A stretch of DNA of 64,000 nt from Limnospira fusiformis SAG 85.79 (GTDB lineage: Bacteria > Cyanobacteriota > Cyanobacteriia > Cyanobacteriales > Microcoleaceae), in the NCBI RefSeq assembly GCF_012516315.1, contig NZ_CP051185.1:1013459-1077458 (forward strand), written 5' to 3'. Of the stretch, positions 1 to 64,000 are shown piece after piece; the first letter of the stretch is position 1, and every line of letters starts with the position of its first letter. The position numbers and the translations under genes were made by a program. The notes under the pieces are model-generated. The model did no database searches. It was not told the origin of the DNA and saw only the letters and a list, made by a program, of their open reading frames with translations.

Positions 1-1590
1 CCCGTGGATATCATACAAGCCAAATGCGTTGGCGTGTTGAAACTGACCGACGGGGGTGGTTTGTTCGCGGTAGGCTCCCTTGGGTCCTGAGCTATAGGTG
101 TAGTCGCCACGGTAGTTGGCGAGGTCGGTGGTCAGGGTATCACCGACATGAAAGGGGCTAGTGGTTCCGGCGCGAGCTGCATATTCCCACTCGGCTTCAC
201 TGGGTAATCGGTAGGGTTTGCTGATTACTTTTGAGAGGCGATCGCACCACTCCATTACATCATACCATGAAACCGATTCAACGGGAAGATTTAATCCTTT
301 AAATCTTGGGGGGTCTAGGCTCAGGTCCCGTTGAAGTTTGGGGAAACTAGCCACTTGTTGCCATTGTGCTTGGGTAACCGGATATTTCCCCATTAGGAAG
401 GGTTTAATCGTGACTTGGTGTTGGGGTTCTTCTTCGCCATGATAGCGACTCCATCGCTTTTCGGATGCAGGTGAACCCATAATAAAGGTTCCCCCCGGAA
501 TTAGCACCATCTCCAGGGTTACACCGTTTCCCAGGTCTTCGATAATACATTCAGCCTGACCGGGACGACGGTTAATTTCTCGACCCATTGAATTGACCGT
601 AACGATATCAAATTCAAACTTCTGGGTTACCGGTTTGCCAGTTGTATTGGGAGTCTGTTTAACAGTCTCTGGGATGACGGTTTGAGGACTTGTTGGGTTG
701 GGCGATTTCCCATAATATCGCCGTAAATCTTCCCAAACTTCCGCTACAGATTGATAGCGTTTGTTAAACACTGTCTCAACCAAACGGTCTAAGATTTTGC
801 CTAGTTTCTCACTCAACTGATTGTCATTTAAATGCTCACGCCACACCCATTGTAATTCTAAGGGGTCATATAAATTCGACGGACTCACTTCGGTTAGCAG
901 GTATAAACAAGTCACCCCTAAACTATATAAATCACTCCCATATTGAGGTTTTCCCATAGCCTGTTCCGGGGCGCAATATTCCGCCGAACCGATAACCGTT
1001 CCGGTGACGCTCATAGATGTGCGCCGCACCTGTTTAGATGCTCCAAAATCCACTAGGACTAACTTGTTATCACTGGCTCGTCTAATGATGTTTTCCGGTT
1101 TAATATCCCGGTGAATCACTTGATTTTGGTGGACGAAATCCAAAACTGGCAATAAATCCTCTAGCAGCGAAATGATTTGATTTTCGCTAAAAGCGCCTTG
1201 ATTATCTAGCTCCTGTTGTAGGGTTTCCCCTTCGATAAATTCCTGAATTAAATATTGACGGTTATCAGCCGTAAAATAAGCCAACAGTTCCGGGATTTGG
1301 GAATGTTTGCCGAGGAGTTCTAAACGTTGGGCTTCTTGGTCGAATAATTGGGCGGCTTTTTCTAGGGTAGCGGTTCCTTGCGCCTGGGGAAGGAATTGCT
1401 TAATCACGCAGGGAGGTTTAGAAGGTTTGAAGTCATCCACTGCCAGAAATGTGCGTCCGAACCCGCCTTGTCCGAGGATGCTTTTAGCATAGTAGCGTTC
1501 TGCCAGTCGGAGTTTACTGCCACATTTTTGGCAAAACTGGGAACCTTCGGGGTTGCTGTGGAGGCAGTCCGGGTTGAGACACTGGCTCAT
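1..1590 (-). CDS. 4-Cys Ser/Thr kinase fused to FGE-sulfatase domain, copy 1 (3' end outside window)
   Basis: The reading frame is open from the ATG at 1590 to the window edge (530 codons); I translated it by hand. It starts with a zinc-ribbon-like segment (Cys4, Cys9, Cys20, Cys23). A Hanks-type kinase domain follows, with glycine loop GQGGFGRTFL, VIKQ lysine, HRDIKPEN catalytic loop, DFG and an APEQ motif. After a Pro/Thr-rich linker comes an FGE-sulfatase/C-type-lectin-like domain (GGTFIMG, YPVTQAQW, RLPSEAEWEYAARAG). The frame reaches only FGLYDIHG, so the variable C-terminus lies left of the window. Family knowledge: such kinases phosphorylate Ser/Thr on unknown targets. The FGE-fold domain probably binds a ligand rather than modifying sulfatases. 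The upstream leader repeat carries the ribosome site AGGAGG-like core. Confidence 0.9.
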   Translation of the reverse strand, partial: MSQCLNPDCLHSNPEGSQFCQKCGSKLRLAERYYAKSILGQGGFGRTFLAVDDFKPSKPPCVIKQFLPQAQGTATLEKAAQLFDQEAQRLELLGKHSQIPELLAYFTADNRQYLIQEFIEGETLQQELDNQGAFSENQIISLLEDLLPVLDFVHQNQVIHRDIKPENIIRRASDNKLVLVDFGASKQVRRTSMSVTGTVIGSAEYCAPEQAMGKPQYGSDLYSLGVTCLYLLTEVSPSNLYDPLELQWVWREHLNDNQLSEKLGKILDRLVETVFNKRYQSVAEVWEDLRRYYGKSPNPTSPQTVIPETVKQTPNTTGKPVTQKFEFDIVTVNSMGREINRRPGQAECIIEDLGNGVTLEMVLIPGGTFIMGSPASEKRWSRYHGEEEPQHQVTIKPFLMGKYPVTQAQWQQVASFPKLQRDLSLDPPRFKGLNLPVESVSWYDVMEWCDRLSKVISKPYRLPSEAEWEYAARAGTTSPFHVGDTLTTDLANYRGDYTYSSGPKGAYREQTTPVGQFQHANAFGLYDIHG

Positions 1591-1592
1591 AA

Positions 1593-2031
1593 TCAGGAGG
1601 GTTATTGATACCTGATTCTACATTACCATAAATGCCCAAAATTAACCCGCTTTTTCACAGACACCTGATTTATCACGGCTGGGAAAGTTGGGTTGCGCTG
1701 CGCTTCACCCAACCTACTAAAGCGCTGGGTTGAGACACTGGCTCATAATCAGGAGGGTTATTGATACCTGATTCTACATTACCATAAATGCCCAAAATTA
1801 ACCCGCTTTTTCACAGACACCTGATTTATCACGGCTGGGAAAGTTGGGTTGCGCTGCGCTTCACCCAACCTACTAAAGCGCTGGGTTGAGACACTGGCTC
1901 ATAATCAGGAGGGTTATTGATACCTGATTCTACATTACCATAAATGCCCAAAATTAACCCGCTTTTTCACAGAAACCCGGTGGCTCACGGCTGGCTGGGA
2001 AGTTGGGCCCGGCTGCGCTTCACCCAACCTA
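1593..2031 (-). repeat. Tandem leader repeats (~157 bp) between kinase copies 1 and 2, with two orphan start codons
   Basis: Three near-identical copies of about 157 bp. Each contains, read on the minus strand, the kinase leader (TCCTCCTGATT-type ribosome site), a start codon and the first ~7 kinase codons, then a jump directly to the 3' end of a kinase gene and the palindrome GTTGGGT...ACCCAAC. Orphan start codons lie at 1745 and 1902. The residual reading frame is nine codons, MSQCLNPAL. I infer that each unit is what remains after the body of a kinase gene was deleted by recombination. Confidence 0.85.
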
Positions 2032-3885
2032 CTAAAGCGCTACCCGAAAACCGCTGTTGCGGCCGAAGCTGTCCGGGTAGTCCATGACGCGGTTGGCACA
2101 ACGGCAGCTCACAGGAAAGTTTAGCCACGAACCGCCGCGCAGCACCCTCATGTCTTTTGTCCCTTTTTCCAAAAAATCGACTAAATGTTCAATAATGTTT
2201 TCATAACGATTATCGTTACCATAATCCCACACTCGCCCGTCCGAGGGAGCGCCACCATAGCCTTCGTGCCAGGGGTCAGCGCACCATTCCCAAATATTCC
2301 CGTGGATATCATACAAGCCAAAGGCGTTGGCGTGTTGAAACTGACCGACGGGGGTGGTTTTTTTGCGGTAGGCTCCCCTCGGTCCTGAGCTATAGCTGTA
2401 GCCGCCATCGTAGTTGGCGAGGTCCGTCGTCAGGGTATCACCGACATGAAAGGGGCTAGTGGTTCCAGCGCGGGCTGCATATTCCCACTCGGCTTCACTG
2501 GGCAATCGGTAGGGTTTGCCAATTCTTTTCGAGAGGCGCGCACACCATTCCACCACATCATACCATGAAACCGATTCAACGGGAAGATTTAATCCGGCAA
2601 ATTTGGAGGGGTTATAGTTGAGGTCCCGTTGGAGTTTGGGGAAACTAGCCACTTGTTGCCATTGTGCTTGGGTAACCGGATATTTCCCCATGAGGAAGGG
2701 TTTAATCGTGACTCGGTGTTGGGGTCTTTCAGCGTATGAACTTCCAGCTTCACCACTCGGCGCACCCATAATAAAGGTTCCCCCCGGAATTTTTACCATC
2801 TCCAGAGTCACCCCATTTCCCAGGTCTTCGATAATACATTCAGCCTGACCGGTACGGCGGTTAATTTCTCGACCCATTGAATTGACCGTAACGATATCAA
2901 ATTCAAACTTCTGGGTTACCGGTTTGCCAGTTGTATTGGGAGTCTGTTTAACAGTCTCTGGGATGACGGGTTGAGGATTTGTGGGGTTGGTCTGTTTCCC
3001 ATAATATCGCTGTAAATCTGCCCACACTTCCGCTACAGATTGATAGCGTTTTTTAAAGACTGTCTCAACCAAGCGGTCTAAGATTTTGCCTAGTTTATCA
3101 CTCACCTGATTGTCATTGAAATACTCATAGTCACGCCACACCCATTCGGCTTCTAAGGGGTCATATAAATCTGACGGACTCACTTCGGTTAGCAGATATA
3201 AACAAGTCACCCCTAAACTATATAAATCACTCCCATATTGAGGTTTTCCCATAGCCTGTTCCGGGGCCCAATATTCCGCCGAACCGATAACCGTTCCCGT
3301 CACGCTAAGAGATGTGCGTCGCACCTGTTTAGATGCTCCAAAATCCACTATAACTAACTTATTATCACTGGCTCGTCTAATGATGTTGTCCGGTTTAATA
3401 TCCCGGTGAATCACTTGATTTTGGTGGACGAAATCCAAAACTGGCAATAAATCCTTGAGCAGCGAAATGATTTGATTTTCCGTAAAAGCGCCTTGATTAT
3501 CTAACTCCTGTTGTAGGGTTTCCCCTTCGATAAATTCCTGAATTAAATATTGACGGTTATCAGCGGTAAAATAAGCCAACAGTTCCGGGATTTGGGAATG
3601 TTTGCCGAGGAGTTCTAAACGTTGGGCTTCTTGGTCGAATAATTGGGCGGCTTTTTCTAGGGTAGCGGTTCCTTGCGCCTGGGGAAGGAATTGTTTAATC
3701 ACACAGGGAGGTTTAGAAGGTTTGAAGTCATCCACTGCCAGAAATGTGCGTCCGAACCCACCTTGTCCGAGGATGCTTTTAGCATAGTAGCGTTCTACCA
3801 GTCGGAGTTTACTGCCACATTTTTGGCAAAACTGGGAACCGTCGGGGTTGATGTGGAGGCAGTCTGGGTTGAGACACTGGCTCAT
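2032..3885 (-). CDS. 4-Cys Ser/Thr kinase with FGE-sulfatase/C-type-lectin domain, copy 2 (putative DGR target)
   Basis: Complete 617-residue protein. Residues 4-24 form a CxNPxC...FCxxCG zinc ribbon. Residues ~33-300 are a Hanks-type kinase with GQGGFGRTFL, VIKQ, HRDIKPDN, DFGASK and APEQ motifs. The linker ~300-345 is Pro/Thr-rich and ~350-617 is an FGE-sulfatase (PF03781-like) domain with GGTFIMG, RLPSEAEWEYAARAG, GNIWEWC and a terminal GFRVA block. The last ~35 residues differ strongly from the sister copies, while the kinase is almost identical. The first of the paired active-site cysteines of genuine formylglycine-generating enzymes is not seen, so a ligand-recognition role is more likely (inference). 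The ATG at 3885 follows a good ribosome site in the conserved leader. It is probably a sensor kinase with a diversified binding face. Confidence 0.93.
   Translation of the reverse strand: MSQCLNPDCLHINPDGSQFCQKCGSKLRLVERYYAKSILGQGGFGRTFLAVDDFKPSKPPCVIKQFLPQAQGTATLEKAAQLFDQEAQRLELLGKHSQIPELLAYFTADNRQYLIQEFIEGETLQQELDNQGAFTENQIISLLKDLLPVLDFVHQNQVIHRDIKPDNIIRRASDNKLVIVDFGASKQVRRTSLSVTGTVIGSAEYWAPEQAMGKPQYGSDLYSLGVTCLYLLTEVSPSDLYDPLEAEWVWRDYEYFNDNQVSDKLGKILDRLVETVFKKRYQSVAEVWADLQRYYGKQTNPTNPQPVIPETVKQTPNTTGKPVTQKFEFDIVTVNSMGREINRRTGQAECIIEDLGNGVTLEMVKIPGGTFIMGAPSGEAGSSYAERPQHRVTIKPFLMGKYPVTQAQWQQVASFPKLQRDLNYNPSKFAGLNLPVESVSWYDVVEWCARLSKRIGKPYRLPSEAEWEYAARAGTTSPFHVGDTLTTDLANYDGGYSYSSGPRGAYRKKTTPVGQFQHANAFGLYDIHGNIWEWCADPWHEGYGGAPSDGRVWDYGNDNRYENIIEHLVDFLEKGTKDMRVLRGGSWLNFPVSCRCANRVMDYPDSFGRNSGFRVAL
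2036..2140 (-). other. Putative DGR variable region (VR) of kinase copy 2
   Basis: It runs from the invariant GGSW codons to the invariant GFRVA codons. Codon by codon against copies 3, 5 and 6, about 18 codons vary, nearly always at positions 1 and 2, with third position C kept. The blocks TGC CGT TGT GCC, CGC, CCG and GGT TTT CGG GTA are invariant. This is the pattern expected if AAC-rich template codons were copied with adenine-specific errors. Confidence 0.85.
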
Positions 3886-4175
3886 AATCAGGAGGGTTAT
3901 TGATACCTGATTCTACATTACCATAAATGCCGAAAATTAACCCGCTTTTTCACAGAAACCTGATTTATCACGGCTGGGGAAGTTGGGTTTCGCTGCGCTT
4001 CACCCAACCTACATCGTTGTTGTTTACACAAGGGCAATTTAAATTTAACATTTCTTTACACACAAATCCATATTTATGGTGTAAAATTGGGGAAATATAA
4101 AAAAAGCTCGCTGCGATCGCTCAAAAGGGTAAATGGCTAACAGGGTAAAGGGCAAAACCGCAAAAGCGCTAAGAG
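3886..4175. repeat. Leader unit and intergenic spacer between kinase copies 2 and 3
   Basis: Positions 3886-4015 are one copy of the kinase leader and palindrome (GTTGGGT...ACCCAAC). From 4016 to 4175 the DNA is AT-rich, carries one HIP1 octamer near 4113, and shows no gene that I can support. Confidence 0.7.
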
Positions 4176-5909
4176 CTAAGAGTCGGGGGGGGCACAGGCT
4201 ACCCGAAAACCGTAGTTGAGGTTGAGGATGTCCGGGCCGACCCAGTCGCGGAAGGCACAACGGCAGCTCTCTGGAAGGTCGTCCCACGAACCGCCGCGCA
4301 GCACTCGGTCGTCTTTGCTTTCCAAAAACTTGACTAAATATTCAATAGGGTTTTGATAACGATTATCGTTCCCAACATCCCACACACGACCATCCGAAGG
4401 CGCACCATTGTAGCTGTCGTGCCAGGGGTCAGCGCACCATTCCCAAACATTTCCGTGGATATCATACAAGCCAAATGCGTTGGCGTGTTGAAACTGACCG
4501 ACGGGGGTGGTTTGTTCGCGGTAGGCTCCCTTGGGTCCTGAGCTATAGGTGTAGTTGCCATCGTAGTTGGCGAGGTCTGTCGTCAGGGTATCACCGACAT
4601 GAAAGGGGCTAGTTGTTCCGGCGCGGGCTGCATATTCCCACTCGGCTTCACTGGGCAATCGGTAGGGTTTGCCGATTCTTTTCGAGAGGCGGGCGCACCA
4701 CTCGATTACATCATACCATGAAACTTTTTCAACCGGAAGATTTAATCCTTTAAATCTTGAGGGGTCTGGGTTCAGGTCTCGTTGGAGTTTGGGGAAACTA
4801 GCCACTTGTCGCCATTGTGCTTGGGTAACCGGATATTTCCCCATTAGGAAGGGTTTAATCGTGACTCGGTGTTGGGGTCTTTCAGCATTAGAACTTCCAG
4901 CTTCACCACTCGGCGCACCCATAATAAAGGTTCCCCCCGGAATTAGCACCATCTCCAGAGTCACACCATTTCCCAGGTCTTCGATAATACATTCAGCCTG
5001 ACCGGGACGGCGGTTAATTTCTTGTCCCTTTGAATTGACGGTAACGATGTCAAAGGAAAAAGAAGTCGTTTTTGGTCGGTAAAGGGGGGTGGGTTTCGGC
5101 GGTTCCAACAGCTTTAACCACTCCTCCATCGACTGAGGGCGCTGGGTTTTATTTAACGCCATCCCCGCCATAATCGCATCATTAATAGCATCGCTCACCG
5201 ATGCCAAATCCTTGGGCGGCACCAACTCTTCCCGGTCTACCTTGCGGGAAAAACAGTCCCTCGGCAACTGCTTCGTTACGGCATAATAGAGAGATGCTGC
5301 CAGAGTGTAAATATCGACCGTGGGGGAGCGATCGCCTTTAATTAACTGTTCGTAGGGTGCAAAAGCCTTATTGCCAAAAATCTTGGAACTGGTGACACTG
5401 GGGACGACATTTCCAGCGATGCCAAAATCAATCAATACCGGCTGACGGTTACCTCGCAACATGATATTAACCGGGGTGGCATCCCGGTGAACAATACCAG
5501 CGCGATGCACCTGTGCCAAAGCCTGAGCCACCGGACAAATTAACTCCAGGGCGGTCGCTTCCGAAAGGGGGCCTTGTTCCTGCACCAGAGTATAGAGGTT
5601 TTTGCCCTCGATAAATTCCATTACCAGACAATGGGAGTCGGATTCTTCAAATAAGTCCTTGACGCGGACGATGTGGGGGTTGGGGTCCCTCTCCAGTTGG
5701 GCTAAAATTTGGGCTTCCCGGATGAAGCGTTGGACGTATTTGGCATAGTCGGGGTCATGTCGCAAAAAGGCATTGGGGGTTTTGATCACCACGGGGGCAT
5801 TGAAGCCCCGATGCAGGGCTTTGTAGGTAATGCCGAACCCACCCTGTCCGAGGACAGTTTCGATGGTGAATTTGCCGTTTTGGAGTGAGTGTCCGTTTTG
5901 CCAGTACAT
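4176..5909 (-). CDS. Ser/Thr kinase with FGE-sulfatase domain, copy 3, without zinc ribbon (putative DGR target)
   Basis: 577 residues from the ATG at 5909. A TTG 30 bp further upstream is open, but the ATG aligns with the MLWQNG start of the next kinase. This copy lacks the N-terminal zinc ribbon and has a different kinase domain: GQGGFGITY, VIKTPN lysine, DFGIAG. The catalytic loop reads HRDATPVN, so the usual lysine after HRD-x is threonine, which may lower activity. The C-terminal ~270 residues are the same FGE-fold domain as in the neighbours (GGTFIMG, RLPSEAEWEYAARAG, GNVWEWC) and end in a variable region followed by GFRVACAPPDS. A recent exchange of the FGE module between different kinase types is likely, because the FGE part is almost identical at DNA level to copies 2 and 5 while the kinase is not. 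Confidence 0.92.
   Translation of the reverse strand: MYWQNGHSLQNGKFTIETVLGQGGFGITYKALHRGFNAPVVIKTPNAFLRHDPDYAKYVQRFIREAQILAQLERDPNPHIVRVKDLFEESDSHCLVMEFIEGKNLYTLVQEQGPLSEATALELICPVAQALAQVHRAGIVHRDATPVNIMLRGNRQPVLIDFGIAGNVVPSVTSSKIFGNKAFAPYEQLIKGDRSPTVDIYTLAASLYYAVTKQLPRDCFSRKVDREELVPPKDLASVSDAINDAIMAGMALNKTQRPQSMEEWLKLLEPPKPTPLYRPKTTSFSFDIVTVNSKGQEINRRPGQAECIIEDLGNGVTLEMVLIPGGTFIMGAPSGEAGSSNAERPQHRVTIKPFLMGKYPVTQAQWRQVASFPKLQRDLNPDPSRFKGLNLPVEKVSWYDVIEWCARLSKRIGKPYRLPSEAEWEYAARAGTTSPFHVGDTLTTDLANYDGNYTYSSGPKGAYREQTTPVGQFQHANAFGLYDIHGNVWEWCADPWHDSYNGAPSDGRVWDVGNDNRYQNPIEYLVKFLESKDDRVLRGGSWDDLPESCRCAFRDWVGPDILNLNYGFRVACAPPDS
4200..4300 (-). other. Putative DGR variable region of kinase copy 3
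   Basis: The invariant GGSW block and GFRV block enclose codons that read DDLPES, F, DWVG and ILNLNY, where the sister copies have other residues. Differences sit at codon positions 1 and 2, and third positions stay C or T. The constant CRCA and P anchor positions are kept. Confidence 0.85.
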
Positions 5910-5959
5910 TGTCCGGGTGTCAGTCGGTGAGGATGTCAATATTGTACACCCACCCAGGG

Positions 5960-6925
5960 CTATTTATTTAAAAATAGGGCGATTATGGTTGCGATCGCAC
6001 CGAGAATGCCGGCAACAGTAGCAGCCAATTGAAGGGCGATCGGCAGACTATCCCATTGGGGAATTGGCGACCAGCGCCCGATTCCCAATTCCCGCAGAAA
6101 TTCCGGTACACTCTGGGTGCGATCGCCCGGAATTAAAGCCATGGCATGAACGATCGCCTGATTAACCTTTTGGCTAATCTTGGGATTGTGCAAACGGGGG
6201 GGAGTCAAATGCACATCGGACTTGGTATCATGGCGATCTAAGGCACTTTCAGGTTTTTTTCCGGTCAGCAGCACATACAGGGTCGCCGCCAGGCTGTAAA
6301 CGTCCGTCCAGGGTCCTTTGGGTTCCAGGTGGGAATACAATTCGAAGGGTGCAAAGCCATCAACGGTAATTTGTTGGGTGAGGGGATGATCGAAAGACCT
6401 CGCCAAGCCAAAATCAATTAAAATCGCCTCTTGTTTTCCGGCGCGAATCATAATATTTCCGGGTTTAAGATCTCGATGCAAAAGACCCCGTTGGTGGACG
6501 GAAATCAAAGCGGAACCAATTTGTTGAATATAGCCCAGGGCAATTTTTTCGGGAAGTTGAGGTTCTCCCCGCTGACCGAGACTGACCCCATCAATATAGT
6601 CCATGACGATACACGGATAGCGAGTATTGGCAAACCATCCCTCCCGCACCGCTTCCTCAAAAATTTCTCGCACTTTGACAATATGAGGATGTTGGCATTG
6701 GGAGAGTTTTAGGGCTTCATCATAAAATTTGGTCGCATATTTTTCCCGTTCCGAGGGCTTGAGATCTTTTAACATGGAAGCGTCGGGATTCAGGGTTTTA
6801 ATGGCAACATAGCCATTCGTCCGCACTTCCTTGGCGAGATAGGTGACGGAAAATCGCCCCTGTCCCAAAATGCGATCGACCATATAGTTCCCGTTGTTGA
6901 GTTTCTGTCCGTTTTGCCACAACAT
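5960..6925 (-). CDS. Membrane-anchored Ser/Thr protein kinase
   Basis: 321 residues from the ATG at 6925 (MLWQNGQKLNNGNY). The frame stays open to 7045, but that extension is only a translation of the palindromic intergenic repeat, so I reject it. The kinase core is complete: GQGRFSVTYLA, VAIKTLN lysine, HRDLKPGN catalytic loop, DFGLARS and a DVYSLAATLY segment. There is no FGE domain. A single C-terminal hydrophobic segment of about 22 residues near the end (ALQLAATVAGILGAIATI) is followed by LFLNK, which predicts a tail-anchored membrane kinase. It sits between copies 3 and 5 of the array on the same strand, only ~50 bp upstream of copy 3, and may be co-transcribed with it. Substrates are unknown. 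Confidence 0.9.
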   Translation of the reverse strand: MLWQNGQKLNNGNYMVDRILGQGRFSVTYLAKEVRTNGYVAIKTLNPDASMLKDLKPSEREKYATKFYDEALKLSQCQHPHIVKVREIFEEAVREGWFANTRYPCIVMDYIDGVSLGQRGEPQLPEKIALGYIQQIGSALISVHQRGLLHRDLKPGNIMIRAGKQEAILIDFGLARSFDHPLTQQITVDGFAPFELYSHLEPKGPWTDVYSLAATLYVLLTGKKPESALDRHDTKSDVHLTPPRLHNPKISQKVNQAIVHAMALIPGDRTQSVPEFLRELGIGRWSPIPQWDSLPIALQLAATVAGILGAIATIIALFLNK

Positions 6926-7049
6926 GATGGAATCGATAAAATATGGGCGTATTTTACCAAAATCCGCTGCTGCTTGGGTTGCCGAAACAGAAACCCGGTG
7001 GCTCACGGCTGGCTGGGAAGTTGGGTGAAGCGCAGCGAAACCCAACCTA

Positions 7050-8858
7050 CTAAAGCGCTACCCGAAAACCGTTGTTGTAGAAGAGGAAGTCCGGGTCAGC
7101 CCCGTAGCGGTAGGCACAACGGCAGTTATCTGGATAGTCGTACCACGAACCGCCGCGCAGCACCCTTCTTTCTGTTTTTCCCAAAGAGTTGATAGCTATT
7201 CGTGAAGAGTTGATAGCTATTCGTAATTGATAACGATTATCGTTACCAACATCCCACACACGACCATCCGAAGGCGCACCATTGTAGCTGTCGTGCCAGG
7301 GGTCAGCGCACCATTCCCAAACGTTCCCGTGGATATCATACAAGCCAAAGGCGTTGGCGTGTTGAAACTGACCGACGGGGGTGGTTTGTTCGCGGTAGGC
7401 TCCCTTGGGTCCTGAGCTATAGGTGTGGTTGCCATCGTAGTTGGCGAGGTCCGTCGTCAGGGTATCACCGACATGAAAGGGGCTAGTAGTTCCGGCGCGG
7501 GCTGCATATTCCCACTCCGCTTCACTGGGTAATCGGTAGGGTTTGCCAATTCTTTTCGAGAGGCGATCGCACCACTCCATTACATCATACCAAAAAACTT
7601 TTTCAACCGGAAGATTTAATCCTTTAAAATATGAGGGGTCTAGGCTCAAGTCCCGTTGGAGTTTGGGGAAACTAGCCACTTGTCGCCATTGTGCTTGGGT
7701 AACCGGATATTTTCCCATGAGGAAGGGTTTAATCGTGACTCGGTGTTGGGGTCTTTCAGCGTATGAACTTCCAGCTTCACCACTCGGCGCACCCATGGTA
7801 AAGGTTCCCCCCGGAATTAGCACCATCTCCAGAGTCACCCCATTTCCCAGGTCTTCGATAATACATTCAGCCTGACCGCGACGGCGGTTAATTTCTCTGC
7901 CCTTTGAATTGACCGTAACGATATCAAATTCAAACTTCTGGGTTACCGGTTTGCCAGTTGTATTGTTGGTCGGTTTCCCATAATATCGCTGTAAATCTGC
8001 CCATACTTCGGCTACAGATTGATAGCGTTTTTTAAATACTGTCTCAACCAAACGCTCTAAGATTTCGCCTAATTTATCACTCACCTGATTGCCATTTAAA
8101 TGCTCACGCCACACCCATTGTGATTCTAAGGGGTCATATAAATATGACGGACTCACTTGGGTTAGCAGGTATAAACAAGTCACCCCTAAACTATATAAAT
8201 CACTCCCATATTGAGGTTTTCCCATAGCCTGTTCCGGGGCGCAATATTCCGCCGAACCGATAACCGTTCCCGCGACGCTCATAGATGTGCGCTGCACCTG
8301 TTTAGATGCTCCAAAATCCACTATGACTAACTTGTTATCACTGGCGCGTCTAATGATGTTTTCCGGTTTAATATCCCGGTGAATTACTTTATGTTTGTGT
8401 ACAAAATACAAAACTGGCAATAAATCCTTGAGCAGCGAAATGATTTGATTTTCTGTAAAAGCGCCTTGATTGTCTAACTCCTGTTGTAGGGTGTCTCCTT
8501 CGATAAATTCCTGAATTAAATATTGACGGTTATCAGCCGTAAAATAAGCCAACAGTTCCGGGATTTGGGAATGTTTGCCGAGAAGTTCTAAACGTTGGGC
8601 TTCTTGGTCGAATAATTGGGCGGCTTTTTCTAGGGTAGCGGTTCCTTGCGCCTGGGGAAGGAATTGCTTAATCACGCAGGGAGGTTTAGAAGGTTTGAAG
8701 TCATCCACTGCCAGAAATGTGCGTCCGAACCCACCTTGTCCGAGGATGCTTTTAGCATAGTAGCGTTCTACCAGTCGGAGTTTACTGCCACATTTTTGGC
8801 AGAAATTACAACCTTCGGGGTTGATGTGGAGGCAGTCTGGGTTCAGACATTGGCTCAT
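7050..8858 (-). CDS. 4-Cys Ser/Thr kinase with FGE-sulfatase domain, copy 5 (putative DGR target)
   Basis: 602 residues with the same order as copy 2: zinc ribbon with four Cys (residues 4-24), Hanks-type kinase (GQGGFGRTFL, HRDIKPEN, DFGASK), a short linker, then an FGE-fold domain ending GFRVAL. The linker is shorter than in copies 2 and 6. Just before the variable region it carries a seven-residue tandem duplication (RIAINSS then RIAINSL), encoded by a 21-bp repeat at about 7185-7226. The start is the ATG in the conserved leader at 8858. The high identity to copies 2 and 6 outside the variable region suggests gene conversion or recent duplication. Confidence 0.93.
   Translation of the reverse strand: MSQCLNPDCLHINPEGCNFCQKCGSKLRLVERYYAKSILGQGGFGRTFLAVDDFKPSKPPCVIKQFLPQAQGTATLEKAAQLFDQEAQRLELLGKHSQIPELLAYFTADNRQYLIQEFIEGDTLQQELDNQGAFTENQIISLLKDLLPVLYFVHKHKVIHRDIKPENIIRRASDNKLVIVDFGASKQVQRTSMSVAGTVIGSAEYCAPEQAMGKPQYGSDLYSLGVTCLYLLTQVSPSYLYDPLESQWVWREHLNGNQVSDKLGEILERLVETVFKKRYQSVAEVWADLQRYYGKPTNNTTGKPVTQKFEFDIVTVNSKGREINRRRGQAECIIEDLGNGVTLEMVLIPGGTFTMGAPSGEAGSSYAERPQHRVTIKPFLMGKYPVTQAQWRQVASFPKLQRDLSLDPSYFKGLNLPVEKVFWYDVMEWCDRLSKRIGKPYRLPSEAEWEYAARAGTTSPFHVGDTLTTDLANYDGNHTYSSGPKGAYREQTTPVGQFQHANAFGLYDIHGNVWEWCADPWHDSYNGAPSDGRVWDVGNDNRYQLRIAINSSRIAINSLGKTERRVLRGGSWYDYPDNCRCAYRYGADPDFLFYNNGFRVAL
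7056..7160 (-). other. Putative DGR variable region of kinase copy 5
   Basis: Between GGSW and GFRV this copy reads YDYPDN, Y, YGAD and FLFYNN at the variable sites. Two codons near the 3' end are AAC, matching the inferred unmutated template state, and CRCA and CRY anchors are conserved. The substitution pattern relative to copies 2, 3 and 6 is confined almost wholly to sites where an adenine is present in one copy or can be inferred for the template. Confidence 0.85.
7185..7226 (-). repeat. 21-bp tandem duplication in kinase copy 5
   Basis: Two adjacent near-identical 21-bp units inside the FGE-fold domain, in frame, give two seven-residue repeats just upstream of the RVLRGGSW block. The other copies have a different short insert here. 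Confidence 0.8.
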
Positions 8859-9466
8859 AATCAGGATGGTTATTGATACCTGATTCTACATTACCATAAA
8901 TGCCGAAAATTAACCCGCTGTTTCACAGACACCTGATTTATCACGGCTGGGGAAGTTGGGTTGCGCTGCGCTTCACCCAACCTACTAAAGCTGTGGATGC
9001 AGTCTGGGTTCAGACATTGGCTCATAATCAGGAGGGTTATTGATACCTGATTCTACATTACCATAAATGCCCAAAATTAACCCGCTTTTTCACAGACACC
9101 TGATTTATCACGGCTGGGGAAGTTGGGTTACGCTGCGCTTCACCCAACCTACTAAAGCGCTGGGTTGAGACACTGGCTCATAATCAGGAGGGTTATTGAT
9201 ACCTGATTCTACATTACCATAAATGCCCAAAATTAACCCGCTTTTTCACAGAAACCTGATTTATCACGGCTGGGGAAGTTGGGTTACGCTGCGCTTCACC
9301 CAACCTACTAAAGCGCTGGGTTGAGACACTGGCTCATAATCAGGAGGGTTATTGATACCTGATTCTACATTACCATAAATGCCCAAAATTAACCCGCTTT
9401 TTCACAGAAACCCGGTGGCTCACGGCTGGCTGGGAAGTTGGGTTACGCTGCGCTTCACCCAACCTA
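8859..9466 (-). repeat. Tandem leader repeats between kinase copies 5 and 6, with three orphan start codons
   Basis: Four head-to-tail leader units of about 155-157 bp. Orphan start codons, each behind the conserved ribosome site, lie at 9025, 9181 and 9336. The unit beginning at 9025 has a different deletion junction (after codon ~12) from those at 9181 and 9336, which shows independent deletion events. Each unit ends with the palindrome GTTGGGT...ACCCAACCTAC. Confidence 0.85.
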
Positions 9467-11413
9467 CTAAAGCGCACAGGCTACCCGAAAACCGTTGTAG
9501 TTTTTGAGGGAGCCCGGGTCGAACCTGCCGCGGTTGGCACAACGGCAGTAGCCAGGAACGTTGAACCACGAACCGCCACGCAGCACTCTTCTGTCTGTTT
9601 TTCCCAAAAAGTTGACTAAATGTTCAACAAGGTTTTCATAACGATTATTGTTACCATAATCCCACACTCCTCCGTCCGAGGGAGCGCCACCATAGCCTTC
9701 GCGCCAGGGGTCAGCGCACCACTCCCAAACATTCCCGTGGATATCATACAAGCCAAAGGCGTTGGCGTTTTGAAACTGACCGACGGGGTTGGTTTGTCTG
9801 CGGTAGGCTCCCTTGGGTCCTGAGCTATAGCTGTAGTTGCCATCGTAGTTGGCGAGGTCTGTCGTCAGGGTATCACCGACATGAAAGGGGCTAGTAGTTC
9901 CGGCGCGAGCTGCATATTCCCACTCCGCTTCACTCGGTAATCGGTAGGGTTTGCCAATTCTTTTCGAGAGGCGGGCGCACCACTCCATTACATCATACCA
10001 TGAAACCGATTCAACGGGACGATTTAATCCTTTAAATCTTGAGGGGTCTAGGCTCAGGCCTCGTTGGAGTTTGGGGAAACTAGCCACTTGTCGCCATTGT
10101 TCTTGGGTAACCGGATATTTCCCCATGAGGAAGGGTTTAATCGTGACTCGGTGTTGGGGTCTTTCAACATCAGAACTTCCAGTTTCACCACTCGGCACAC
10201 CCATGGTAAAGGTTCCCCCCGGAATTAGCACCATCTCCAGAATCAAACCATTTCCCAGGTCTTCGATAATACATTCAGCCTGACCGGGACGGCGGTTAAT
10301 TTCTCGACCCATTGAATTGACCGTAACGATGTCAAATTTAAACTTCTGGGGTACCGCTGGGGGAGTTGTATTGGGAGTCTGTTTAACAGTCTCGCGGTTA
10401 ATTTCTCGACCCATTGAATTGACCGTAACGATGTCAAATTTAAACTTCTGGGGTACCGCTGGGGGAGTTGTATTGGGAGTTTGTTTAACAGTCTCTTGGA
10501 TGACGGGTTGAGGATTTGTTGGGTTGGTCTGTTTCCCATAATATCGCCGTAAATGTGCCCAAACTTCCGCTACAGATTTATAGCGTTTTTTAAAGACTGT
10601 CTCAACCAAACGGTCTAAGATTTCGCCTAATTTATCACTCACATGATTGCCATTTAAATGCTCCCGCCACACCCATTGTGCTTCTAAGGGGTCATATAAA
10701 TCTGACGGACTGGCTTGGGTTAGCAGGTATAAACAAGTCACCCCTAAACTATATAAATCACTCCCATATTGAGGTTTTCCCATAGCCTGTTCCGGGGCGC
10801 AATATGCCGCCGAACCGATAACGGTTCCGGTGACGCTCATAGATGTGCTATGCACCTGTTTAGCCGCCCCAAAATCCACTAGGACTAACTTGTTATCACT
10901 GGCTCGTCTAATGATGTTTTCCGGTTTAATATCCCGGTGAATTACTTTATGTTTGTGTACAAAATACAAAACTGGCAATAAATCCTTGAGCAGGGAACTG
11001 ATTTTATTTTCCGTAAAAGCGCCTTTATCTAGCTCCTGTTCTAGGGTTTCCCCTTCGATAAATTCCTGAATTAAATATTGACGGTTATCAGCCGTAAAAT
11101 AAGCCAACAGTTCCGGGATTTGGGAATGTTTGCCGAGGATTTCTAAACGTTGGGCTTCTTGGTCGAATAATTGGGCGGCTTTTTCTAGGGTAGCGGTTCC
11201 TTGCGCCTGGGGAAGGAATTGCTTAATCACGCAGGGAGGTTTAGAAGGTTTGAAGTCATCCACTGCCAGAAATGTGCGTCCGAACCCGCCTTGTCCGAGG
11301 ATGCTTTTAGCATAGTAGCGTTCTACCAGTCGGAGTTTACTACCACATTTTTGGCAGAAATTACAACCTTCGGGGTTGATGTGGAGGCAGTCTGGGTTCA
11401 GACATTGGCTCAT
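9467..11413 (-). CDS. 4-Cys Ser/Thr kinase with FGE-sulfatase domain, copy 6 (putative DGR target), duplicated linker
   Basis: 648 residues, the longest copy. Order: zinc ribbon (residues 4-24), Hanks-type kinase (GQGGFGRTFL, HRDIKPEN, DFGAAK), Pro/Thr-rich linker, and FGE-fold domain ending GFRVACAL. The extra length comes from an exact tandem duplication of 34 residues in the linker and start of the FGE module (from ETVKQTPNTT to GREINR twice), a 102-bp DNA repeat. The start is the conserved leader ATG at 11413. As in the other copies, the C-terminal ~35 codons are hypervariable while upstream parts are conserved. It is probably a Ser/Thr kinase with a ligand-binding FGE-fold face. Confidence 0.93.
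   Translation of the reverse strand: MSQCLNPDCLHINPEGCNFCQKCGSKLRLVERYYAKSILGQGGFGRTFLAVDDFKPSKPPCVIKQFLPQAQGTATLEKAAQLFDQEAQRLEILGKHSQIPELLAYFTADNRQYLIQEFIEGETLEQELDKGAFTENKISSLLKDLLPVLYFVHKHKVIHRDIKPENIIRRASDNKLVLVDFGAAKQVHSTSMSVTGTVIGSAAYCAPEQAMGKPQYGSDLYSLGVTCLYLLTQASPSDLYDPLEAQWVWREHLNGNHVSDKLGEILDRLVETVFKKRYKSVAEVWAHLRRYYGKQTNPTNPQPVIQETVKQTPNTTPPAVPQKFKFDIVTVNSMGREINRETVKQTPNTTPPAVPQKFKFDIVTVNSMGREINRRPGQAECIIEDLGNGLILEMVLIPGGTFTMGVPSGETGSSDVERPQHRVTIKPFLMGKYPVTQEQWRQVASFPKLQRGLSLDPSRFKGLNRPVESVSWYDVMEWCARLSKRIGKPYRLPSEAEWEYAARAGTTSPFHVGDTLTTDLANYDGNYSYSSGPKGAYRRQTNPVGQFQNANAFGLYDIHGNVWEWCADPWREGYGGAPSDGGVWDYGNNNRYENLVEHLVNFLGKTDRRVLRGGSWFNVPGYCRCANRGRFDPGSLKNYNGFRVACAL
9480..9582 (-). 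other. Putative DGR variable region of kinase copy 6
   Basis: The variable sites read FNVPGY, N, GRFD and SLKNYN between invariant GGSW and GFRV. The codons CRCA and CNR-type anchors are as in the other copies. Third codon positions remain C at almost every variable codon. Confidence 0.85.
10291..10494 (-). repeat. 102-bp tandem duplication inside kinase copy 6
   Basis: Two adjacent, essentially identical 102-bp units that keep the frame. They encode the end of the linker and the first beta strands of the FGE module twice. No other copy has it, so it is recent. Confidence 0.85.
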
Positions 11414-11642
11414 AATCAGGATGGTTATTGATACCTGATTCTACATTACCATAAATGCCGAAAATTAACCCGCTTTTTCACAGAAACCTGATTTATCACG
11501 GCTGGGGAAGTTGGGTTGCGCTGCGCTTCACCCAACCTACTAAAGCGCTACTAAAGCTGGGTTCAGACATTGGCTCATAATCAGGATGGTTATTGATACC
11601 TGATTCTACATTACCATAAATGCCGAAAATTAACCCGCTTTT
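11414..11642 (-). repeat. Leader repeats upstream of copy 6, with an orphan start codon
   Basis: Two leader units. The first belongs to copy 6. The second has an orphan start codon at 11577 followed by about eleven codons (MSQCLNPALVAL) and a stop. Both carry the palindromic GTTGGGT...ACCCAAC segment. Confidence 0.8.
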
Positions 11643-12961
11643 TCACAGAAACCCGGTTGATAACGGCTGGCTGGGAAGTTGGGTTTCGCTGCGCTTCACC
11701 CAACCTACTAAAGCTACTAAAGCGCTTTCCCAAAGTTTGACTAAATTGTCAACATATATATCCTGACTATCCCACACCGTACCATCCGAGGGCGCACCAG
11801 CGTAGCCTTCGTGCCAGGGGTCAGCGCACCATTCCCAAACATTCCCGTGGATATCATACAAGCCAAAGGCGTTGGCGTGTTGAAACTGACCGACGGGGGT
11901 GGTTTTTTTGCGGTAGGCTCCCCTCGGTCCTGAGCTATAGGTGTAGCCGCCATCGTAGTTGGCGAGGTCCGTCGTCAGGGTATCACCGACATGAAAGGGG
12001 CTAGTGGTTCCGGCGCGGGCTACATATTCCCACTCGGCTTCACTGGGCAATCGGTAGGGTTTGCCAATTCTTTTCGAGAGGCGCGCACACCATTCCACCA
12101 CATCATACCATGAAACCGATTCAACGGGAAGATTTAATCCGGCAAATTTGGAGGGGTTATAGTTGAGGTCCCGTTGGAGTTTGGGGAAACTAGCCACTTG
12201 TCGCCATTGTTCTTGGGTAACCGGATATTTCCCCATGAGGAAGGGTTTAATCGTGACTCGGTGTTGGGGTCTTTCAACATCAGAACTTCCTGTTTCACCA
12301 CTCGGCACACCCATGGTAAAGGTTCCCCCCGGAATTAGCACCATCTCCAGAGTCACACTATTTCCCAGGTCTTCGATAATACATTCAGCCTGACCGGGAC
12401 GACGGTTAATTTCTCGACCCATTGAATTGACCGTAACGATATCAAATTCAAACTTCTGGGTTACCGGTTTGCCAGTTGTATTGGGAGTCTGTTTAACAGT
12501 CTCTGGGATGACGGTTTGAGGACTTGTTGGGTTGGGCGATTTCCCATAATATCGCCGTAAATCTTCCCAAACTTCCGCTACAGATTTATAGCGTTTTTTA
12601 AAGACTGTCTCAACCAAACGGTCTAAGATTTCGCCTAATTTATCACTCACATGATTGCCATTTAAATGCTCCCGCCACACCCATTCGGCTTCTAAGGGGT
12701 CATATAAATCTGACGGACTGGCTTGGGTTAGCAGGTATAAACAAGTCACCCCTAAACTATATAAATCACTCCCATATTGAGGTTTTCCCATAGCCTGTTC
12801 CGGGGCGCAATATGCCGCCGAACCGATAACCGTTCCCGTCACGCTCATAGATGTGCGCTGCACCTGTTTAGATGCTCCAAAATCCACTAGGACTAACTTG
12901 TTATCACTGGCTCGTCTAATGATGTTTTCCGGTTTAATATCCCGGTGAATCACTTTATGTT
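11643..12961 (-). pseudogene. Remnant of kinase-FGE gene, copy 7 (both ends lost)
   Basis: The kinase part begins only at KVIHRDIKPEN. The zinc ribbon and glycine-rich/ATP-binding N-lobe are missing because an ISKra4-type element abuts at 12962. At the other end the FGE domain is cut after the WEWCADPW block and a short tail. The RVLRGGSW-to-GFRV variable region is absent, and the frame runs into the intergenic palindrome (GWVKRSETQ). DNA identity to copies 2 and 6 is very high, so the loss is recent. The open frame formally continues to 12974 inside the IS end. It is not expected to make an active kinase. Confidence 0.88.
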
Positions 12962-13396
12962 GGGTGCATCTCAATTGGGAGATAAGTATAATTACTCAGG
13001 GCAAAAATCTACTCTTACCCTGATTAAGCAGCTAACGCGCCATTTAGGTAGGCACAGCGACGCCTCAACACCTTCGGCACATTCTCCTTTCGCCATTGTG
13101 CCCCCGGCAACTTCACCCTCATCCCAATTTGTTTCACCAACGACTCCACCCGACCCGAACCAATCGATTGCCCCGCTTCCTGCCCAGCCTGGTAGTCTAT
13201 AATCCTAGTCTGGTGATAGCAGGGTTAGCTTCGCTGTAGAGAATGGCCGCAATCGCGTCAAGGTGTTGCTGGAGTTGAGCTGGTTTCTGAGAATCCATGA
13301 GTAGAGGGAGGGTGAGTGGTGCTTCGCTCATTATGTAGGGCTGTGGGTGAAGGTTGCACTAAGTACAATTACTCATTTCCTAACTGAGATGCACCC
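12962..13396 (-). mobile_element. Internally deleted ISKra4-family insertion sequence
   Basis: The ends are perfect 12-bp inverted repeats GGGTGCATCTCA (12962-12973) and TGAGATGCACCC (13385-13396), with imperfect extension to ~20 bp. Inside, on the minus strand, are an N-terminal transposase piece (start 13331, MSEAPLTLPLLMDSQK) and a C-terminal piece ending at 13024 with the motifs GSGRVES, KQIGMRVK, GAQWR and RCAYLNG, typical of ISKra4-family transposases. The two pieces are joined out of frame, so at least ~300 codons were lost. It cannot transpose alone. It separates the kinase array from the intron region and truncates genes on both sides. Confidence 0.82.
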
Positions 13397-13968
13397 TGAT
13401 AAACAAACTAAACCCGATTATTTGGGGATGGTCTAATTACTATTCAGGAGTCATCTCATCTGAGACCTTCAATAAGCTAGACCACACAATCTGGCAAATG
13501 TTGCGGGCATGGACAGCTTCAAAATGCGGAAAGGCAAACATCGAAAAACTGAGAAATTACTATAGACCGGGAACGGTCACACTCAGTAACGGGAAAGAAA
13601 GACATGAAACTTGGTTATTCAAAACCAAAGATGGACTTACACTATGGAAACATAATTGGACTCCGATTGTCAGACATACCCTAATACGCCCAGACGCAAC
13701 ACTTTATGACGGGAATTGAACTTACTGGGCAACCAGAAAAGGACAAGCAATCGACACGCCAGTAAAGGTAGCCAAACTACTTAAAAAGCAAAAAGGCAGG
13801 TGTACCTGGTGTGGGCAATACTTTACCCCATCAGATTTAACTGAGGTAGACCACATTGTACCTCGAAGCCACGGTGGAAAGGATGAATACAAGAATCTTC
13901 AGTTACTACACCGCCATTGTCACGATGATCAAACAGCTCTTGATGAAGAGAGGTTGCTGTACTCTTAA
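13397..13968 (+). pseudogene. Group II intron maturase/HNH endonuclease C-terminal remnant
   Basis: The frame is open from the IS edge. It encodes the maturase X domain (LINKLNPIIWGWSNYYSG, TFNKLDHTIWQMLRAW) and a C-terminal HNH domain (CTWCGQYF, VDHIVPRSHGGKDEYKNLQLLH, HCHDDQ) down to the stop at 13966. A single in-frame TGA at 13717, where the family has Trp in NWTYW, breaks the frame. The reverse transcriptase domain is missing, removed by the ISKra4-type element. The protein once supported splicing and homing of intron 1. The other introns here lack proteins and would need such a maturase in trans. Confidence 0.88.
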
Positions 13969-13975
13969 CAGAGAG

Positions 13976-14872
13976 GTGCGAAACGTTCAGGCACGCGCAT
14001 AGGGTGGCAATACCCGAAATAACTGCCCGGTGGGACTTACACCCCTTGGTGGAATATAGGGAGTCGCTTCCCTGACCATCTCATAACTGTTTATATGTCC
14101 CGACGCTTAGAGAAATCTAAGCAAGGCAGGGGACTCAAGGTCAAGACAGAACGCTTGAACGGTGGGAGTTGTGACCCACCTAGTATAGCATGAAGTTGAG
14201 AGTAACGGCGATAGCCACCCCCAATTTTGGGAATCATAACCCCAGGATTGAAGCGGGGAACGGAAGGCGTGAAGTAGAACCCACTACCAGATGCGACCAC
14301 TGCCAACCATCCATGACTAAGGAAATCTGAATGATCCGGCTTGAACCATCGTCATTAATAAGTAGCGAAACAGGTTGACACGCTGCGCTCAAAAGAGCAG
14401 GGGAAAAGTAGGGGTGTTTCTTGGCTACCTACACAGACCTTTAAAAGTACCCCGGTGGACAGGACAAGTCTAAAGATGGAATGCCCGTATAAACGGAACG
14501 TTTAAACCCCTCATTGGCTCTCTCATAAATAAGTGAGCAATATTACTTACAAGAGTAGTGAAAAGTGTAAGCGTATACCTTTAAGGGGAAAGGATGTGGC
14601 TGAAAGCTAATGCCTAACTGTAATGGTTAGGATATGCCCACTAGCCACGGTGTGGATATAGAGACCGCGACAATTAAGAGTTTGATGACGAGTGCGAGTT
14701 TAAAGACTACGAGGTTGTATATAGCTCCTAAAGTTGAGGTTACAAAGCGGGGGGTCGTAGCCCTGTTCCTACTGACAAATAGGGTATCTACATCAGGAGC
14801 CGTGTGCTGGGAAACTCGCAAGCACGGTTTGGAATTGGAGTTGGGGAAGGTGACTTCTCTTTCGACCATAAC
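13976..14872 (+). mobile_element. Group II intron 2 (ORF-less), nested in intron 1
   Basis: It starts with the canonical GTGCGAAACG and ends ...CGACCATAAC. Domain V (14797-14829) has the expected stem GAGCCGTGTG...AGCACGG, and domain VI follows. Length is 897 bp with no open frame for a maturase. It interrupts intron 1 between the maturase stop and domain V. Its first ~600 bp are almost identical to intron 3. Confidence 0.85.
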
Positions 14873-14952
14873 ACGGTCAAACTAGGAGCCGTATGAGGTG
14901 AAAGTCTCAAGTACGGTTCTGAATGGGAGGAGATCAAGGCGACTTTATTTTC

Positions 14953-14998
14953 GACCCCTAATGGCTATAGCCAGATAAATGTCGGGTAAATGTATCAG
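14953..14998 (+). mobile_element. IS607-family element right-end fragment
   Basis: The sequence ATAGCCAGATAAATGTC...GTATCAG matches, with few changes, the last ~35 bp of the four other IS607-family copies in the window, which all end TGTATCAG. Intron 1 ends just upstream, so the intron used (or came to lie in) the tail of this element. Confidence 0.65.
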
Positions 14999-15021
14999 AA
15001 TATGCGATATTAATCCAAGGA

Positions 15022-16758
15022 GTGCGAAACGTTTAGGAGTGAAATAGGGCTGCAATGCCTGAAATAACCTTCCAGTGGGACTTCCACCCCTTGGTGGAAT
15101 ATAAGGGATTCACCTCCCTGACCATCCCATAACTGTTTATATGTCCCGACGCTTGGAGAAATCTAAGCAAGGCAGGGAACTCAAGGTCATAGACAAACTG
15201 AGAAATCAGGGAGTAGAGAGTAACGGCGGTAGCCACCCCCAGTTTTGGGAATCACAACCCCAGGATTGAAGCGGGGAACGGAAGGCGTGAAGTAGAACCC
15301 ACTACCAGATGCGACCACTGCCAACCATCCGTGACTAAGGAAATCTGAATGATCCGGCTTGAACCATCGTCATTAATAAGTAGCGAAACAGGTTGACACG
15401 CTGCGCTCAAAAGAGCAGGGGAAAAGTAGGGGTGTTTCTTGGCTACCTACACAGACCTTTAAAAGTACCCCGGTGGACAGGACAAGTCTAAAGATGGAAT
15501 GCCCGTATAAACGGAACGTTTAAACCCCTCATTGGCTCTCTCATAAATAAGTGAGCAATATTACTTACAAGAGTAGTGAAAAGTGTAAGCGTATGGTGCG
15601 AGACGTTCGGGTATGAAATAGGGCTGAAATGCCCGAAATAACTACCCGGTGAGGATTCCAGCTCCGAATCTGGATATAAGGAGACCTCTCCTGACCATCC
15701 TCATAACTGGTTATATGTCCCGACGCTTAGGGAACTAAGCAAGGCAGGGAACTCAAGGTCATAAACGAACTGAGAAATCAGGGAGTAGAGAGTAACGGCG
15801 ATAGCCACCCCCAGTTTTGGAAATCATAACTCCAGGATTGAAGCGGGGAACGGAAGGCGTGAGGTAGAACCTATTACCAAGACGCGACCACTGCCAACCA
15901 TCTATGATTAGGAAGACCGAATGTCCGACTTGAACCATCGTAATACACTAGCAGCGAAATAGGTTGACACGCTGCGCTCAAAAGGGCAAGGGGAAAAGTA
16001 GGGGGTTCGTGCGACTACCTATACAGACCTTTAAAAGTACCCCGGCGGAGAGGACAAATCTAACGATGGCATGCCCATATAATCGGAACGTTGTAACCCC
16101 TCTAATGCTCTGCCTATAAACCAGTGAGTAATGCTATTCACAAGGCAGTAGTGAAAAATGTAAGCGCATGCTTAGAGGGTGAAGGATGTGACCAGAAGCT
16201 AAAGCCCAATTGTCATGGTTGGGATATGCCCACAGGTCACGGTGGGGATATAGATACTGCGGTCAGTAAGAGTATAATGGCGAGGACGAGTTTAAAGACT
16301 ACGTGGTGCATATAGCTCTGAACATCGAAGTAGAAAGCAGGTCTCTTGATTCTGCTCCTTTGACAAATAGGGTATCCACACCAGGAGCCGTGTGATGGGA
16401 AACTATCAAGCACGGTTCTGAATGGGAGAGGGTGAAGGTGACTTCACTCTCGACCCCTAACCCTTTAAGGGGAAAGGATGTGACTGAAAGCCAAAGCCTA
16501 ATTGTAATGATTAGGATATGCCCACTAGTCACGGTGTAGATATAGAGACTGCGACAAGTAGGAGTAATATGACGAGAGCGAGTTTAAAGACTACGTGTTG
16601 TATTAGTAGCTCCCAAAGTTGGAATCATAAAGCGGGGTTTCGTAACCCTGTTCCTAGTGACAATGAAGGGTATCTACATCAGGAGCCGTATGAGGTGAAA
16701 GTCTCAAGTACGGTTTGGAATTGGAGTTGGGGAAGGCGACTTCCCTTTCGACCATAAC
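15022..16758 (+). mobile_element. Group II intron 3 (ORF-less), host of intron 4, upstream of petG
   Basis: The 5' part is 15022-15595 (starting GTGCGAAACG). It is interrupted by intron 4 (15596-16461) and continues 16462-16758 with domain V (16683-16715) and the end CGACCATAAC. Removing intron 4 restores GCGTATG joined to CCTTTAAGG, which matches the unbroken intron 2 base for base except one. The reconstituted length is about 871 bp with no maturase gene. The 3' exon leads, after about 30 bp, into petG. Confidence 0.87.
15596..16461 (+). mobile_element. Group II intron 4 (ORF-less), nested in intron 3
   Basis: It starts GTGCGAGACG and ends CGACCCCTAAC. Domain V lies at 16385-16419 (GAGCCGTGTG...AAGCACGG). 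The 866-bp sequence is related to, but clearly diverged from, introns 2 and 3. Its 5' end is the same type found as a ~110-bp fragment in the chimeric IS607 mini-elements at 40355-40928 and 53525-54094, and the 5' exons of both kinds end in TATG. Confidence 0.86.
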
Positions 16759-16774
16759 GATCAAAACTTAACAT

Positions 16775-16780
16775 CAAGGA
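16775..16780 (+). promoter_or_regulatory. Ribosome binding site of petG
   Basis: AAGGAG lies 8 bp before the GTG start and supports this otherwise short gene. It sits in the 3' exon just after intron 3, so the intron is in the petG leader and petG transcripts from upstream promoters would have to splice it. Confidence 0.75.
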
Positions 16781-16788
16781 GTTTCAAC

Positions 16789-16902
16789 GTGATTGAACCA
16801 TTACTTTCGGGGATCGTCTTAGGCTTAATCCTGGTGACATTAGCGGGACTATTCTTTGCAGCCTATCAGCAGTACAAACGCGGAAATCAACTGATTGACT
16901 AA
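16789..16902 (+). CDS. petG: Cytochrome b6f complex subunit PetG
   Basis: A 37-residue single-span membrane protein starting at [13 protein letters not shown] then [21 protein letters not shown]. The pattern [10 protein letters not shown]...GLF.AAY.QYKR is characteristic of PetG, which is required for assembly or stability of the thylakoid cytochrome b6f complex (family knowledge). It has a good ribosome site 8 bp upstream. It is convergent with petH. Two nested group II introns end ~30 bp upstream, so expression may depend on splicing or on a promoter inside the intron sequence. It was missed by length-based gene finding. Confidence 0.93.
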
Positions 16903-17018
16903 GATTCCCACAAGGCAGGCCTTGTCTCTGGGCTGCCTTGTCTCTGAGGTTTCGAGGAGCGATCGCGATTTTTTGATGATAATTGCCGAGAGCAGTCCAA
17001 TCAGTCCAATCCAGCCAC
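16903..17018. other. Intergenic space between convergent petG and petH
   Basis: It contains a short direct repeat (CCTTGTCTCTG twice near 16920-16945) and a second one (CAGTCCAATC, 16993-17012). No gene is supported. Confidence 0.6.
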
Positions 17019-17047
17019 AAAAAGGGCGCGACTCAAGAGCCACGCCC
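17019..17047 (-). terminator. Rho-independent terminator of petH
   Basis: On the minus strand GGGCGTGGCTC pairs with GAGTCGCGCCC across a two-base loop and is followed by five T. It lies about 26 bp after the petH stop. Confidence 0.8.
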
Positions 17048-17073
17048 GCCAGTCAAATGGTTAAGTTGATGTC

Positions 17074-18499
<1,426 letters not shown>

Positions 18500-18658
18500 G
18501 CTTTTTGTCAGCAATTCTCATTTTGACCCGCATCCTGTCCAAGATGCCCGATGATGCCCAATCTTGAACGAAAGAATGGGGCTTTCAAGAATCGCTCTTG
18601 AGATGATTCTCAATAAGCTGGGGCAAAATTTCCATAATGAGAATTGCTGGCTTTTTGT
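18500..18658. mobile_element. 141-bp MITE with 14-bp inverted repeats and 9-bp target duplication
   Basis: Perfect terminal inverted repeats CAGCAATTCTCATT (18509-18522) and AATGAGAATTGCTG (18636-18649) enclose non-coding DNA. The element is flanked directly by GCTTTTTGT at 18500-18508 and 18650-18658, a 9-bp target-site duplication. It encodes nothing and must be moved by a transposase elsewhere. The 9-bp duplication would fit families such as IS4 (inference). Confidence 0.82.
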
Positions 18659-18746
18659 GAAAGTTATTGCATATTTTTCGCTTGTATGGTAAAATTGCGG
18701 TTTTATAAATTGGTGGTCCTCCGGAAACAGAATTGGCGGTTGATTT

Positions 18747-19109
18747 TCACGGGTGATCTTCGGGTTCATCGAGATGTTCGGATACATCCCGATAAAGGTT
18801 GAAAATATGATGGTCTTTGAGACCATAGACTACATTGCGTCCCCTTTTCTGATAACTGACAAAGCGCATGGTCCTCAGAATTCTCAGTTGGTGGGATACG
18901 GCGGATTCGGTCATGTCAACGGCGGCGGCTAGGTCTCGCACACGCATTTCTTTCAGGGCTAGTGCTGACAAGATACGCCAGCGGTTGGGGTCTCCTAGGG
19001 TACTAAAAAATTCTGCCATCCGTTGGGCCTTTTCCATGCTCAAAATTTTCTCTGGGGCGAGGGGCTGGTGGTCGTGGTGATGGGGATTGCTATCAAGGGT
19101 GTCAGACAT
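18747..19109 (-). CDS. smtB: ArsR/SmtB-family metal-responsive repressor
   Basis: 120 residues with a winged-helix fold: FSTLGDPNRWRILSAL, MRVRDLAAAVDMTESAVSHQLRILR (recognition helix) and the wing segment FVSYQKRGRNVVYGL. The C-terminal helix has the alpha-5 zinc-site residues of SmtB (DHHIFNLYRDVSEHLDE: Asp, His, His, Glu), and a His-rich N-terminus can supply further ligands. The alpha-3 Cys pair typical of ArsR is absent, so zinc rather than arsenic sensing is expected. It is transcribed divergently from the metallothionein gene smtA 160 bp away, the classic SmtB-SmtA arrangement in which metal binding releases the repressor from the shared operator. Confidence 0.92.
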   Translation of the reverse strand: MSDTLDSNPHHHDHQPLAPEKILSMEKAQRMAEFFSTLGDPNRWRILSALALKEMRVRDLAAAVDMTESAVSHQLRILRTMRFVSYQKRGRNVVYGLKDHHIFNLYRDVSEHLDEPEDHP

Positions 19110-19183
19110 ATTGTGATGTGGGGGTTTGACTGTGGGGGATTAATCTCAATTCTAAAGAAATTATTAAACTTCCAGATACATAT

Positions 19184-19203
19184 ATCTGAAAGTCTGTTCA
19201 GAT
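19184..19203. promoter_or_regulatory. Probable SmtB operator
   Basis: The perfect inverted repeat ATCTGAA-N6-TTCAGAT lies between smtB and smtA. A second short palindrome (GCTTG-TT-CAAGC, 19225-19236) lies 22 bp downstream. Known SmtB-type operators are degenerate inverted repeats of this kind. The assignment rests on position and symmetry. Confidence 0.6.
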
Positions 19204-19268
19204 GTTATAGTAGTTACTATGAAAGCTTGTTCAAGCATAAGTCTATTATATCTTGAGGAGAAGTTCTG

Positions 19269-19436
19269 ATGACCACGGTAACTCAAATGAAATGCGCCTG
19301 CGAGTCCTGTCTGTGTATTGTGGATACGACAAAAGCGATCGCCAAAAATGGCCAATATTACTGTAGCGAAGCCTGTGCTAATGGCCATCCTAATGGGGAT
19401 GGTTGCGGTCATAAGGGTTGCAATTGTCACCACTGA
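19269..19436 (+). CDS. smtA: Bacterial metallothionein SmtA
   Basis: 55 residues with nine Cys and several His in metallothionein spacing: KCACESCLCIV, YYCSEACANGH, GDGCGHKGCNCHH. Family members bind a Zn4 cluster and buffer or detoxify zinc and cadmium in the cytosol. The ATG at 19269 is preceded by GAGGAG eight bases upstream. It lies divergent from smtB with an operator-like palindrome between them and is followed by a strong hairpin terminator. It was too short for a length-based scan. Confidence 0.95.
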   Translation: MTTVTQMKCACESCLCIVDTTKAIAKNGQYYCSEACANGHPNGDGCGHKGCNCHH

Positions 19437-19453
19437 TTAATTAATTTGGGGGG

Positions 19454-19501
19454 TAGCAGCAGAGTTGATGGATGGTGATAGATAATCTGCTGCTATTTTT
19501 T
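19454..19501 (+). terminator. Rho-independent terminator of smtA
   Basis: A 10-bp perfect stem, TAGCAGCAGA and TCTGCTGCTA, with a 22-base loop, is followed by six T, 18 bp after the smtA stop. Confidence 0.85.
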
Positions 19502-19533
19502 GGGGAATTTAGCCGATCGCTTTGCTGACTCTG

Positions 19534-19756
19534 GTTGGGTTACACTTGGTTTCACCCAACCTACAAAGTCTCTACCAAGTCTTTAGTTGGGTTACACTTG
19601 GTTTCACCCAACCTACAAAGTCTCTGGTTAGGTTACACTTGGTTTCACCCAACCTACAAAGTCTTTAGTTGGGTTACACTTGGTTTCACCCAACCTACAA
19701 AGTCTCTACCAAGTCTTTAGTTGGGTTACACTTGGTTTCACCCAACCTACAAAGTC
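19534..19756. repeat. Five tandem palindromes GTTGGGTTACACTTGG...CACCCAAC
   Basis: Five copies of a ~31-bp unit that can form a GTTGGGT/ACCCAAC stem, separated by CTACAAAGTCTC(TACCAAGTC)TTTA spacers of 10-20 bp. The third copy has one base change. The ends equal those of the palindromes in the kinase array (1690-2030), but the core differs (ACACTTGGT here, GCGCTGCGC there). The translated frames here are repeat artefacts. Confidence 0.85.
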
Positions 19757-19763
19757 GGAGTGA

Positions 19764-22700
19764 TCATGAAGTTGAGGAAGAGTTTTGGGGAAGTTTTAGG
19801 GGTATTTCAATAACAAACTCGCTTCCCACAGACTCTTGGGAAACACAACGCAGGGTTCCTCCGTGTTTTTCGACGATAATTTGATAGCTGGTGGATAGTC
19901 CTAAACCTGTTCCTGAACCCACGGGTTTGGTGGTGTAGAAAGGGTCAAAGACTTTGGAGATGATTTCCTGACTGATACCAATACCGTTATCAGCAATGCG
20001 AATTTGGACGGTTTTTTGCTCGGTTAGCATGGTGCTGATCCAAATCATACCTGGCTCGTTGATAATTTGTTCCTGGGTCTGTTTTTTGTAGCGATCGCAA
20101 ATAGCATCAATAGCATTATTGATTAGGTTGAGAAACACCTGATTAAGCTGTCCAGCACAACATTCAATCTGGGGAATATCTCCATATTGTTTATGGACTT
20201 GAATCGCGGGATGTAATGGTTTTTCTTTCAGACGATTATCAAGAATCATCAAGGTACTGTCGAGGTTTTCATGTAGGTTAATATATTTAACTTCCGATTC
20301 ATCCAGCCTCGCAAAAGTTCGCAGGGATTTAATAATATCTCGAATCCGATCTGCTCCCAAAGTCATTGATTTAAATAGACGCGGCAAATCTTCTATTAAA
20401 AATTGAAAATCAATAGTTTCTATTTCTTCGGTGATTTCCGGGTGTGCTTGGGGGCAATGCTTTTGATATAGTTCAATTAGTCCTAATAAATCTCTGGTAT
20501 ATTCTTTAGCATGGGTAATATTGCCGTAAATAAAGCTGACTGGGTTGTTGATTTCATGAGCCAAACCTGCTACCATTTGCCCTAGGCTAGACATTTTTTC
20601 GGATTGCACTAATTGAACTTGTGCTTGTTGAAGTTGGTTTAATGTAGCTTCTAGGGTTTCAGTTTGCGCTTGTGCTACTCTGGCGGCTTCCTGGGTGGCG
20701 GCGTAGAGTTCTGCTTGGTTCAGAGCAATGACTAATTGATTAGCGATCGCTTCTAATAGCGCGACTTCTGAATGAGTCCAATTATGGATATCCTGACAAT
20801 GTGCTAGGACTAAAGCTCCTTTAGTGTCTTGTTGTGTCTGAATGGGTAAAATCAAAACAGAACGGCATTCTAACACCAAAAAGAAATTGCGAATAGTGGG
20901 AGTCGGACAGGTGGCAATATCATCAATTCGCATCATTTCTCCAGATCGGATATATTTGCTAACTGGACGCAAAGCATCGCCGGGGTAAAGTTCAGAAATA
21001 CTCGTGAGAGAGTCAATTTTGGCTTCTTTGCGAACTTCCCATTCAGGGGTATCTAAGTCGCTTCTATACCAGACAAAATAGGTGCGATCTATATTTAATA
21101 CACGCCTAATTTCAGCGACAGCAGTTGCCAAAATAGTATCTGTATCCAGGGAGTTACGAATCAACCCAGATAGACAATTTTCGAGTGCTTCTCTTTCTGC
21201 TAGTTCTCGCAGTTGTGCTTCGGAAATTCTTAAATTTTCCTCAGTTTTTTTAAGGCTGCTAATATCAAAAGCTGTGCCAATAATTCGGTTAACTCTTCCC
21301 GAATCGTCTATAATAGGATTAAGAGTAGTGAGAAAAAAAAATTTATTTTGACCAAAATTCAAATATTCCTCATACTGTAATGATGACTTTTTCAGCCAAC
21401 AAGTTTCATAGTGACAGCGGATAGCTTTAGCATATTCATCTAAAAACATATCTTCGGGTTTTTTACCGATAATATCCCTAGATTTGATGCCAGTAATTTT
21501 TTCGGATGCGGGGTTCCATCCCACAAACTGAAAGTCTCCATCTTGGGTAACATCAACGACAAAAATTGCTTGTTCAATTCCATCATAAATACTAGAGAGG
21601 AACTGCTCACGATCGCGCAAAATTTGCTCAGAGTTTTTGCGATCGGTAATATCCATAGCAATTTCAAATAGGCGCAGTACCTGTCCGACTTGGTTACGAA
21701 CCGCCTCCCCGCGACCTTGAATATAACGAATGCCATCAGGTCTAACAATACGGTGGTCAATTTCGTAGGATTTTCCGGTAGCTAAAGCTCTCTCAACTTG
21801 GTTTAGCCAATTGTCGCGATCGTCAGGATGAATAAGTTTTAGTAATTCCTCAAAGGTTAAACAATCTTGGTCTTTGACCAAACCCAAAATCTGCAAAAAT
21901 TCATCAGAACAAGTAATTTTTTGAGTAACAACATCATATTCCCAATTACCTATATGAGCAATACGCTGCGCCATTTCCAGGTTTTCAGCTACTCGCAAGG
22001 CTTCAGTTTCTTTCTGTTTACGTTGAGTAATATCTCGGTTACTAACCCGTTTTCCCTGATACTGTCCGGCTGCATCATAGATAGGCTGATAGTTATGACC
22101 AATCCAACGCACTTGTTGATCGCGGGTGATCATACGAAAATCTATTTCCTGGTTATTACGATCGCAGACATTTTCATATAAATAAGGAATTATGCGATCG
22201 CGATCTTCAGGATGAATAATTTTTGCCAATAGGCTAGGGTCTTGCATAAACTCCTTGACCGAGTAGCCAGTTATGCGTTCACAGGAGGGAGAAACATATA
22301 CAATTTCCTGTTGAGGATTAATCCAATATTCCCAATCATAGGTAAAATCGATAATCCTTCGGAACTTATCTTCAACAGCCTTGAAATTATCGGCGATCGC
22401 TTTTTGTTCAGTAATATCTCTACCTACTCCATAAATAGACCCCGACTCGAACACAGGCACAAAAGTCCAGGACCACCATTGATAGGAGCCATCTTTAGAT
22501 AAAAGTCGATTTTCAAACTGACGAGTTTTGCCATAATGTATAGCATTAAATTCCTGAAAAGTTATGGTTTGGTCTGGCTCATATACCAAACTCATAAAAG
22601 AACTATCTATCAGTTCATTAAAATCATAGCCTAAGCTAATTTCCCAGGCGGAATTAAGAAACTTAAAGTTACCTTCCAGGTTGAGAATTGCCACCAGGTC

Positions 22701-23297
22701 AACGGTATGGTTAAATAGGTGATCGATTTGATTTCTATGATGCCACCATTCAGCTAAACGTTTTTGTAGAGAAGCCAGTAACCTGTGCTGTCTGAAATTG
22801 AAAATATGAGTAAATTTCGAGGTAATAATAGCTGGCAATTTTGCGGGATTATTACCATCATGATAGTCCCCAGCCATTTCCGTATCAAAAATAAAGCCAT
22901 TCAAGACAATATCGTGATTAGGTTTTCTCTCGGGCTTGGCACTGGCATATAGCAATTTCCATTGGCCATCTGGGGTGGTATATTGCCAATGTCTAGACCA
23001 AGTTTTTAAACTGGCTGCACAATCATAAATAGACTTATAAAAATTTTGGCGATCGCCCTTTTTTTTTAATCCAAAAATGTTGTCCGAATTGATGCAAAAA
23101 TCATCTAATTCTACCCCATAAATATCTCTAAAATTGCCAATAATATAGGTATATTTTTCACTACCATCAGCAGACAATAGATATTGATAAAATACCCCAG
23201 AAATCCCCGCCATTAATTCTTGAAGTTGTTGGCATTCATTCATGAGATTTCCATGTTTACCTGTCAACTCAGATTGTACAGATGGTTCTGGGGTCAT
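19764..23297 (-). CDS. Multi-PAS/GAF sensor histidine kinase
   Basis: 1177 residues, cytoplasmic as far as I can see (no clear membrane span). There is a series of about five PAS/PAC units between residues ~40 and 690, seen as repeated motifs such as VGRDITEQK, RVSNRDITQRK, IAMDITDRK and GTAFDISSLK. A GAF domain follows (~710-870, ending ALLEAIANQLVIALNQAELY), then a coiled-coil linker. The C-terminal HisKA has phospho-acceptor His at about residue 910 (GLAHEINNPVSF), and HATPase has N (LINNAIDAI), G1 (ADNGIGIS), F (FDPFYTTKP) and G2 (GTGLGLS) boxes. It would autophosphorylate and pass phosphate to a response regulator that is not in the window. PAS domains may bind heme, flavin or bilin cofactors, but none can be assigned from sequence. 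Confidence 0.95.
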   Translation of the reverse strand: MTPEPSVQSELTGKHGNLMNECQQLQELMAGISGVFYQYLLSADGSEKYTYIIGNFRDIYGVELDDFCINSDNIFGLKKKGDRQNFYKSIYDCAASLKTWSRHWQYTTPDGQWKLLYASAKPERKPNHDIVLNGFIFDTEMAGDYHDGNNPAKLPAIITSKFTHIFNFRQHRLLASLQKRLAEWWHHRNQIDHLFNHTVDLVAILNLEGNFKFLNSAWEISLGYDFNELIDSSFMSLVYEPDQTITFQEFNAIHYGKTRQFENRLLSKDGSYQWWSWTFVPVFESGSIYGVGRDITEQKAIADNFKAVEDKFRRIIDFTYDWEYWINPQQEIVYVSPSCERITGYSVKEFMQDPSLLAKIIHPEDRDRIIPYLYENVCDRNNQEIDFRMITRDQQVRWIGHNYQPIYDAAGQYQGKRVSNRDITQRKQKETEALRVAENLEMAQRIAHIGNWEYDVVTQKITCSDEFLQILGLVKDQDCLTFEELLKLIHPDDRDNWLNQVERALATGKSYEIDHRIVRPDGIRYIQGRGEAVRNQVGQVLRLFEIAMDITDRKNSEQILRDREQFLSSIYDGIEQAIFVVDVTQDGDFQFVGWNPASEKITGIKSRDIIGKKPEDMFLDEYAKAIRCHYETCWLKKSSLQYEEYLNFGQNKFFFLTTLNPIIDDSGRVNRIIGTAFDISSLKKTEENLRISEAQLRELAEREALENCLSGLIRNSLDTDTILATAVAEIRRVLNIDRTYFVWYRSDLDTPEWEVRKEAKIDSLTSISELYPGDALRPVSKYIRSGEMMRIDDIATCPTPTIRNFFLVLECRSVLILPIQTQQDTKGALVLAHCQDIHNWTHSEVALLEAIANQLVIALNQAELYAATQEAARVAQAQTETLEATLNQLQQAQVQLVQSEKMSSLGQMVAGLAHEINNPVSFIYGNITHAKEYTRDLLGLIELYQKHCPQAHPEITEEIETIDFQFLIEDLPRLFKSMTLGADRIRDIIKSLRTFARLDESEVKYINLHENLDSTLMILDNRLKEKPLHPAIQVHKQYGDIPQIECCAGQLNQVFLNLINNAIDAICDRYKKQTQEQIINEPGMIWISTMLTEQKTVQIRIADNGIGISQEIISKVFDPFYTTKPVGSGTGLGLSTSYQIIVEKHGGTLRCVSQESVGSEFVIEIPLKLPQNSSSTS

Positions 23298-23540
23298 TTT
23301 CAGTGCACCTCTCTACTCAATCAGACCAAGGCTTTAAGGGCGCGTTTAACACTTGATGCAAGATTTGAATAGGTAATAGGTAACAATCCCAAGTTTCCAC
23401 CCTATAACCCATTTTCCGCGCACTTTGCTATCTCCGATCATAAGCCATATTATTATCAAACAATAATAAGTTTTTAAACAGCACGCGGCCAGGAGTATCC
23501 CCTGGGCAAAACACTGGCATAGGGAGAGGGTCTGATACAT

Positions 23541-24737
23541 TTACGCGACATTTATCCGGCTATTGCCTGACAATGCGACGATAGCACTATTACCCGTTAA
23601 GGTAACAGAGGCGGTATCCCGCAAAGCTTTTAGAAAGATTCCAAAAGCACCGTTCCAGTCCCTGGGTAGAGTGAACCCGCACTCCGGACATCGGAACACT
23701 TTTGAGCCACCTAGCTGGGAATGCACATGACCACAGTGAGTACAGGTTTTGCTGGTGTATTCTTCCGTCACATCTACAACTGTGGTTCCAGTTATTTCCC
23801 CTTGATGTCTCAGGGTTAGTTTGAATCGATAATGCGCCCATGTCAGCATGGCGCGGGCAGTCTTGGATTTGATTTTCCGCTTCACCTTGGCAACCATGTT
23901 GGAAGTCTCGAAGGTCGGCAGAAAAATTATGCTGTAGTTGTGAGTCAAGTAGTGAGCAATTTGTTTGTGGGCTTCATCAACTAGATTGCGGATTTTGGTT
24001 CTCATTCGTTGAGCCGCTTGCCTCATCCGTCGCCTTCTTGAACGACAGGGTTCCTTGGCGATTCGGCTCATCAAATCATCCAAATGTTGACATAGCCTAG
24101 TAATGCCTCCAATATCCCCGGAGCCCAATTCCAGAAACCGAGAGCCATCAAACCCAGTTATGAAAGTTCGCACACCCGGGTCTAATGCAATTACGCCAGT
24201 AGCTTCAGTTGGGGTAACGGCAACTGGTTCAGGGAAAATCGCCAACCATCGACCTTTGGTAAACACCAACTGAGTCCCTTGCCCGCAAGCTTTAGGGATG
24301 GGTTCGGAAACCATGAAAATTAATCCTTTCGTTAGTCTTGGATACCAACTCCCTGAAGAGAAATTAGTATTATTGAACTTAATCCCTTGAGAGCTGTCAC
24401 GACAACTTCTAAACCTGGCATCAGGACTGGCGCTCAAAGCCTGATAGGCATCAAAGATGGCATTTTGCCGAATGTGGCAGGGTGTTTCTTTGACCCATTC
24501 GGGTAAGTCACTCTGCATCACTTTATTGCGTAACTTTAACTTGCTTAGTCGTTTACCACTCCTAGATAATGCAATTGCTTGGTTGTAGCAATACCTACAA
24601 GCAGCCAGCCATTTACGCCAGACTTGATTTAGCTCGGGGCTGGGGTAAATCCGGATCTTCTTTGACCTGAGTTTTGTATTTACGCACTCCGTATAATCGG
24701 GAACTGAAGCAGTGGAGGATGGCGAGGATGTCCTCAA
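23541..24737 (-). CDS. tnpB: TnpB RNA-guided nuclease family protein (IS607 copy A)
   Basis: About 398 residues if started at the TTG at 24737; the frame is open to 25232, but that part is an overprint of tnpA in another frame. An N-terminal helix-turn-helix-like part (KKIRIYPSPELNQVWRKWL) is followed by a RuvC-like core: ALDPGVRTFITGF (first Asp), FLPTFETSNM (Glu) and LPRDWNGA (third acidic residue, Asp). A four-Cys zinc finger has CTHCGH and CPECGF. Family members cut DNA guided by an RNA transcribed from the element's right end and help retain the element. Here the guide RNA would overlap the 3' end of tnpB and the adjacent flank (inference). Confidence 0.88.
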   Translation of the reverse strand: MRTSSPSSTASVPDYTECVNTKLRSKKIRIYPSPELNQVWRKWLAACRYCYNQAIALSRSGKRLSKLKLRNKVMQSDLPEWVKETPCHIRQNAIFDAYQALSASPDARFRSCRDSSQGIKFNNTNFSSGSWYPRLTKGLIFMVSEPIPKACGQGTQLVFTKGRWLAIFPEPVAVTPTEATGVIALDPGVRTFITGFDGSRFLELGSGDIGGITRLCQHLDDLMSRIAKEPCRSRRRRMRQAAQRMRTKIRNLVDEAHKQIAHYLTHNYSIIFLPTFETSNMVAKVKRKIKSKTARAMLTWAHYRFKLTLRHQGEITGTTVVDVTEEYTSKTCTHCGHVHSQLGGSKVFRCPECGFTLPRDWNGAFGIFLKALRDTASVTLTGNSAIVALSGNSRINVA

Positions 24738-25218
24738 CCATTTCTCGTTCTGGACTGAGACTTGTCTGGTTGAGAACCATGAGTGAGCACCTGTTTTGCT
24801 CACAGAGCCATCGAAACAAGTCAAATCCCCATATTGCCAATCGGTCTTTGTGGGCAACGACAACCATGCCGACATCTCCTGACAAATGATGTCCCAGTAA
24901 GGCCAGCATTTTCTTTCCCTTGAAGTTGAGCCCGCCTCGGATTTCTGAGACGACTTCTCCTTCGGGGTAGAGGTTGGACAGTGCGGCCACCTGTCGGTTG
25001 AGGTCGGACTGCTGGGCGCGGCTACTAACTCTGGCATAGATAACGACTTTGCGTTTGTCACTGCCTGATTTGGCAGTATATCACTCAACGTTGTATCGTC
25101 GTTGCCCAGCGGGGGTTCTGATGGTGTCGATTGAGCCATTGTCGTCCCATCTGCGGAGTGTTCTTTCATGGACTCGAAGGATTTGAGCCGCTTCCTTGGG
25201 TTTGACATATCTGGCAAT
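24613..25218 (-). pseudogene. tnpA: IS607 serine recombinase TnpA, copy A, with internal stop
   Basis: The translated frame has a MerR-like helix-turn-helix (YVKPKEAAQILRVHERTLRRW), the nucleophile region YARVSS, and the C-terminal LVVL-type and FSSRLYGVRKYK motifs of IS607 TnpA. A TGA at 25081-25083 interrupts it after NVE, where the intact copy D has Ser. No ATG or GTG precedes the conserved N-terminus. The frame could start only at an ATT (25218), as in copy D. This copy probably cannot transpose by itself. Confidence 0.82.
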
Positions 25219-25327
25219 AGGTTTATCCTCAACCCTTCTCGCTTATTATACCCTATTGCCCTAAAATATTAACCGAATTTGAGATTAAATCATGCTCTCG
25301 AACCCACCCCCTAGATCATGATGTCAA

Positions 25328-26173
25328 TTAACGTCGCCGTCTTCCAGAGGAACCGGAACGGCTGGGACTTCTACTACCACTACCAAAACTGGGTGTACGT
25401 TGTCTTTGGGGACGAGCCTGCTGAGACTGACGCAAATTGCTAGTTCCCGCGCCAGAACCGGTTGAGCGATTAACATTGGGGTTAGTTTGGCGAGTAGTAG
25501 AACTAGGGGAAGAACTGCGAGCGGTTCCAGTAGTGCGGAAGGTTTGCCGATTTCTAACGGAGGCGGGAGGTTCATTGTACCTAGTGCGATATTGGGTGAC
25601 CGCCTGGTTGTAGGTGTTACCAGAACCGCCATAGCCAACTAATGAACTACCGGACTGATATGCGGGGGGAACATAGTAACGGGGGGAAAATAAGCTAGTG
25701 GCGATCGCACTACCCACAAAGGAAGCCGCAAAAGGAGTCCAGAAATTAGACTCTCGGCGCACCACCACCGTTTGAGTCTGACCAGTTTGAGGATCGGTGC
25801 GGGTTTCAGTCACATTGTGGACATACTCAATCTGGAAATCTTCCGTCAGGTAAAAAACTGGCTGATTATTTTCGATCAACAGATGACTTTTTTCACCAGC
25901 TTCAATTTGTTCGTCCGTCAGACGCGCCATTTGCAACTCAGAGGTCTGAAATACTGGCGGTCTGGCGTTCAGTAGCATTAAGCGATACTCTCCAGTAGCA
26001 TCATCATATTGCGCTTGTTGAACGGGATATTTGCCATCAGCGAGTCGGTTAGTCGCCGATGCTGAACTGCGGACTGTTTGTTGAGTGGTGGTCTGTGAGG
26101 AAGACCCACAAGCCACGGTTGTCCAACAGAGCGCAAATACCATTAAAACCGTGATTACTTTTTTGGGTAACAT
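25328..26173 (-). CDS. Putative lipoprotein, conserved in cyanobacteria
   Basis: 281 residues. Residues 1-22 form a lipoprotein signal peptide (MLPKKVITVLMVFALCWTTVAC with the lipobox ending at Cys22). The middle (40-150) has mixed alpha/beta composition with a repeated LMLLNARPPVF / LIENNQPVFYLT-like pattern. A short hydrophobic segment (FAASFVGSAIATSLF) may insert in membrane or pack in the fold. The C-terminal ~90 residues are low-complexity Ser/Arg/Gly/Thr-rich and end in GRRRR. I do not recognise a function. It probably sits on the outer face of a membrane. Confidence 0.8.
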   Translation of the reverse strand: MLPKKVITVLMVFALCWTTVACGSSSQTTTQQTVRSSASATNRLADGKYPVQQAQYDDATGEYRLMLLNARPPVFQTSELQMARLTDEQIEAGEKSHLLIENNQPVFYLTEDFQIEYVHNVTETRTDPQTGQTQTVVVRRESNFWTPFAASFVGSAIATSLFSPRYYVPPAYQSGSSLVGYGGSGNTYNQAVTQYRTRYNEPPASVRNRQTFRTTGTARSSSPSSTTRQTNPNVNRSTGSGAGTSNLRQSQQARPQRQRTPSFGSGSRSPSRSGSSGRRRR

Positions 26174-26214
26174 AATTTTAGCTAAAGTTAACTTAGGAAA
26201 TTTCTCTGCACCCT

Positions 26215-26820
26215 TTATAGGGGTACGAGTTCGGGAAAGTTTTGTAAAAGCTGGTCTTCCGTGAGTACATCACCCAACCGCGCCGGGGAAAAGTGAATTT
26301 GAATGGCGCGTAAACTCCCTTGGTAGTGGAGGTTAATGATGCTTTTCAGTCCAGCTTCCATGGCTTCAAAACTGGCTAGGTCAGTTTCAAGGTCAGGAAC
26401 TTCCCCCTCACAAGCTATTGTAACTATTACAACCAAGTTATAGGTGATAGGTAGGGACAGGGGTTCGTCTGGATCGATTTCTTCTTGGTTCAAGTCCGGT
26501 TGACTGAGATACCTTTGGGCGGAGTCCGTGAATAACTCGTTCACATAGTCCCCGGCTTCTTCTTCATCCCAGATCACGTCTCCTTCATTACCAGCGGACT
26601 GCCAATAGGTATTGTACTGGAGAAGGCTTTGACAGACTTCTACGAGTCCCTCTCCCATGATTTCCAGATCTCCATCGTGGTCTATGGCTTCGCGGGTGAC
26701 TTGGTTAAGAATACCTAGTAGTGGCGCAACTTCAGCGCCGCCTAAGTGTAGGAATAGCCGACAGACGACAAAGCGGGTCTTACCCATCATTTTATTAAAG
26801 CGATCGCCTAAGCTGGCCAT
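26215..26820 (-). CDS. DUF1517-like protein
   Basis: 201 residues, acidic. The N-terminus (MASLGDRFNKMMGKTRFVVCRLFLHLGGAEVAPLLGILNQ) is followed by a core with NLVVIVTIACEGEVPDL and a C-terminal IHFSPARLGDVLTEDQLLQNFPELVPL, features that resemble the cytoplasmic C-terminal half of DUF1517 family proteins of cyanobacteria and chloroplasts. There is no signal peptide or membrane span. It is transcribed away from the symporter gene, whose start lies 96 bp away on the other strand, so the two may share a bidirectional promoter. Function unknown. Confidence 0.65.
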   Translation of the reverse strand: MASLGDRFNKMMGKTRFVVCRLFLHLGGAEVAPLLGILNQVTREAIDHDGDLEIMGEGLVEVCQSLLQYNTYWQSAGNEGDVIWDEEEAGDYVNELFTDSAQRYLSQPDLNQEEIDPDEPLSLPITYNLVVIVTIACEGEVPDLETDLASFEAMEAGLKSIINLHYQGSLRAIQIHFSPARLGDVLTEDQLLQNFPELVPL

Positions 26821-26915
26821 AATTGACTCCTCATTGGATTACTGCAAACAGATCAGTTATGTTTTTAGGATATCGCGATCTTTTGTCTATCCTGGAACCT
26901 CTTGGGACAAAAATT

Positions 26916-28340
26916 ATGAGTCATTCTTCCTCCTTTGAGTCATCTTCTGCTAGTCCTACTATTCCCAAAATGAAGTTTTCCACCAAGTTAGCTTTTGGGG
27001 TGGGAGACCTGGGGACGGCGATGACTGCTAATATTTTCGCTTTTTTCCTGTTGTTTTTTCTGACCACTGTCGCGGGACTACCAGCAGGAATGGCCGCCAG
27101 TGTACCCATGGTGGGTAAAATTTGGGATGCGGTTAACGACCCAATTATCGGGGTTTTAAGCGATCGCACTAAGCACCCATGGGGACGGCGCTATCCCTGG
27201 ATGATTTTTGCTGCGGTTCCCTTTGGCATATTTTTCTTTTTAATGTGGATCGTACCTAGTACCAATACCCAGACTCTGTTTTGGTATTATGTAATTATTG
27301 CGATCGGCTTTCATACCGCTTACACCGCAGTTAATCTCCCCTATGCCACCCTCACCCCCGAATTAACTCGCGACTACAACGAACGTACTAGCCTCAATGG
27401 GTTTCGCTTTTCTTTTTCTCTTGGTGGTAGCATCCTGTCTCTAGTTTTAGCTTTTGTGATTTTTGATGCTATTGAAGACCCAGCTACCAGATATATGGTT
27501 TTGGGTTTACTCTGTACTATTATAGCAGTCCCACCCATATTTTTATGTGTTTGGGGAACTCGCGATCGCGTCGCCCAGGTACAGGCGGCCATGGGAGAAG
27601 TTGATGAACCTACATCTTTACCCCTCTCGGAACAGGTCAAAATTGCTTTTAGTACCCGTCCTTTTTTGTTTGTCATCGGCATTTATTTATGTTCTTGGTT
27701 GGCGGTACAACTGACGGCTGCAATTCTCCAATATTTTGTAGTCTATTGTATGGAACTTCCCGAAGTCTATTTTACTCAAGTGGCGATCGTCGTTCAGGGA
27801 ACCGCTTTATTAACCTTATTTATGTGGAGTAAAATTAGTGAAAAATACGGCAGAAGAATTGTATATATCAGCGGCATGGGATTTTGGATAATTGCTCAAT
27901 TATCTTTATTTTTTCTACAGCCAGGACAGTTGTTTTTGATGTATTTTCTCTGTTTTATTGCCGGATTGGGAGTATCTACCGCTTATCTGATTCCCTGGTC
28001 TATGATTACGGATGTTATTGATTATGATGAACTAAAAACCGGACAGCGCCGCGAGGGAATTTTCTATTCTTTTATGGTTCTCCTGCAAAAAATTGGTTTG
28101 GCTTTGGGTATTTTTATGGTAGGTAAAACTTTGGATTGGGCGGGTTTTATTGAATCCGTAGCTGGTCAACCTATACCAACTCAACCCGAATCAGTATTAT
28201 TGGCAATTCGATTGGCGATCGGACCTCTACCTATGATCTTATCTATCGTGGGAATTATCCTTACCTATTTTTATCCAATTACCAGAGAATATCATCAAGA
28301 AATCTTACTGAAATTATATCAGTCTAATATTAATGAATAA
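26916..28340 (+). CDS. GPH-family (MFS-type) sugar/cation symporter
   Basis: 474 residues from the ATG at 26916. The frame is open to 26823, but upstream residues look non-conserved. The family motif begins at KLAFGVGDLGTAM. About 12 hydrophobic segments follow, with SDRTKHPWGRRYPWM after the second, YATLTPELTRDYNERTSLNG (typical of the GPH family) and DVIDYDELKTGQRREGIFYSF in the second half. Members import galactosides, pentosides or other sugars with Na+ or H+. The substrate cannot be named. It stands alone, divergent from the DUF1517-like gene. Confidence 0.9.
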   Translation: MSHSSSFESSSASPTIPKMKFSTKLAFGVGDLGTAMTANIFAFFLLFFLTTVAGLPAGMAASVPMVGKIWDAVNDPIIGVLSDRTKHPWGRRYPWMIFAAVPFGIFFFLMWIVPSTNTQTLFWYYVIIAIGFHTAYTAVNLPYATLTPELTRDYNERTSLNGFRFSFSLGGSILSLVLAFVIFDAIEDPATRYMVLGLLCTIIAVPPIFLCVWGTRDRVAQVQAAMGEVDEPTSLPLSEQVKIAFSTRPFLFVIGIYLCSWLAVQLTAAILQYFVVYCMELPEVYFTQVAIVVQGTALLTLFMWSKISEKYGRRIVYISGMGFWIIAQLSLFFLQPGQLFLMYFLCFIAGLGVSTAYLIPWSMITDVIDYDELKTGQRREGIFYSFMVLLQKIGLALGIFMVGKTLDWAGFIESVAGQPIPTQPESVLLAIRLAIGPLPMILSIVGIILTYFYPITREYHQEILLKLYQSNINE

Positions 28341-28816
28341 TTAATAATGAATAATTAATAATGAATAATTAATAATTGTAGGGGCGGGTTCTACTGCTTC
28401 CTAGGCTCCCAACCAGAAGATGAAGAAACCCGCCCTCTGGGGTTCTACTGCTTCCTAGGCTCCCAACCAGAAGATGAAGAAACCCGCCCTCTGGGGTTCT
28501 ACTGCTTCCTAGGCTCCCAACCAGAAGATGAAGAAACCCGCCCTCTGGGGTTCTACTGCTTCCTAGGCTCCCAACCAGAAGATGAAGAAACCCGCCCTCT
28601 GGGGTTCTACTGCTTCCTAGGCTCCCAACCAGAAGATGAAGAAACCCGCCCTCTGGGGTTCTACTGCTTCCTAGGCTCCCAACCAGAAGATGAAGAAACC
28701 CGCCCTCTGGGGAGAGGGAGGGGGAGAATGATTTAGGGTGAGGGTAATGTTTAGTGCGATTTCCCGGCTGCATCAAATGATGTATGATGACCCTAATCTT
28801 TGGGGCGTATTTGAGA
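28341..28816. repeat. Six 54-bp tandem repeats within GTAGGGGCGGGTT...AACCCGCCC ends
   Basis: After a short AATTAATAATG repeat comes GTAGGGGCGGGTT, then six exact 54-bp units (28387-28710), each ending AACCCGCCC. The unit has no hyphenated spacer variation, so it is not CRISPR. The frame that runs through it on the minus strand (18-residue repeat) is an artefact. No gene is supported here. Confidence 0.88.
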
Positions 28817-29116
28817 TTACAATAATCTATTTTTCAGTCGTCTGATAATTTGCAAATCTTGTAAATGTGGAGTTACTCCTATTTCAGTTGATACAGGTTC
28901 CCTGTATTGTAGACAGTCTATGACAATCAAAGCCATGACAATGAAAAAAGCATGACCGAGATACTCTATCATGGTATTTGAGGCCAATTGACGAGGGCAA
29001 TTCGGGGAAGGCGAGGCCATATCCCCTGTGGTGGTTTCTTCTGTGGGTAGAAGAGTCCGGGATATAGCAATGTCCTCAGAATTGTGAACAGGTGGGGTCA
29101 AATCAGTGCTAGACAT
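28817..29116 (-). CDS. Small hypothetical membrane protein
   Basis: 99 residues with one hydrophobic segment in the middle (LGHAFFIVMALIVIDCL) and a polar, Thr/Glu-rich N-terminus. It lies 72 bp downstream of the DUF2079 gene on the same strand, so co-transcription is possible. I recognise no family. It may be real because the hydrophobic segment is well formed and the start is separated from repeats, but the evidence is weak. Confidence 0.4.
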   Translation of the reverse strand: MSSTDLTPPVHNSEDIAISRTLLPTEETTTGDMASPSPNCPRQLASNTMIEYLGHAFFIVMALIVIDCLQYREPVSTEIGVTPHLQDLQIIRRLKNRLL

Positions 29117-29188
29117 AGGTTATTAATTAATGTGGTACTAACCTGCTTATCATCACTCCGGAAAATTCAAATTCCGGTTGAGAAAATC

Positions 29189-30592
29189 TTAATTTTTCGG
29201 GGAGGTGTCCCGGTGAAATAAAAGTACCCCGTCGCGACTATATCCCAATTGAAACTCTGGGATATTTTGAAGTTTGACGATGAGACCGTCCACAAGTTCC
29301 TGTGAACTATTCCAGCCTGGGTAAGTAGAGTTTAGTAAGACCCACTCAAACTGGGTGAGGTCCAAACTTTCCGCCCCTTGGGTAGCCAACATCAAAATCT
29401 GGCGGTGGGTAAGGTGGGGGGCGATATGGTCTGCGGTTAAGACGCTTCCGGGACTGTTGACGAGGGCGACAGCTTCCCGCGAGGGGGAAACAGTGTCAAA
29501 ATGTTCGAGATATCGCGACCAAAAATAACCGTATTTAGCTAAAGCCAAGAAAGCTAGTAGCGACCATAACATAATATGGCGGGGGTTTCGTAGCCAATGG
29601 GAGTTACTCCCTAGGGCGGAAATTACGGCTAGTAACAAAAATGGCAGTATGGGGACAGAATAATGCTGGGTGAGGTTTTTTTGTTGGAGACTACTGCTAA
29701 GGAGGTTAAGGGCTAAAATTGGTAATGCGCCGATGATGGGGGTTAAATGGCGGGGTGAGAGTCCCCACAGCAGGGGAAGTATCAATAGCAAGAGATATTC
29801 TAGGTTGGCTAATGTGAAGAGTTGTCGCGCCACCAGTCGGGGTTTTAAGAAGAGGTTTTTGGCAATTTCTGTGACTGAGTTACCTAATTCACCATATCGC
29901 GCGACGGCTTCGGGTTGACCGCCGCTGAAGTGGGGGATGATGATACCTGTGGCGATTATAAACCATGTCAGCCCTAAAATTATGGCGATCGCACCACATC
30001 TACGTCTGTTTTCAAATAGGAATAACCAAACTCCCATCGCCGCCACGGTTAGGGACAGGACGGCTTTACAGCCCAAAATTACCAGGACCACTAGGGAAAA
30101 CCACAGGACTTGTTTCGCCCTGGCTTGGTAAACGGCGACCAATAACAGGGGAAGCGCGATAACTTCTGGGTGAAAGTCGAATAAGTTGACGTTGAAAATC
30201 AGGGGATATAGCAAATAAACTATCGCCATTAAGTTAGCTTGGGTTGGCTTTAAACCCGCCTGTAAAGCCAGCCATTGGGTTGGTATCGCCCCGACTGATA
30301 GGGCTATGGCTTGGACTGCAAACAGCCAGTGTACATCGGGATATAGCTTGTAAAGCAGCGCTATGGGGTATAAAATCCAAGCTGCATGGTCGCCGAGTAT
30401 GTGGATACCCCGAAAGGTGACAAAGGGTTTCTCGCCTTGGCTAATTAGATAAATGCCATTATCGAAAATTCCTAAATCGAAGGCGTTGGACTGAAATAGG
30501 GCGTGTCGCCAACTGCTACCAAAAAATAGGACTAAGCTAGTTAGGAAAATGATTAGGGGTAAGGAATAGGGCGGAAATAGGGCTTTTCTCAT
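29189..30592 (-). CDS. DUF2079 polytopic membrane protein
   Basis: 467 residues with about 10-11 membrane segments. The N-terminal part has the family pattern FDLGIFDNGIYLISQGEKPFVTFRG and LGDHAAWILYPIALLY, which places acidic and His residues in the first outer loop, as in GT-C-fold glycosyltransferases. A C-terminal non-membrane part carries LTADHIAPHLTHRQILML and ends as a short soluble domain. DUF2079 members are often near lipid or glycan genes. A GT39-like gene lies divergently 134 bp away and fits a role in envelope glycan transfer (inference). Substrate unknown. Confidence 0.88.
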   Translation of the reverse strand: MRKALFPPYSLPLIIFLTSLVLFFGSSWRHALFQSNAFDLGIFDNGIYLISQGEKPFVTFRGIHILGDHAAWILYPIALLYKLYPDVHWLFAVQAIALSVGAIPTQWLALQAGLKPTQANLMAIVYLLYPLIFNVNLFDFHPEVIALPLLLVAVYQARAKQVLWFSLVVLVILGCKAVLSLTVAAMGVWLFLFENRRRCGAIAIILGLTWFIIATGIIIPHFSGGQPEAVARYGELGNSVTEIAKNLFLKPRLVARQLFTLANLEYLLLLILPLLWGLSPRHLTPIIGALPILALNLLSSSLQQKNLTQHYSVPILPFLLLAVISALGSNSHWLRNPRHIMLWSLLAFLALAKYGYFWSRYLEHFDTVSPSREAVALVNSPGSVLTADHIAPHLTHRQILMLATQGAESLDLTQFEWVLLNSTYPGWNSSQELVDGLIVKLQNIPEFQLGYSRDGVLLFHRDTSPKN

Positions 30593-30725
30593 TCGTCCTC
30601 GCTGGAAAATGTTGATTAAAATTGTACATTTTCCACAGAGTACACCGATTTCAGAGTTGGGCTGTTAAATTAAGGGATTGTAGATCAGATTCTGGGAGTT
30701 AGACGGGTTGAAGTTAACTGGAAAT

Positions 30726-32582
30726 ATGGGAAAAACTTTGATGATGTGGGGTCGTCATCCTAAGTCGGGGTGGATTTTATCTATGGCTGGGTTAGTGGCG
30801 ATCGCCATTATGGCTTTTCTGTGGCATCTTGGTAGTGTGGGTTTGGTGGATGAAACGGAACCTTTATTTGCTGAAGCCGCCCGTCATATGAAAATCTCCG
30901 GTAATTGGATTACTCCCTATTTTAATCAGGAAACTCGCTTTGATAAACCGCCTTTGATTTATTGGTTAATTGCCCTGGGTTATTATATGGTGGGGGTGAA
31001 TGAGTGGGCGGTAAGATTACCTTCTGCTATCTCAGCGATCGCTTTAATGGTAGGCTGTTTTTTGACTGTACAACAATTCGTAACTACTACCCACCCACAT
31101 CTCAAATTTGCCCAGATTAAGCCTTCTGCTTGGATAGCTACTGCCTTAGTGGCTTTGAATTTACAAACTCTCATCTGGGCGCGTCAGGGAGTTTCGGATA
31201 TGTTATTAAGTGGCTGTATGGGTTTGAGTCTCTTTAGCTTTTTTTGGGGATATGCCACTACTAAGGAACCGGATCATAGTCCCGCTATTAAATTGATGGA
31301 TAAACTCAGAAATTGTTGTCACTGGCAATTTCCGAATAAATGGTATTTAGGATTCTATATTTTTACAGGATTAGCCGTATTAGCCAAAGGTCCTGTGGGT
31401 ATTGTGATCCCCGGCTTAATTGTGGTGGTTTTTCTGGCTTATGTAAATCGCCTGTGGTCAGTTTTGCCAGAAATGGGAGTGATTTGGGGTGGGATTATTT
31501 TCGGATTAATTACTGTACCTTGGTATATTTTGGTAATTATTGAAAATGGTCAAGACTATATAGATTCGTTTTTTGGTTATCATAATGTCCAGAGATTTAC
31601 CAGTGTTGTTAATGGTCATAGTGCGCCGTGGTATTTCTATTTTATCGTGGTTTTAATCGGGTTTTTACCCTGGTCTATTTATTTGCCCATAGCCATATAT
31701 CGGCTGGGATTTTGGCGGCGTAATCAATGGATTAATCAACCCAGAAATCAGCAATTGGGTTTATTTGCTTGGGTGTGGTTTGCCTGTATTTTTGTATTCT
31801 TTACTATCGCCGTTACTAAACTTCCTAGTTATGTGCTGCCTTTGATGCCTGCGGCGGCGATTTTAATCGGGATTTTTTGGGGAGAAGAATTTGCCAAAAC
31901 TGGGAATTATATTAATCTTAAAAATCGCTGGTTTTTTAATACCGCATTAGTTAATATACTGTTTTTAGTGGTTTTAGCGATCGCCATTATTTACAGCCCC
32001 CAATTTATCGGACCCGACCCAGCCGTTGAAGATTTAGCATCAGTAGTTAATAACTCTGGCTTACCGATAAAAGGTGGTATGATCTGGACAGCTACTGCTG
32101 TTTTAATTGCTTGGTTAATAGGCAATAAACGTCAGTGGCGACTAATTATTGCAGCCAACCTCATCGGCTTTATTTTATTCTTTAATATGGTGTTTGTACC
32201 CGGATTATTCTTAGTAGATGAATACCGACAAATACCTCTAAAAAATATCGCCCAAAACTTGGCAACTTTCCAACAACCCCAAGAAGAGTTATGGATGATT
32301 GGATTTGCTAAACCTACCGTAGTATTCTATTCTCAGCAACCCGTCCATTTTTTCAGAATAAACGACTTTTTGAGGGCAGAAGGTGAACCCCTCTTGCATA
32401 TCCTTGATGTCCTACAAAACACCTCAGAATCCCCCACAGCCCTCGTAGTTAGTCGCGCCAAGGATTTAGCCAGAATTGGACTACAACCGGGAGATTATCC
32501 GATTTTAATAGAACAGGGAAATTATCAACTGGTTCGCATTTCCAAGCAAATTTTATTATATCGTGTTATTCACCATGAATAA
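30726..32582 (+). CDS. GT39-type (ArnT/PMT-like) membrane glycosyltransferase
   Basis: 618 residues from the ATG at 30726; the frame is open to a TTG at 30708. There are about 12 membrane segments. The N-terminal catalytic loop has VDETEPLFAEAARHMKISGNW and RFDKPPLIYWL, the hallmark of ArnT/PMT-like GT-C enzymes (D-E and DKPP motifs). A soluble C-terminal domain (from ~520) follows. Such enzymes move a sugar from a polyprenyl-phosphate donor to a lipid or protein on the outer face of the inner membrane. No pathway genes adjoin, so acceptor and sugar are unknown. It is divergent from the DUF2079 gene. Confidence 0.9.
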   Translation: MGKTLMMWGRHPKSGWILSMAGLVAIAIMAFLWHLGSVGLVDETEPLFAEAARHMKISGNWITPYFNQETRFDKPPLIYWLIALGYYMVGVNEWAVRLPSAISAIALMVGCFLTVQQFVTTTHPHLKFAQIKPSAWIATALVALNLQTLIWARQGVSDMLLSGCMGLSLFSFFWGYATTKEPDHSPAIKLMDKLRNCCHWQFPNKWYLGFYIFTGLAVLAKGPVGIVIPGLIVVVFLAYVNRLWSVLPEMGVIWGGIIFGLITVPWYILVIIENGQDYIDSFFGYHNVQRFTSVVNGHSAPWYFYFIVVLIGFLPWSIYLPIAIYRLGFWRRNQWINQPRNQQLGLFAWVWFACIFVFFTIAVTKLPSYVLPLMPAAAILIGIFWGEEFAKTGNYINLKNRWFFNTALVNILFLVVLAIAIIYSPQFIGPDPAVEDLASVVNNSGLPIKGGMIWTATAVLIAWLIGNKRQWRLIIAANLIGFILFFNMVFVPGLFLVDEYRQIPLKNIAQNLATFQQPQEELWMIGFAKPTVVFYSQQPVHFFRINDFLRAEGEPLLHILDVLQNTSESPTALVVSRAKDLARIGLQPGDYPILIEQGNYQLVRISKQILLYRVIHHE

Positions 32583-33137
32583 TTAATAGCCCAGAAATCA
32601 TGTAGGGGCGGGTTCTGCTGTTAATGACATCAAAGGGCGATCAGATGAATAAACCCCCACCCGATAATTAATAATTAATAATTAATAATTAATAATTAAT
32701 AATTATTAATTAATAATTAACTCGCCCCACCGGATAATTAATAATTAATAATTAACCCGCCCTATTTATGGGGTTCTGCTGTTAATGACATCAAAGGGCG
32801 ATCAGATGAATAAACCCGCCCCACCGGATAATTAATAATTAATAATTAATAATTAATAATTAATAATTAATAATTAACTCGCCCCACCGGATAATTAATA
32901 ATTAATAATTAACCCGCCCTATTTATGGGGTTCTGCCGTTAATGACATCAAAGGGCGATCAGATGAATAAACCCGCCCCACCGGATAATTAATAATTAAT
33001 AATTAATAATTAATAATTAATAATTAACTCGCCCCACCGGATAATTAATAATTAACCCGCCCTATTTATGGGGTTCTGCCGTTAATGACATCAGAGGGGG
33101 ATAATATGAATAAATCCGCCCTCTGGGGAGAAGAGGA
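32583..33137. repeat. Long tandem repeat with GGGGCGGGTT/AACCCGCCC ends and AATTAAT tracts
   Basis: Four copies of a core (GGTTCTG, then CNGTTAATGACATCA...GATGAATAAACCCGCCC) alternate with runs of the 7-bp unit AATTAAT of varying length (for example 32665-32720, 32830-32875). Small single-base changes between copies and varying tract length point to slippage. No gene is supported here. Confidence 0.85.
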
Positions 33138-33911
33138 TTAGGCAAAAGTTGAATTGCCAAAATCCGGGGGTATATCCTGAATACGTCCAGGACCGATCGC
33201 CTGTATAGCCTCTTTTAAAACCACATCTCCAGTATATAAAGCACGGCCAACAATGACATCAGTTACCCCCAAGGGTTCTAATCCCAATAACCCTAATAAA
33301 TCAGTAATGCTACTGACACCGCCGGAGGCAATAATAGGGATTGAGACGATTTCCGCAACTTCCCGCAATGCCGCTTTATTGGGACCCTGTAAAGTCCCAT
33401 CCCGGTGAATATCAGTGTAAATAATGGTAGCCACGCCCAACTGTGCCATTTGGTGGGCTAGGTCTGTGGCTTTGACCTCAGAAGTTTCTAGCCAACCCCT
33501 AGTCGCCACTTTACCATCACGGGCATCAATTCCCACAGCAATTCGTCCGGGAAACTCAGCGCATAACTCAGCTACCAATTGGGGATTTTCCACCGCTACG
33601 GTCCCCAAAATTGCCCTTTCTACCCCTAAATCAAATAGGGCGGCGACAGTATCACGACTACGCAACCCGCCGCCGACTTGAATCGGGACTTTGACAGCTT
33701 TGGCGATCGCACCAATAGCCGCATGGTTAGTAGGTTGTCCAGTTTTCGCCCCATCAAGATCAACTAAATGCAGACGAGTAGCGCCCTGGGACACCCATTC
33801 CTGGGCGACAGCCACAGGATCTTCATTAAAAGTCTCGGCTTGGGTGTAGTCTCCCTGATACAAGCGGACGCAGCGCCCTTCTAATAAGTCTATGGCGGGT
33901 ATTACATTCAT
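33138..33911 (-). CDS. hisA: Phosphoribosylformimino-5-aminoimidazole carboxamide ribotide isomerase
   Basis: 257 residues from the ATG at 33911 ([22 protein letters not shown]); the frame is open 22 codons further but lacks conservation there. It is a TIM-barrel with the HisA motifs VIPAIDL (catalytic Asp), [35 protein letters not shown] (second catalytic Asp) and ASGGV. It isomerises ProFAR to PRFAR in histidine biosynthesis in the cytosol. As often in cyanobacteria it is not in a his operon. Confidence 0.97.
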
Positions 33912-34219
33912 TGGCGATTGATAAATTGGAACAAGGTTAATAGCTTTGAAACTCCCGCCGTTAATCGCTAAAGCCATCTAACGGGGGATTCTGGCTTCTT
34001 TCAGACTGCCTCTTAACTATACCACTCAATTACTCTTGAAACCTCGGTAAGACCGACTCCACAAGCATTTTAAACTAGGTTTCTTCTCCCGGCTATGTTG
34101 TACCCTCACCCTAGTATCTAGGCGGTATTGTTTCCTCTAGTTACTGGTCAAAATTCATCTCGCCATTAAGGCGATCGCTTCTAACGGGAGTCATATAACT
34201 GCGCCAGACTCCTGGCTAT

Positions 34220-35794
34220 TTATGCGGTTTCTGGGTCTTTCTCTTCCATAACCTCCGATAAAAGGGTTGATAGTTGAGTATTCAGACGGCCGGATCTAAC
34301 AAATTCCGCATAGGTTTCCGCCTCAATATCAACTAATTCTTCCTGAAGTAATTCTATGGTCAACTCTTGCAGTTTGGGTTCTTGTGATAGTAACTGCTGA
34401 GTTTTGGTGGTGATAGCTTCTAATTTAGATTTAATCAATTGGGCTTGATGTTGATAAGCATCAGGGTCTAATTCCTGCTTAACAACCGATTGGGAGAGGT
34501 GGTTTTGTACTCGGTTTAGGGCTACACGACGGGCTACTAATTGCAGATATTCTTCACGCAAGGGTTGGTCTTTGAGTAGTCCTAACCATTGCAGGAGAGG
34601 CTGGGTAGTTAAACCCTGAAATAGTAGACTAAATAAAACCACCCCGAAGACTGTCGCGATCAGATTTTCCCGTTCAGGTATAGCTACTGGAACACTCAAG
34701 ACTAGGGCGATAGAAACAGAACCTCGTAAGCCTCCCCACCACAGCATAGTTTGATTTTGTAGGTCTATTTCTGATTTGGCTAATGTGTTACTGATGGCGG
34801 TTAAAGTAAATGTGGATATTACCCTAGTTAGCATCATGGCTAGGACGGAAACCGCAATGGGTTTTATGTTGGTTGCTAAACTCGCAAATTCAATTTGAGC
34901 GCCAATTAATAAGAAGACGATTGAGTTCACCAAAAATGCCATAAATTCCCAAAACTCGCTGACGATTAATCGGCTACGGGGATTCATACCAATTCGGGAA
35001 CCAAAATTTCCTAAAATTAACCCTACTACTACTACGCCAATAACTCCAGATCCGCCTAAGTCTTCGGTGACTACATAGGTTCCATAGGCGGCTAGGAGGG
35101 TGAGGGATTGTTCTACTAGGGGAGAGTCAAAACGCTGAGTTAGATAGGATATCCCAAACCCAATTATCCCCGCAATAACTACCGCAATTCCTGTAAATAA
35201 TAAGAGTTTTAAAACGATCGCCGCCGGGGATATTTCGATGTTTCCCATAGGAAAACCGACTAAGATGATGAACGCTACCACCGCTATACCATCATTAAAT
35301 AGGCTTTCCCCTTCCATTAAGACTCGCAGACGTTTAGGCGCTCCTAATTCCTTCATTAGGGCGACTACTGAGATGGGGTCGGTGGCTGATAAACTTGCAC
35401 CTACCAACAGAGCGATCGCTATCGGCATTCCTACCGCTAAATCTAAGCCAATAGCTATCCCTACTACACAAATGACTACCCCAATAGTTGCATATAAAAA
35501 TACCGGGAATAAATCTCGTTTTAGGTCTCGCCAATTCAGATTCCAGGCGGCTTCAAATAGTAAGGGAGGCAGGAAAATTTCCAGGATTAGTTCCGGTGAT
35601 AATTGGATTAGGTGGATGTCTTCAAAGGCTAAAAATAATCCGACAATTACCAATAATAGGGTAAAGGGGATTTTGCGCAGCCAAGGGAATAGACGAGACA
35701 TGGTGGCTACACTGAGGGAAATCAGCAGGACCAGCAAAAATTGTTCAAGATTCTCTTTGATACTGATCTCAGCGATCGCAACTTCTGGAGTCAT
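34220..35794 (-). CDS. CPA1-type Na+/H+ antiporter
   Basis: 524 residues. There are 12-13 membrane segments, with FLPPLLFEAAWNLNW, the ATDPISVVAL motif and EGESLFNDGIAVVAF typical of the CPA1 (NhaP/NhaS-like) family, including the ND pair for ion transport. A cytoplasmic tail from ~400 is rich in charged residues and forms helices. It exchanges Na+ (or K+) for H+ across the plasma or thylakoid membrane and is expected to matter in an alkaliphilic or saline habitat. Confidence 0.93.
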   Translation of the reverse strand: MTPEVAIAEISIKENLEQFLLVLLISLSVATMSRLFPWLRKIPFTLLLVIVGLFLAFEDIHLIQLSPELILEIFLPPLLFEAAWNLNWRDLKRDLFPVFLYATIGVVICVVGIAIGLDLAVGMPIAIALLVGASLSATDPISVVALMKELGAPKRLRVLMEGESLFNDGIAVVAFIILVGFPMGNIEISPAAIVLKLLLFTGIAVVIAGIIGFGISYLTQRFDSPLVEQSLTLLAAYGTYVVTEDLGGSGVIGVVVVGLILGNFGSRIGMNPRSRLIVSEFWEFMAFLVNSIVFLLIGAQIEFASLATNIKPIAVSVLAMMLTRVISTFTLTAISNTLAKSEIDLQNQTMLWWGGLRGSVSIALVLSVPVAIPERENLIATVFGVVLFSLLFQGLTTQPLLQWLGLLKDQPLREEYLQLVARRVALNRVQNHLSQSVVKQELDPDAYQHQAQLIKSKLEAITTKTQQLLSQEPKLQELTIELLQEELVDIEAETYAEFVRSGRLNTQLSTLLSEVMEEKDPETA

Positions 35795-35895
35795 AGTTTA
35801 AGATAGTAGCGACAACCACATCATACTATCACATTTACTCAGGATATTTTATAATTCCTCGCAGGATTGTTAGATGATTATCATACTTGGGATGT

Positions 35896-37962
35896 CTAAA
35901 ATTCCGCTTCCACTTCGATGATTTCTGTGTACTCAAACTGATTGGGACTGAGTTTAACTAGGGGATAGTTAACCCCTTGTAAATTAATGAAATCTTCCTC
36001 ACAATCGGGTTTGGACGAGTTGTAAACTAGGATATATTCTCGCCCAATTTTGGGTTGAATTTCTCTAGCGACTTCTCCTCGCCATTGGGTTTTGGTGACT
36101 AATACAACTAGCTGGTTAGCTAACTCTGGAATAATGCGGGCTATTTGGCGGCGGTAAATTTCATCTAAACTACCAAAAGGGGAATCCATCACAATGGGAA
36201 ATGTACTGCTATCTGGTCCCATAAGGGTATTTTTTTGACTCCATTCTCTAACACCTTCGATAATTCCGCCAATAAAGGATAGACTGAGAATTTGATTTTC
36301 TCCGGTGGAAGAGGCTACTGGCGCATCTTCTCCAGAGGTTCTTTCCACTAATTTAAGTTCGTATTTGGGGCTGAGTTGCGGTTGATAGGGGGTAAAAGAA
36401 ATTTTGGCAAAAATATTTTGCACTCGGCTTTCTAACTGTTGACGGAATTGCTGATCTAAACGTTCCAGGACTTGGGATAATCTGGCGATCGCATCTTCCG
36501 TCGCCGCAATGCGTCGCTGCGCTGTTATCTGCTTCATCTCATTCATTTGTTGGCGATCTATTTGTTTCGATAGTTTCTCGCATTCTTGAGTGAGAGTCTC
36601 AATTTGTTGAGAATTTGAACCCATTTCTCGGTTCAGTTCACCAATGCTGCTTTCGATTTCATCTAGGCGTTTTTGCAGTTTTTGAATATCCTCATCTGGG
36701 AAATTGCGTAGTTTTTTCTTAATATCATCTAGTCGGGTTTCTATTTGGGATAATTCCGCCCTATTTTTGCTGATAGATATTTGATGATGGTCAATTTCTT
36801 GCCAAAATTCTGCTAGTTGGCGATCCACATCATCAACTTGGGTAGACATACGGATAGCGGTTTCTTCAATATCTGCCATTCCGGCTTTATTTAACCAACT
36901 TTTGAGGCGATCGCATTCCGAACTTCCTTCTATTATAGGAGTTCCACAAATGCACTGCTGGCGGTTAATTAACTCATTCACAAATTGCTTAGTAATTCCT
37001 GTCATCAACTCTCCCTTTTCTCGCATTCCTGAAAATAGGTTACGAAAATCAGCGATCGTATCTGACAACAAAACCGGATAAGCCCTAGTTGATAACAGTT
37101 TATTAATCGATTGTTTCGACTTTTTTAAATTATCTCTGATTGAAATAATTTGACTCTCTAACTCACTTCGCAATTGTTGCAACTCCGCCGCCCCACTTAA
37201 ATCTAATAAATGGGCATTTAGGGTACGTTTCAACTGTTCATGATGTGCTAATTCTATTTCGATTTCCTTTTGTCTTTTCGACAAATTATTGATTTCATCT
37301 TCCCGCTTTTTTTTGTCGTTTAAAAACTTTTTTGTCTCAGGATTACCAATTATCGATAAATCAGTTTCTAAAGACTTTCTCGCTTCCTTTAAATGTTTAA
37401 TACCCCTATTTAATACCTCCACCCCTAATAACTCTTTAGTAGCTTCCGCAATTTCCGCTTTTCTCTCATCCCTAACAATTTGCTCTATACGTTCTCCATC
37501 AAAAAAGAAATACTGATGTAAACTCATCGGTAAAATGCGATTAATAATCTCTTCTGGTGGCTGCGGCGGCAAAGTCCAGCGCCCATCATCTCCCGCCACC
37601 TGCATATATAACTCACTGTCAGAATGTTCGATTTCCCCATTTTGTTTATAGGCGCGACAGACCCGTTTAACCTGATAGCGTTTATGGTCATGTTCAAAGA
37701 TAACTTCCACCCAGCAACCTACCGCCTTCCCCGGTTCTGCTTCCGTTAGCGATCGCTTATTAACCAATTGTTCCGAAACCGCAAATGCTGCACTAAATTT
37801 CTCATATAAAACCCAGCTAAACGCATTAAGTATCGTCGTCTTACCCGCACCATTATTCCCATAAATTACCGTAGTATTTCGTTCCCCTTTAGCTAAATAT
37901 ATAATCGGGCTTTTTCCGTAAAATTGCCGAAAGTTACACAACTGAATTGATAGTAAATTCAT
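35896..37962 (-). CDS. DndD-like SMC/Rad50-type ATPase (DNA phosphorothioation-type)
   Basis: 688 residues. N-terminal Walker A GNNGAGKT (35-42), then YFFFDGERIE (~151-160), a motif typical of DndD. Long coiled coils surround a hook-like QQCICG (Cys337, Cys339), followed by signature SSTGENQILSLSF and Walker B FPIVMDSPFGSLDE. DndD supplies ATPase activity to the DndCDE complex that puts sulfur in the DNA backbone. Here no dndC, dndB, dndE or cysteine desulfurase lies nearby. It overlaps by 4 bp an 80-residue gene and sits upstream of the minus-strand order from a Dnd-restriction-like helicase. It could be an orphan or a different defence ATPase. Confidence 0.85.
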   Translation of the reverse strand: MNLLSIQLCNFRQFYGKSPIIYLAKGERNTTVIYGNNGAGKTTILNAFSWVLYEKFSAAFAVSEQLVNKRSLTEAEPGKAVGCWVEVIFEHDHKRYQVKRVCRAYKQNGEIEHSDSELYMQVAGDDGRWTLPPQPPEEIINRILPMSLHQYFFFDGERIEQIVRDERKAEIAEATKELLGVEVLNRGIKHLKEARKSLETDLSIIGNPETKKFLNDKKKREDEINNLSKRQKEIEIELAHHEQLKRTLNAHLLDLSGAAELQQLRSELESQIISIRDNLKKSKQSINKLLSTRAYPVLLSDTIADFRNLFSGMREKGELMTGITKQFVNELINRQQCICGTPIIEGSSECDRLKSWLNKAGMADIEETAIRMSTQVDDVDRQLAEFWQEIDHHQISISKNRAELSQIETRLDDIKKKLRNFPDEDIQKLQKRLDEIESSIGELNREMGSNSQQIETLTQECEKLSKQIDRQQMNEMKQITAQRRIAATEDAIARLSQVLERLDQQFRQQLESRVQNIFAKISFTPYQPQLSPKYELKLVERTSGEDAPVASSTGENQILSLSFIGGIIEGVREWSQKNTLMGPDSSTFPIVMDSPFGSLDEIYRRQIARIIPELANQLVVLVTKTQWRGEVAREIQPKIGREYILVYNSSKPDCEEDFINLQGVNYPLVKLSPNQFEYTEIIEVEAEF

Positions 37963-38201
37963 TGTATGACCTCTTTAATAATCTTGAGAACATCATCATT
38001 AATGTTCCAGGGACTTTTCATATATAGTTTATCTCTTTCCGCCTGCAAAACCCTTTCGATAATTTCCCGAACCTCTGGTGGTGCATCTGTAATCGGGTCA
38101 TGAACTAATGTCTGATTAGCGTTTTCTCCATAGGTAGATTTTGCCTCCGAGAATACATTAGAAATCGCGTGAATTAAACCCTCTGAGTATTGGTAAGACA
38201 T
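37959..38201 (-). CDS. Small protein in the DndD-like operon
   Basis: 80 residues, acidic, helical, no Cys cluster or membrane span (MSYQYSEGLIHAISNVFSEA...VREIIERVLQAERDKLY). Its stop overlaps the start of the DndD-like ATPase gene by 4 bp (ATGA), which implies translational coupling and a joint role. It does not look like DndE (about 110 residues). I do not recognise a family. Confidence 0.7.
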   Translation of the reverse strand: MSYQYSEGLIHAISNVFSEAKSTYGENANQTLVHDPITDAPPEVREIIERVLQAERDKLYMKSPWNINDDVLKIIKEVIQ

Positions 38202-38370
38202 AGACTATTCCAAACGTGAGTTATCGATGGTTTTTTACTAGCGAAAAATAGGCGATTTAACATAAATATATTTCATTATACCACAACCCCCATAATCACG
38301 TCAACTCTGAGACAACCAGAGATCATGTCTGGGCGGGTTATGCTGTTAATTAGACTTGGCACCAGTCAAA

Positions 38371-38434
38371 AAACCCGGTTTTTTAGAAAAATCTTGGTTA
38401 ACAACCAGAAAGCCCGATAAAAACCGGGTTTTTC
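38371..38434. terminator. Inverted-repeat terminator below the helicase gene
   Basis: AACCCGGTTTTTT near 38371-38385 pairs with AAAAACCGGGTTTTT near 38420-38434. Stems followed by T runs exist on both strands, so it may work in both directions; on the minus strand it lies ~50 bp after the helicase stop. The rest of 38202-38480 holds no gene. A GGGCGGGTTATGCTGTTAAT stretch at 38330 resembles the repeat family of 32605. Confidence 0.6.
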
Positions 38435-38480
38435 CGTCCCCGAAAACCACCCTCGGGGGTGATGGTTAATGATGGATGAT

Positions 38481-39848
38481 TTATAAATCCAATAAACCAT
38501 AGCGTTTTTGTAGCTGTAATAACTTCACCCTAGCCTCTCCTGCATTGTCCGCAATATCAGCAAACTCCATAAACCGGATCAGCTCTTTTTTTAACAAATT
38601 CCGTTCAACATCTAACGTATTTCTGCCCAAGTCTGGCGGTAAAACAATCATATCAAAAACCGTCGCCCTATCCTTTCCGGGATGAGGTCTAAGAACCCGT
38701 CCTCGACGTTGAATAAATTGGCGGGGGTTGCTGCTACTTGCCAGAATTACCGCATGACGAATAGCTGGAATATCTACCCCTTCATCAAGACAGCGAATAG
38801 CTACCAAACCCTGTAGTTGTCCTGATTCAAATTGTCGTCGCAATTCTTCCCTTTTTGCCATAGGAGTAGCGGCGGTATAGGTATTAACACGATAGCCCAA
38901 TTCTGACCCTAATAAAAAGACGATCGCTTCTAGTTGTCGGTCAAAGCGAGTGCCTTTTTCCGTGATACCATCCCCACAATAAAATAGCGTGTGGCTGGTC
39001 TGTAAACGATTACTCATTAACTGTCTCAGGGCTTTAACTTTATTATTAGCAGCCCCAATTATTCTCGCCCTTTGCATCAATAGCGCCGTGATATTTTCGT
39101 TAGTTTCCCAGTCCTGATCATTGTCCATTAAAGCCCAACCAATGCGAGTAGTTAGGCGGGAATAAATCAGAGTTTCAGCCGGGGTTAATTCTACCAAAAT
39201 CGGATAGTATAAATAATGAACTAACGCCCCTTGGCGGATAGCTTCAGCCAGGGTAAGTTCCGGTTGTAAAACCCGACCAAAATACTCCATTAAAGCATTT
39301 GTACCCTGGTCATCAAAATGACGTTCTGGGGTAGCAGAAAGTGCTAGACGTAAACCGATATGTCGTGGTAAACTAGCTTCTAGGCGAGGCGCACCTAAGT
39401 TGTGGGCTTCGTCGCCAATAATCAAAGTTTTGGGGGGGAAATACCGCAGTTGAGACTGAAAGCTATCGGAAATTAGGGTGGCGTTAGTGGTGATGACTGC
39501 GAGAAAGGGGAGATGACCCGAACTTATGTTATAAAGGGAGGTAGATAGGTGTTTCTGCCAATTGTGGACGCTTTCAAAGGCGAGTAGGGGAGTCATCCCA
39601 AATTTCTGGGCTTCCCGTCCCCACTGAGTCACTAGGTGGCGATAGGGACAGATAACTAAAACAACTTGTAAGCCAATTTTATGATATAATTCAGAGGCGA
39701 TCGCTAAGGCTGTGATAGTCTTACCCGTACCCGTTGCCATTTTCAGGGTTCCCCGTCCCTGGTTAGCAAACCATTCGGACACCGCCTGACGTTGGTAGTG
39801 TCTCAGGTGTATTTGTGGGGGAATGACAGGGATACCAGGTAGACTCAC
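38481..39848 (-). CDS. Superfamily II DEAH helicase, Dnd-system restriction-like
   Basis: 455 residues. There is a Q-like start (HLRHYQRQAVSEWF), Walker A MATGTGKT, Walker B GDEAHN, motif III LALSATPERH and motif VI QRRGRVLRPHPGK. The layout matches the ~450-residue helicases described as the DNA phosphorothioation-system restriction enzyme of cyanobacteria, without an obvious nuclease domain. It lies 280 bp upstream of the small gene/DndD-like pair on the same strand, which supports a defence role. It might alternatively be a general helicase of DNA repair. Confidence 0.85.
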   Translation of the reverse strand: MSLPGIPVIPPQIHLRHYQRQAVSEWFANQGRGTLKMATGTGKTITALAIASELYHKIGLQVVLVICPYRHLVTQWGREAQKFGMTPLLAFESVHNWQKHLSTSLYNISSGHLPFLAVITTNATLISDSFQSQLRYFPPKTLIIGDEAHNLGAPRLEASLPRHIGLRLALSATPERHFDDQGTNALMEYFGRVLQPELTLAEAIRQGALVHYLYYPILVELTPAETLIYSRLTTRIGWALMDNDQDWETNENITALLMQRARIIGAANNKVKALRQLMSNRLQTSHTLFYCGDGITEKGTRFDRQLEAIVFLLGSELGYRVNTYTAATPMAKREELRRQFESGQLQGLVAIRCLDEGVDIPAIRHAVILASSSNPRQFIQRRGRVLRPHPGKDRATVFDMIVLPPDLGRNTLDVERNLLKKELIRFMEFADIADNAGEARVKLLQLQKRYGLLDL

Positions 39849-39896
39849 CGCTGAAACACAAGCCCTATATAAATATCAAAAATCACCCATCAAAAA

Positions 39897-40319
39897 TCAA
39901 TCATGATCTGATTCCCAGTCAGGACAGGAGTCACCCTCCACACCTAATGGGTGCATTCCACAAACTAACAAATTCCCGCCGTAGATTTTACCATGATAGT
40001 GATTACATCCGCGACAGGCTGGGTTTTGGGTCGCGCTGGGGTGAACATAGGTGACAAAGGGATCAAAAGTTTCCTCCTCCTCAATATCATCTAGTCCCAA
40101 ATCTAAGTATATATCCAGAATCGGCTCAAGGATATCATTTAAACACTGGTCTAAGTCGGGAATCAACTTATTCTGGACTTCCTCAGCAATTTCTTCGGAA
40201 AATTGGGTCAGGTCATCCATGATATGATTAAATTCTTCCGTCACATCTACAAAAAAATTTTCCACCTCAAGAACTGCGGCTTCTATACTCTTAACCAACT
40301 CATTAGACCAATCTTCCAT
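39897..40319 (-). CDS. Cys-rich-tailed cyanobacterial protein
   Basis: 140 residues. The first ~100 are acidic and helical (repeated heptad-like EEIAEEVQNKLIPDLDQCL). The C-terminal ~35 carry CRGCNHYHGKIYGG...CGMHPLGVEGDSCPDWES, a likely Zn or Fe-S binding motif. The C-terminal motif resembles the end of the metallohydrolase at 45974 (CGNCQYYRSGRCW...GYCPVFEP). It is downstream of the chimeric IS607 mini-element, whose right end is 35 bp before its start, so its promoter may be disrupted. Confidence 0.65.
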   Translation of the reverse strand: MEDWSNELVKSIEAAVLEVENFFVDVTEEFNHIMDDLTQFSEEIAEEVQNKLIPDLDQCLNDILEPILDIYLDLGLDDIEEEETFDPFVTYVHPSATQNPACRGCNHYHGKIYGGNLLVCGMHPLGVEGDSCPDWESDHD

Positions 40320-40354
40320 TAGGCTTTAGCGGCTAACTGCTTCAATATTTGACA

Positions 40355-40928
40355 CTGATACATTTACGCGACATTTATCCGGCTATTGCCTGACAATGCG
40401 ACGATAGCACTATTACCCGTTAAAGTAACAGAGGCGGTATCCCGCAAAGCTTTTAGAAAGATTCCAAAAGCACCGTTCCAGTCCCTGGGTAGAGTGAACC
40501 CGCACTCCGGACATCGGAACACTTTTGAGCCACCTAGCTGGGAATGCACATGACCACAGTGAGTACAGGTTTTGCTGGTGTATTCTTCCGTCACATCTAC
40601 AACTGTGGTTCCAGTTATCTCGGCTTGATGTCTCAGGGTTAGTTTGAATCGATAATGCGCCCATGTCAGCATGGCTCGGGCAGTCTTAGACCTGATTAGA
40701 CGCTTCACCTTGGCAACCATATTGGAAGTCTCGAAGGTGGGCAAAAAAATCAGGCTGTGTTATGGGATGGCCAGGGATGCGACCCAATCAAGCAAGGGGT
40801 TGAAGTCCTCACCGGGTAGTCCCCACGCCCATTTCAGCTCTATTTCATACCCGAAGGTCTCGCACCATACTTGGTATTATACCGTATGGCCGTAAAATGT
40901 TAACCTAATTTGAGATGAAATCATGCTC
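40355..40928 (-). mobile_element. Chimeric mini-element: IS607 ends with group II intron 5' fragment (copy B)
   Basis: Read on the minus strand: ~55 bp of IS607 left end (AGCATGATTTCATCTCAAAT...), then at 40865 the start GTGCGAGACC of a group II intron continuing ~110 bp, then a jump at ~40757 into tnpB at FLPTFETSNM and the normal right end TGTATCAG. The same three-part structure with the same junctions is at 53525-54094. It encodes no full TnpA or TnpB. Confidence 0.85.
40364..40756 (-). pseudogene. tnpB: Truncated tnpB (IS607 chimeric copy B)
   Basis: Only the part from the second catalytic region (PTFETSNMVAKVKR) through the zinc finger (CTHCGH, CPECGF) and third Asp (LPRDWNGA) remains, in an open frame of ~126 codons without an obvious start. 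The first catalytic Asp region is missing, so nuclease activity is not expected. The retained 3' part also holds the guide-RNA region of the element. Confidence 0.8.
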
Positions 40929-40982
40929 TTGAGCTAATCATAGCCCTTTTTGGTTTCCCATACTCAGGTCTTACAGGATTAT

Positions 40983-41275
40983 TTGACTACTCCCCGCGCT
41001 AAAGCGACGGGGATTCCCCGGAGGGATTTCAGAACTTCCGACAAGTCGGACTCCTAGGCGAAGTCAAATACGCCTCTATAGGTGGCCCGAAGGCTTCCTT
41101 TTACTTATTTTCATTCAATCACCTTTTGTCTCTCGCCAATGAAACGTCTTTGCTGCCGACATTTCTGCATGATGCAAGTCTGCCCTCACGGGATGTTAAG
41201 CCCCTTTCATTTGGGTCATAGAGAAGGCGATACCATTCTATCATAGTCATTGCGGCTAAAGCCGCCGAGTCGTTT
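40983..41275 (-). mobile_element. Internally deleted IS200/IS605-type element
   Basis: On the minus strand the left side has a hairpin GCGGCTTTAGCCGC (about 41252-41266) and the right side ends in CCCCGTCGCTTTAGCGCGGGG followed by AGTAGTCAA, the usual palindromic right end of cyanobacterial IS200/IS605 elements. Between lies ~230 bp with a start-like ATGAAAATAAGT and no full transposase. No other gene is seen from 40929 to 41380. Confidence 0.55.
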
Positions 41276-41380
41276 TTCCGCCCCGCTTTAAAAAGACGGA
41301 GCTACCAAACTCCCGAATTTTTGCCGTGTCAAGGATAAACCCATCTTACACAGAGCGATCGCACTTCTGGATAAATTAAA

Positions 41381-41770
41381 TCAATCATTTTCCAAATTAC
41401 GCAACTCATCCTTGAGTTTATCAACCTGATCGCGCAAGTCTTCAATATTATCATCACTCGCCGGCGCTTCTTCCTCATCATCAATAATTTCGATGCGACG
41501 AGGTTGCGCCGACTGAGGTGGTGTAGGATTATAATCAGCGCCTGGTTCTTGTGCTTGTCGGAGAGCATCGTCAACAAAACGGCGGGCTTCTTCCGTCGTC
41601 ATTTCGCCACGTTTCACCAGTTCATCTGCTAATTTTTGGGCTTCTACCTGTAACTCAGCCAGTTTATTCCCCGCCTTTTCCCCGGCGTAGGAAGCCAAAC
41701 CAACCCCAAGGTAAACTGCTTTTTGGACTAAATCTCCAAAACCGGGCATAGGGAAAAACTCTCCAGGCAA
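41381..41770 (-). CDS. Phasin-like conserved cyanobacterial protein
   Basis: 129 residues. The N-terminus FGDLVQKAVYLGVGLASYAGEKAG is amphipathic. A helix with KLADELVKRGEMTTEEARRFVDD follows, then a Pro/acidic region and a C-terminal heptad coiled coil (IEDLRDQVDKLKDELRNLE). Sequence style matches the cyanobacterial proteins annotated as phasin family, which coat polyhydroxyalkanoate granules or act as helical scaffolds. No PHA gene is nearby, so the role is uncertain. Confidence 0.7.
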   Translation of the reverse strand: MPGEFFPMPGFGDLVQKAVYLGVGLASYAGEKAGNKLAELQVEAQKLADELVKRGEMTTEEARRFVDDALRQAQEPGADYNPTPPQSAQPRRIEIIDDEEEAPASDDNIEDLRDQVDKLKDELRNLEND

Positions 41771-41792
41771 TAATTAGGGGAAGTTAAAAATG

Positions 41793-41892
41793 GGAGTGAC
41801 CCGGATTCCACGCCTATCAGAAGCATCCCGTGTTGCTGCTACCTTCCGGTCCTGACAAGATTTAGGCGTTCTGACCGCATAGGTCCAGGCCA
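41793..41892 (-). ncRNA. ffs: Signal recognition particle RNA (4.5S, small bacterial type)
   Basis: On the minus strand the ~100-nt sequence contains the invariant apical SRP motif GTCAGGACCGGAAGGTAGCAGC in two parts around its loop: GTCAGGACCGGAAG and GTAGCAGCAA. The outer arms GGCCTGGACC...GGGTCACTCCC pair. It lies between the phasin-like and YciI-like genes. The RNA binds Ffh and targets membrane proteins to the translocon. Exact ends are estimates. Confidence 0.93.
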
Positions 41893-41916
41893 CAAAATTT
41901 ATTATAACACAGAAAT

Positions 41917-42183
41917 TCACGGTGCAACCACACACCACTCAAAAATTTCGTAAGTCACGCAATTATTAACCACCAGAGGGTCATCAGCCACAATAGCTTG
42001 GGCGGCGGCCATAGACTCAGCCTCAAAAAGCAACATTCCGCCGCCTCGCCGGACCCAATAGCCGCTGCGCGCTTGATGTCCTTTAGCAGCCAACTGCTTG
42101 ACATACTCGATATGGGCGGGGACATATTGATCAAAAACCGCCTTTTCGACAATTCCGGTTTCAATTTTGGCAAACCAAGGCAT
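41917..42183 (-). CDS. YciI-like protein
   Basis: 88 residues, ferredoxin-like fold of the YciI family: MPWFAKIETG, a central VPAHIEYVKQLAAKG with the conserved His, then GGGMLLFEAESMAAAQAIVADDPLV (Asp in ADDP). Family members are small and often bind a ligand at the His/Asp pair. The reaction is not known. It lies 8 bp downstream of the DUF3370 gene on the same strand, probably in one operon. Confidence 0.8.
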   Translation of the reverse strand: MPWFAKIETGIVEKAVFDQYVPAHIEYVKQLAAKGHQARSGYWVRRGGGMLLFEAESMAAAQAIVADDPLVVNNCVTYEIFEWCVVAP

Positions 42184-42191
42184 AATCGTGA

Positions 42192-43523
42192 TTAATCTAA
42201 TGTTTTAATCGTTAACACTTGGGGCGGACTCGCGTCTGGGGGATACAGAAAGTCAAATTCCACCTGTCGCCGTGTTCGGGGTTGAATGTCTAATTCAATC
42301 AAAGGTTCCCCCTTTTGTCCTCGGTTTTGGACTAGGTGAAAGTATCGGCTAACTGTAGTTCCCGAATCATCAGTATAGCGGAAACGCACTGTTCCTCTGA
42401 AAAATACCCGGCTGGGAGGTTCCTCGAAAAATTGCACTCCCCCGTCGGTGAGTTCATTACTTTTGAGGGGGGTTTCCATGGTGAGGACTACGGTTTTAGG
42501 GGTATTGGTGGGATTGGATAAGTCTAGGGTTAGGCTATATTGAATGCCATAGTTCCCATGGGCTTGATAGGCGGTATCCTCATAACGAACTACCATGGGG
42601 GCGCTTTGGTTTTGGTTGGTTCCTAATTTACCTCCAGGTAGGGAACTGAAAATATAGGAAATGGCTTGACCGGGTTCGGGAATGGTTAGGTTAGTTATCT
42701 CGGCTTTCCAGACTGAACCTAGGGCGACTCCAGCAACTCGACCATAAATGATGTTCTCTGGACTATTCGGGGGGGTGGGTGCTAGGTCGCGGGGAGTGAC
42801 TAGAGAACCATTCTGTAATAATTCTACCCATGATTCTAGGGCGGGGCTAGATTCGCTACCGTCGGGGTTTTGGATGGCAAATTGAGCTAGACTAGCTATA
42901 TGCACTGCACCGCTACTCTGGAGCCGCATAAGAAGCGATCGCCCATTGAGAGGTGGTTCTAATGTTTTTACCGGAATAGGGGCTTTAAAGACCATCTGAA
43001 ACTGCTGTGGTGGAATGATTACTTGGTCGGGAGGTGATGACTGTCCCCCTACTCGCAAAATCTCCCCCATGACTCGACTTCCTGGACCTGCAAATACTGT
43101 CCCATCATTGTTGTCTAATACGGGGGGTAAGGGGATAAATGGTGCGTCTGGTTGGCTGAGATAGCTGGCTGCTTGTAATATCTCTAAGGTGACCGGTTCG
43201 CTGGTGGGGTTGTAAGCTAATAAGCCCAGATATAGGGTGCGTAAGTCTTCGGGGTCGGTAGGTCGAGCGATATGATGGGCAAAAATGTCGAACCTACCGT
43301 CAAAGGGAAAGTTAAGATGGGCATTGGTTTGGGTTTTACCTTCGGGGGGAAAGGTTGATAGTAAGATACCCTCGACTGGTACAACTTCCGGGCTATTGCT
43401 ATTGAACACTGGAATATTATCTAGTTGACCAGGAAGGGGACGCACTTCTTGGGGTCGGGTGATGACTACTGGCGGCGGGGGGGTGACTGACAGGATTAGG
43501 GGAGCGATCGCTAGTGGTAGCAT
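42192..43523 (-). CDS. DUF3370 exported protein
   Basis: 443 residues. It has a short hydrophobic N-terminus (MLPLAIAPLILSVTPPPPV), likely a signal peptide, then beta-rich sequence with RPQEVRPLPGQLDNIPVFNSNSPEV, GSRVMGEILRV and LKSNELTDGGVQFFEEPPSRVFFRGTVRF, typical of the cyanobacterial DUF3370 family. It is likely periplasmic or outer-surface. Function unknown. It is followed closely by the YciI-like gene. Confidence 0.82.
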   Translation of the reverse strand: MLPLAIAPLILSVTPPPPVVITRPQEVRPLPGQLDNIPVFNSNSPEVVPVEGILLSTFPPEGKTQTNAHLNFPFDGRFDIFAHHIARPTDPEDLRTLYLGLLAYNPTSEPVTLEILQAASYLSQPDAPFIPLPPVLDNNDGTVFAGPGSRVMGEILRVGGQSSPPDQVIIPPQQFQMVFKAPIPVKTLEPPLNGRSLLMRLQSSGAVHIASLAQFAIQNPDGSESSPALESWVELLQNGSLVTPRDLAPTPPNSPENIIYGRVAGVALGSVWKAEITNLTIPEPGQAISYIFSSLPGGKLGTNQNQSAPMVVRYEDTAYQAHGNYGIQYSLTLDLSNPTNTPKTVVLTMETPLKSNELTDGGVQFFEEPPSRVFFRGTVRFRYTDDSGTTVSRYFHLVQNRGQKGEPLIELDIQPRTRRQVEFDFLYPPDASPPQVLTIKTLD

Positions 43524-43650
43524 AGAGTGATGGTAATCTGGATAATTGAGAATGTTAACTTATGGATTATACTGATTGTCAAATACTTTGTGTATGGTAG
43601 GACAACTTTTTTGGCAAGTTGAGGGCTAATGTTCGTGCTATGGTAAGACT

Positions 43651-44463
43651 ATGAATGGCGATCGCTTAAATCGGAAATCTTTAAATGTCACATCACCACG
43701 ACTACAAAGATTAGTGGATCGGTCTATTGATGTGTTAGAGTCTCTGTTACAAGACCGGGAAGTTTCCCCTTTAGACCGGGCGGCGATCGCTCTGAAAATC
43801 CTGGAAGCGACGGGGAGTGATCTCCGTCAAACTTTACCATCTGTTAATGTTAATATCCCCGACTCTCCCCTAGTTTTGGGTAGTTATGTTCAGATGGAAA
43901 ATTTCTTGTCTCCCTCAGAAAATAAACAGGCTTTACAAATAGCGATCGCTTCCGCTGACCAATTTGTGGCATCCACAACTACAACCGGGGCTGTCAACTA
44001 CCGAGAATCGTCGATTCTATATGCGACTAAGTTCCCCGAATACTATAAATTTATGAAAGGTCGCATTTTAGAAACTTTACCGCAGGTATTATCTCAGTTG
44101 AAACATCCCCCTTTTACCGTCGCAGAAGTGGAAATGCAGCTAACCGCCCACCACAATGGTGGATATTATAAGATTCATAATGACTCTAGTAGTGCCAAAA
44201 CCAAAACTCGCACCATCACTTATGTCTATTATTTTTATGACGAACCCAAAGCCTTTACCGGCGGACAACTGCGACTTTATGAAACCGAGTTACGCAATGG
44301 TGTCGCCTACAACAAAGAGACCTTTAAGACTATTGAACCCATTAATAATAGTATCGTGTTTTTTGATAGCCGTTGCAAACACGAGGTCATCCCTGTTAGT
44401 TGTAATTCCCCCAACTTTAAAGACGGTCGTTTTACCCTAAACGGTTGGCTGCGGCGGGGGTAA
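43651..44463 (+). CDS. 2-oxoglutarate/Fe(II) oxygenase (prolyl-4-hydroxylase-like), first of pair
   Basis: 270 residues. The C-terminal half has the double-stranded beta-helix iron motif: IHND (His-x-Asp), HEVIPV (second His) and FTLNGWLRR (Arg that binds 2-oxoglutarate). FTGGQLRLYE and SIVFFDSRCKHEV are typical of P4H-like members (PF13640). The N-terminal ~100 residues are helical and shared with the next gene. The substrate is unknown (proline, other residue or small molecule). It lies 107 bp upstream of the paralogue at 44571, on the same strand, in what looks like a two-gene unit. Confidence 0.9.
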   Translation: MNGDRLNRKSLNVTSPRLQRLVDRSIDVLESLLQDREVSPLDRAAIALKILEATGSDLRQTLPSVNVNIPDSPLVLGSYVQMENFLSPSENKQALQIAIASADQFVASTTTTGAVNYRESSILYATKFPEYYKFMKGRILETLPQVLSQLKHPPFTVAEVEMQLTAHHNGGYYKIHNDSSSAKTKTRTITYVYYFYDEPKAFTGGQLRLYETELRNGVAYNKETFKTIEPINNSIVFFDSRCKHEVIPVSCNSPNFKDGRFTLNGWLRRG

Positions 44464-44570
44464 GACTAACACATCAAAAACCTGGTTGAGTTTTTATCTA
44501 TAAGCGTTCAGCAATTCCAGATTAATTAGTAGCAAATACAATGCCAGCAAATCGGAGGATTAAATAAGTT

Positions 44571-45410
44571 GTGAATGACCAGTTACCCCCTCTCCTCAAT
44601 AAAGCGATCGCCTCAGAAAAACGCCTAGATAATTTATTATCAGATTCTCTAACTTTAGTCGAAAACGCCCTAAATAGTTCTGAAATATCTCTATCTGAAA
44701 GAGTCGAAATAGCCTTAAAAATTTTGGATATCTCTGGTGTCTATCATCAATTAAATCGCCCCCAAAATTCTAATGATGATCCCGAAGTTGCTGAGACTAG
44801 CACCACAGACACCCCTAGGTTATTAGAAGCCAACTTTATCCAGGTTGACAACTTTTTATCACCCGAAGAACAAGCAGAAACCTTTAAGATAGCCTTCCAA
44901 AATCATGATAAGTTTTTCCCGTCTGGAGTCGCCAACAAGGAAGAAAATACCCGCAAATCTTCGGTTTTACTGGTGCAAAACTTTGATGAATACTACAACA
45001 AAATCAGACATAAAATTCTGCAAATTAGACCGCAAATCTTAGCCCAACTTAACTTACCGACTTTTTTGGTTTCCTGGGTGGAAATGCAAATGACAGCCCA
45101 TAACCATGGAGATTATTATTATATCCATCAAGACATGGATGGCGAAAAAATTGCCAATCGAGTTTTAACATACGTCTACTATTTCTATGAACAGCCAAAA
45201 GCCTTCTATGGTGGAGATTTAAGGATTTATCCCACCTACATTAATGGTGATGGTTATACGATTGGTGAACAGTTTGTTACAGTGGAACCTCGCCATAACA
45301 GTATCATCTTTTTTGATAGTCGCATGAAACACGAAGTTCTCCCAGTTTTCTGTCCTTCTGGGAGGTTCGAGGATAGCCGATTTACCATTAATGGTTGGAT
45401 TCACCGTTAA
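44571..45410 (+). CDS. 2-oxoglutarate/Fe(II) oxygenase (prolyl-4-hydroxylase-like), second of pair
   Basis: 279 residues from GTG at 44571, with CGGAGG about 13 bases upstream. It has the same domain layout as the preceding paralogue: helical N-terminus, then YIHQDMD (His-x-Asp), FYGGDLRIYPT, HEVLPV (second His) and FTINGWIHR (Arg). Identity to the neighbour is moderate overall and high around the iron site, so it is an old duplication. Such pairs could act on different residues or form a heterodimer. Substrate unknown. Confidence 0.9.
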   Translation: MNDQLPPLLNKAIASEKRLDNLLSDSLTLVENALNSSEISLSERVEIALKILDISGVYHQLNRPQNSNDDPEVAETSTTDTPRLLEANFIQVDNFLSPEEQAETFKIAFQNHDKFFPSGVANKEENTRKSSVLLVQNFDEYYNKIRHKILQIRPQILAQLNLPTFLVSWVEMQMTAHNHGDYYYIHQDMDGEKIANRVLTYVYYFYEQPKAFYGGDLRIYPTYINGDGYTIGEQFVTVEPRHNSIIFFDSRMKHEVLPVFCPSGRFEDSRFTINGWIHR

Positions 45411-45973
45411 AATAACCCTATAGGGGGGGTTGACAATATACGGAAACTGATGCTATAGTATTGACATAATCTTTTTTAATAATCGATAATTTGCGTAAAT
45501 TTTAAAATTGCAAATATTCCCATTATTTGAAATAATAACAGAAGTCACAAGCAAAAGCAACCTATCCCCCCCCAAAAAAATTTTTTGCAACATTTATTAA
45601 CATTTTGTTACAAAAATAAAATTCACGATGCGATCGCCTGAGAGAAAGTTATGGTAGGGGCGGGTTCCGCCGTAGCGTGTTCGGTTCACAGGGGTTAGCC
45701 TAGTCAACCCGCCCCAGAACCCACCCGATAACCAGCACCACGCCATGGTAGGGGCGAGTTCCGCCGTAGCGTGTTCGGTTCACAGGGGTTAGCCTAGTCA
45801 ACCCGCCCCAGAACCCACCCGATAACCAGCACCACGCCATGGTAGGGGCGGGTTCCGCCGTAGCGTGTTCGGTTCACAGGGGTTAGCCTAGTAAACCCGC
45901 CCGACAACGCACCCGACAACCCGCCCGATAATGCGCCCGATAATGCGATCGCCGTACCACGCCACAATCAAAA
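45411..45973. repeat. Three 94-bp repeats with GTAGGGGCGGGTT/AACCCGCCC ends
   Basis: Positions 45651-45930 hold three tandem 94-bp units, each starting ATGGTAGGGGCG(G/A)GTTCCGCC and closing TCAACCCGCCCC-AGAACCC. The third copy degenerates into ACCCGACAACCCGCC-type repeats. Upstream (45411-45650) is AT-rich without a gene. Confidence 0.85.
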
Positions 45974-47677
45974 ATGGACATAGCAGGTTCCCACAATTTA
46001 AGATTAAAATGTGAGATACTTCTTAACATTGTCTTAGCACGCATCCGACAATTATTTCAAATCACCGTGATTGATCTCGAGTGTTTTCCCTATAGTGTTG
46101 GACACGAAAATGATGGGGTATGTTTGTTGTTACGCATGGGGCCCCATCACATTTTGCTTGATTGTGGTTTGCGGGATATTTCCCCACTGCTAACATCTTC
46201 CCAAGCATCTATAGCTGACTTGGTGATTTGTTCCCATGCTCATGCGGATCATGTTAGGGGTTTGTTGGCACTACATGAAAGCTGTCCAGAGTTACCAATT
46301 TATGCCAGTGATGTTACTAGCCAATTGTTACCCATCAACTGGCCAGAGGAACTGTCATCAGGGCAAATGCCGAAATTTTGCCAACCCCTACCGCTGCGAA
46401 CAGAAGTCCGACTGAAGGAAGGACTAAGCATCACCCTATTTCCTGCTGGTCACCTGCCCGGCGCGACTTGTATGCTGCTGAAATATAATGCACCGAATCG
46501 CACCTACAAGTTATTTTATACGGGGGATTTTTTCCTATCCAATTCTCGATTAGTGGAGGGTCTACCCCTAGGGGAGTTGCGGGGACTCAAGCCGGATGTG
46601 CTAATTTTGGAAGGGAGCTATGGAACTGCACGCTATCCCCACCGCCGCCAATTAGAAAACCAACTAGCCGAAAGAATTTATCGAGCGATCGCCTCTGGTT
46701 ATTCCGTACTAATTCCCACCCCAGCATTAGGGTTAGGTCAGGAATTATTAATGCTACTGCGTTCCCACCACTACTTCACAGGTAGGGATATTGACATTTG
46801 GGTTGATGGCCAAGTCCAAACCGGGTGCGATATATATTTGGAACTGCTACCCCACTTCCCAGCGAATATACAGAACTTTGCCCAACATCAGCCACTATTT
46901 TGGGATGAGCGAATCAAGCCTCGTGTCCGTCGCCTCTCCCCCGAATTGTTGCCAGAACTGGAGCAATCCCCCTGTATTGTGATTGTAGATGACGAGACGG
47001 ATATTGAACAGTATTTGCGCTATCGTCCTCGGTTGTGGACGTTATTTTTATCAGAAACTCCCGGACACACCAGGGAAATATCAACCTTGGTCAATTCTGG
47101 AGAAATTTTGTTAGAAAGCTATTTTCTGGCCGAACATTGCGACGGTCCAGGAACTACCCAACTGATTCATAACCTGCGACCCCAGCACGTGATTTTTGTG
47201 CATGGTTCTCCTATTTATTTAGCGGATTTAACCAATTTAGACGAATTGCGGAACCGCTACCAATTGCATTACCCAGCAGCAGGCGCACAGGTCCCATTAC
47301 CCATTGGGGAGACTTTTCTACAACCGACCCTCCCAGAAACCCATTATCAGGGGGAGTTAACCGAGTCGGCTACCGAGTTAAATATTACCCTACCCAATGC
47401 TTTGTCTGTCGATCCACGGTGGTCTACCTTTGCAGATACGGGAATTGTGGAGGCCAGATGGCAGGGGGAAGAGTTAGTTTTGCGGGGAATTTCCCAGCGG
47501 GAATTTCTCAGCAGTCAGAGCGATCGCACAATGCCATCAGACTTAGACTGTTGCGGGAATTGCCAATATTACCGAAGCGGGCGTTGTTGGAACCCAGTTT
47601 CGGCTTTATATGGCTTTAAAGTCACCCCAGAGGGTTACTGTCCGGTGTTTGAGCCGTTAGCCCCCCGAGACCAGTAA
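45974..47677 (+). CDS. Metallo-beta-lactamase/beta-CASP-like hydrolase with Cys-rich tail
   Basis: 567 residues. The MBL core begins at LLLRMGPHHILLDCGL and has CSHAHADHVRG (zinc motif HxHxDH), GHLPGATCMLL and YTGDFF, followed by a beta-CASP-like insert (LILEGSYG, VLIPTPALGLGQELLMLL) and HVIFVHGSP. This is the layout of RNA-processing nucleases of the CPSF/RNase J type. The last ~40 residues add a Cys motif: DCCGNCQYYRSGRCWNPVS...GYCPVFEP, absent from ordinary members. It may process RNA or act on DNA. The Cys tail could hold Zn or an Fe-S cluster. Confidence 0.88.
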   Translation: MDIAGSHNLRLKCEILLNIVLARIRQLFQITVIDLECFPYSVGHENDGVCLLLRMGPHHILLDCGLRDISPLLTSSQASIADLVICSHAHADHVRGLLALHESCPELPIYASDVTSQLLPINWPEELSSGQMPKFCQPLPLRTEVRLKEGLSITLFPAGHLPGATCMLLKYNAPNRTYKLFYTGDFFLSNSRLVEGLPLGELRGLKPDVLILEGSYGTARYPHRRQLENQLAERIYRAIASGYSVLIPTPALGLGQELLMLLRSHHYFTGRDIDIWVDGQVQTGCDIYLELLPHFPANIQNFAQHQPLFWDERIKPRVRRLSPELLPELEQSPCIVIVDDETDIEQYLRYRPRLWTLFLSETPGHTREISTLVNSGEILLESYFLAEHCDGPGTTQLIHNLRPQHVIFVHGSPIYLADLTNLDELRNRYQLHYPAAGAQVPLPIGETFLQPTLPETHYQGELTESATELNITLPNALSVDPRWSTFADTGIVEARWQGEELVLRGISQREFLSSQSDRTMPSDLDCCGNCQYYRSGRCWNPVSALYGFKVTPEGYCPVFEPLAPRDQ

Positions 47678-47686
47678 CAGAAGGGA

Positions 47687-47998
47687 CTATTCGCGATCGG
47701 AGTCGGTGGAAGGGTTACGCAGTTGCTCGGCTTCTGGACATTCATCAGATACCTGTAGCTCGAAATAGCCACGGGGAACTGATGCCAACTTTTGACTAAT
47801 AGATCCGATGCTCTCGAGGCGCACGATTTCTTCCCAAGAAGACACTTCGTCATCTTCTTCTGTTTCGTAGCGCAGCGTGACCAAATCCCCCTCGATATCA
47901 AGAATATGGGCTTTTTCGATCCACCTTTGCTGGTCCCGCAAAAAGATGCAGACTTCGCGGCCATCACAACAAAGTTGATAGATCTTGCGATGTAGCAT
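47687..47998 (-). CDS. Conserved cyanobacterial hypothetical protein
   Basis: 103 residues from the ATG at 47998 (MLHRKIYQLCCDGREVCIFLRDQQRW); the frame is also open from 48082, adding 28 residues without clear conservation. The core is compact: KAHILDIEGDLVTLRYETEEDDEVSSWEEIVRLESIGSI, Trp and Cys rich with an acidic turn, then a disordered tail. No known domain. The style (two-strand, acidic, SWEE) is common in cyanobacteria-specific small proteins. It is convergent with the metallohydrolase gene. Confidence 0.7.
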   Translation of the reverse strand: MLHRKIYQLCCDGREVCIFLRDQQRWIEKAHILDIEGDLVTLRYETEEDDEVSSWEEIVRLESIGSISQKLASVPRGYFELQVSDECPEAEQLRNPSTDSDRE

Positions 47999-48247
47999 TT
48001 TTAACTTAATCCTGAGAAGTTCGCTGGCTAGGTCAAATCGCCATATTAAGGCGTTGGTCTGATGGGGATGATTATAAGTCATCCATGCGCGCTTATTGTA
48101 CCTGATGTTTGACTGAATCCCATCTGTGTAATTTTATTAATAGCGCATCATTGCTTATTATTATACAGTGTAATCACAAATTTCGGTATCACTCCGATCC
48201 ATGCGGAGGCGGGAAGTTATTAATCTAGCCGGAAAAAGATCTCAATT

Positions 48248-50203
48248 ATGGTTTACGCACAAAATTTATCCCAACCTACAGTATTTGACCTCGCGCGATC
48301 GGGTGATTTTCGGGCGATCGCCTATCTGATTAATAGCTACCTAGCCCCCCAGGGGATACAGGCGCGGGTCATCCCCGATCGCAAAGGATGTTTGCAGGTG
48401 CTGGTGGAGTTTCAACAAGAACCGATCGCCGAGAGAATTATTAAATATATTTGTCATGTCCTGTGGAAGCTGAACTCTCCCCAGGTCTTGGGGGTAAAAA
48501 TTGCCGGTCGCTTCATGGGTGAACCAGATATCCTGTGGAACCAGTCCGTTCGTATTGTCACACCCGCCGCGCGTCAACATTTCCATAGACGAAAAGGGAC
48601 TCGCCTGGACTTTAAAACCCTGCGGACCTTGCTGCTAATGACCTCAGTAACCGCTACTTTAGTTCTGGGATGTTGGGTGAGTTATTATGAGGTAATTGGT
48701 CGGGATGCTCAAGCTATGACCTATTCCCGTGGAGACGAGCGGAGGCAGTCGGGTCAGGTAGCGATGACATCTCCCCCAGTCACTAGACCTAATCAGGTGC
48801 GGGCAGCTTTAGAAACTGTCCCCGTGATTCAACATGAAAATGTATTAAATCCAGAGGACCCTACCGTAACATTAATGTTTGGGGGAGATGTGAACCTGGC
48901 TGGTTCCTTTGCTCAGAAAGTTGGTGATAATTATAGTTGGGCTTTTTCCGAACTACAGGAATATCGGGATGCGGATCTAGCTATGGTGAACTTGGAAAAT
49001 CCTCTGACGAGAGCAACCCTCGCTCGCCCTAATCGACAATTTAATTTTAAAGCTGATCCAGAAGCAGTTAAGGTATTAACAGAAGGTGGCATCGATCTGG
49101 TCAATTTAGCCAATAACCATATCATGGATTACGAAGAAGCAGGACTGGTGGAAACTCTGGAAACCTTGCAGCAAGCCGGTATTCATGCGATCGGAGCAGG
49201 GCGGGATATCGTCGAAGCGCGACGACCGAAAATTATTGAGGTAAAAGGACAGCGGATCGCTTATTTTGGCTATTATGATGCTGATTTGAATGCGGCCGGG
49301 GAAAATCGGGCGGGAACTAACTCTCGTGATAATGAACAGATCGCCGCAGATATTAAAGCTGTGCGTGACCAGGTAGACTGGGTAATTGTTAATTATCACT
49401 GGGGAGTTGAACTTTCTGATTATCCCGGAGATTGGCAAATTGATCTGGGTCGCTATACCATTGACCAGGGAGCCGATGTGGTGATTGGACATCATCCCCA
49501 GGTTCTTCAGGGTGCCGAGATATATAAAGGCAGACCAATTGTTTATTCCTTGGGAAATTTTATTTTTGGTGGTAACAATCGCAGTGATTACGATACAGCC
49601 ATTTTAAGGGTTTCACTAAAGCAAAATCGGAAAATGAAGGTGGAATTTTTACCCGTTGAGGTGCGAGGATATCAGGCTCGTGTAATGCAAGGGGAAAGCG
49701 CCAAGGCTACTTTACGCCATATTGAGCGCATTTCCCGGATTTTTGATCAGCCGATGCCGTACCAGGTAGTCCTGAAGGCTCGTTCTACTGAACCCGCTTT
49801 GAGTGATGCTATAACTACTCCTGAAGTACATCAGGAAACTTTGTCCCCTGGGTTATCGAGGAATGAAGAATCAACTACTATTATCTTAGATGATGCGGAT
49901 AGTGAATCTTCCGTTGATGCTGATCAGCCGACAACCCCATGGTCGGAAACTTCTGGGGAGTCCAAGCAGTTGCAGCCTTTTATCAAAACTCCTTTTATTA
50001 CCGAACCTTTTATTTCTCTCCCTCAACCTGAAGCGAGAACTTCAGAAGGCAGCTACAATGATTCCCAGTCGGAAATTTCCGGCTATTTAACAGCCGGGTC
50101 TCACCGCCAAGCTAAATGTGATCAGTCGATCGCTAAAACCGATAGGGTTTCTCCTCTGGCTCATAGTGGTGAGGCTATTCGTCTTCCTCAACTAGGGTGT
50201 TAG
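48248..50203 (+). CDS. CapA-family (poly-gamma-glutamate capsule/PGA_cap) protein
   Basis: 651 residues. The N-terminal ~110 residues form a soluble cyanobacterial domain. One membrane segment (LLLMTSVTATLVLGCWVSYY, ~128-147) separates it from an extracytoplasmic PGA_cap metallophosphoesterase-like domain (~200-495) with LMFGGDVNLAGS, VNLENPLT, VNLANNHIMDY, NYHWGVEL and IGHHPQVLQG (metal-binding Asp, Asn, His). The last ~140 residues are Ser/Thr/Pro-rich. Members act in export or anchoring of anionic polymers. Here the substrate is unknown. Confidence 0.9.
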   Translation: MVYAQNLSQPTVFDLARSGDFRAIAYLINSYLAPQGIQARVIPDRKGCLQVLVEFQQEPIAERIIKYICHVLWKLNSPQVLGVKIAGRFMGEPDILWNQSVRIVTPAARQHFHRRKGTRLDFKTLRTLLLMTSVTATLVLGCWVSYYEVIGRDAQAMTYSRGDERRQSGQVAMTSPPVTRPNQVRAALETVPVIQHENVLNPEDPTVTLMFGGDVNLAGSFAQKVGDNYSWAFSELQEYRDADLAMVNLENPLTRATLARPNRQFNFKADPEAVKVLTEGGIDLVNLANNHIMDYEEAGLVETLETLQQAGIHAIGAGRDIVEARRPKIIEVKGQRIAYFGYYDADLNAAGENRAGTNSRDNEQIAADIKAVRDQVDWVIVNYHWGVELSDYPGDWQIDLGRYTIDQGADVVIGHHPQVLQGAEIYKGRPIVYSLGNFIFGGNNRSDYDTAILRVSLKQNRKMKVEFLPVEVRGYQARVMQGESAKATLRHIERISRIFDQPMPYQVVLKARSTEPALSDAITTPEVHQETLSPGLSRNEESTTIILDDADSESSVDADQPTTPWSETSGESKQLQPFIKTPFITEPFISLPQPEARTSEGSYNDSQSEISGYLTAGSHRQAKCDQSIAKTDRVSPLAHSGEAIRLPQLGC

Positions 50204-50392
50204 AGGTTTATTGGTCAGGATCTAAAACTTTCAACAATGTCAGCGTGCGTCACCCCATGTCATTTGTCGTGTTTCGTCAACAGCCCCACTCCACTTGCGG
50301 GATGGGGTTTCTCCGAGGAAGATCATGAAAATTATCACTGTGTGACGGCACCCGACAAACTCTACTAAATTCCCAAGGAAGAATAAATTACT

Positions 50393-51283
50393 GTGTTTGC
50401 GATCGCACTTAACCAAAAACAATATAAGACCTATACCCTATGTGACCATAAGGCAGAGTCCTGTCTGGAGGTAGTACCGGAAAGGGGTGGGTTAATTACT
50501 CGCTGGTCAGTTAAAGGTGAAGAACTGCTATATATGGATGAGGAAAGGTTTGCTGACCCCAGTTTGACCGTCCGGGGTGGTATTCCGATTCTGTTTCCCA
50601 TCTGTGGAAATTTACCCGATAATAGTTATACTCACCAAGACCGGGAATATGGGCTAAAACAGCATGGCTTTGCTCGTGATTTACCCTGGAGCGTAAGAAA
50701 ACAAGACGAAACCAACGCCGCCTCCATTACTCTAGGGTTAACTAGCAATGAGGAAACGCGATCGCTATATCCCTTTGACTTTGAATTAGAGTTTACCTAT
50801 ACCCTCAAGGGAAACGGACTAGAGATTTTCCAGCGTTACACTAATCTATCAGGGTTAGTGAACAGTATGCCCCCTGAGTCCATGCCTTTTTCAGCCGGTT
50901 TACATCCTTATTTCTGGGTCCCAGATAAAAGTCAACTGCGTTTTCACATTCCAGCCATGCAGTATTGGGACCAACCCACCCAGAGTCTCCACGATTTTCG
51001 AGGTTACTTTGATCCTAATGTCGAAGAAATCGATGGGATTTTTGGGCCTTTGACCGGATTAGGAGCGACCATGACTGATTTAAGTCGCAATTTAAGATTA
51101 TCCCTCAACTACAGTGCAGCTTATTCCCGTGTAGTCTTTTGGACTGTCAAGGGTAAGGATTATGTTTGTCTCGAACCTTGGACTGCACCGAGAAACGCTA
51201 TGAACACCGGAAAACTGCTAACTCACCTAAAGCCGGGAACCAGTTGCGAGATGGTAGTTTACCTTATGGCAACTTTTTTATAA
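50393..51283 (+). CDS. Aldose 1-epimerase-like (galactose mutarotase fold) protein
   Basis: 296 residues from GTG at 50393. The beta-sandwich motifs of the hexose-6-phosphate/aldose epimerase family are present: ERGGLITRWSVKGEELLYMDEERFAD, VRGGIPILFPICG, QHGFARDLPW (conserved His), GLHPYF (second His) and the catalytic-type ENP-equivalent VCLEPWTAP. Such enzymes interconvert alpha and beta anomers of sugars or sugar phosphates in the cytosol. The preceding gap (50204-50392) has one hairpin-like GC stretch and no gene. Confidence 0.9.
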   Translation: MFAIALNQKQYKTYTLCDHKAESCLEVVPERGGLITRWSVKGEELLYMDEERFADPSLTVRGGIPILFPICGNLPDNSYTHQDREYGLKQHGFARDLPWSVRKQDETNAASITLGLTSNEETRSLYPFDFELEFTYTLKGNGLEIFQRYTNLSGLVNSMPPESMPFSAGLHPYFWVPDKSQLRFHIPAMQYWDQPTQSLHDFRGYFDPNVEEIDGIFGPLTGLGATMTDLSRNLRLSLNYSAAYSRVVFWTVKGKDYVCLEPWTAPRNAMNTGKLLTHLKPGTSCEMVVYLMATFL

Positions 51284-51354
51284 AAAATGTTTGACAACCA
51301 AAATTAGCTATGCTACTATAGAAAACTGTGTGAGATTACAAAAACCACTCACGA

Positions 51355-51426
51355 GGGTCGCTAACTCAATGGTAGAGTACTCGGCTTTTAACCGATTAGT
51401 TCCGGGTTCGAGTCCCGGGCGACCCA
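51355..51426 (+). tRNA. tRNA-Lys (UUU)
   Basis: Acceptor arms GGGTCGC and GCGACCC pair perfectly and are followed by discriminator A. There is a D stem ACTC/GAGT, an anticodon loop CTTTTAA with anticodon TTT at its centre, and a T arm CCGGG-TTCGAGT-CCCGG. CCA is not encoded, as is usual in cyanobacteria. Confidence 0.96.
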
Positions 51427-51781
51427 TTCGCACTGTGTTTCCAGTGATAATTGCGTAATTAGCTCCGCGCCGATAGGGGAGCGTCGGGATTAGTCGCTTT
51501 CCACTGAGGGGGGGGCGGCGGTAAGCCAGCTACGATGGGCGGAAAATTGACAGATTCATCGTTGATGGTATGATGGATACACCTGACAGGGCAGTAAATA
51601 GCGAGGAAAAACTGCTATACTCGGTTTGGTGGGTTGGAAGCCCGGGCTGTAGTTTGAGATTCAGCGTCGGGTAGTTCAGTAAATATAACTTGATACAATG
51701 AGCCATAAATCGTAAAATTGTTTTAAGATTGTTTTAATCAAAACCTCAATTAGAGATTAAGAAGACTTAGGAGGAGACTTT
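51427..51781 (+). promoter_or_regulatory. fba upstream region
   Basis: There is no gene. A TGATACAATG-like stretch near 51690 and GTTTTAATC repeats (51721-51740) are seen. Ribosome site AGGAGG lies at 51769-51776, just before the fba ATG. I cannot place the promoter with confidence. Confidence 0.5.
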
Positions 51782-52861
51782 ATGGCGATAGTACCGATGC
51801 GGTTGCTGCTAGATCATGCTGCTGAGAATGATTATGGCATCCCGGCTTACAACGTTAACAACATGGAGCAGATCCAATCGATCATGCAAGCTGCTCATGA
51901 AACCAACAGCCCCGTGATCCTGCAAGCATCTCGTGGTGCTCGCTCTTATGCTGGTGAAAACTTCCTGCGCCACCTGATCTTGGCGGCGGTGGAAACCTAT
52001 CCTCATATCCCTGTGGCTATGCACCAGGATCATGGAAATTCCCCCGCCACTTGCTATTCTGCAATGCGTCATGGCTTTACCAGTGTGATGATGGATGGGT
52101 CTCTGGAAGCTGATGCCAAGACCCCCTCTGATTTCGAGTACAATGTGCGGGTAACTGCTGAAGTGGTTAATGTAGCTCACTCCATTGGTGTGAGTGTAGA
52201 AGGGGAACTGGGTTGCTTGGGTTCTCTGGAAACTGGTATGGGTGACAAGGAAGATGGTCACGGCGCGGAAGGTGTCCTGACTCGCGACCAATTGCTGACC
52301 GACCCCGATCAAGCGGTTGAATTTGTAGAACGTACTCAGGTTGATGCTTTGGCTGTAGCCATTGGAACTAGCCACGGTGCTTATAAGTTCTCCCGTAAAC
52401 CGACTGGGGAAATTTTGGCAATCAGCCGCATTGAAGAAATCCACCGCCGTTTACCAAATACCCACTTGGTGATGCACGGTTCTTCTTCTGTTCCCGAAGA
52501 TCTGATTGCTTTGATCAACCAATACGGTGGTCAAATTCCTGAAACTTACGGTGTTCCGGTTGAAGAAATCCAGAAAGGTATCAAGAGTGGTGTTCGGAAA
52601 GTGAACATTGATACTGACAACCGTTTGGCGATTACTGCTGCTATTCGTGAAGCTGCGGCTAAAGATCCTTCTAACTTTGACCCCCGCCACTTCATGAAGC
52701 CTTCTATCAAGTATATGCAGAAGGTTTGCGCCGATCGCTATCAACAGTTCGGAACTGCTGGTAATGCTGACAAGATTAAAGTTCAAACTCTCGACGAGTT
52801 CGCGGCTAAATATGCTAGTGGTGCTTTGAGTGCAACTTCTAAAAAAGCTGTGGCTGTGTAG
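51782..52861 (+). CDS. fba: Class II fructose-1,6-bisphosphate aldolase (Calvin-cycle type)
   Basis: 359 residues starting [19 protein letters not shown], preceded by AGGAGG. There is a TIM barrel with zinc ligands in MHQDHGNS and VMHGSSSVP, and [17 protein letters not shown] and [11 protein letters not shown] (substrate/Na+ loop). It condenses dihydroxyacetone phosphate with glyceraldehyde-3-phosphate (or erythrose-4-phosphate) in the Calvin cycle and in gluconeogenesis. The length and sequence match the CbbA/FbaA group used in cyanobacteria. A strong terminator follows. Confidence 0.97.
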
Positions 52862-52904
52862 TTAACTTATGTTAACTCAGAGATGGGTTTTTAAATAATT
52901 AATT

Positions 52905-52935
52905 TAACCCGGTTTTATGCCGGGTTTTATTTTTT
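52905..52935 (+). terminator. Terminator of fba
   Basis: AACCCGG pairs with CCGGGTT across a seven-base loop (TTTTATG), followed by a T-rich tract. It lies 45 bp after the stop. Confidence 0.85.
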
Positions 52936-53585
52936 GAGGAGGTTCGAGAAACAGGTTGATAGGAGAGGGTGAATTCATCAAAAGGGATTATAGAGGAGAT
53001 TAGGGATAAATTTGGGGGTAATTTTCTGGCTCGACAAAATTACCATCACAATCAGACTTTTCTCGATATTCGATCGCCTTAAAATCGACTTGATCCCATT
53101 GATATTTAGCAAAAGATCCACAATCTCCTATACCCCGATATTTGGTAAAGACAGTTAAAACACCCTGAATAGGGTCATAATCAACCAAACCGACGACCTC
53201 ATCAATCTGAGTTTCTACCCTTTGACCACTAGAGTTGATTTCAAATGATGGTAATTTAACCCGCGAGACCTTAACACCCTGATTAGTTTCTCGATAGACA
53301 AAGAAATTATAATTATTTTGGTAGGCTGTTTGAAAGCAGAGTAATTGTACCAAATATCCCTGAGTTCCCAAAGGATAAGCAAAGGAACCGACTTGAAAGG
53401 GGAAAGAAGTACCACCGGGACAAAGGGTTAATTGGTCACGATTGCTGTAAAAATACTGCATTATGGACTCAGGAACCCGAAAAAAAGGATCACCTTGCTC
53501 AAGGTCTTCGTCGATCGCTTCTGGAGCATGATTTAATCTCAAATTAGGTTAACATTTGACGGCAATACGGTATAATACCAAGTAT

Positions 53586-53697
53586 GGTGCGAGACCTTCG
53601 GGTATGAAATAGAGCTGAAATGGGCGAAATAACTACCCGGTGAGGACTTCAACCCCTTGGTTGATTGGGTCGCATCCCTGGCCATCCCATAACACAG
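53586..53697 (+). mobile_element. 5' fragment of a group II intron inside element C
   Basis: It begins GTGCGAGACCTTCGGG and matches the first ~110 bp of intron 4 (15596) in sequence and structure. The 5' exon ends AAGTATG, like the 5' exon of intron 4 (GCGTATG). It is cut off at the tnpB junction, so it cannot splice. Confidence 0.78.
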
Positions 53698-53699
53698 CC

Positions 53700-54085
53700 T
53701 GATTTTTTTGCCCCCCTTCGAGACTTCCAATATGGTTGCCAAGGTGAAGCGTCTAATCAGGTCTAAGACTGCCCGCGCCATGCTGACATGGGCGCATTAT
53801 CGATTCAAACTAACCCTGAGACATAAGCGCGGAAATAACTGAACAGTTGTAGATGTGACCGAAGAATACACCAGCAAAACCTGTACTCACTGTGGTCATG
53901 TCCATTCCCAGCTAGGTGGCTCAAAAGTGTTCCGATGTCCTGAGTGCGGGTTCACTCTACCACGGGACTGGAACGGTGCTTTTGGAATCTTTCTAAAAGC
54001 TTTGCGGGATACCGCCTCTGTTACCTTAACGGGTAATAGTGCTATCGTCGCATTGTCCGGGAACAACCGGAAAAATGTCGCGTAA
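53700..54085 (+). pseudogene. tnpB: Truncated tnpB (IS607 chimeric copy C)
   Basis: It resumes at FETSNMVAKVKR and goes through an in-frame TGA (near 53840, after RGNN) and a small sequence change, then VTEEYTSKTCTHCGH, CPECGF and LPRDWNGA to the stop at 54083. It lacks the first catalytic region. A second break relative to copy B shows independent decay. Confidence 0.8.
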
Positions 54086-54197
54086 ATGTATCAGTAACTT
54101 GCTCAGGTTGACCGGAGGGAGCATGATTTAATCTCAAATTAGGTTAATATTTTAGGGCAATACGGTATAATAAGCGAGAAGGGTTGAGGATAAACCT

Positions 54198-54857
54198 ATT
54201 GCCAGATATGTCAAACCCAAGGAAGCGGCCCAAATCCTTCGAGTCCATGAAAGAACACTCCGCAGATGGGACTCCAATGGCTCAATCGACACCATCAGAA
54301 CCCCCGCTGGGCAACGACGATACAACGTTGAGTCATATTCTGATTCCATATCAGGCAGTGACAAACGCCAAGTCGTTATCTATGCCAGAGTTAGTAGCCG
54401 CGCCCAGCAGTCCGACCTCAACCGACAGGTGGCCGCACTGTCCAACCTCTACCCCGAAGCAGAAGTCGTCTCAGAAATCCGAGGCGGGCTCAACTTCAAG
54501 GGAAAGAAAATGCTGGCCTTACTGGGACATCATTTGTCAGGAGATGTCCGCATGGTTGTCGTTGCCCACCAAGACCGATTGGCAATATGGGGATTTGACT
54601 TGTTTCGATGGCTCTGTGAGCAAAACAGGTGTTCACTCATGGTTCTCAACCAGACAAGTCTCAGTCCAGAACCAGAAATGGTTGAGGACATCCTCGCCAT
54701 CCTCCACTGCTTCAGTTCCCGATTATACGGAGTGCGTAAATACAAAACTCAGGTCAAAGAAGATCCGGATTTACCCCAGCCCGGAGCTAAATCAAGTCTG
54801 GCGCAAATGGTTGGCTGCTTGTCGGTATTGCTACAACCAAGCAATTGCATTATCTAG
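54198..54857 (+). CDS. tnpA: IS607 serine recombinase TnpA (copy D)
   Basis: 219 residues if it starts at the ATT at 54198. An in-frame stop lies at 54171, and no ATG, GTG or TTG lies between, so the start is unusual. It has a MerR-like helix-turn-helix (YVKPKEAAQILRVHERTLRRW, SNGS.DTIRTPAGQRRYN), the nucleophile motif YARVSS, SSRAQQSDLNRQ, then VVVAHQDRLA and the C-terminal LSPEPEMVEDILAILHCF with FSSRLYGVRKYK. It excises and inserts the element by serine recombination without long target preference. It overlaps the start of tnpB. Confidence 0.85.
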   Translation: MARYVKPKEAAQILRVHERTLRRWDSNGSIDTIRTPAGQRRYNVESYSDSISGSDKRQVVIYARVSSRAQQSDLNRQVAALSNLYPEAEVVSEIRGGLNFKGKKMLALLGHHLSGDVRMVVVAHQDRLAIWGFDLFRWLCEQNRCSLMVLNQTSLSPEPEMVEDILAILHCFSSRLYGVRKYKTQVKEDPDLPQPGAKSSLAQMVGCLSVLLQPSNCII

Positions 54858-55878
54858 GAGTGGTAAACGACTAAGCAAACTGAAATTACGCAACGAAGTG
54901 ATGCAGAGTGACTTACCCGAATGGGTCAAAGAAACACCCTGCCACATTCGGCAAAATGCCATCTTTGATGCCTATCTCGCCTTTTCAGCCAGTCCAGGCG
55001 CCAGGTTTAGGAGCTGTCGGGATAGTTCTCAAGCCATCAAGTTTAACGATGCTAATTTCTCTTCAGGGAGTTGGTATCCAAGACTAACGAAAGGATTAAC
55101 TTTCATGGTTTCCGAACCCATCCCTAAAACTTGCGGGCAAGGGACTCAGTTGGTGTTTACCAAAGGTCGATGGTTGGCGATTTTCCCTGAACCAGTTGCC
55201 GTTACCCCAACTGAAGCGAATGGCGTAATTGCATTAGACCCGGGTGTGCGAACTTTCATAACTGGGTTTGATGGCTCTCGGTTTATGGAATTGGGCTCCG
55301 GGGATATTGGACGCATTACTAGGCTATGTCAACATTTGGATGATTTGATGAGCCGAATCGCCAAGGAACCCTGTCGTTCAAGGAGGCGACGGATGAGGCA
55401 AGCGGCTCAACGAATGAGAACCAAAATCCGCAATCTAGTTGATGAAGCCCACAAACAAATTGCTCACTACTTGACTCACAACTACAGCCTAATTTTTTTG
55501 CCCACCTTCGAGACTTCCGATATGGTTGCCAAGGTGAAGCGTCTAATCAGGTCTAAGACTGCCCGAGCCATGCTGACATGGGCGCATTATCGATTCAAAC
55601 TAACCCTGAGACATCAAGGGGAAATAACTGGAACCACAGTTGTAGATGTGACGGAAGAATACACCAGCAAAACCTGTACTCACTGTGGTCATGTGCATTC
55701 CCAGCTAGGTGGCTCAAAAGTGTTCCGATGTCCGGAGTGCGGGTTCACTCTACCCAGGGACTGGAACGGTGCTTTTGGAATCTTTCTAAAAGCTTTGCGG
55801 GATACCGCCTCTGTTACCTTAACGGGTAATAGTGCTATCGTCGCATTGTCCGGCAATAGCCGGATAAATGTCGCGTAA
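54682..55878 (+). CDS. tnpB: TnpB RNA-guided nuclease family protein (copy D)
   Basis: About 398 residues from the TTG at 54682, overlapping tnpA. The frame is open to 54184, but that part is an overprint of tnpA. All three catalytic acidic residues are present: ALDPGVRTFITGF, FLPTFETSD and LPRDWNGAFG, plus the CTHCGH/CPECGF zinc finger. The C-terminus (TGNSAIVALSGNSRINVA) overlaps the likely guide-RNA segment that ends at the right end. It is nearly identical to copy A. Family role: RNA-guided double-strand cutting that favours element retention. Confidence 0.9.
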   Translation: MRTSSPSSTASVPDYTECVNTKLRSKKIRIYPSPELNQVWRKWLAACRYCYNQAIALSRSGKRLSKLKLRNEVMQSDLPEWVKETPCHIRQNAIFDAYLAFSASPGARFRSCRDSSQAIKFNDANFSSGSWYPRLTKGLTFMVSEPIPKTCGQGTQLVFTKGRWLAIFPEPVAVTPTEANGVIALDPGVRTFITGFDGSRFMELGSGDIGRITRLCQHLDDLMSRIAKEPCRSRRRRMRQAAQRMRTKIRNLVDEAHKQIAHYLTHNYSLIFLPTFETSDMVAKVKRLIRSKTARAMLTWAHYRFKLTLRHQGEITGTTVVDVTEEYTSKTCTHCGHVHSQLGGSKVFRCPECGFTLPRDWNGAFGIFLKALRDTASVTLTGNSAIVALSGNSRINVA

Positions 55879-55949
55879 ATGTATCAGGGAACACTACCAT
55901 GCTGGCAGAATAAGCAGGCGATCGCCATAGTTAGGGCTAATTTTCGCAT

Positions 55950-56506
55950 ATTTTTAAATACAGATGAGCATATACTGTGGTCATACATCATCCGTAGGCA
56001 CAAACCAGGTAATTTTAAATGTCAGCACCCCCGGCTGAAGCACAGGGGCTTCGTGCCCCCCTTTCAGGTAGCTGACCAGCTATAGCCTTAACTGGCTACG
56101 TTCAGAGCAAGAGTTAAAGTTCTTACCCTGGAATGCGTGCTAGTTCCAGGCTCATGAACCGAATCGTTAAACATCTCTAAGGGGTTAAGGACGTGCGATT
56201 TGGATAGTACCGACTCTGAACATTGGCGTTCGCGCAGCGTGCGCGTTAGCGCAAGCGCAAACATTACCCCGCAAGGGAGTCGGAGCCAACCATAGCTCCA
56301 TGGAGGGGCAACCATACCCCTCCACCCCGCAAGGGGGTGCTGGCGGCGGTCATCCGCTTGAGTCGGTTTTCCTCTCCGCGATAAATCACGGAGCTTCCAA
56401 CCCTCCCAGGAGTTTTACGTGATAGCCGGAACTAACCAAATTATGGGCAGATTTTTGTTAAATTAGCAGAAATGCACTTAATCTGTATATTGAGGATACT
56501 TGACCG
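55950..56506. other. Structured intergenic region, possible IS200/IS605-type remnant
   Basis: There are several hairpins: GTCAGC...GCTGAC enclosing GGGGCTTCGTGCCCC (56013-56075), the repeat palindrome GCGTTCGCGCAGCGTGCGC (56228-56246), and CTCCGCGATAAATCACGGAG (56372-56391), which resembles a block beside the element at 40983-41275. No transposase is left and no protein gene is supported. Nature uncertain. Confidence 0.35.
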
Positions 56507-57577
56507 GTGGTAGCAAACAAGCCGATATCTCTGAGCGATCGCCAAAATATGAACAACGCCATTTTATCAAACGCCATTTCATTAAAGGTAAAGCGACTCA
56601 CAGCAGCCAGCGGTCAAATGAGCCTACCCTGTATCCCGTCCATGATAGACGAATACATGGACCAGTTTGATCGAATTTTAAAATCCCTAGGACAGACATT
56701 CACCCAGGAAGAAATGACAGCCCTGCGGGAATTAGTAGCGCGGAAACTAGGAGAAGGCTACAATCAATCACCCCATTCTCGGATAATTTTTAAATACGAG
56801 CCGCCAGACCCCACCCAAGGACTCACCAGCGGCTTAAAATTAAGCGTATTCACAGAAATTCTATCAGTCGAACAGAAGTATCAACGGTGGTTAACCAGTC
56901 GCCAGGGACCCTTGTTTGGCTCTCATGCTGACGCTAAACTGATGGATGTGGTAAAAGAGTTTAACCCCCCCTCCAACGCCCCCATTCTTGACGTAGGGGC
57001 TGGGGTAGGTCGCAATACCTTAGCTTTAGCGAGGCGGGGACATCCTGTAGATGCCGTAGAATTAACTCCAGAATTTGCCCAAATTATCGCGAAAGAAGCC
57101 CAGGAGAACCAATTACCGGTGCGGGTTATCCAAAGTAATATTTTGAACCCGTCTCTGCAATTACCCCAGAAAAGCTATCAATTAGTGTTGGTGTCGGAGG
57201 TGATTTCCCATTTTCGGAATAATCAGGATGTGCGAACCCTGTTAGCGAGAATGTGTAATGCTATCAGACCGGGGGGGCTGTTGTTGTTTAACACATTTTT
57301 AACAGAGCCAGGTTACGAACCTGATAACCGGGCGCGGGAACTTTCCCAGGTGCAATGGTCTTATTTAATCACGCGATCGGAGTTAAATTCGATCATGGCC
57401 GGTTTACCATTAGAGGTATTATCCGATGAGTCGGTGTATGAGTATGAGCGATCGCACCTCCCCTCCGAATCCTGGCCTCCAACGGGTTGGTTTGAAAATT
57501 GGAGTCAGGGTAGAGATGTCTTTCCGATACATAACCCTCCCATATCATTGCGATGGATACTCTGTCGGGTGAATTAA
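56507..57577 (+). CDS. Class I SAM-dependent methyltransferase
   Basis: 356 residues from GTG at 56507, with a GAGGA ribosome site 10-15 bases upstream. After a helical N-terminal part (~150 residues) comes a Rossmann-type MTase domain with motif I ILDVGAGVGRNTLALARRG, an acidic motif II (VELTPEFAQ), VLVSEVISHF and the RPGGLLLFNTF loop. It would methylate a small molecule, lipid, or protein. The target is not visible from context. It lies upstream of the lytic transglycosylase in the same direction, 34 bp apart. Confidence 0.85.
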   Translation: MVANKPISLSDRQNMNNAILSNAISLKVKRLTAASGQMSLPCIPSMIDEYMDQFDRILKSLGQTFTQEEMTALRELVARKLGEGYNQSPHSRIIFKYEPPDPTQGLTSGLKLSVFTEILSVEQKYQRWLTSRQGPLFGSHADAKLMDVVKEFNPPSNAPILDVGAGVGRNTLALARRGHPVDAVELTPEFAQIIAKEAQENQLPVRVIQSNILNPSLQLPQKSYQLVLVSEVISHFRNNQDVRTLLARMCNAIRPGGLLLFNTFLTEPGYEPDNRARELSQVQWSYLITRSELNSIMAGLPLEVLSDESVYEYERSHLPSESWPPTGWFENWSQGRDVFPIHNPPISLRWILCRVN

Positions 57578-57611
57578 GTTTTAAGTAAAACAACTTACCG
57601 ATTCAAGAATT

Positions 57612-59804
57612 ATGTTAAAGGGAAAAGTTACCCAAGTTTCGCTGTATGTTGTGGCTGCTGTGGCAGCATTGTTGGTGGGAATATTTTTCCCGATGATGCA
57701 ATTACCAAAAATTTGGTCTTCTCGGACCGGGGAAATGTCGGAAGTTTCCCAGCCTTCAGAAGCTGTGATGAGTTTGGCGGTGTTGTCTCCAGCATCCCGC
57801 CGCCAGGAATTAGAAGAAATTGCCACCACTAGAACTACCTCCGAAAATCGCGATCGCGCTAGATTTTTACTAGCCGCGGATTTATTAGAAGCCGGACAGC
57901 CAGAAGCCGCCCTCGAAAAGTTAGATGGATTAGAGAGGAGTTATCGTGTCTTAGCGGGTCATATCCTGAAAATGCGGGCTTTGGCTTATGAACAGCTTGG
58001 AGATACACGATTAGCCTCACAGTCATGGAAGGCCTTAGTGGATGGCCACCCAGAAGATCCCGTCGTGGTCATGGGGTTATATGCTTTAGGCGAAACTAAT
58101 CGGGAATATTGGGATAGGGCGATCGCTGAATTTCCCGCCCACCCGCAGACCGTAGAAATTGCCAGAACCCTCCTGAGAGAGAATCCCGATCAATTCCCAT
58201 TATTGCTATTAATTGCCCAACATGGTATTCATCTACCCGAATATGGCACTTATTTAGCCAAGTTAACTCAGAATTATCAACAACAACTTACCCCAGAGGA
58301 TTGGGAAAATATTGCCTTTGGCTATTGGGAGAAGATGGATTATGCTCAAGGGGCGATCGCCTATTCCAAAGCCCCAAAAACCCCTAGAAATATGTATCGA
58401 CACGCCAGGGGACTATGGTTAAGTGGCAAAATTCCCGAATCACGTCGCGCCTATCAAGAGTTAATTGCCGCATTCCCCACCCAAACCGATCCTGGGGGTG
58501 AAGATGCCGGCTTAGGAAGGATTAGACTGGCGCGGTTAGTCGAGCCTAGAGAAGCCCTACCCCTGCTTAATCAAGTAGTAGACAATTTCCCTAATCATGC
58601 CGCCGAGGCCCTGTTAGAGCGCGCTAATGTGCTTGATAAACTCAGATCTACCGAGACAGCTTCTCAGAGTCGTCAGTTATTGCTAAGTCAATATAGTGAT
58701 TCCGAACCCGCCGCCCAGTTGCGTTGGACTCTCGCCCAACAGGGTGCTACAGCCGGAAGACTGGATCTGGCTTCAGAATGGGCACGACAGTTAATTACCA
58801 AAAACCCCGATAGTGAGTTAGCGCCGCAAGCTACCTTTATGCTGGGAAGGTGGGCGCGACAGCAGGGGAATTCACAAGATGCCACCAAGGCTTTTGAATA
58901 TCTGTTAGCCAGATATCCTGAATCTTATTATGCTTGGCGGGCTGCCGTGTTTTTGGGTTGGCCAGTGGGAGATTTTACCACTGTGCGCCCCCTCTCTCCC
59001 CATGTGGAACACTTAGAACAGCTACCTATTCCGCCCGCAGGTTCCGAGGCAGTAAGGGAATTATATCGCCTAGGGCGCGGTCAGGATGCCTGGAATTTGT
59101 GGCAGGTCGAATTTAGTAATTATCGTCAGCAGCCTTCTGTCGCCCAACAATATACTGATGGTTTAATGCGAATTGCCGTCGGTGACAACTTAGATGGACT
59201 GTGGATGATTTCCAGCCTTAGCCGTCGGAATGACCCCGAAGAACATCAGGAATATCTGGCTTTGAAGCAAAAACCGGGTTATTGGGAGTCTTTATATCCT
59301 TTTCCTTTCCTAGAAACTATTGTGAGTTGGTCAAATAAACGCCAACTAAATCCAGTCTTGGTTACCGCTCTAATTCGCCAGGAGTCGCGGTTTATGCCTT
59401 CAATTAAGTCAGTGGTTGGCGCGACTGGATTAATGCAGGTAATGCCCGAAACCGGGGCAGAAGTAGCCCAGAAAATTCAACTGACTAACTACTCTTTAGA
59501 AGATGTTGAAGATAATGTAAATTTGGGAACTTATTACTTTGATTTTACCCACCGAGAATATAACAATAATTCACTGTTGGCTGTGGCGAGTTATAATGCC
59601 GGTCCGGGTGCGGTAGCTAATTGGGTAAGGCGGTTTGGCTTTAATGATCCTGATGACTTTATCGATAAAATCCCCTATCCTGAAACCTATGGTTATGTGA
59701 AATCTGTGTTTGGAAATTACTGGAATTATCTCAGGATTTATAACCCAGAAATTTCTCAAAAGTTGGCAGAACATATCCGCACCTTTAATGATAGATTTGA
59801 CTAA
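57612..59804 (+). CDS. Soluble lytic murein transglycosylase (Slt70-like)
   Basis: 730 residues. An N-terminal membrane anchor (VSLYVVAAVAALLVGIFFPMM) precedes a long TPR-like superhelix (residues ~70-600) and a C-terminal SLT domain: ALIRQESRFMP (catalytic Glu), GATGLMQVMPETG, LGTYYF, VASYNAGPGAVANWV and ETYGYVKSVFGNYWNY. It cuts glycan strands between MurNAc and GlcNAc to form 1,6-anhydro ends in the periplasm. The membrane anchor implies action at the cytoplasmic-membrane face. It is likely co-transcribed with the upstream methyltransferase. Confidence 0.92.
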   Translation: MLKGKVTQVSLYVVAAVAALLVGIFFPMMQLPKIWSSRTGEMSEVSQPSEAVMSLAVLSPASRRQELEEIATTRTTSENRDRARFLLAADLLEAGQPEAALEKLDGLERSYRVLAGHILKMRALAYEQLGDTRLASQSWKALVDGHPEDPVVVMGLYALGETNREYWDRAIAEFPAHPQTVEIARTLLRENPDQFPLLLLIAQHGIHLPEYGTYLAKLTQNYQQQLTPEDWENIAFGYWEKMDYAQGAIAYSKAPKTPRNMYRHARGLWLSGKIPESRRAYQELIAAFPTQTDPGGEDAGLGRIRLARLVEPREALPLLNQVVDNFPNHAAEALLERANVLDKLRSTETASQSRQLLLSQYSDSEPAAQLRWTLAQQGATAGRLDLASEWARQLITKNPDSELAPQATFMLGRWARQQGNSQDATKAFEYLLARYPESYYAWRAAVFLGWPVGDFTTVRPLSPHVEHLEQLPIPPAGSEAVRELYRLGRGQDAWNLWQVEFSNYRQQPSVAQQYTDGLMRIAVGDNLDGLWMISSLSRRNDPEEHQEYLALKQKPGYWESLYPFPFLETIVSWSNKRQLNPVLVTALIRQESRFMPSIKSVVGATGLMQVMPETGAEVAQKIQLTNYSLEDVEDNVNLGTYYFDFTHREYNNNSLLAVASYNAGPGAVANWVRRFGFNDPDDFIDKIPYPETYGYVKSVFGNYWNYLRIYNPEISQKLAEHIRTFNDRFD

Positions 59805-59940
59805 AGTTATGGTGGGCTGACTGTTAATCTGCGAGAGGGGAGAGTCCAGAATTAATAAGAAAAATATATTTTGGTTCTCCCTTCCTGGCAAGATGGTGTA
59901 TGATTCCGTTATTCCTAGCTGAATGTTGTGAGGGGCCAGT

Positions 59941-60909
59941 ATGACCATTTTTAAACAGTCGGTTGCTCTTGCTTGTTTTGCGATCGTAGCCTTGAGCGGT
60001 AGTCAAGTTTTGGCGGCGGGGACTATTAAAGACTTTCAGGAATCAGAGGAAACACCAGTTAACAAAAATTTATTGAGTTTAGCCCAAGACTTAGAATCTC
60101 AATTAGCAGTTCCTGAAACCATCGCGGAATTAGTTAATACTAACCCAGAAGTTGAAACCATTGCGGAATTAGTTAATACTAACCCAGAAGTTGAAACCAT
60201 TGCGGAAGTAGTTAATACTAACCCAGAAGTTGAAACCATCGCGGAATTAGTTAATACTAATAGCCAAGAAACTCCTCAGTATCTGTCAGAAATCAACGAA
60301 AATAGCCCTTCTACCGATGCAATTGATTTAAATGTGGTAGCCATACAACCACAATGGCGCATTGCTGAAGAGATAGCCTTGGGGGATGATATCTTAGGGG
60401 ATGATATCATAGCTCAATCCTGGCAGGATAATCCTCGCCGCGCGGCTGACCGGAATAACCGCCGCTTGAGTAACCACTTCAGCTATTTTGCGGTTGGGGG
60501 TAATATTGGCGTTACCGGGAATGCTTCTGGTTTGGGTAAGGGAGGCGGCGGCACTTTAAGTAAAGCGGGATATTCTGAGAATCTATCTTTGCACACTGGC
60601 GGCGTGCTTATTGGTGAGGGTGCTAGTGTCACGGCTTTGACCTATAGCTTCCCCATGCGGGTAGATACAGGGGGTATAGTTGCCTCTCCGTTTATAGGTG
60701 CTGGCATCATTTATGCGGACCTATTCAATAGCGATTTTAGCTTCGGTCCCCTGTTTATGACGGGTGTTGACGTACCAATTTCCTACAGTTTCATCTTGAC
60801 GGGTCGCTTTAATGTAGGCTACATCAGAGAGACTACGGAAGTAGGGGTGATGCTAGGGGTGGGTTATGTGTATACCCGCAGTATATGGAATATTCTGGGC
60901 ATATTCTAG
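59941..60909 (+). CDS. Exported protein with 13-residue tandem repeats and possible beta-barrel C-terminus
   Basis: 322 residues. The signal peptide is MTIFKQSVALACFAIVALSG then SQVLAAG. A linker holds four near-perfect copies of a 13-residue unit (PETIAELVNTN-EV type, residues ~58-107), encoded by 39-bp repeats. The C-terminal half has alternating hydrophobic strands (GGVLIGEGASVTALTYSF, FIGAGIIYADLFNS, ILTGRFNVGYI) and ends in ...YTRSIWNILGIF, compatible with an outer-membrane beta structure. I do not recognise a family. Confidence 0.75.
   Translation: MTIFKQSVALACFAIVALSGSQVLAAGTIKDFQESEETPVNKNLLSLAQDLESQLAVPETIAELVNTNPEVETIAELVNTNPEVETIAEVVNTNPEVETIAELVNTNSQETPQYLSEINENSPSTDAIDLNVVAIQPQWRIAEEIALGDDILGDDIIAQSWQDNPRRAADRNNRRLSNHFSYFAVGGNIGVTGNASGLGKGGGGTLSKAGYSENLSLHTGGVLIGEGASVTALTYSFPMRVDTGGIVASPFIGAGIIYADLFNSDFSFGPLFMTGVDVPISYSFILTGRFNVGYIRETTEVGVMLGVGYVYTRSIWNILGIF
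60115..60262 (+). repeat. 39-bp tandem repeats inside the exported protein gene
   Basis: Four 39-bp units with few base differences encode the 13-residue repeat. The third has a Val codon where the others have Leu. They stay in frame, so length variation between strains is plausible. Confidence 0.85.
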
Positions 60910-60911
60910 GC

Positions 60912-63251
60912 CTAATCTAGGGACTCTAAAGGTACTACACTAGGATTAAGAATTTTGGGGCTAGAACCCTGAAATTTAACGGCTATAGATAGCTTACCTT
61001 GCTTATCTCCGAAAATGTGGGTGATTTGACCAACACCAAAACTGCGGTGTAAAACGCGATCGCCCACATTCCACTCTTGGGGACTTTTCTTGGTAGTCCC
61101 CTTGGCTTTTTTATTCTTGGTGGTGGTTTTGGCTGCTTGGCGACGGGTCAAAGGTTTATATCCCTGCACTAGGTCTGGTGGTAATTCGCCTAGGAACATG
61201 GAAGGAACACAAGGTTCGCGATACCCCCACAAACGCCTTTCCCTGGCGTGGGTAATAAATAACTGTTCCTGGGCGCGGGTGATGCCTACATAGCAAAGTC
61301 GCCGTTCTTCTTCTAAACTGAGAGGGTCGTTAATACTGCGGAAGTTGGGAAATAGTCCCTCTTCCAAACCCACTAGGAAGACAATGGGAAATTCTAACCC
61401 CTTAGCGGAGTGTAGGGTCATCAGAGAAACGGCTTCTTCTCCTTCCTGAAGATTATCTAAATCTGAGGATAGGGATGCACTGGCTAAAAAAGCCTGTAAA
61501 CTGGTATCTTCCTGTTCTTCCTGAAATTGGGAAACGGCGTTACAGAGTTCCCGCAAGTTATCTAGGCGGTTATCTGCTTCATCAGTGCCTTGTTGTTTGA
61601 GGTCTTGGGAATAGCCAGAGTCTTCCAGAATGCCATCTAAAATTTCGAGGGCGGTGGTAGTTTCTAGGCGCGCGCGCCAAGATTGAATCATTTGGGCGAA
61701 GCGATTAACAGATTTGGCGGCGCGTCCGCTAATAGTATTAACGGAGTCTTGATCACTAATAATTTCCCAGAGGGGAACCCCTAACTGTTGGGCGGCATTA
61801 TTTAAGCCGTCTATGGTAGTGCGACCAATACCGCGCCGAGGTACATTAATCACCCTTTGCAAACTGACGCTATCAGCGGGGTTCGCAATAACGCGAAGAT
61901 AAGATATGGCATCTTTAATTTCTCGGCGATCGTAGAACTTTAGCCCGCCGACAATGTTATAACGTATATTTTCACGCAGTAATACATCCTCAAAGGGTCG
62001 AGATTGGGCGTTGGTGCGATAGAGAATGGCAAAACTACCGAAGCCGATTTCGGGGTTTTGGTTGATAATGGTTCTGATATTATCAACTACAAAGTTAGCC
62101 TCTGCCATTTCGTCATCGGCTTTATGACAGCAGACCGGAACACCAGGCGATCGCGTAGGGCGCAGAATTTTGTCAATGCGGGTGGTGTTATTTTGAATGA
62201 GATGGTTGGCTACTTCTAGGATGTTTTCTCGCGATCGGTAGTTTTCTTCTAGTTTAATTAACGTGCGGCTGTCATCATCCGGTAAACCATCGCCAAAATC
62301 TTGTTGAAATTCCAGCATAATCCGATAGTCTGCCATTCGGAAGGAATAAATAGACTGATCTACATCCCCCACCACAAAAATAGACCGATTCTGCCAATTG
62401 TGAAAAGATGGCGGTGCTTCTCCATTGGTTGTTAATAGGCGAATCAGGTCATACTGGGTGCGGTTAGTGTCTTGATATTCGTCAACTAGAATATGGCAAA
62501 ATTTTTGATGCCAGTAGGCTAAAACTTGTTCGTTTTGGCGAAATAAGGCGACGGGGACGAGAATTAGGTCGTCAAAGTCTAGGGCGTTATTAGCTGCGAG
62601 GGCATCTTGATATAAACTATAGACTTCCGAAGTTACTCGCCCCTGATAGTCGGGGTTCTCCTGTAGGTATTGTTGGGGAGACAATCCCAGGTTTTTGGCG
62701 TTACTGATTTTATAGCGAGTTTTGCGGGGGTCGAATTTTTTGTCGTCTAGGTTGAGGGTTTTGGTGACGATTTGCTTAACTAGGGCTAGTGCGTCTGACT
62801 CATCAAAAATTGAGAAGTTAGGTTTCCACTGACGGCCCTTTTCATCTTGGTATTTGTTGATATCGTAGCGAAGAATCCGCGCACAGAGGCTATGGAAGGT
62901 TCCCATCCATAGATGTTTGGTGAGTTTCCGGTAAATTTGCGATCGCAGTTGAGTTTGGGTAGCGGGTTCTAAGGCTGATAGGGGTTTCTGGTATTGTTTT
63001 TGGGCTTGCTGTTGGGCAAAAATTGACTCGATCCGGTTTTTGATTTCTCTAGCGGCTTTGTTGGTGAAGGTGACGGCTAGGATATTTTCGGGGTTGACTT
63101 TATGATTGTCGATCAGGTTGGCTACCCGATAGGTGAGGGCGCGAGTTTTACCGGAACCTGCGCCAGCAACTACTAACATTGGACCGCAGAAGTGTTCGAC
63201 GGCTTGGCGTTGGGATGAGTTGAGGGAAGTTAGGAAGTCTACGGATTCCAT
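60912..63251 (-). CDS. pcrA: ATP-dependent DNA helicase PcrA/UvrD
   Basis: 779 residues. It has the superfamily I motifs VVAGAGSGKT (Walker A), AVTFTNKAAREIKNR, DEYQDTNRTQYDLI, VGDVDQSIYSFRMADY, NYRSRENIL, TLHSAKGLEFP and YVGITRAQEQL. The C-terminal ~60 residues are Lys-rich followed by a Tudor-like segment (NVGDRVLHRSFGVGQI), typical of PcrA. It unwinds 3'-5' in excision repair and replication and displaces RecA and RNA polymerase. It is convergent with the repeat-containing exported protein, 2 bp between stops. Confidence 0.95.
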   Translation of the reverse strand: MESVDFLTSLNSSQRQAVEHFCGPMLVVAGAGSGKTRALTYRVANLIDNHKVNPENILAVTFTNKAAREIKNRIESIFAQQQAQKQYQKPLSALEPATQTQLRSQIYRKLTKHLWMGTFHSLCARILRYDINKYQDEKGRQWKPNFSIFDESDALALVKQIVTKTLNLDDKKFDPRKTRYKISNAKNLGLSPQQYLQENPDYQGRVTSEVYSLYQDALAANNALDFDDLILVPVALFRQNEQVLAYWHQKFCHILVDEYQDTNRTQYDLIRLLTTNGEAPPSFHNWQNRSIFVVGDVDQSIYSFRMADYRIMLEFQQDFGDGLPDDDSRTLIKLEENYRSRENILEVANHLIQNNTTRIDKILRPTRSPGVPVCCHKADDEMAEANFVVDNIRTIINQNPEIGFGSFAILYRTNAQSRPFEDVLLRENIRYNIVGGLKFYDRREIKDAISYLRVIANPADSVSLQRVINVPRRGIGRTTIDGLNNAAQQLGVPLWEIISDQDSVNTISGRAAKSVNRFAQMIQSWRARLETTTALEILDGILEDSGYSQDLKQQGTDEADNRLDNLRELCNAVSQFQEEQEDTSLQAFLASASLSSDLDNLQEGEEAVSLMTLHSAKGLEFPIVFLVGLEEGLFPNFRSINDPLSLEEERRLCYVGITRAQEQLFITHARERRLWGYREPCVPSMFLGELPPDLVQGYKPLTRRQAAKTTTKNKKAKGTTKKSPQEWNVGDRVLHRSFGVGQITHIFGDKQGKLSIAVKFQGSSPKILNPSVVPLESLD

Positions 63252-63326
63252 AGTGGCTGCGATCGCTTAACCTTTAACAAAAGGGGGGTAGTATTCATCG
63301 TATACCATTACCATAGATTTGGGACT

Positions 63327-63846
63327 TCAGACAAGTTTATTGAGAATTGTCCAAACATCCCCATCAGAACGCACCTGGGGGACGGAAATATTGCTAAATC
63401 CGGTAATAAAGGGCTTATGGTACACCTGCCAGTAGAGGGGGGTGATTTCATCGGCGATCGCTTTCAGGGCTTTCGCTTCCGCTTGGAGTTCCCTGGATAG
63501 TTGGTTTATGCGATCGGCGTGTAGTTTCGCTTGCTGGCGGCTTTCTTCTAGTTGTTCTTCTGTAGGCTGGCTGCGTCTCAATTGTTCTAATTGCTGTTGT
63601 TTATGGCGCAGGTGGATTTTTAGGGCGGCGATCGCATCTTCTATACCTTTGACCTCTGCTGACTGGTGGGCGGTTTCTCGCGCATGGTTTCGGTAGGCTA
63701 TGGCGATCGCTTCTGGAGAGCTATTCTCTGGCGTGATTTCTGGGGTGATTTGCCTATGCGTGAATCTGGATCTGGGTTTTTTCCCTTTCTAGGGCTAAAA
63801 TTTGCTTCCGAGTTGCTTCGATTTCCTGGTCCAGCGGGTGCATCAT
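63327..63846 (-). pseudogene. Coiled-coil hypothetical protein with a frameshift
   Basis: A minus-strand frame starts with ATGATG at 63846 (MMHPLDQEIEATRKQILALEREKTQ...) and ends at a TAG near 63760 after 30 codons. A second frame (HRQITPEITPENSS...RETAHQSAEVKGIEDAIAALK...) runs on to the stop at 63327. The two join by one extra base. The whole protein would be ~172 residues, mostly helical, with heptad-type Leu/Gln pattern (QQLEQLRRSQPTEEQLEESR). It is a frameshift, sequencing error or decay. No family is recognised. Confidence 0.55.
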
Positions 63847-64000
63847 TAGATTCGGCTTAGGATTAATCCCCCTATTGTAACATTCTCTTTACATTTGCCC
63901 GCTAAATTTAGCCATTTATTTATAGACAAACAACTCATTATACCAGATTCCGTGTCAATACAATGGTTTCTCAAAAATGGTCAACTTTATTAAGTAAAAT

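What the first reader, a model, noticed from the sequence alone, without database searches (positions are those of the whole stretch)
2036..9582. Remote diversity-generating-retroelement target array: four kinase-FGE genes with adenine-type hypervariable tails
Codon alignment of the four complete C-termini (2036-2140, 4200-4300, 7056-7160, 9480-9582) shows ~18 variable codons. Almost all differ at positions 1 and 2 only; third positions are nearly always C. Invariant blocks (GGSW, TGC CGT TGT GCC, CCG, GGT TTT CGG GTA) interrupt them. At most variable sites one copy keeps the AAC-type codon expected in a template, and the others show substitution to any base. Genes are otherwise nearly identical. 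This is the mutagenic-homing signature. Seen: pattern. Known: FGE/C-type-lectin folds and kinase fusions are DGR targets in filamentous cyanobacteria. Inferred: the RT and template repeat are elsewhere. A multi-copy array fed by one template would be a family of diversified sensor kinases.
Basis: partly seen in the sequence, partly recalled or inferred. Interest (0 to 1): 0.93.

Follow-up and report, generated by a model that had tools for sequence, protein, structure and literature searches.

The report
Spirulina receptor array without its mutator
A spirulina-type cyanobacterium carries a tandem family of kinase genes whose tails differ mainly at the sites a gene-rewriting retroelement would mutate, yet searches found no such retroelement in its chromosome, so this sensor repertoire was likely written by a machine that the strain has since lost.

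Summary
The four window genes belong to a nine-gene tandem block (eight with the hypervariable tail); four more genes lie 1.7 Mb away: 12 tails in one 6.42-Mb single-contig Limnospira-type (spirulina) genome. Aligned without gaps to the template repeat of a diversity-generating retroelement (DGR) in a same-family genome, all 26 template adenines vary among the eight array tails, against 14 of 70 other positions (p=1e-13). A second species of the genus also lacks a DGR RT, though a close one, named Limnospira, is catalogued on 13 contigs. Eight of 11 distinct tails recur unchanged in other records; yet one unnamed record differs from the window's third gene at 8 of 24 tail residues and 0 of 230 adjoining ones. 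Best reading: DGR-written kinase receptors orphaned by loss of a patchily distributed DGR. FGE-kinase DGR targets are known; a 12-gene orphan set is a new variant.

The parts
1..1590 (-). kinase-FGE gene, 5' part; its variable tail lies just left of the window (genome C1:1013207-1013302, tail YGNPESCRCAYRYRSDPDNLYYNV)
2032..3885 (-). kinase-FGE target gene, 617 aa
   Evidence: Pkinase, FGE-sulfatase
2041..2136 (-). variable region (GGSW..GFRV block; 24-codon variable tail inside)
4176..5939 (-). kinase-FGE target gene, 587 aa, with a different kinase domain from its neighbours but the same FGE module
4200..4295 (-). variable region
5960..7045 (-). stand-alone serine/threonine kinase gene between two array genes, no FGE module matched
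7050..8858 (-). kinase-FGE target gene, 602 aa; FGE module modelled (residues 305-602)
7059..7154 (-). variable region; a close unnamed protein record (P0029, longest contig 8,532 bp) differs here at 8 of 24 residues and at 0 of the 230 residues before it
9467..11413 (-). kinase-FGE target gene, 648 aa
9482..9577 (-). variable region
11643..12974 (-). truncated kinase-FGE copy that lacks the first part of the kinase and the variable tail; the same tail-less end occurs in protein records P0012 and P0042

Best explanation
This is a tandem family of serine/threonine-kinase genes with an FGE (C-type-lectin-like) module whose C-terminal tails differ mainly at template-adenine positions, and they were likely rewritten by a DGR (an RT that copies a template with random changes at A, the copy then replacing the gene tail) that searches did not find in this genome and that was likely lost. 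Shown: the adenine-centred pattern; homologous DGRs (target, Avd, RT, template) in same-family genomes; no RT, bAvd or template match in this chromosome; a close DGR RT protein named Limnospira; eight of the 11 distinct tails unchanged in other protein records. Inferred: each kinase is controlled or directed by its lectin-like module binding a ligand; the DGR once diversified all copies in trans; after its loss the receptors are inherited as a mostly fixed repertoire, changed by duplication, recombination, or entry of alleles from RT-bearing relatives.
Against: Loss versus never-had is not shown: I found no empty site or RT remnant. A plasmid could be missing from the assembly. Fourteen of 70 non-A template columns also vary, and 5 of the 40 variable columns in the eight copies contain no A, so ordinary mutation or a different template is mixed in. 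Stability was seen only in protein records (cluster representatives, most of them without a name, taken as other strains from their identity and contig length), not in DNA. Two duplicate copies with the same tail differ at 0 of 72 tail and 20 of 780 upstream bases, which fits a still tail but does not exclude equal rates (p=0.40) and may reflect gene conversion. P0029 shows that a tail was rewritten, or recombined, recently somewhere. In one search only 34 of 47 first-look candidates of this genome were scored. No bench evidence for any step.
Confidence: 0.8

Rival explanations
1. The DGR is still active in this strain, but its RT and template sit on a plasmid or other DNA missing from the assembly, and rewrite the array in trans.
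For: Trans-acting DGRs are in print (PMC10907252, section 8 read). A close DGR RT exists in Limnospira; DGR-type RTs occur on cyanobacterial plasmids (6 of the 9 plasmid records matched at 1e-60 are cyanobacterial).
Against: The longest contig bearing the Limnospira RT is 6,228,153 bp, that is chromosome-sized. The genome scores 99.94% complete in one contig. Eight of 11 distinct tails recur unchanged in other records, unlike what frequent rewriting would leave.
Confidence: 0.12
2. No retroelement was ever involved: tandem copies diverged by diversifying selection on a binding surface plus gene conversion.
For: Paralogous receptors can diversify at contact residues (general knowledge); mosaics exist (P0011 shares the 3' part of its tail, 20 of 24 residues in all, with the copy at 1006926).
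Against: Selection does not predict that substitutions track the adenines of another genome's template (26 of 26 vs 14 of 70), nor 17 of 72 tail changes beside 4 of 780 upstream changes, nor that 33 of 40 variable columns sit at codon positions 1 and 2 with a mostly unchanged third C.
Confidence: 0.03
3. Another RT of this genome (the RT-Cas1 or one of the many group II intron RTs) does the rewriting from a template of unknown form.
For: The genome holds 57 RT matches, among them an RT-Cas1.
Against: The inferred template finds, below E=1, only the 12 target tails and one 64-nt FGE-tail fragment. In all 44 RT loci the ORFs that match a reference RT match the group II intron RT or RT-Cas1 reference better than a DGR RT. 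I know of no such activity (recalled, not searched).
Confidence: 0.02

Closest known systems
Cyanobacterial DGRs with serine/threonine kinase-CLec targets and remote variable proteins (Vallota-Eastman et al. 2020, PMC7517822; abstract, sections 6 and 7 and search passages read)
   Same: Kinase plus C-terminal lectin-like module, tail variable at template adenines, several paralogues per genome; one Nostoc PCC 7120 paralogue (all3226) with remnant TR-VR homology is described there as having no RT gene or pseudogene nearby.
   Different: Here no RT, bAvd or template was found in the whole chromosome; 12 targets, eight of them in one tandem block; the RT is patchy within the genus. Arthrospira and Limnospira do not occur in that paper's main text (supplements not readable).
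Trans-acting and disrupted DGR loci of Thiohalocapsa PB-PSB1 (PMC10907252; section 8 and search passages read)
   Same: Targets away from an RT; some loci disrupted in the reference genome while other cells keep the RT.
   Different: There the genome holds other DGRs that are diversified in nature; here none was found in the held genome.
TvpA, Treponema denticola variable protein 1 (2y3c)
   Different: The solved chain (294 residues) is no kinase fusion; host differs.
Bordetella phage BPP-1 DGR (NC_005357: brt, TR, avd, mtd)
   Same: Reference set of parts: target with variable region, Avd, template, RT.
   Different: Complete cassette on a phage; tail-protein target.

Membership tests
DGR variable region (target side) | Substitutions concentrated at positions that are adenine in the template | tested here: met
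   Against a relative's template: 26 of 26 A columns vs 14 of 70 others. The strain's own template is not available, so strict confinement to its adenines could not be tested; the 14 may include columns where the two templates differ
DGR variable region (target side) | Variable region at the 3' end of a gene for a C-type-lectin/FGE-fold protein | tested here: met
   (2y3c, 5vf4 and 1yu4, all DGR targets, among the matches)
Complete DGR cassette in this genome | DGR-clade reverse transcriptase | tested here: not met
   controls rang
Complete DGR cassette in this genome | Template repeat matching the variable regions at non-adenine positions | tested here: not met
   below E=1 only the 12 target tails and one 64-nt FGE-tail fragment
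Complete DGR cassette in this genome | Accessory protein Avd | tested here: not met
   (PF22296; rings in 32 of 59 genomes at E<=0.001, 14 over the cut-off); other accessory types not tested
Remote variable protein of a DGR (PMC7517822 definition) | >=50% nucleotide identity of the variable region to the TR or DGR target of the same organism | tested here: not met
   no TR found in the same genome; identity to the TR of another genome was not taken as a substitute
DGR (mechanism) | RT-dependent mutagenic retrohoming | not testable with these tools
   needs RT-plus and RT-minus cultures

The most novel reading that the evidence does not exclude
In Limnospira the mutator is a shared, patchy property of the population: a few RT-bearing strains rewrite kinase-receptor tails, and RT-less strains such as this one hold the finished receptors as a fixed, tandem, recombining repertoire, refreshed by taking up rewritten alleles from RT-bearing relatives, so that targeted hypermutation and receptor use are divided between strains.
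Probability: 0.2. Interest if true: 0.8.

Novelty: new variant of a known kind. Interest (0 to 1): 0.6.

Why it matters
Natural RT-plus and RT-minus strains with related target arrays would give a clean test of what DGR mutation is for: whether diversity must be made continuously or can be made once and kept. The twelve related sensors, with known variable residues and an otherwise shared scaffold, also make the unknown ligand and output of cyanobacterial kinase-lectin proteins approachable in a cultured, edible organism.

Tried and rejected
Template near the array: rejected; no extra core match. An early scan seemed to show only eight tails, because its list was cut; not used. RT fragments at 2706619-2707249 beside the second cluster looked like a broken DGR RT but are a broken group II intron RT (82.6-90.2% identical to the reference, locus L035). 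Viral relatives of the Limnospira RT are at most 41% identical over the best segment, 31 loci. A hairpin downstream of the tails (GGTTGGGT..ACCCAAC type) was considered as the cruciform that DGR homing can need (recalled); it follows most copies but with varied sequence and distance, and such repeats also lie elsewhere in locus L073, so I make no claim. The VIA list does not exclude families that it does not show. The PADLOC match of the kinase part to PD-T4-6 models (411 bits) covers a broad kinase family and was not taken as proof of a defence role. FGE catalytic cysteines were not analysed. Literature, full-text searches: 'diversity-generating retroelement' with Arthrospira (0 papers), with Limnospira, with Trichodesmium and kinase (two read in part, one, PMC12691664, seen in search passages only), with orphan and variable region, with cyanobacteria, remote and lost; and Arthrospira with reverse transcriptase, kinase, genome and repeat (24 papers, 12 listed). 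No listed title or abstract start describes this array; supplements were not readable.
Full report
What is there. The window lies at 1,013,459-1,077,458 of a single-contig, 6,423,694-bp genome, 99.94% complete. Close protein records that bear a name are Limnospira or Arthrospira, so this is a spirulina-type cyanobacterium. The genes at 2032-3885, 4176-5939, 7050-8858 and 9467-11413 (minus strand) join a Hanks-type kinase to an FGE-sulfatase module (one search scanned the first, second and fourth; the third).

Extent. Fifteen FGE matches exist in the genome: nine in the block that includes the window (eight with tails, and the truncated 11643-12974), four near 2.71 Mb, one separate gene at 4.70 Mb (426-aa frame) and one weak match below the cut-off. 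Twelve carry the tail. One tail (copy at 2712935) differs from the others also in the core block; two copies (1006926 and 2708372) share one tail, so 11 tails are distinct. In a second species of the genus, G001, six such genes sit at the same two places: a block of five beside photolyase-NUDIX-folK, one gene beside an integrase. No tail is shared between the two genomes.

Adenine signature. Same-family genomes carry DGRs with target, Avd, RT and a template repeat after the RT. The template of G022 aligns without gaps to the Limnospira tails. Its 26 A columns all vary among the eight array tails, against 14 of 70 other columns (p=1.1e-13). Five other relatives' templates give p from 2e-8 to 2e-12. 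With all 12 tails the contrast is 26 of 26 vs 22 of 70 (p=1.3e-10), weaker because the odd copy adds columns. In G001 it is 23 of 26 vs 4 of 70 (p=4.5e-15). Variable columns defined from G000 alone hold 26 of the 27 variable columns of G001.

Machinery. PF00078 finds 57 RT places in the genome. I took DNA around all of them, 44 loci (L001-L015, L019-L037, L039-L048; one place held twice). In each locus every ORF of 60 or more codons that matches any of four reference RTs at 1e-5 matches the group II intron RT or the RT-Cas1 best, not a DGR RT. BPP-1 RT scores 61.6 bits and the Limnospira DGR RT 78.1 bits against the same Pfam model, so a DGR RT should have been seen. The BPP-1 RT itself finds at best 26.3 bits here. 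A G022 DGR RT query finds 791 and 572 bits in two of four same-family genomes given as controls (G003 and G012 gave about 48 and 51 bits), but at most 55 bits (27% identity, the RT-Cas1) in G000 and 57.5 bits in G001. P0127 as query: 14 of 61 family genomes match at 1e-40, G000 and G001 do not (34 of their first-look candidates scored each). bAvd: none in G000 and G001; 32 of 59 genomes at E<=0.001, 14 over the cut-off. Template: the exact core TGCCGTTGTGCCNNCCGC occurs 11 times in G000, all in target tails; an inferred template finds the 12 tails, one 64-nt FGE-tail fragment at 5451919 (E=1e-6), and then ten matches at E of 1 or more.

The RT in the genus. Protein P0127 (352 aa) is named RNA-directed DNA polymerase [Limnospira], counted on 13 contigs, the longest 6,228,153 bp; it is 76% identical to the G022 DGR RT and has the LTSQ segment seen in most of the DGR RTs. 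That this SQ pair marks DGR RTs is recalled. Records P0018 and P0022, whose longest contig has the same length, carry tails identical to two of this genome's. So the RT appears patchy in the genus. Loss here is the simpler reading, but no scar was found, and no DNA of an RT-bearing strain was available to me.

Stability and change. Eight of the 11 distinct tails recur letter for letter in records whose longest contig is not this genome's (P0002/P0003, P0006, P0008, P0009, P0014-P0016, P0017, P0018, P0020-P0023 with P0025, P0026 and P0081); one more matches only P0010, this genome's own, and two had no counterpart. The rest of those proteins differs at 1 to 45 residues, gaps aside. But P0029 equals the window gene 7050-8858 over the 230 residues before the tail and over the first 12 tail residues, then differs at 8 of the last 12. 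This is what one recent rewriting event with its crossover inside the tail would leave (the 3' polarity of homing is recalled); a recombination with an unseen donor would also do. P0036 has the same new tail behind a different upstream region; P0011 shares only the 3' part of a tail (20 of 24 residues in all), which points to recombination. In G001 two copies differ at 17 of 72 tail bases and 4 of 780 upstream bases (p=4e-16), while another pair shares its tail with 7 of 780 upstream differences.

Context. FGE-module relatives occur in 58 of 60 family genomes searched but the DGR RT in 14 of 61, so the module is far commoner than the mutator in this family; whether the other RT-less genomes keep DGR-type tails was not examined beyond single loci.

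Verdict. A real, adenine-type DGR target array, larger than the window, orphaned in this chromosome. Confidence 0.8; the open doubts are a missing plasmid and loss versus never-had.

Noticed in passing
G000 C1:3761986-3762693 (locus L019 1334-3364): RT-Cas1 fusion protein (Cas_Cas1 294.7 bits, RVT_1 102.1 bits), next to a second ORF on the other strand that resembles its Cas1 part.
   Followed up: partly
G000, loci L001-L015 and L020-L048: Very many group II intron RT copies, intact and broken; G001 gave 117 matches to a DGR RT query, none stronger than 57.5 bits.
   Followed up: partly
G000 C1:5451919-5451982 and G001 C1:6514125-6514188: A 64-nt piece similar to the FGE tail start occurs in both species outside the arrays and is not recognised as an FGE domain in G000; possibly a relic target.
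   Followed up: no
window:7050-8855:- (kinase part): Kinase region matches PADLOC PD-T4-6 models strongly (411 bits over 297 residues), a lead towards a defence role.
   Followed up: no
L017:2908-3867: Tandem repeat of about 162 bp immediately downstream of the array, open in both reading directions; similar units at L017:7899-8264.
   Followed up: no
L074:15257-16698: Regular short direct repeats that look like a CRISPR array near the single kinase-FGE gene of G001.
   Followed up: no
L251 (G012 C1:3367311-3367466 region) and L241 (G003 C57:238475-238783 region): Two family genomes with an Avd match (a fragment in G012, over the cut-off in G003), a DGR-type tail nearby, but no close DGR RT match: possible further cases of decayed DGRs.
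   Followed up: no
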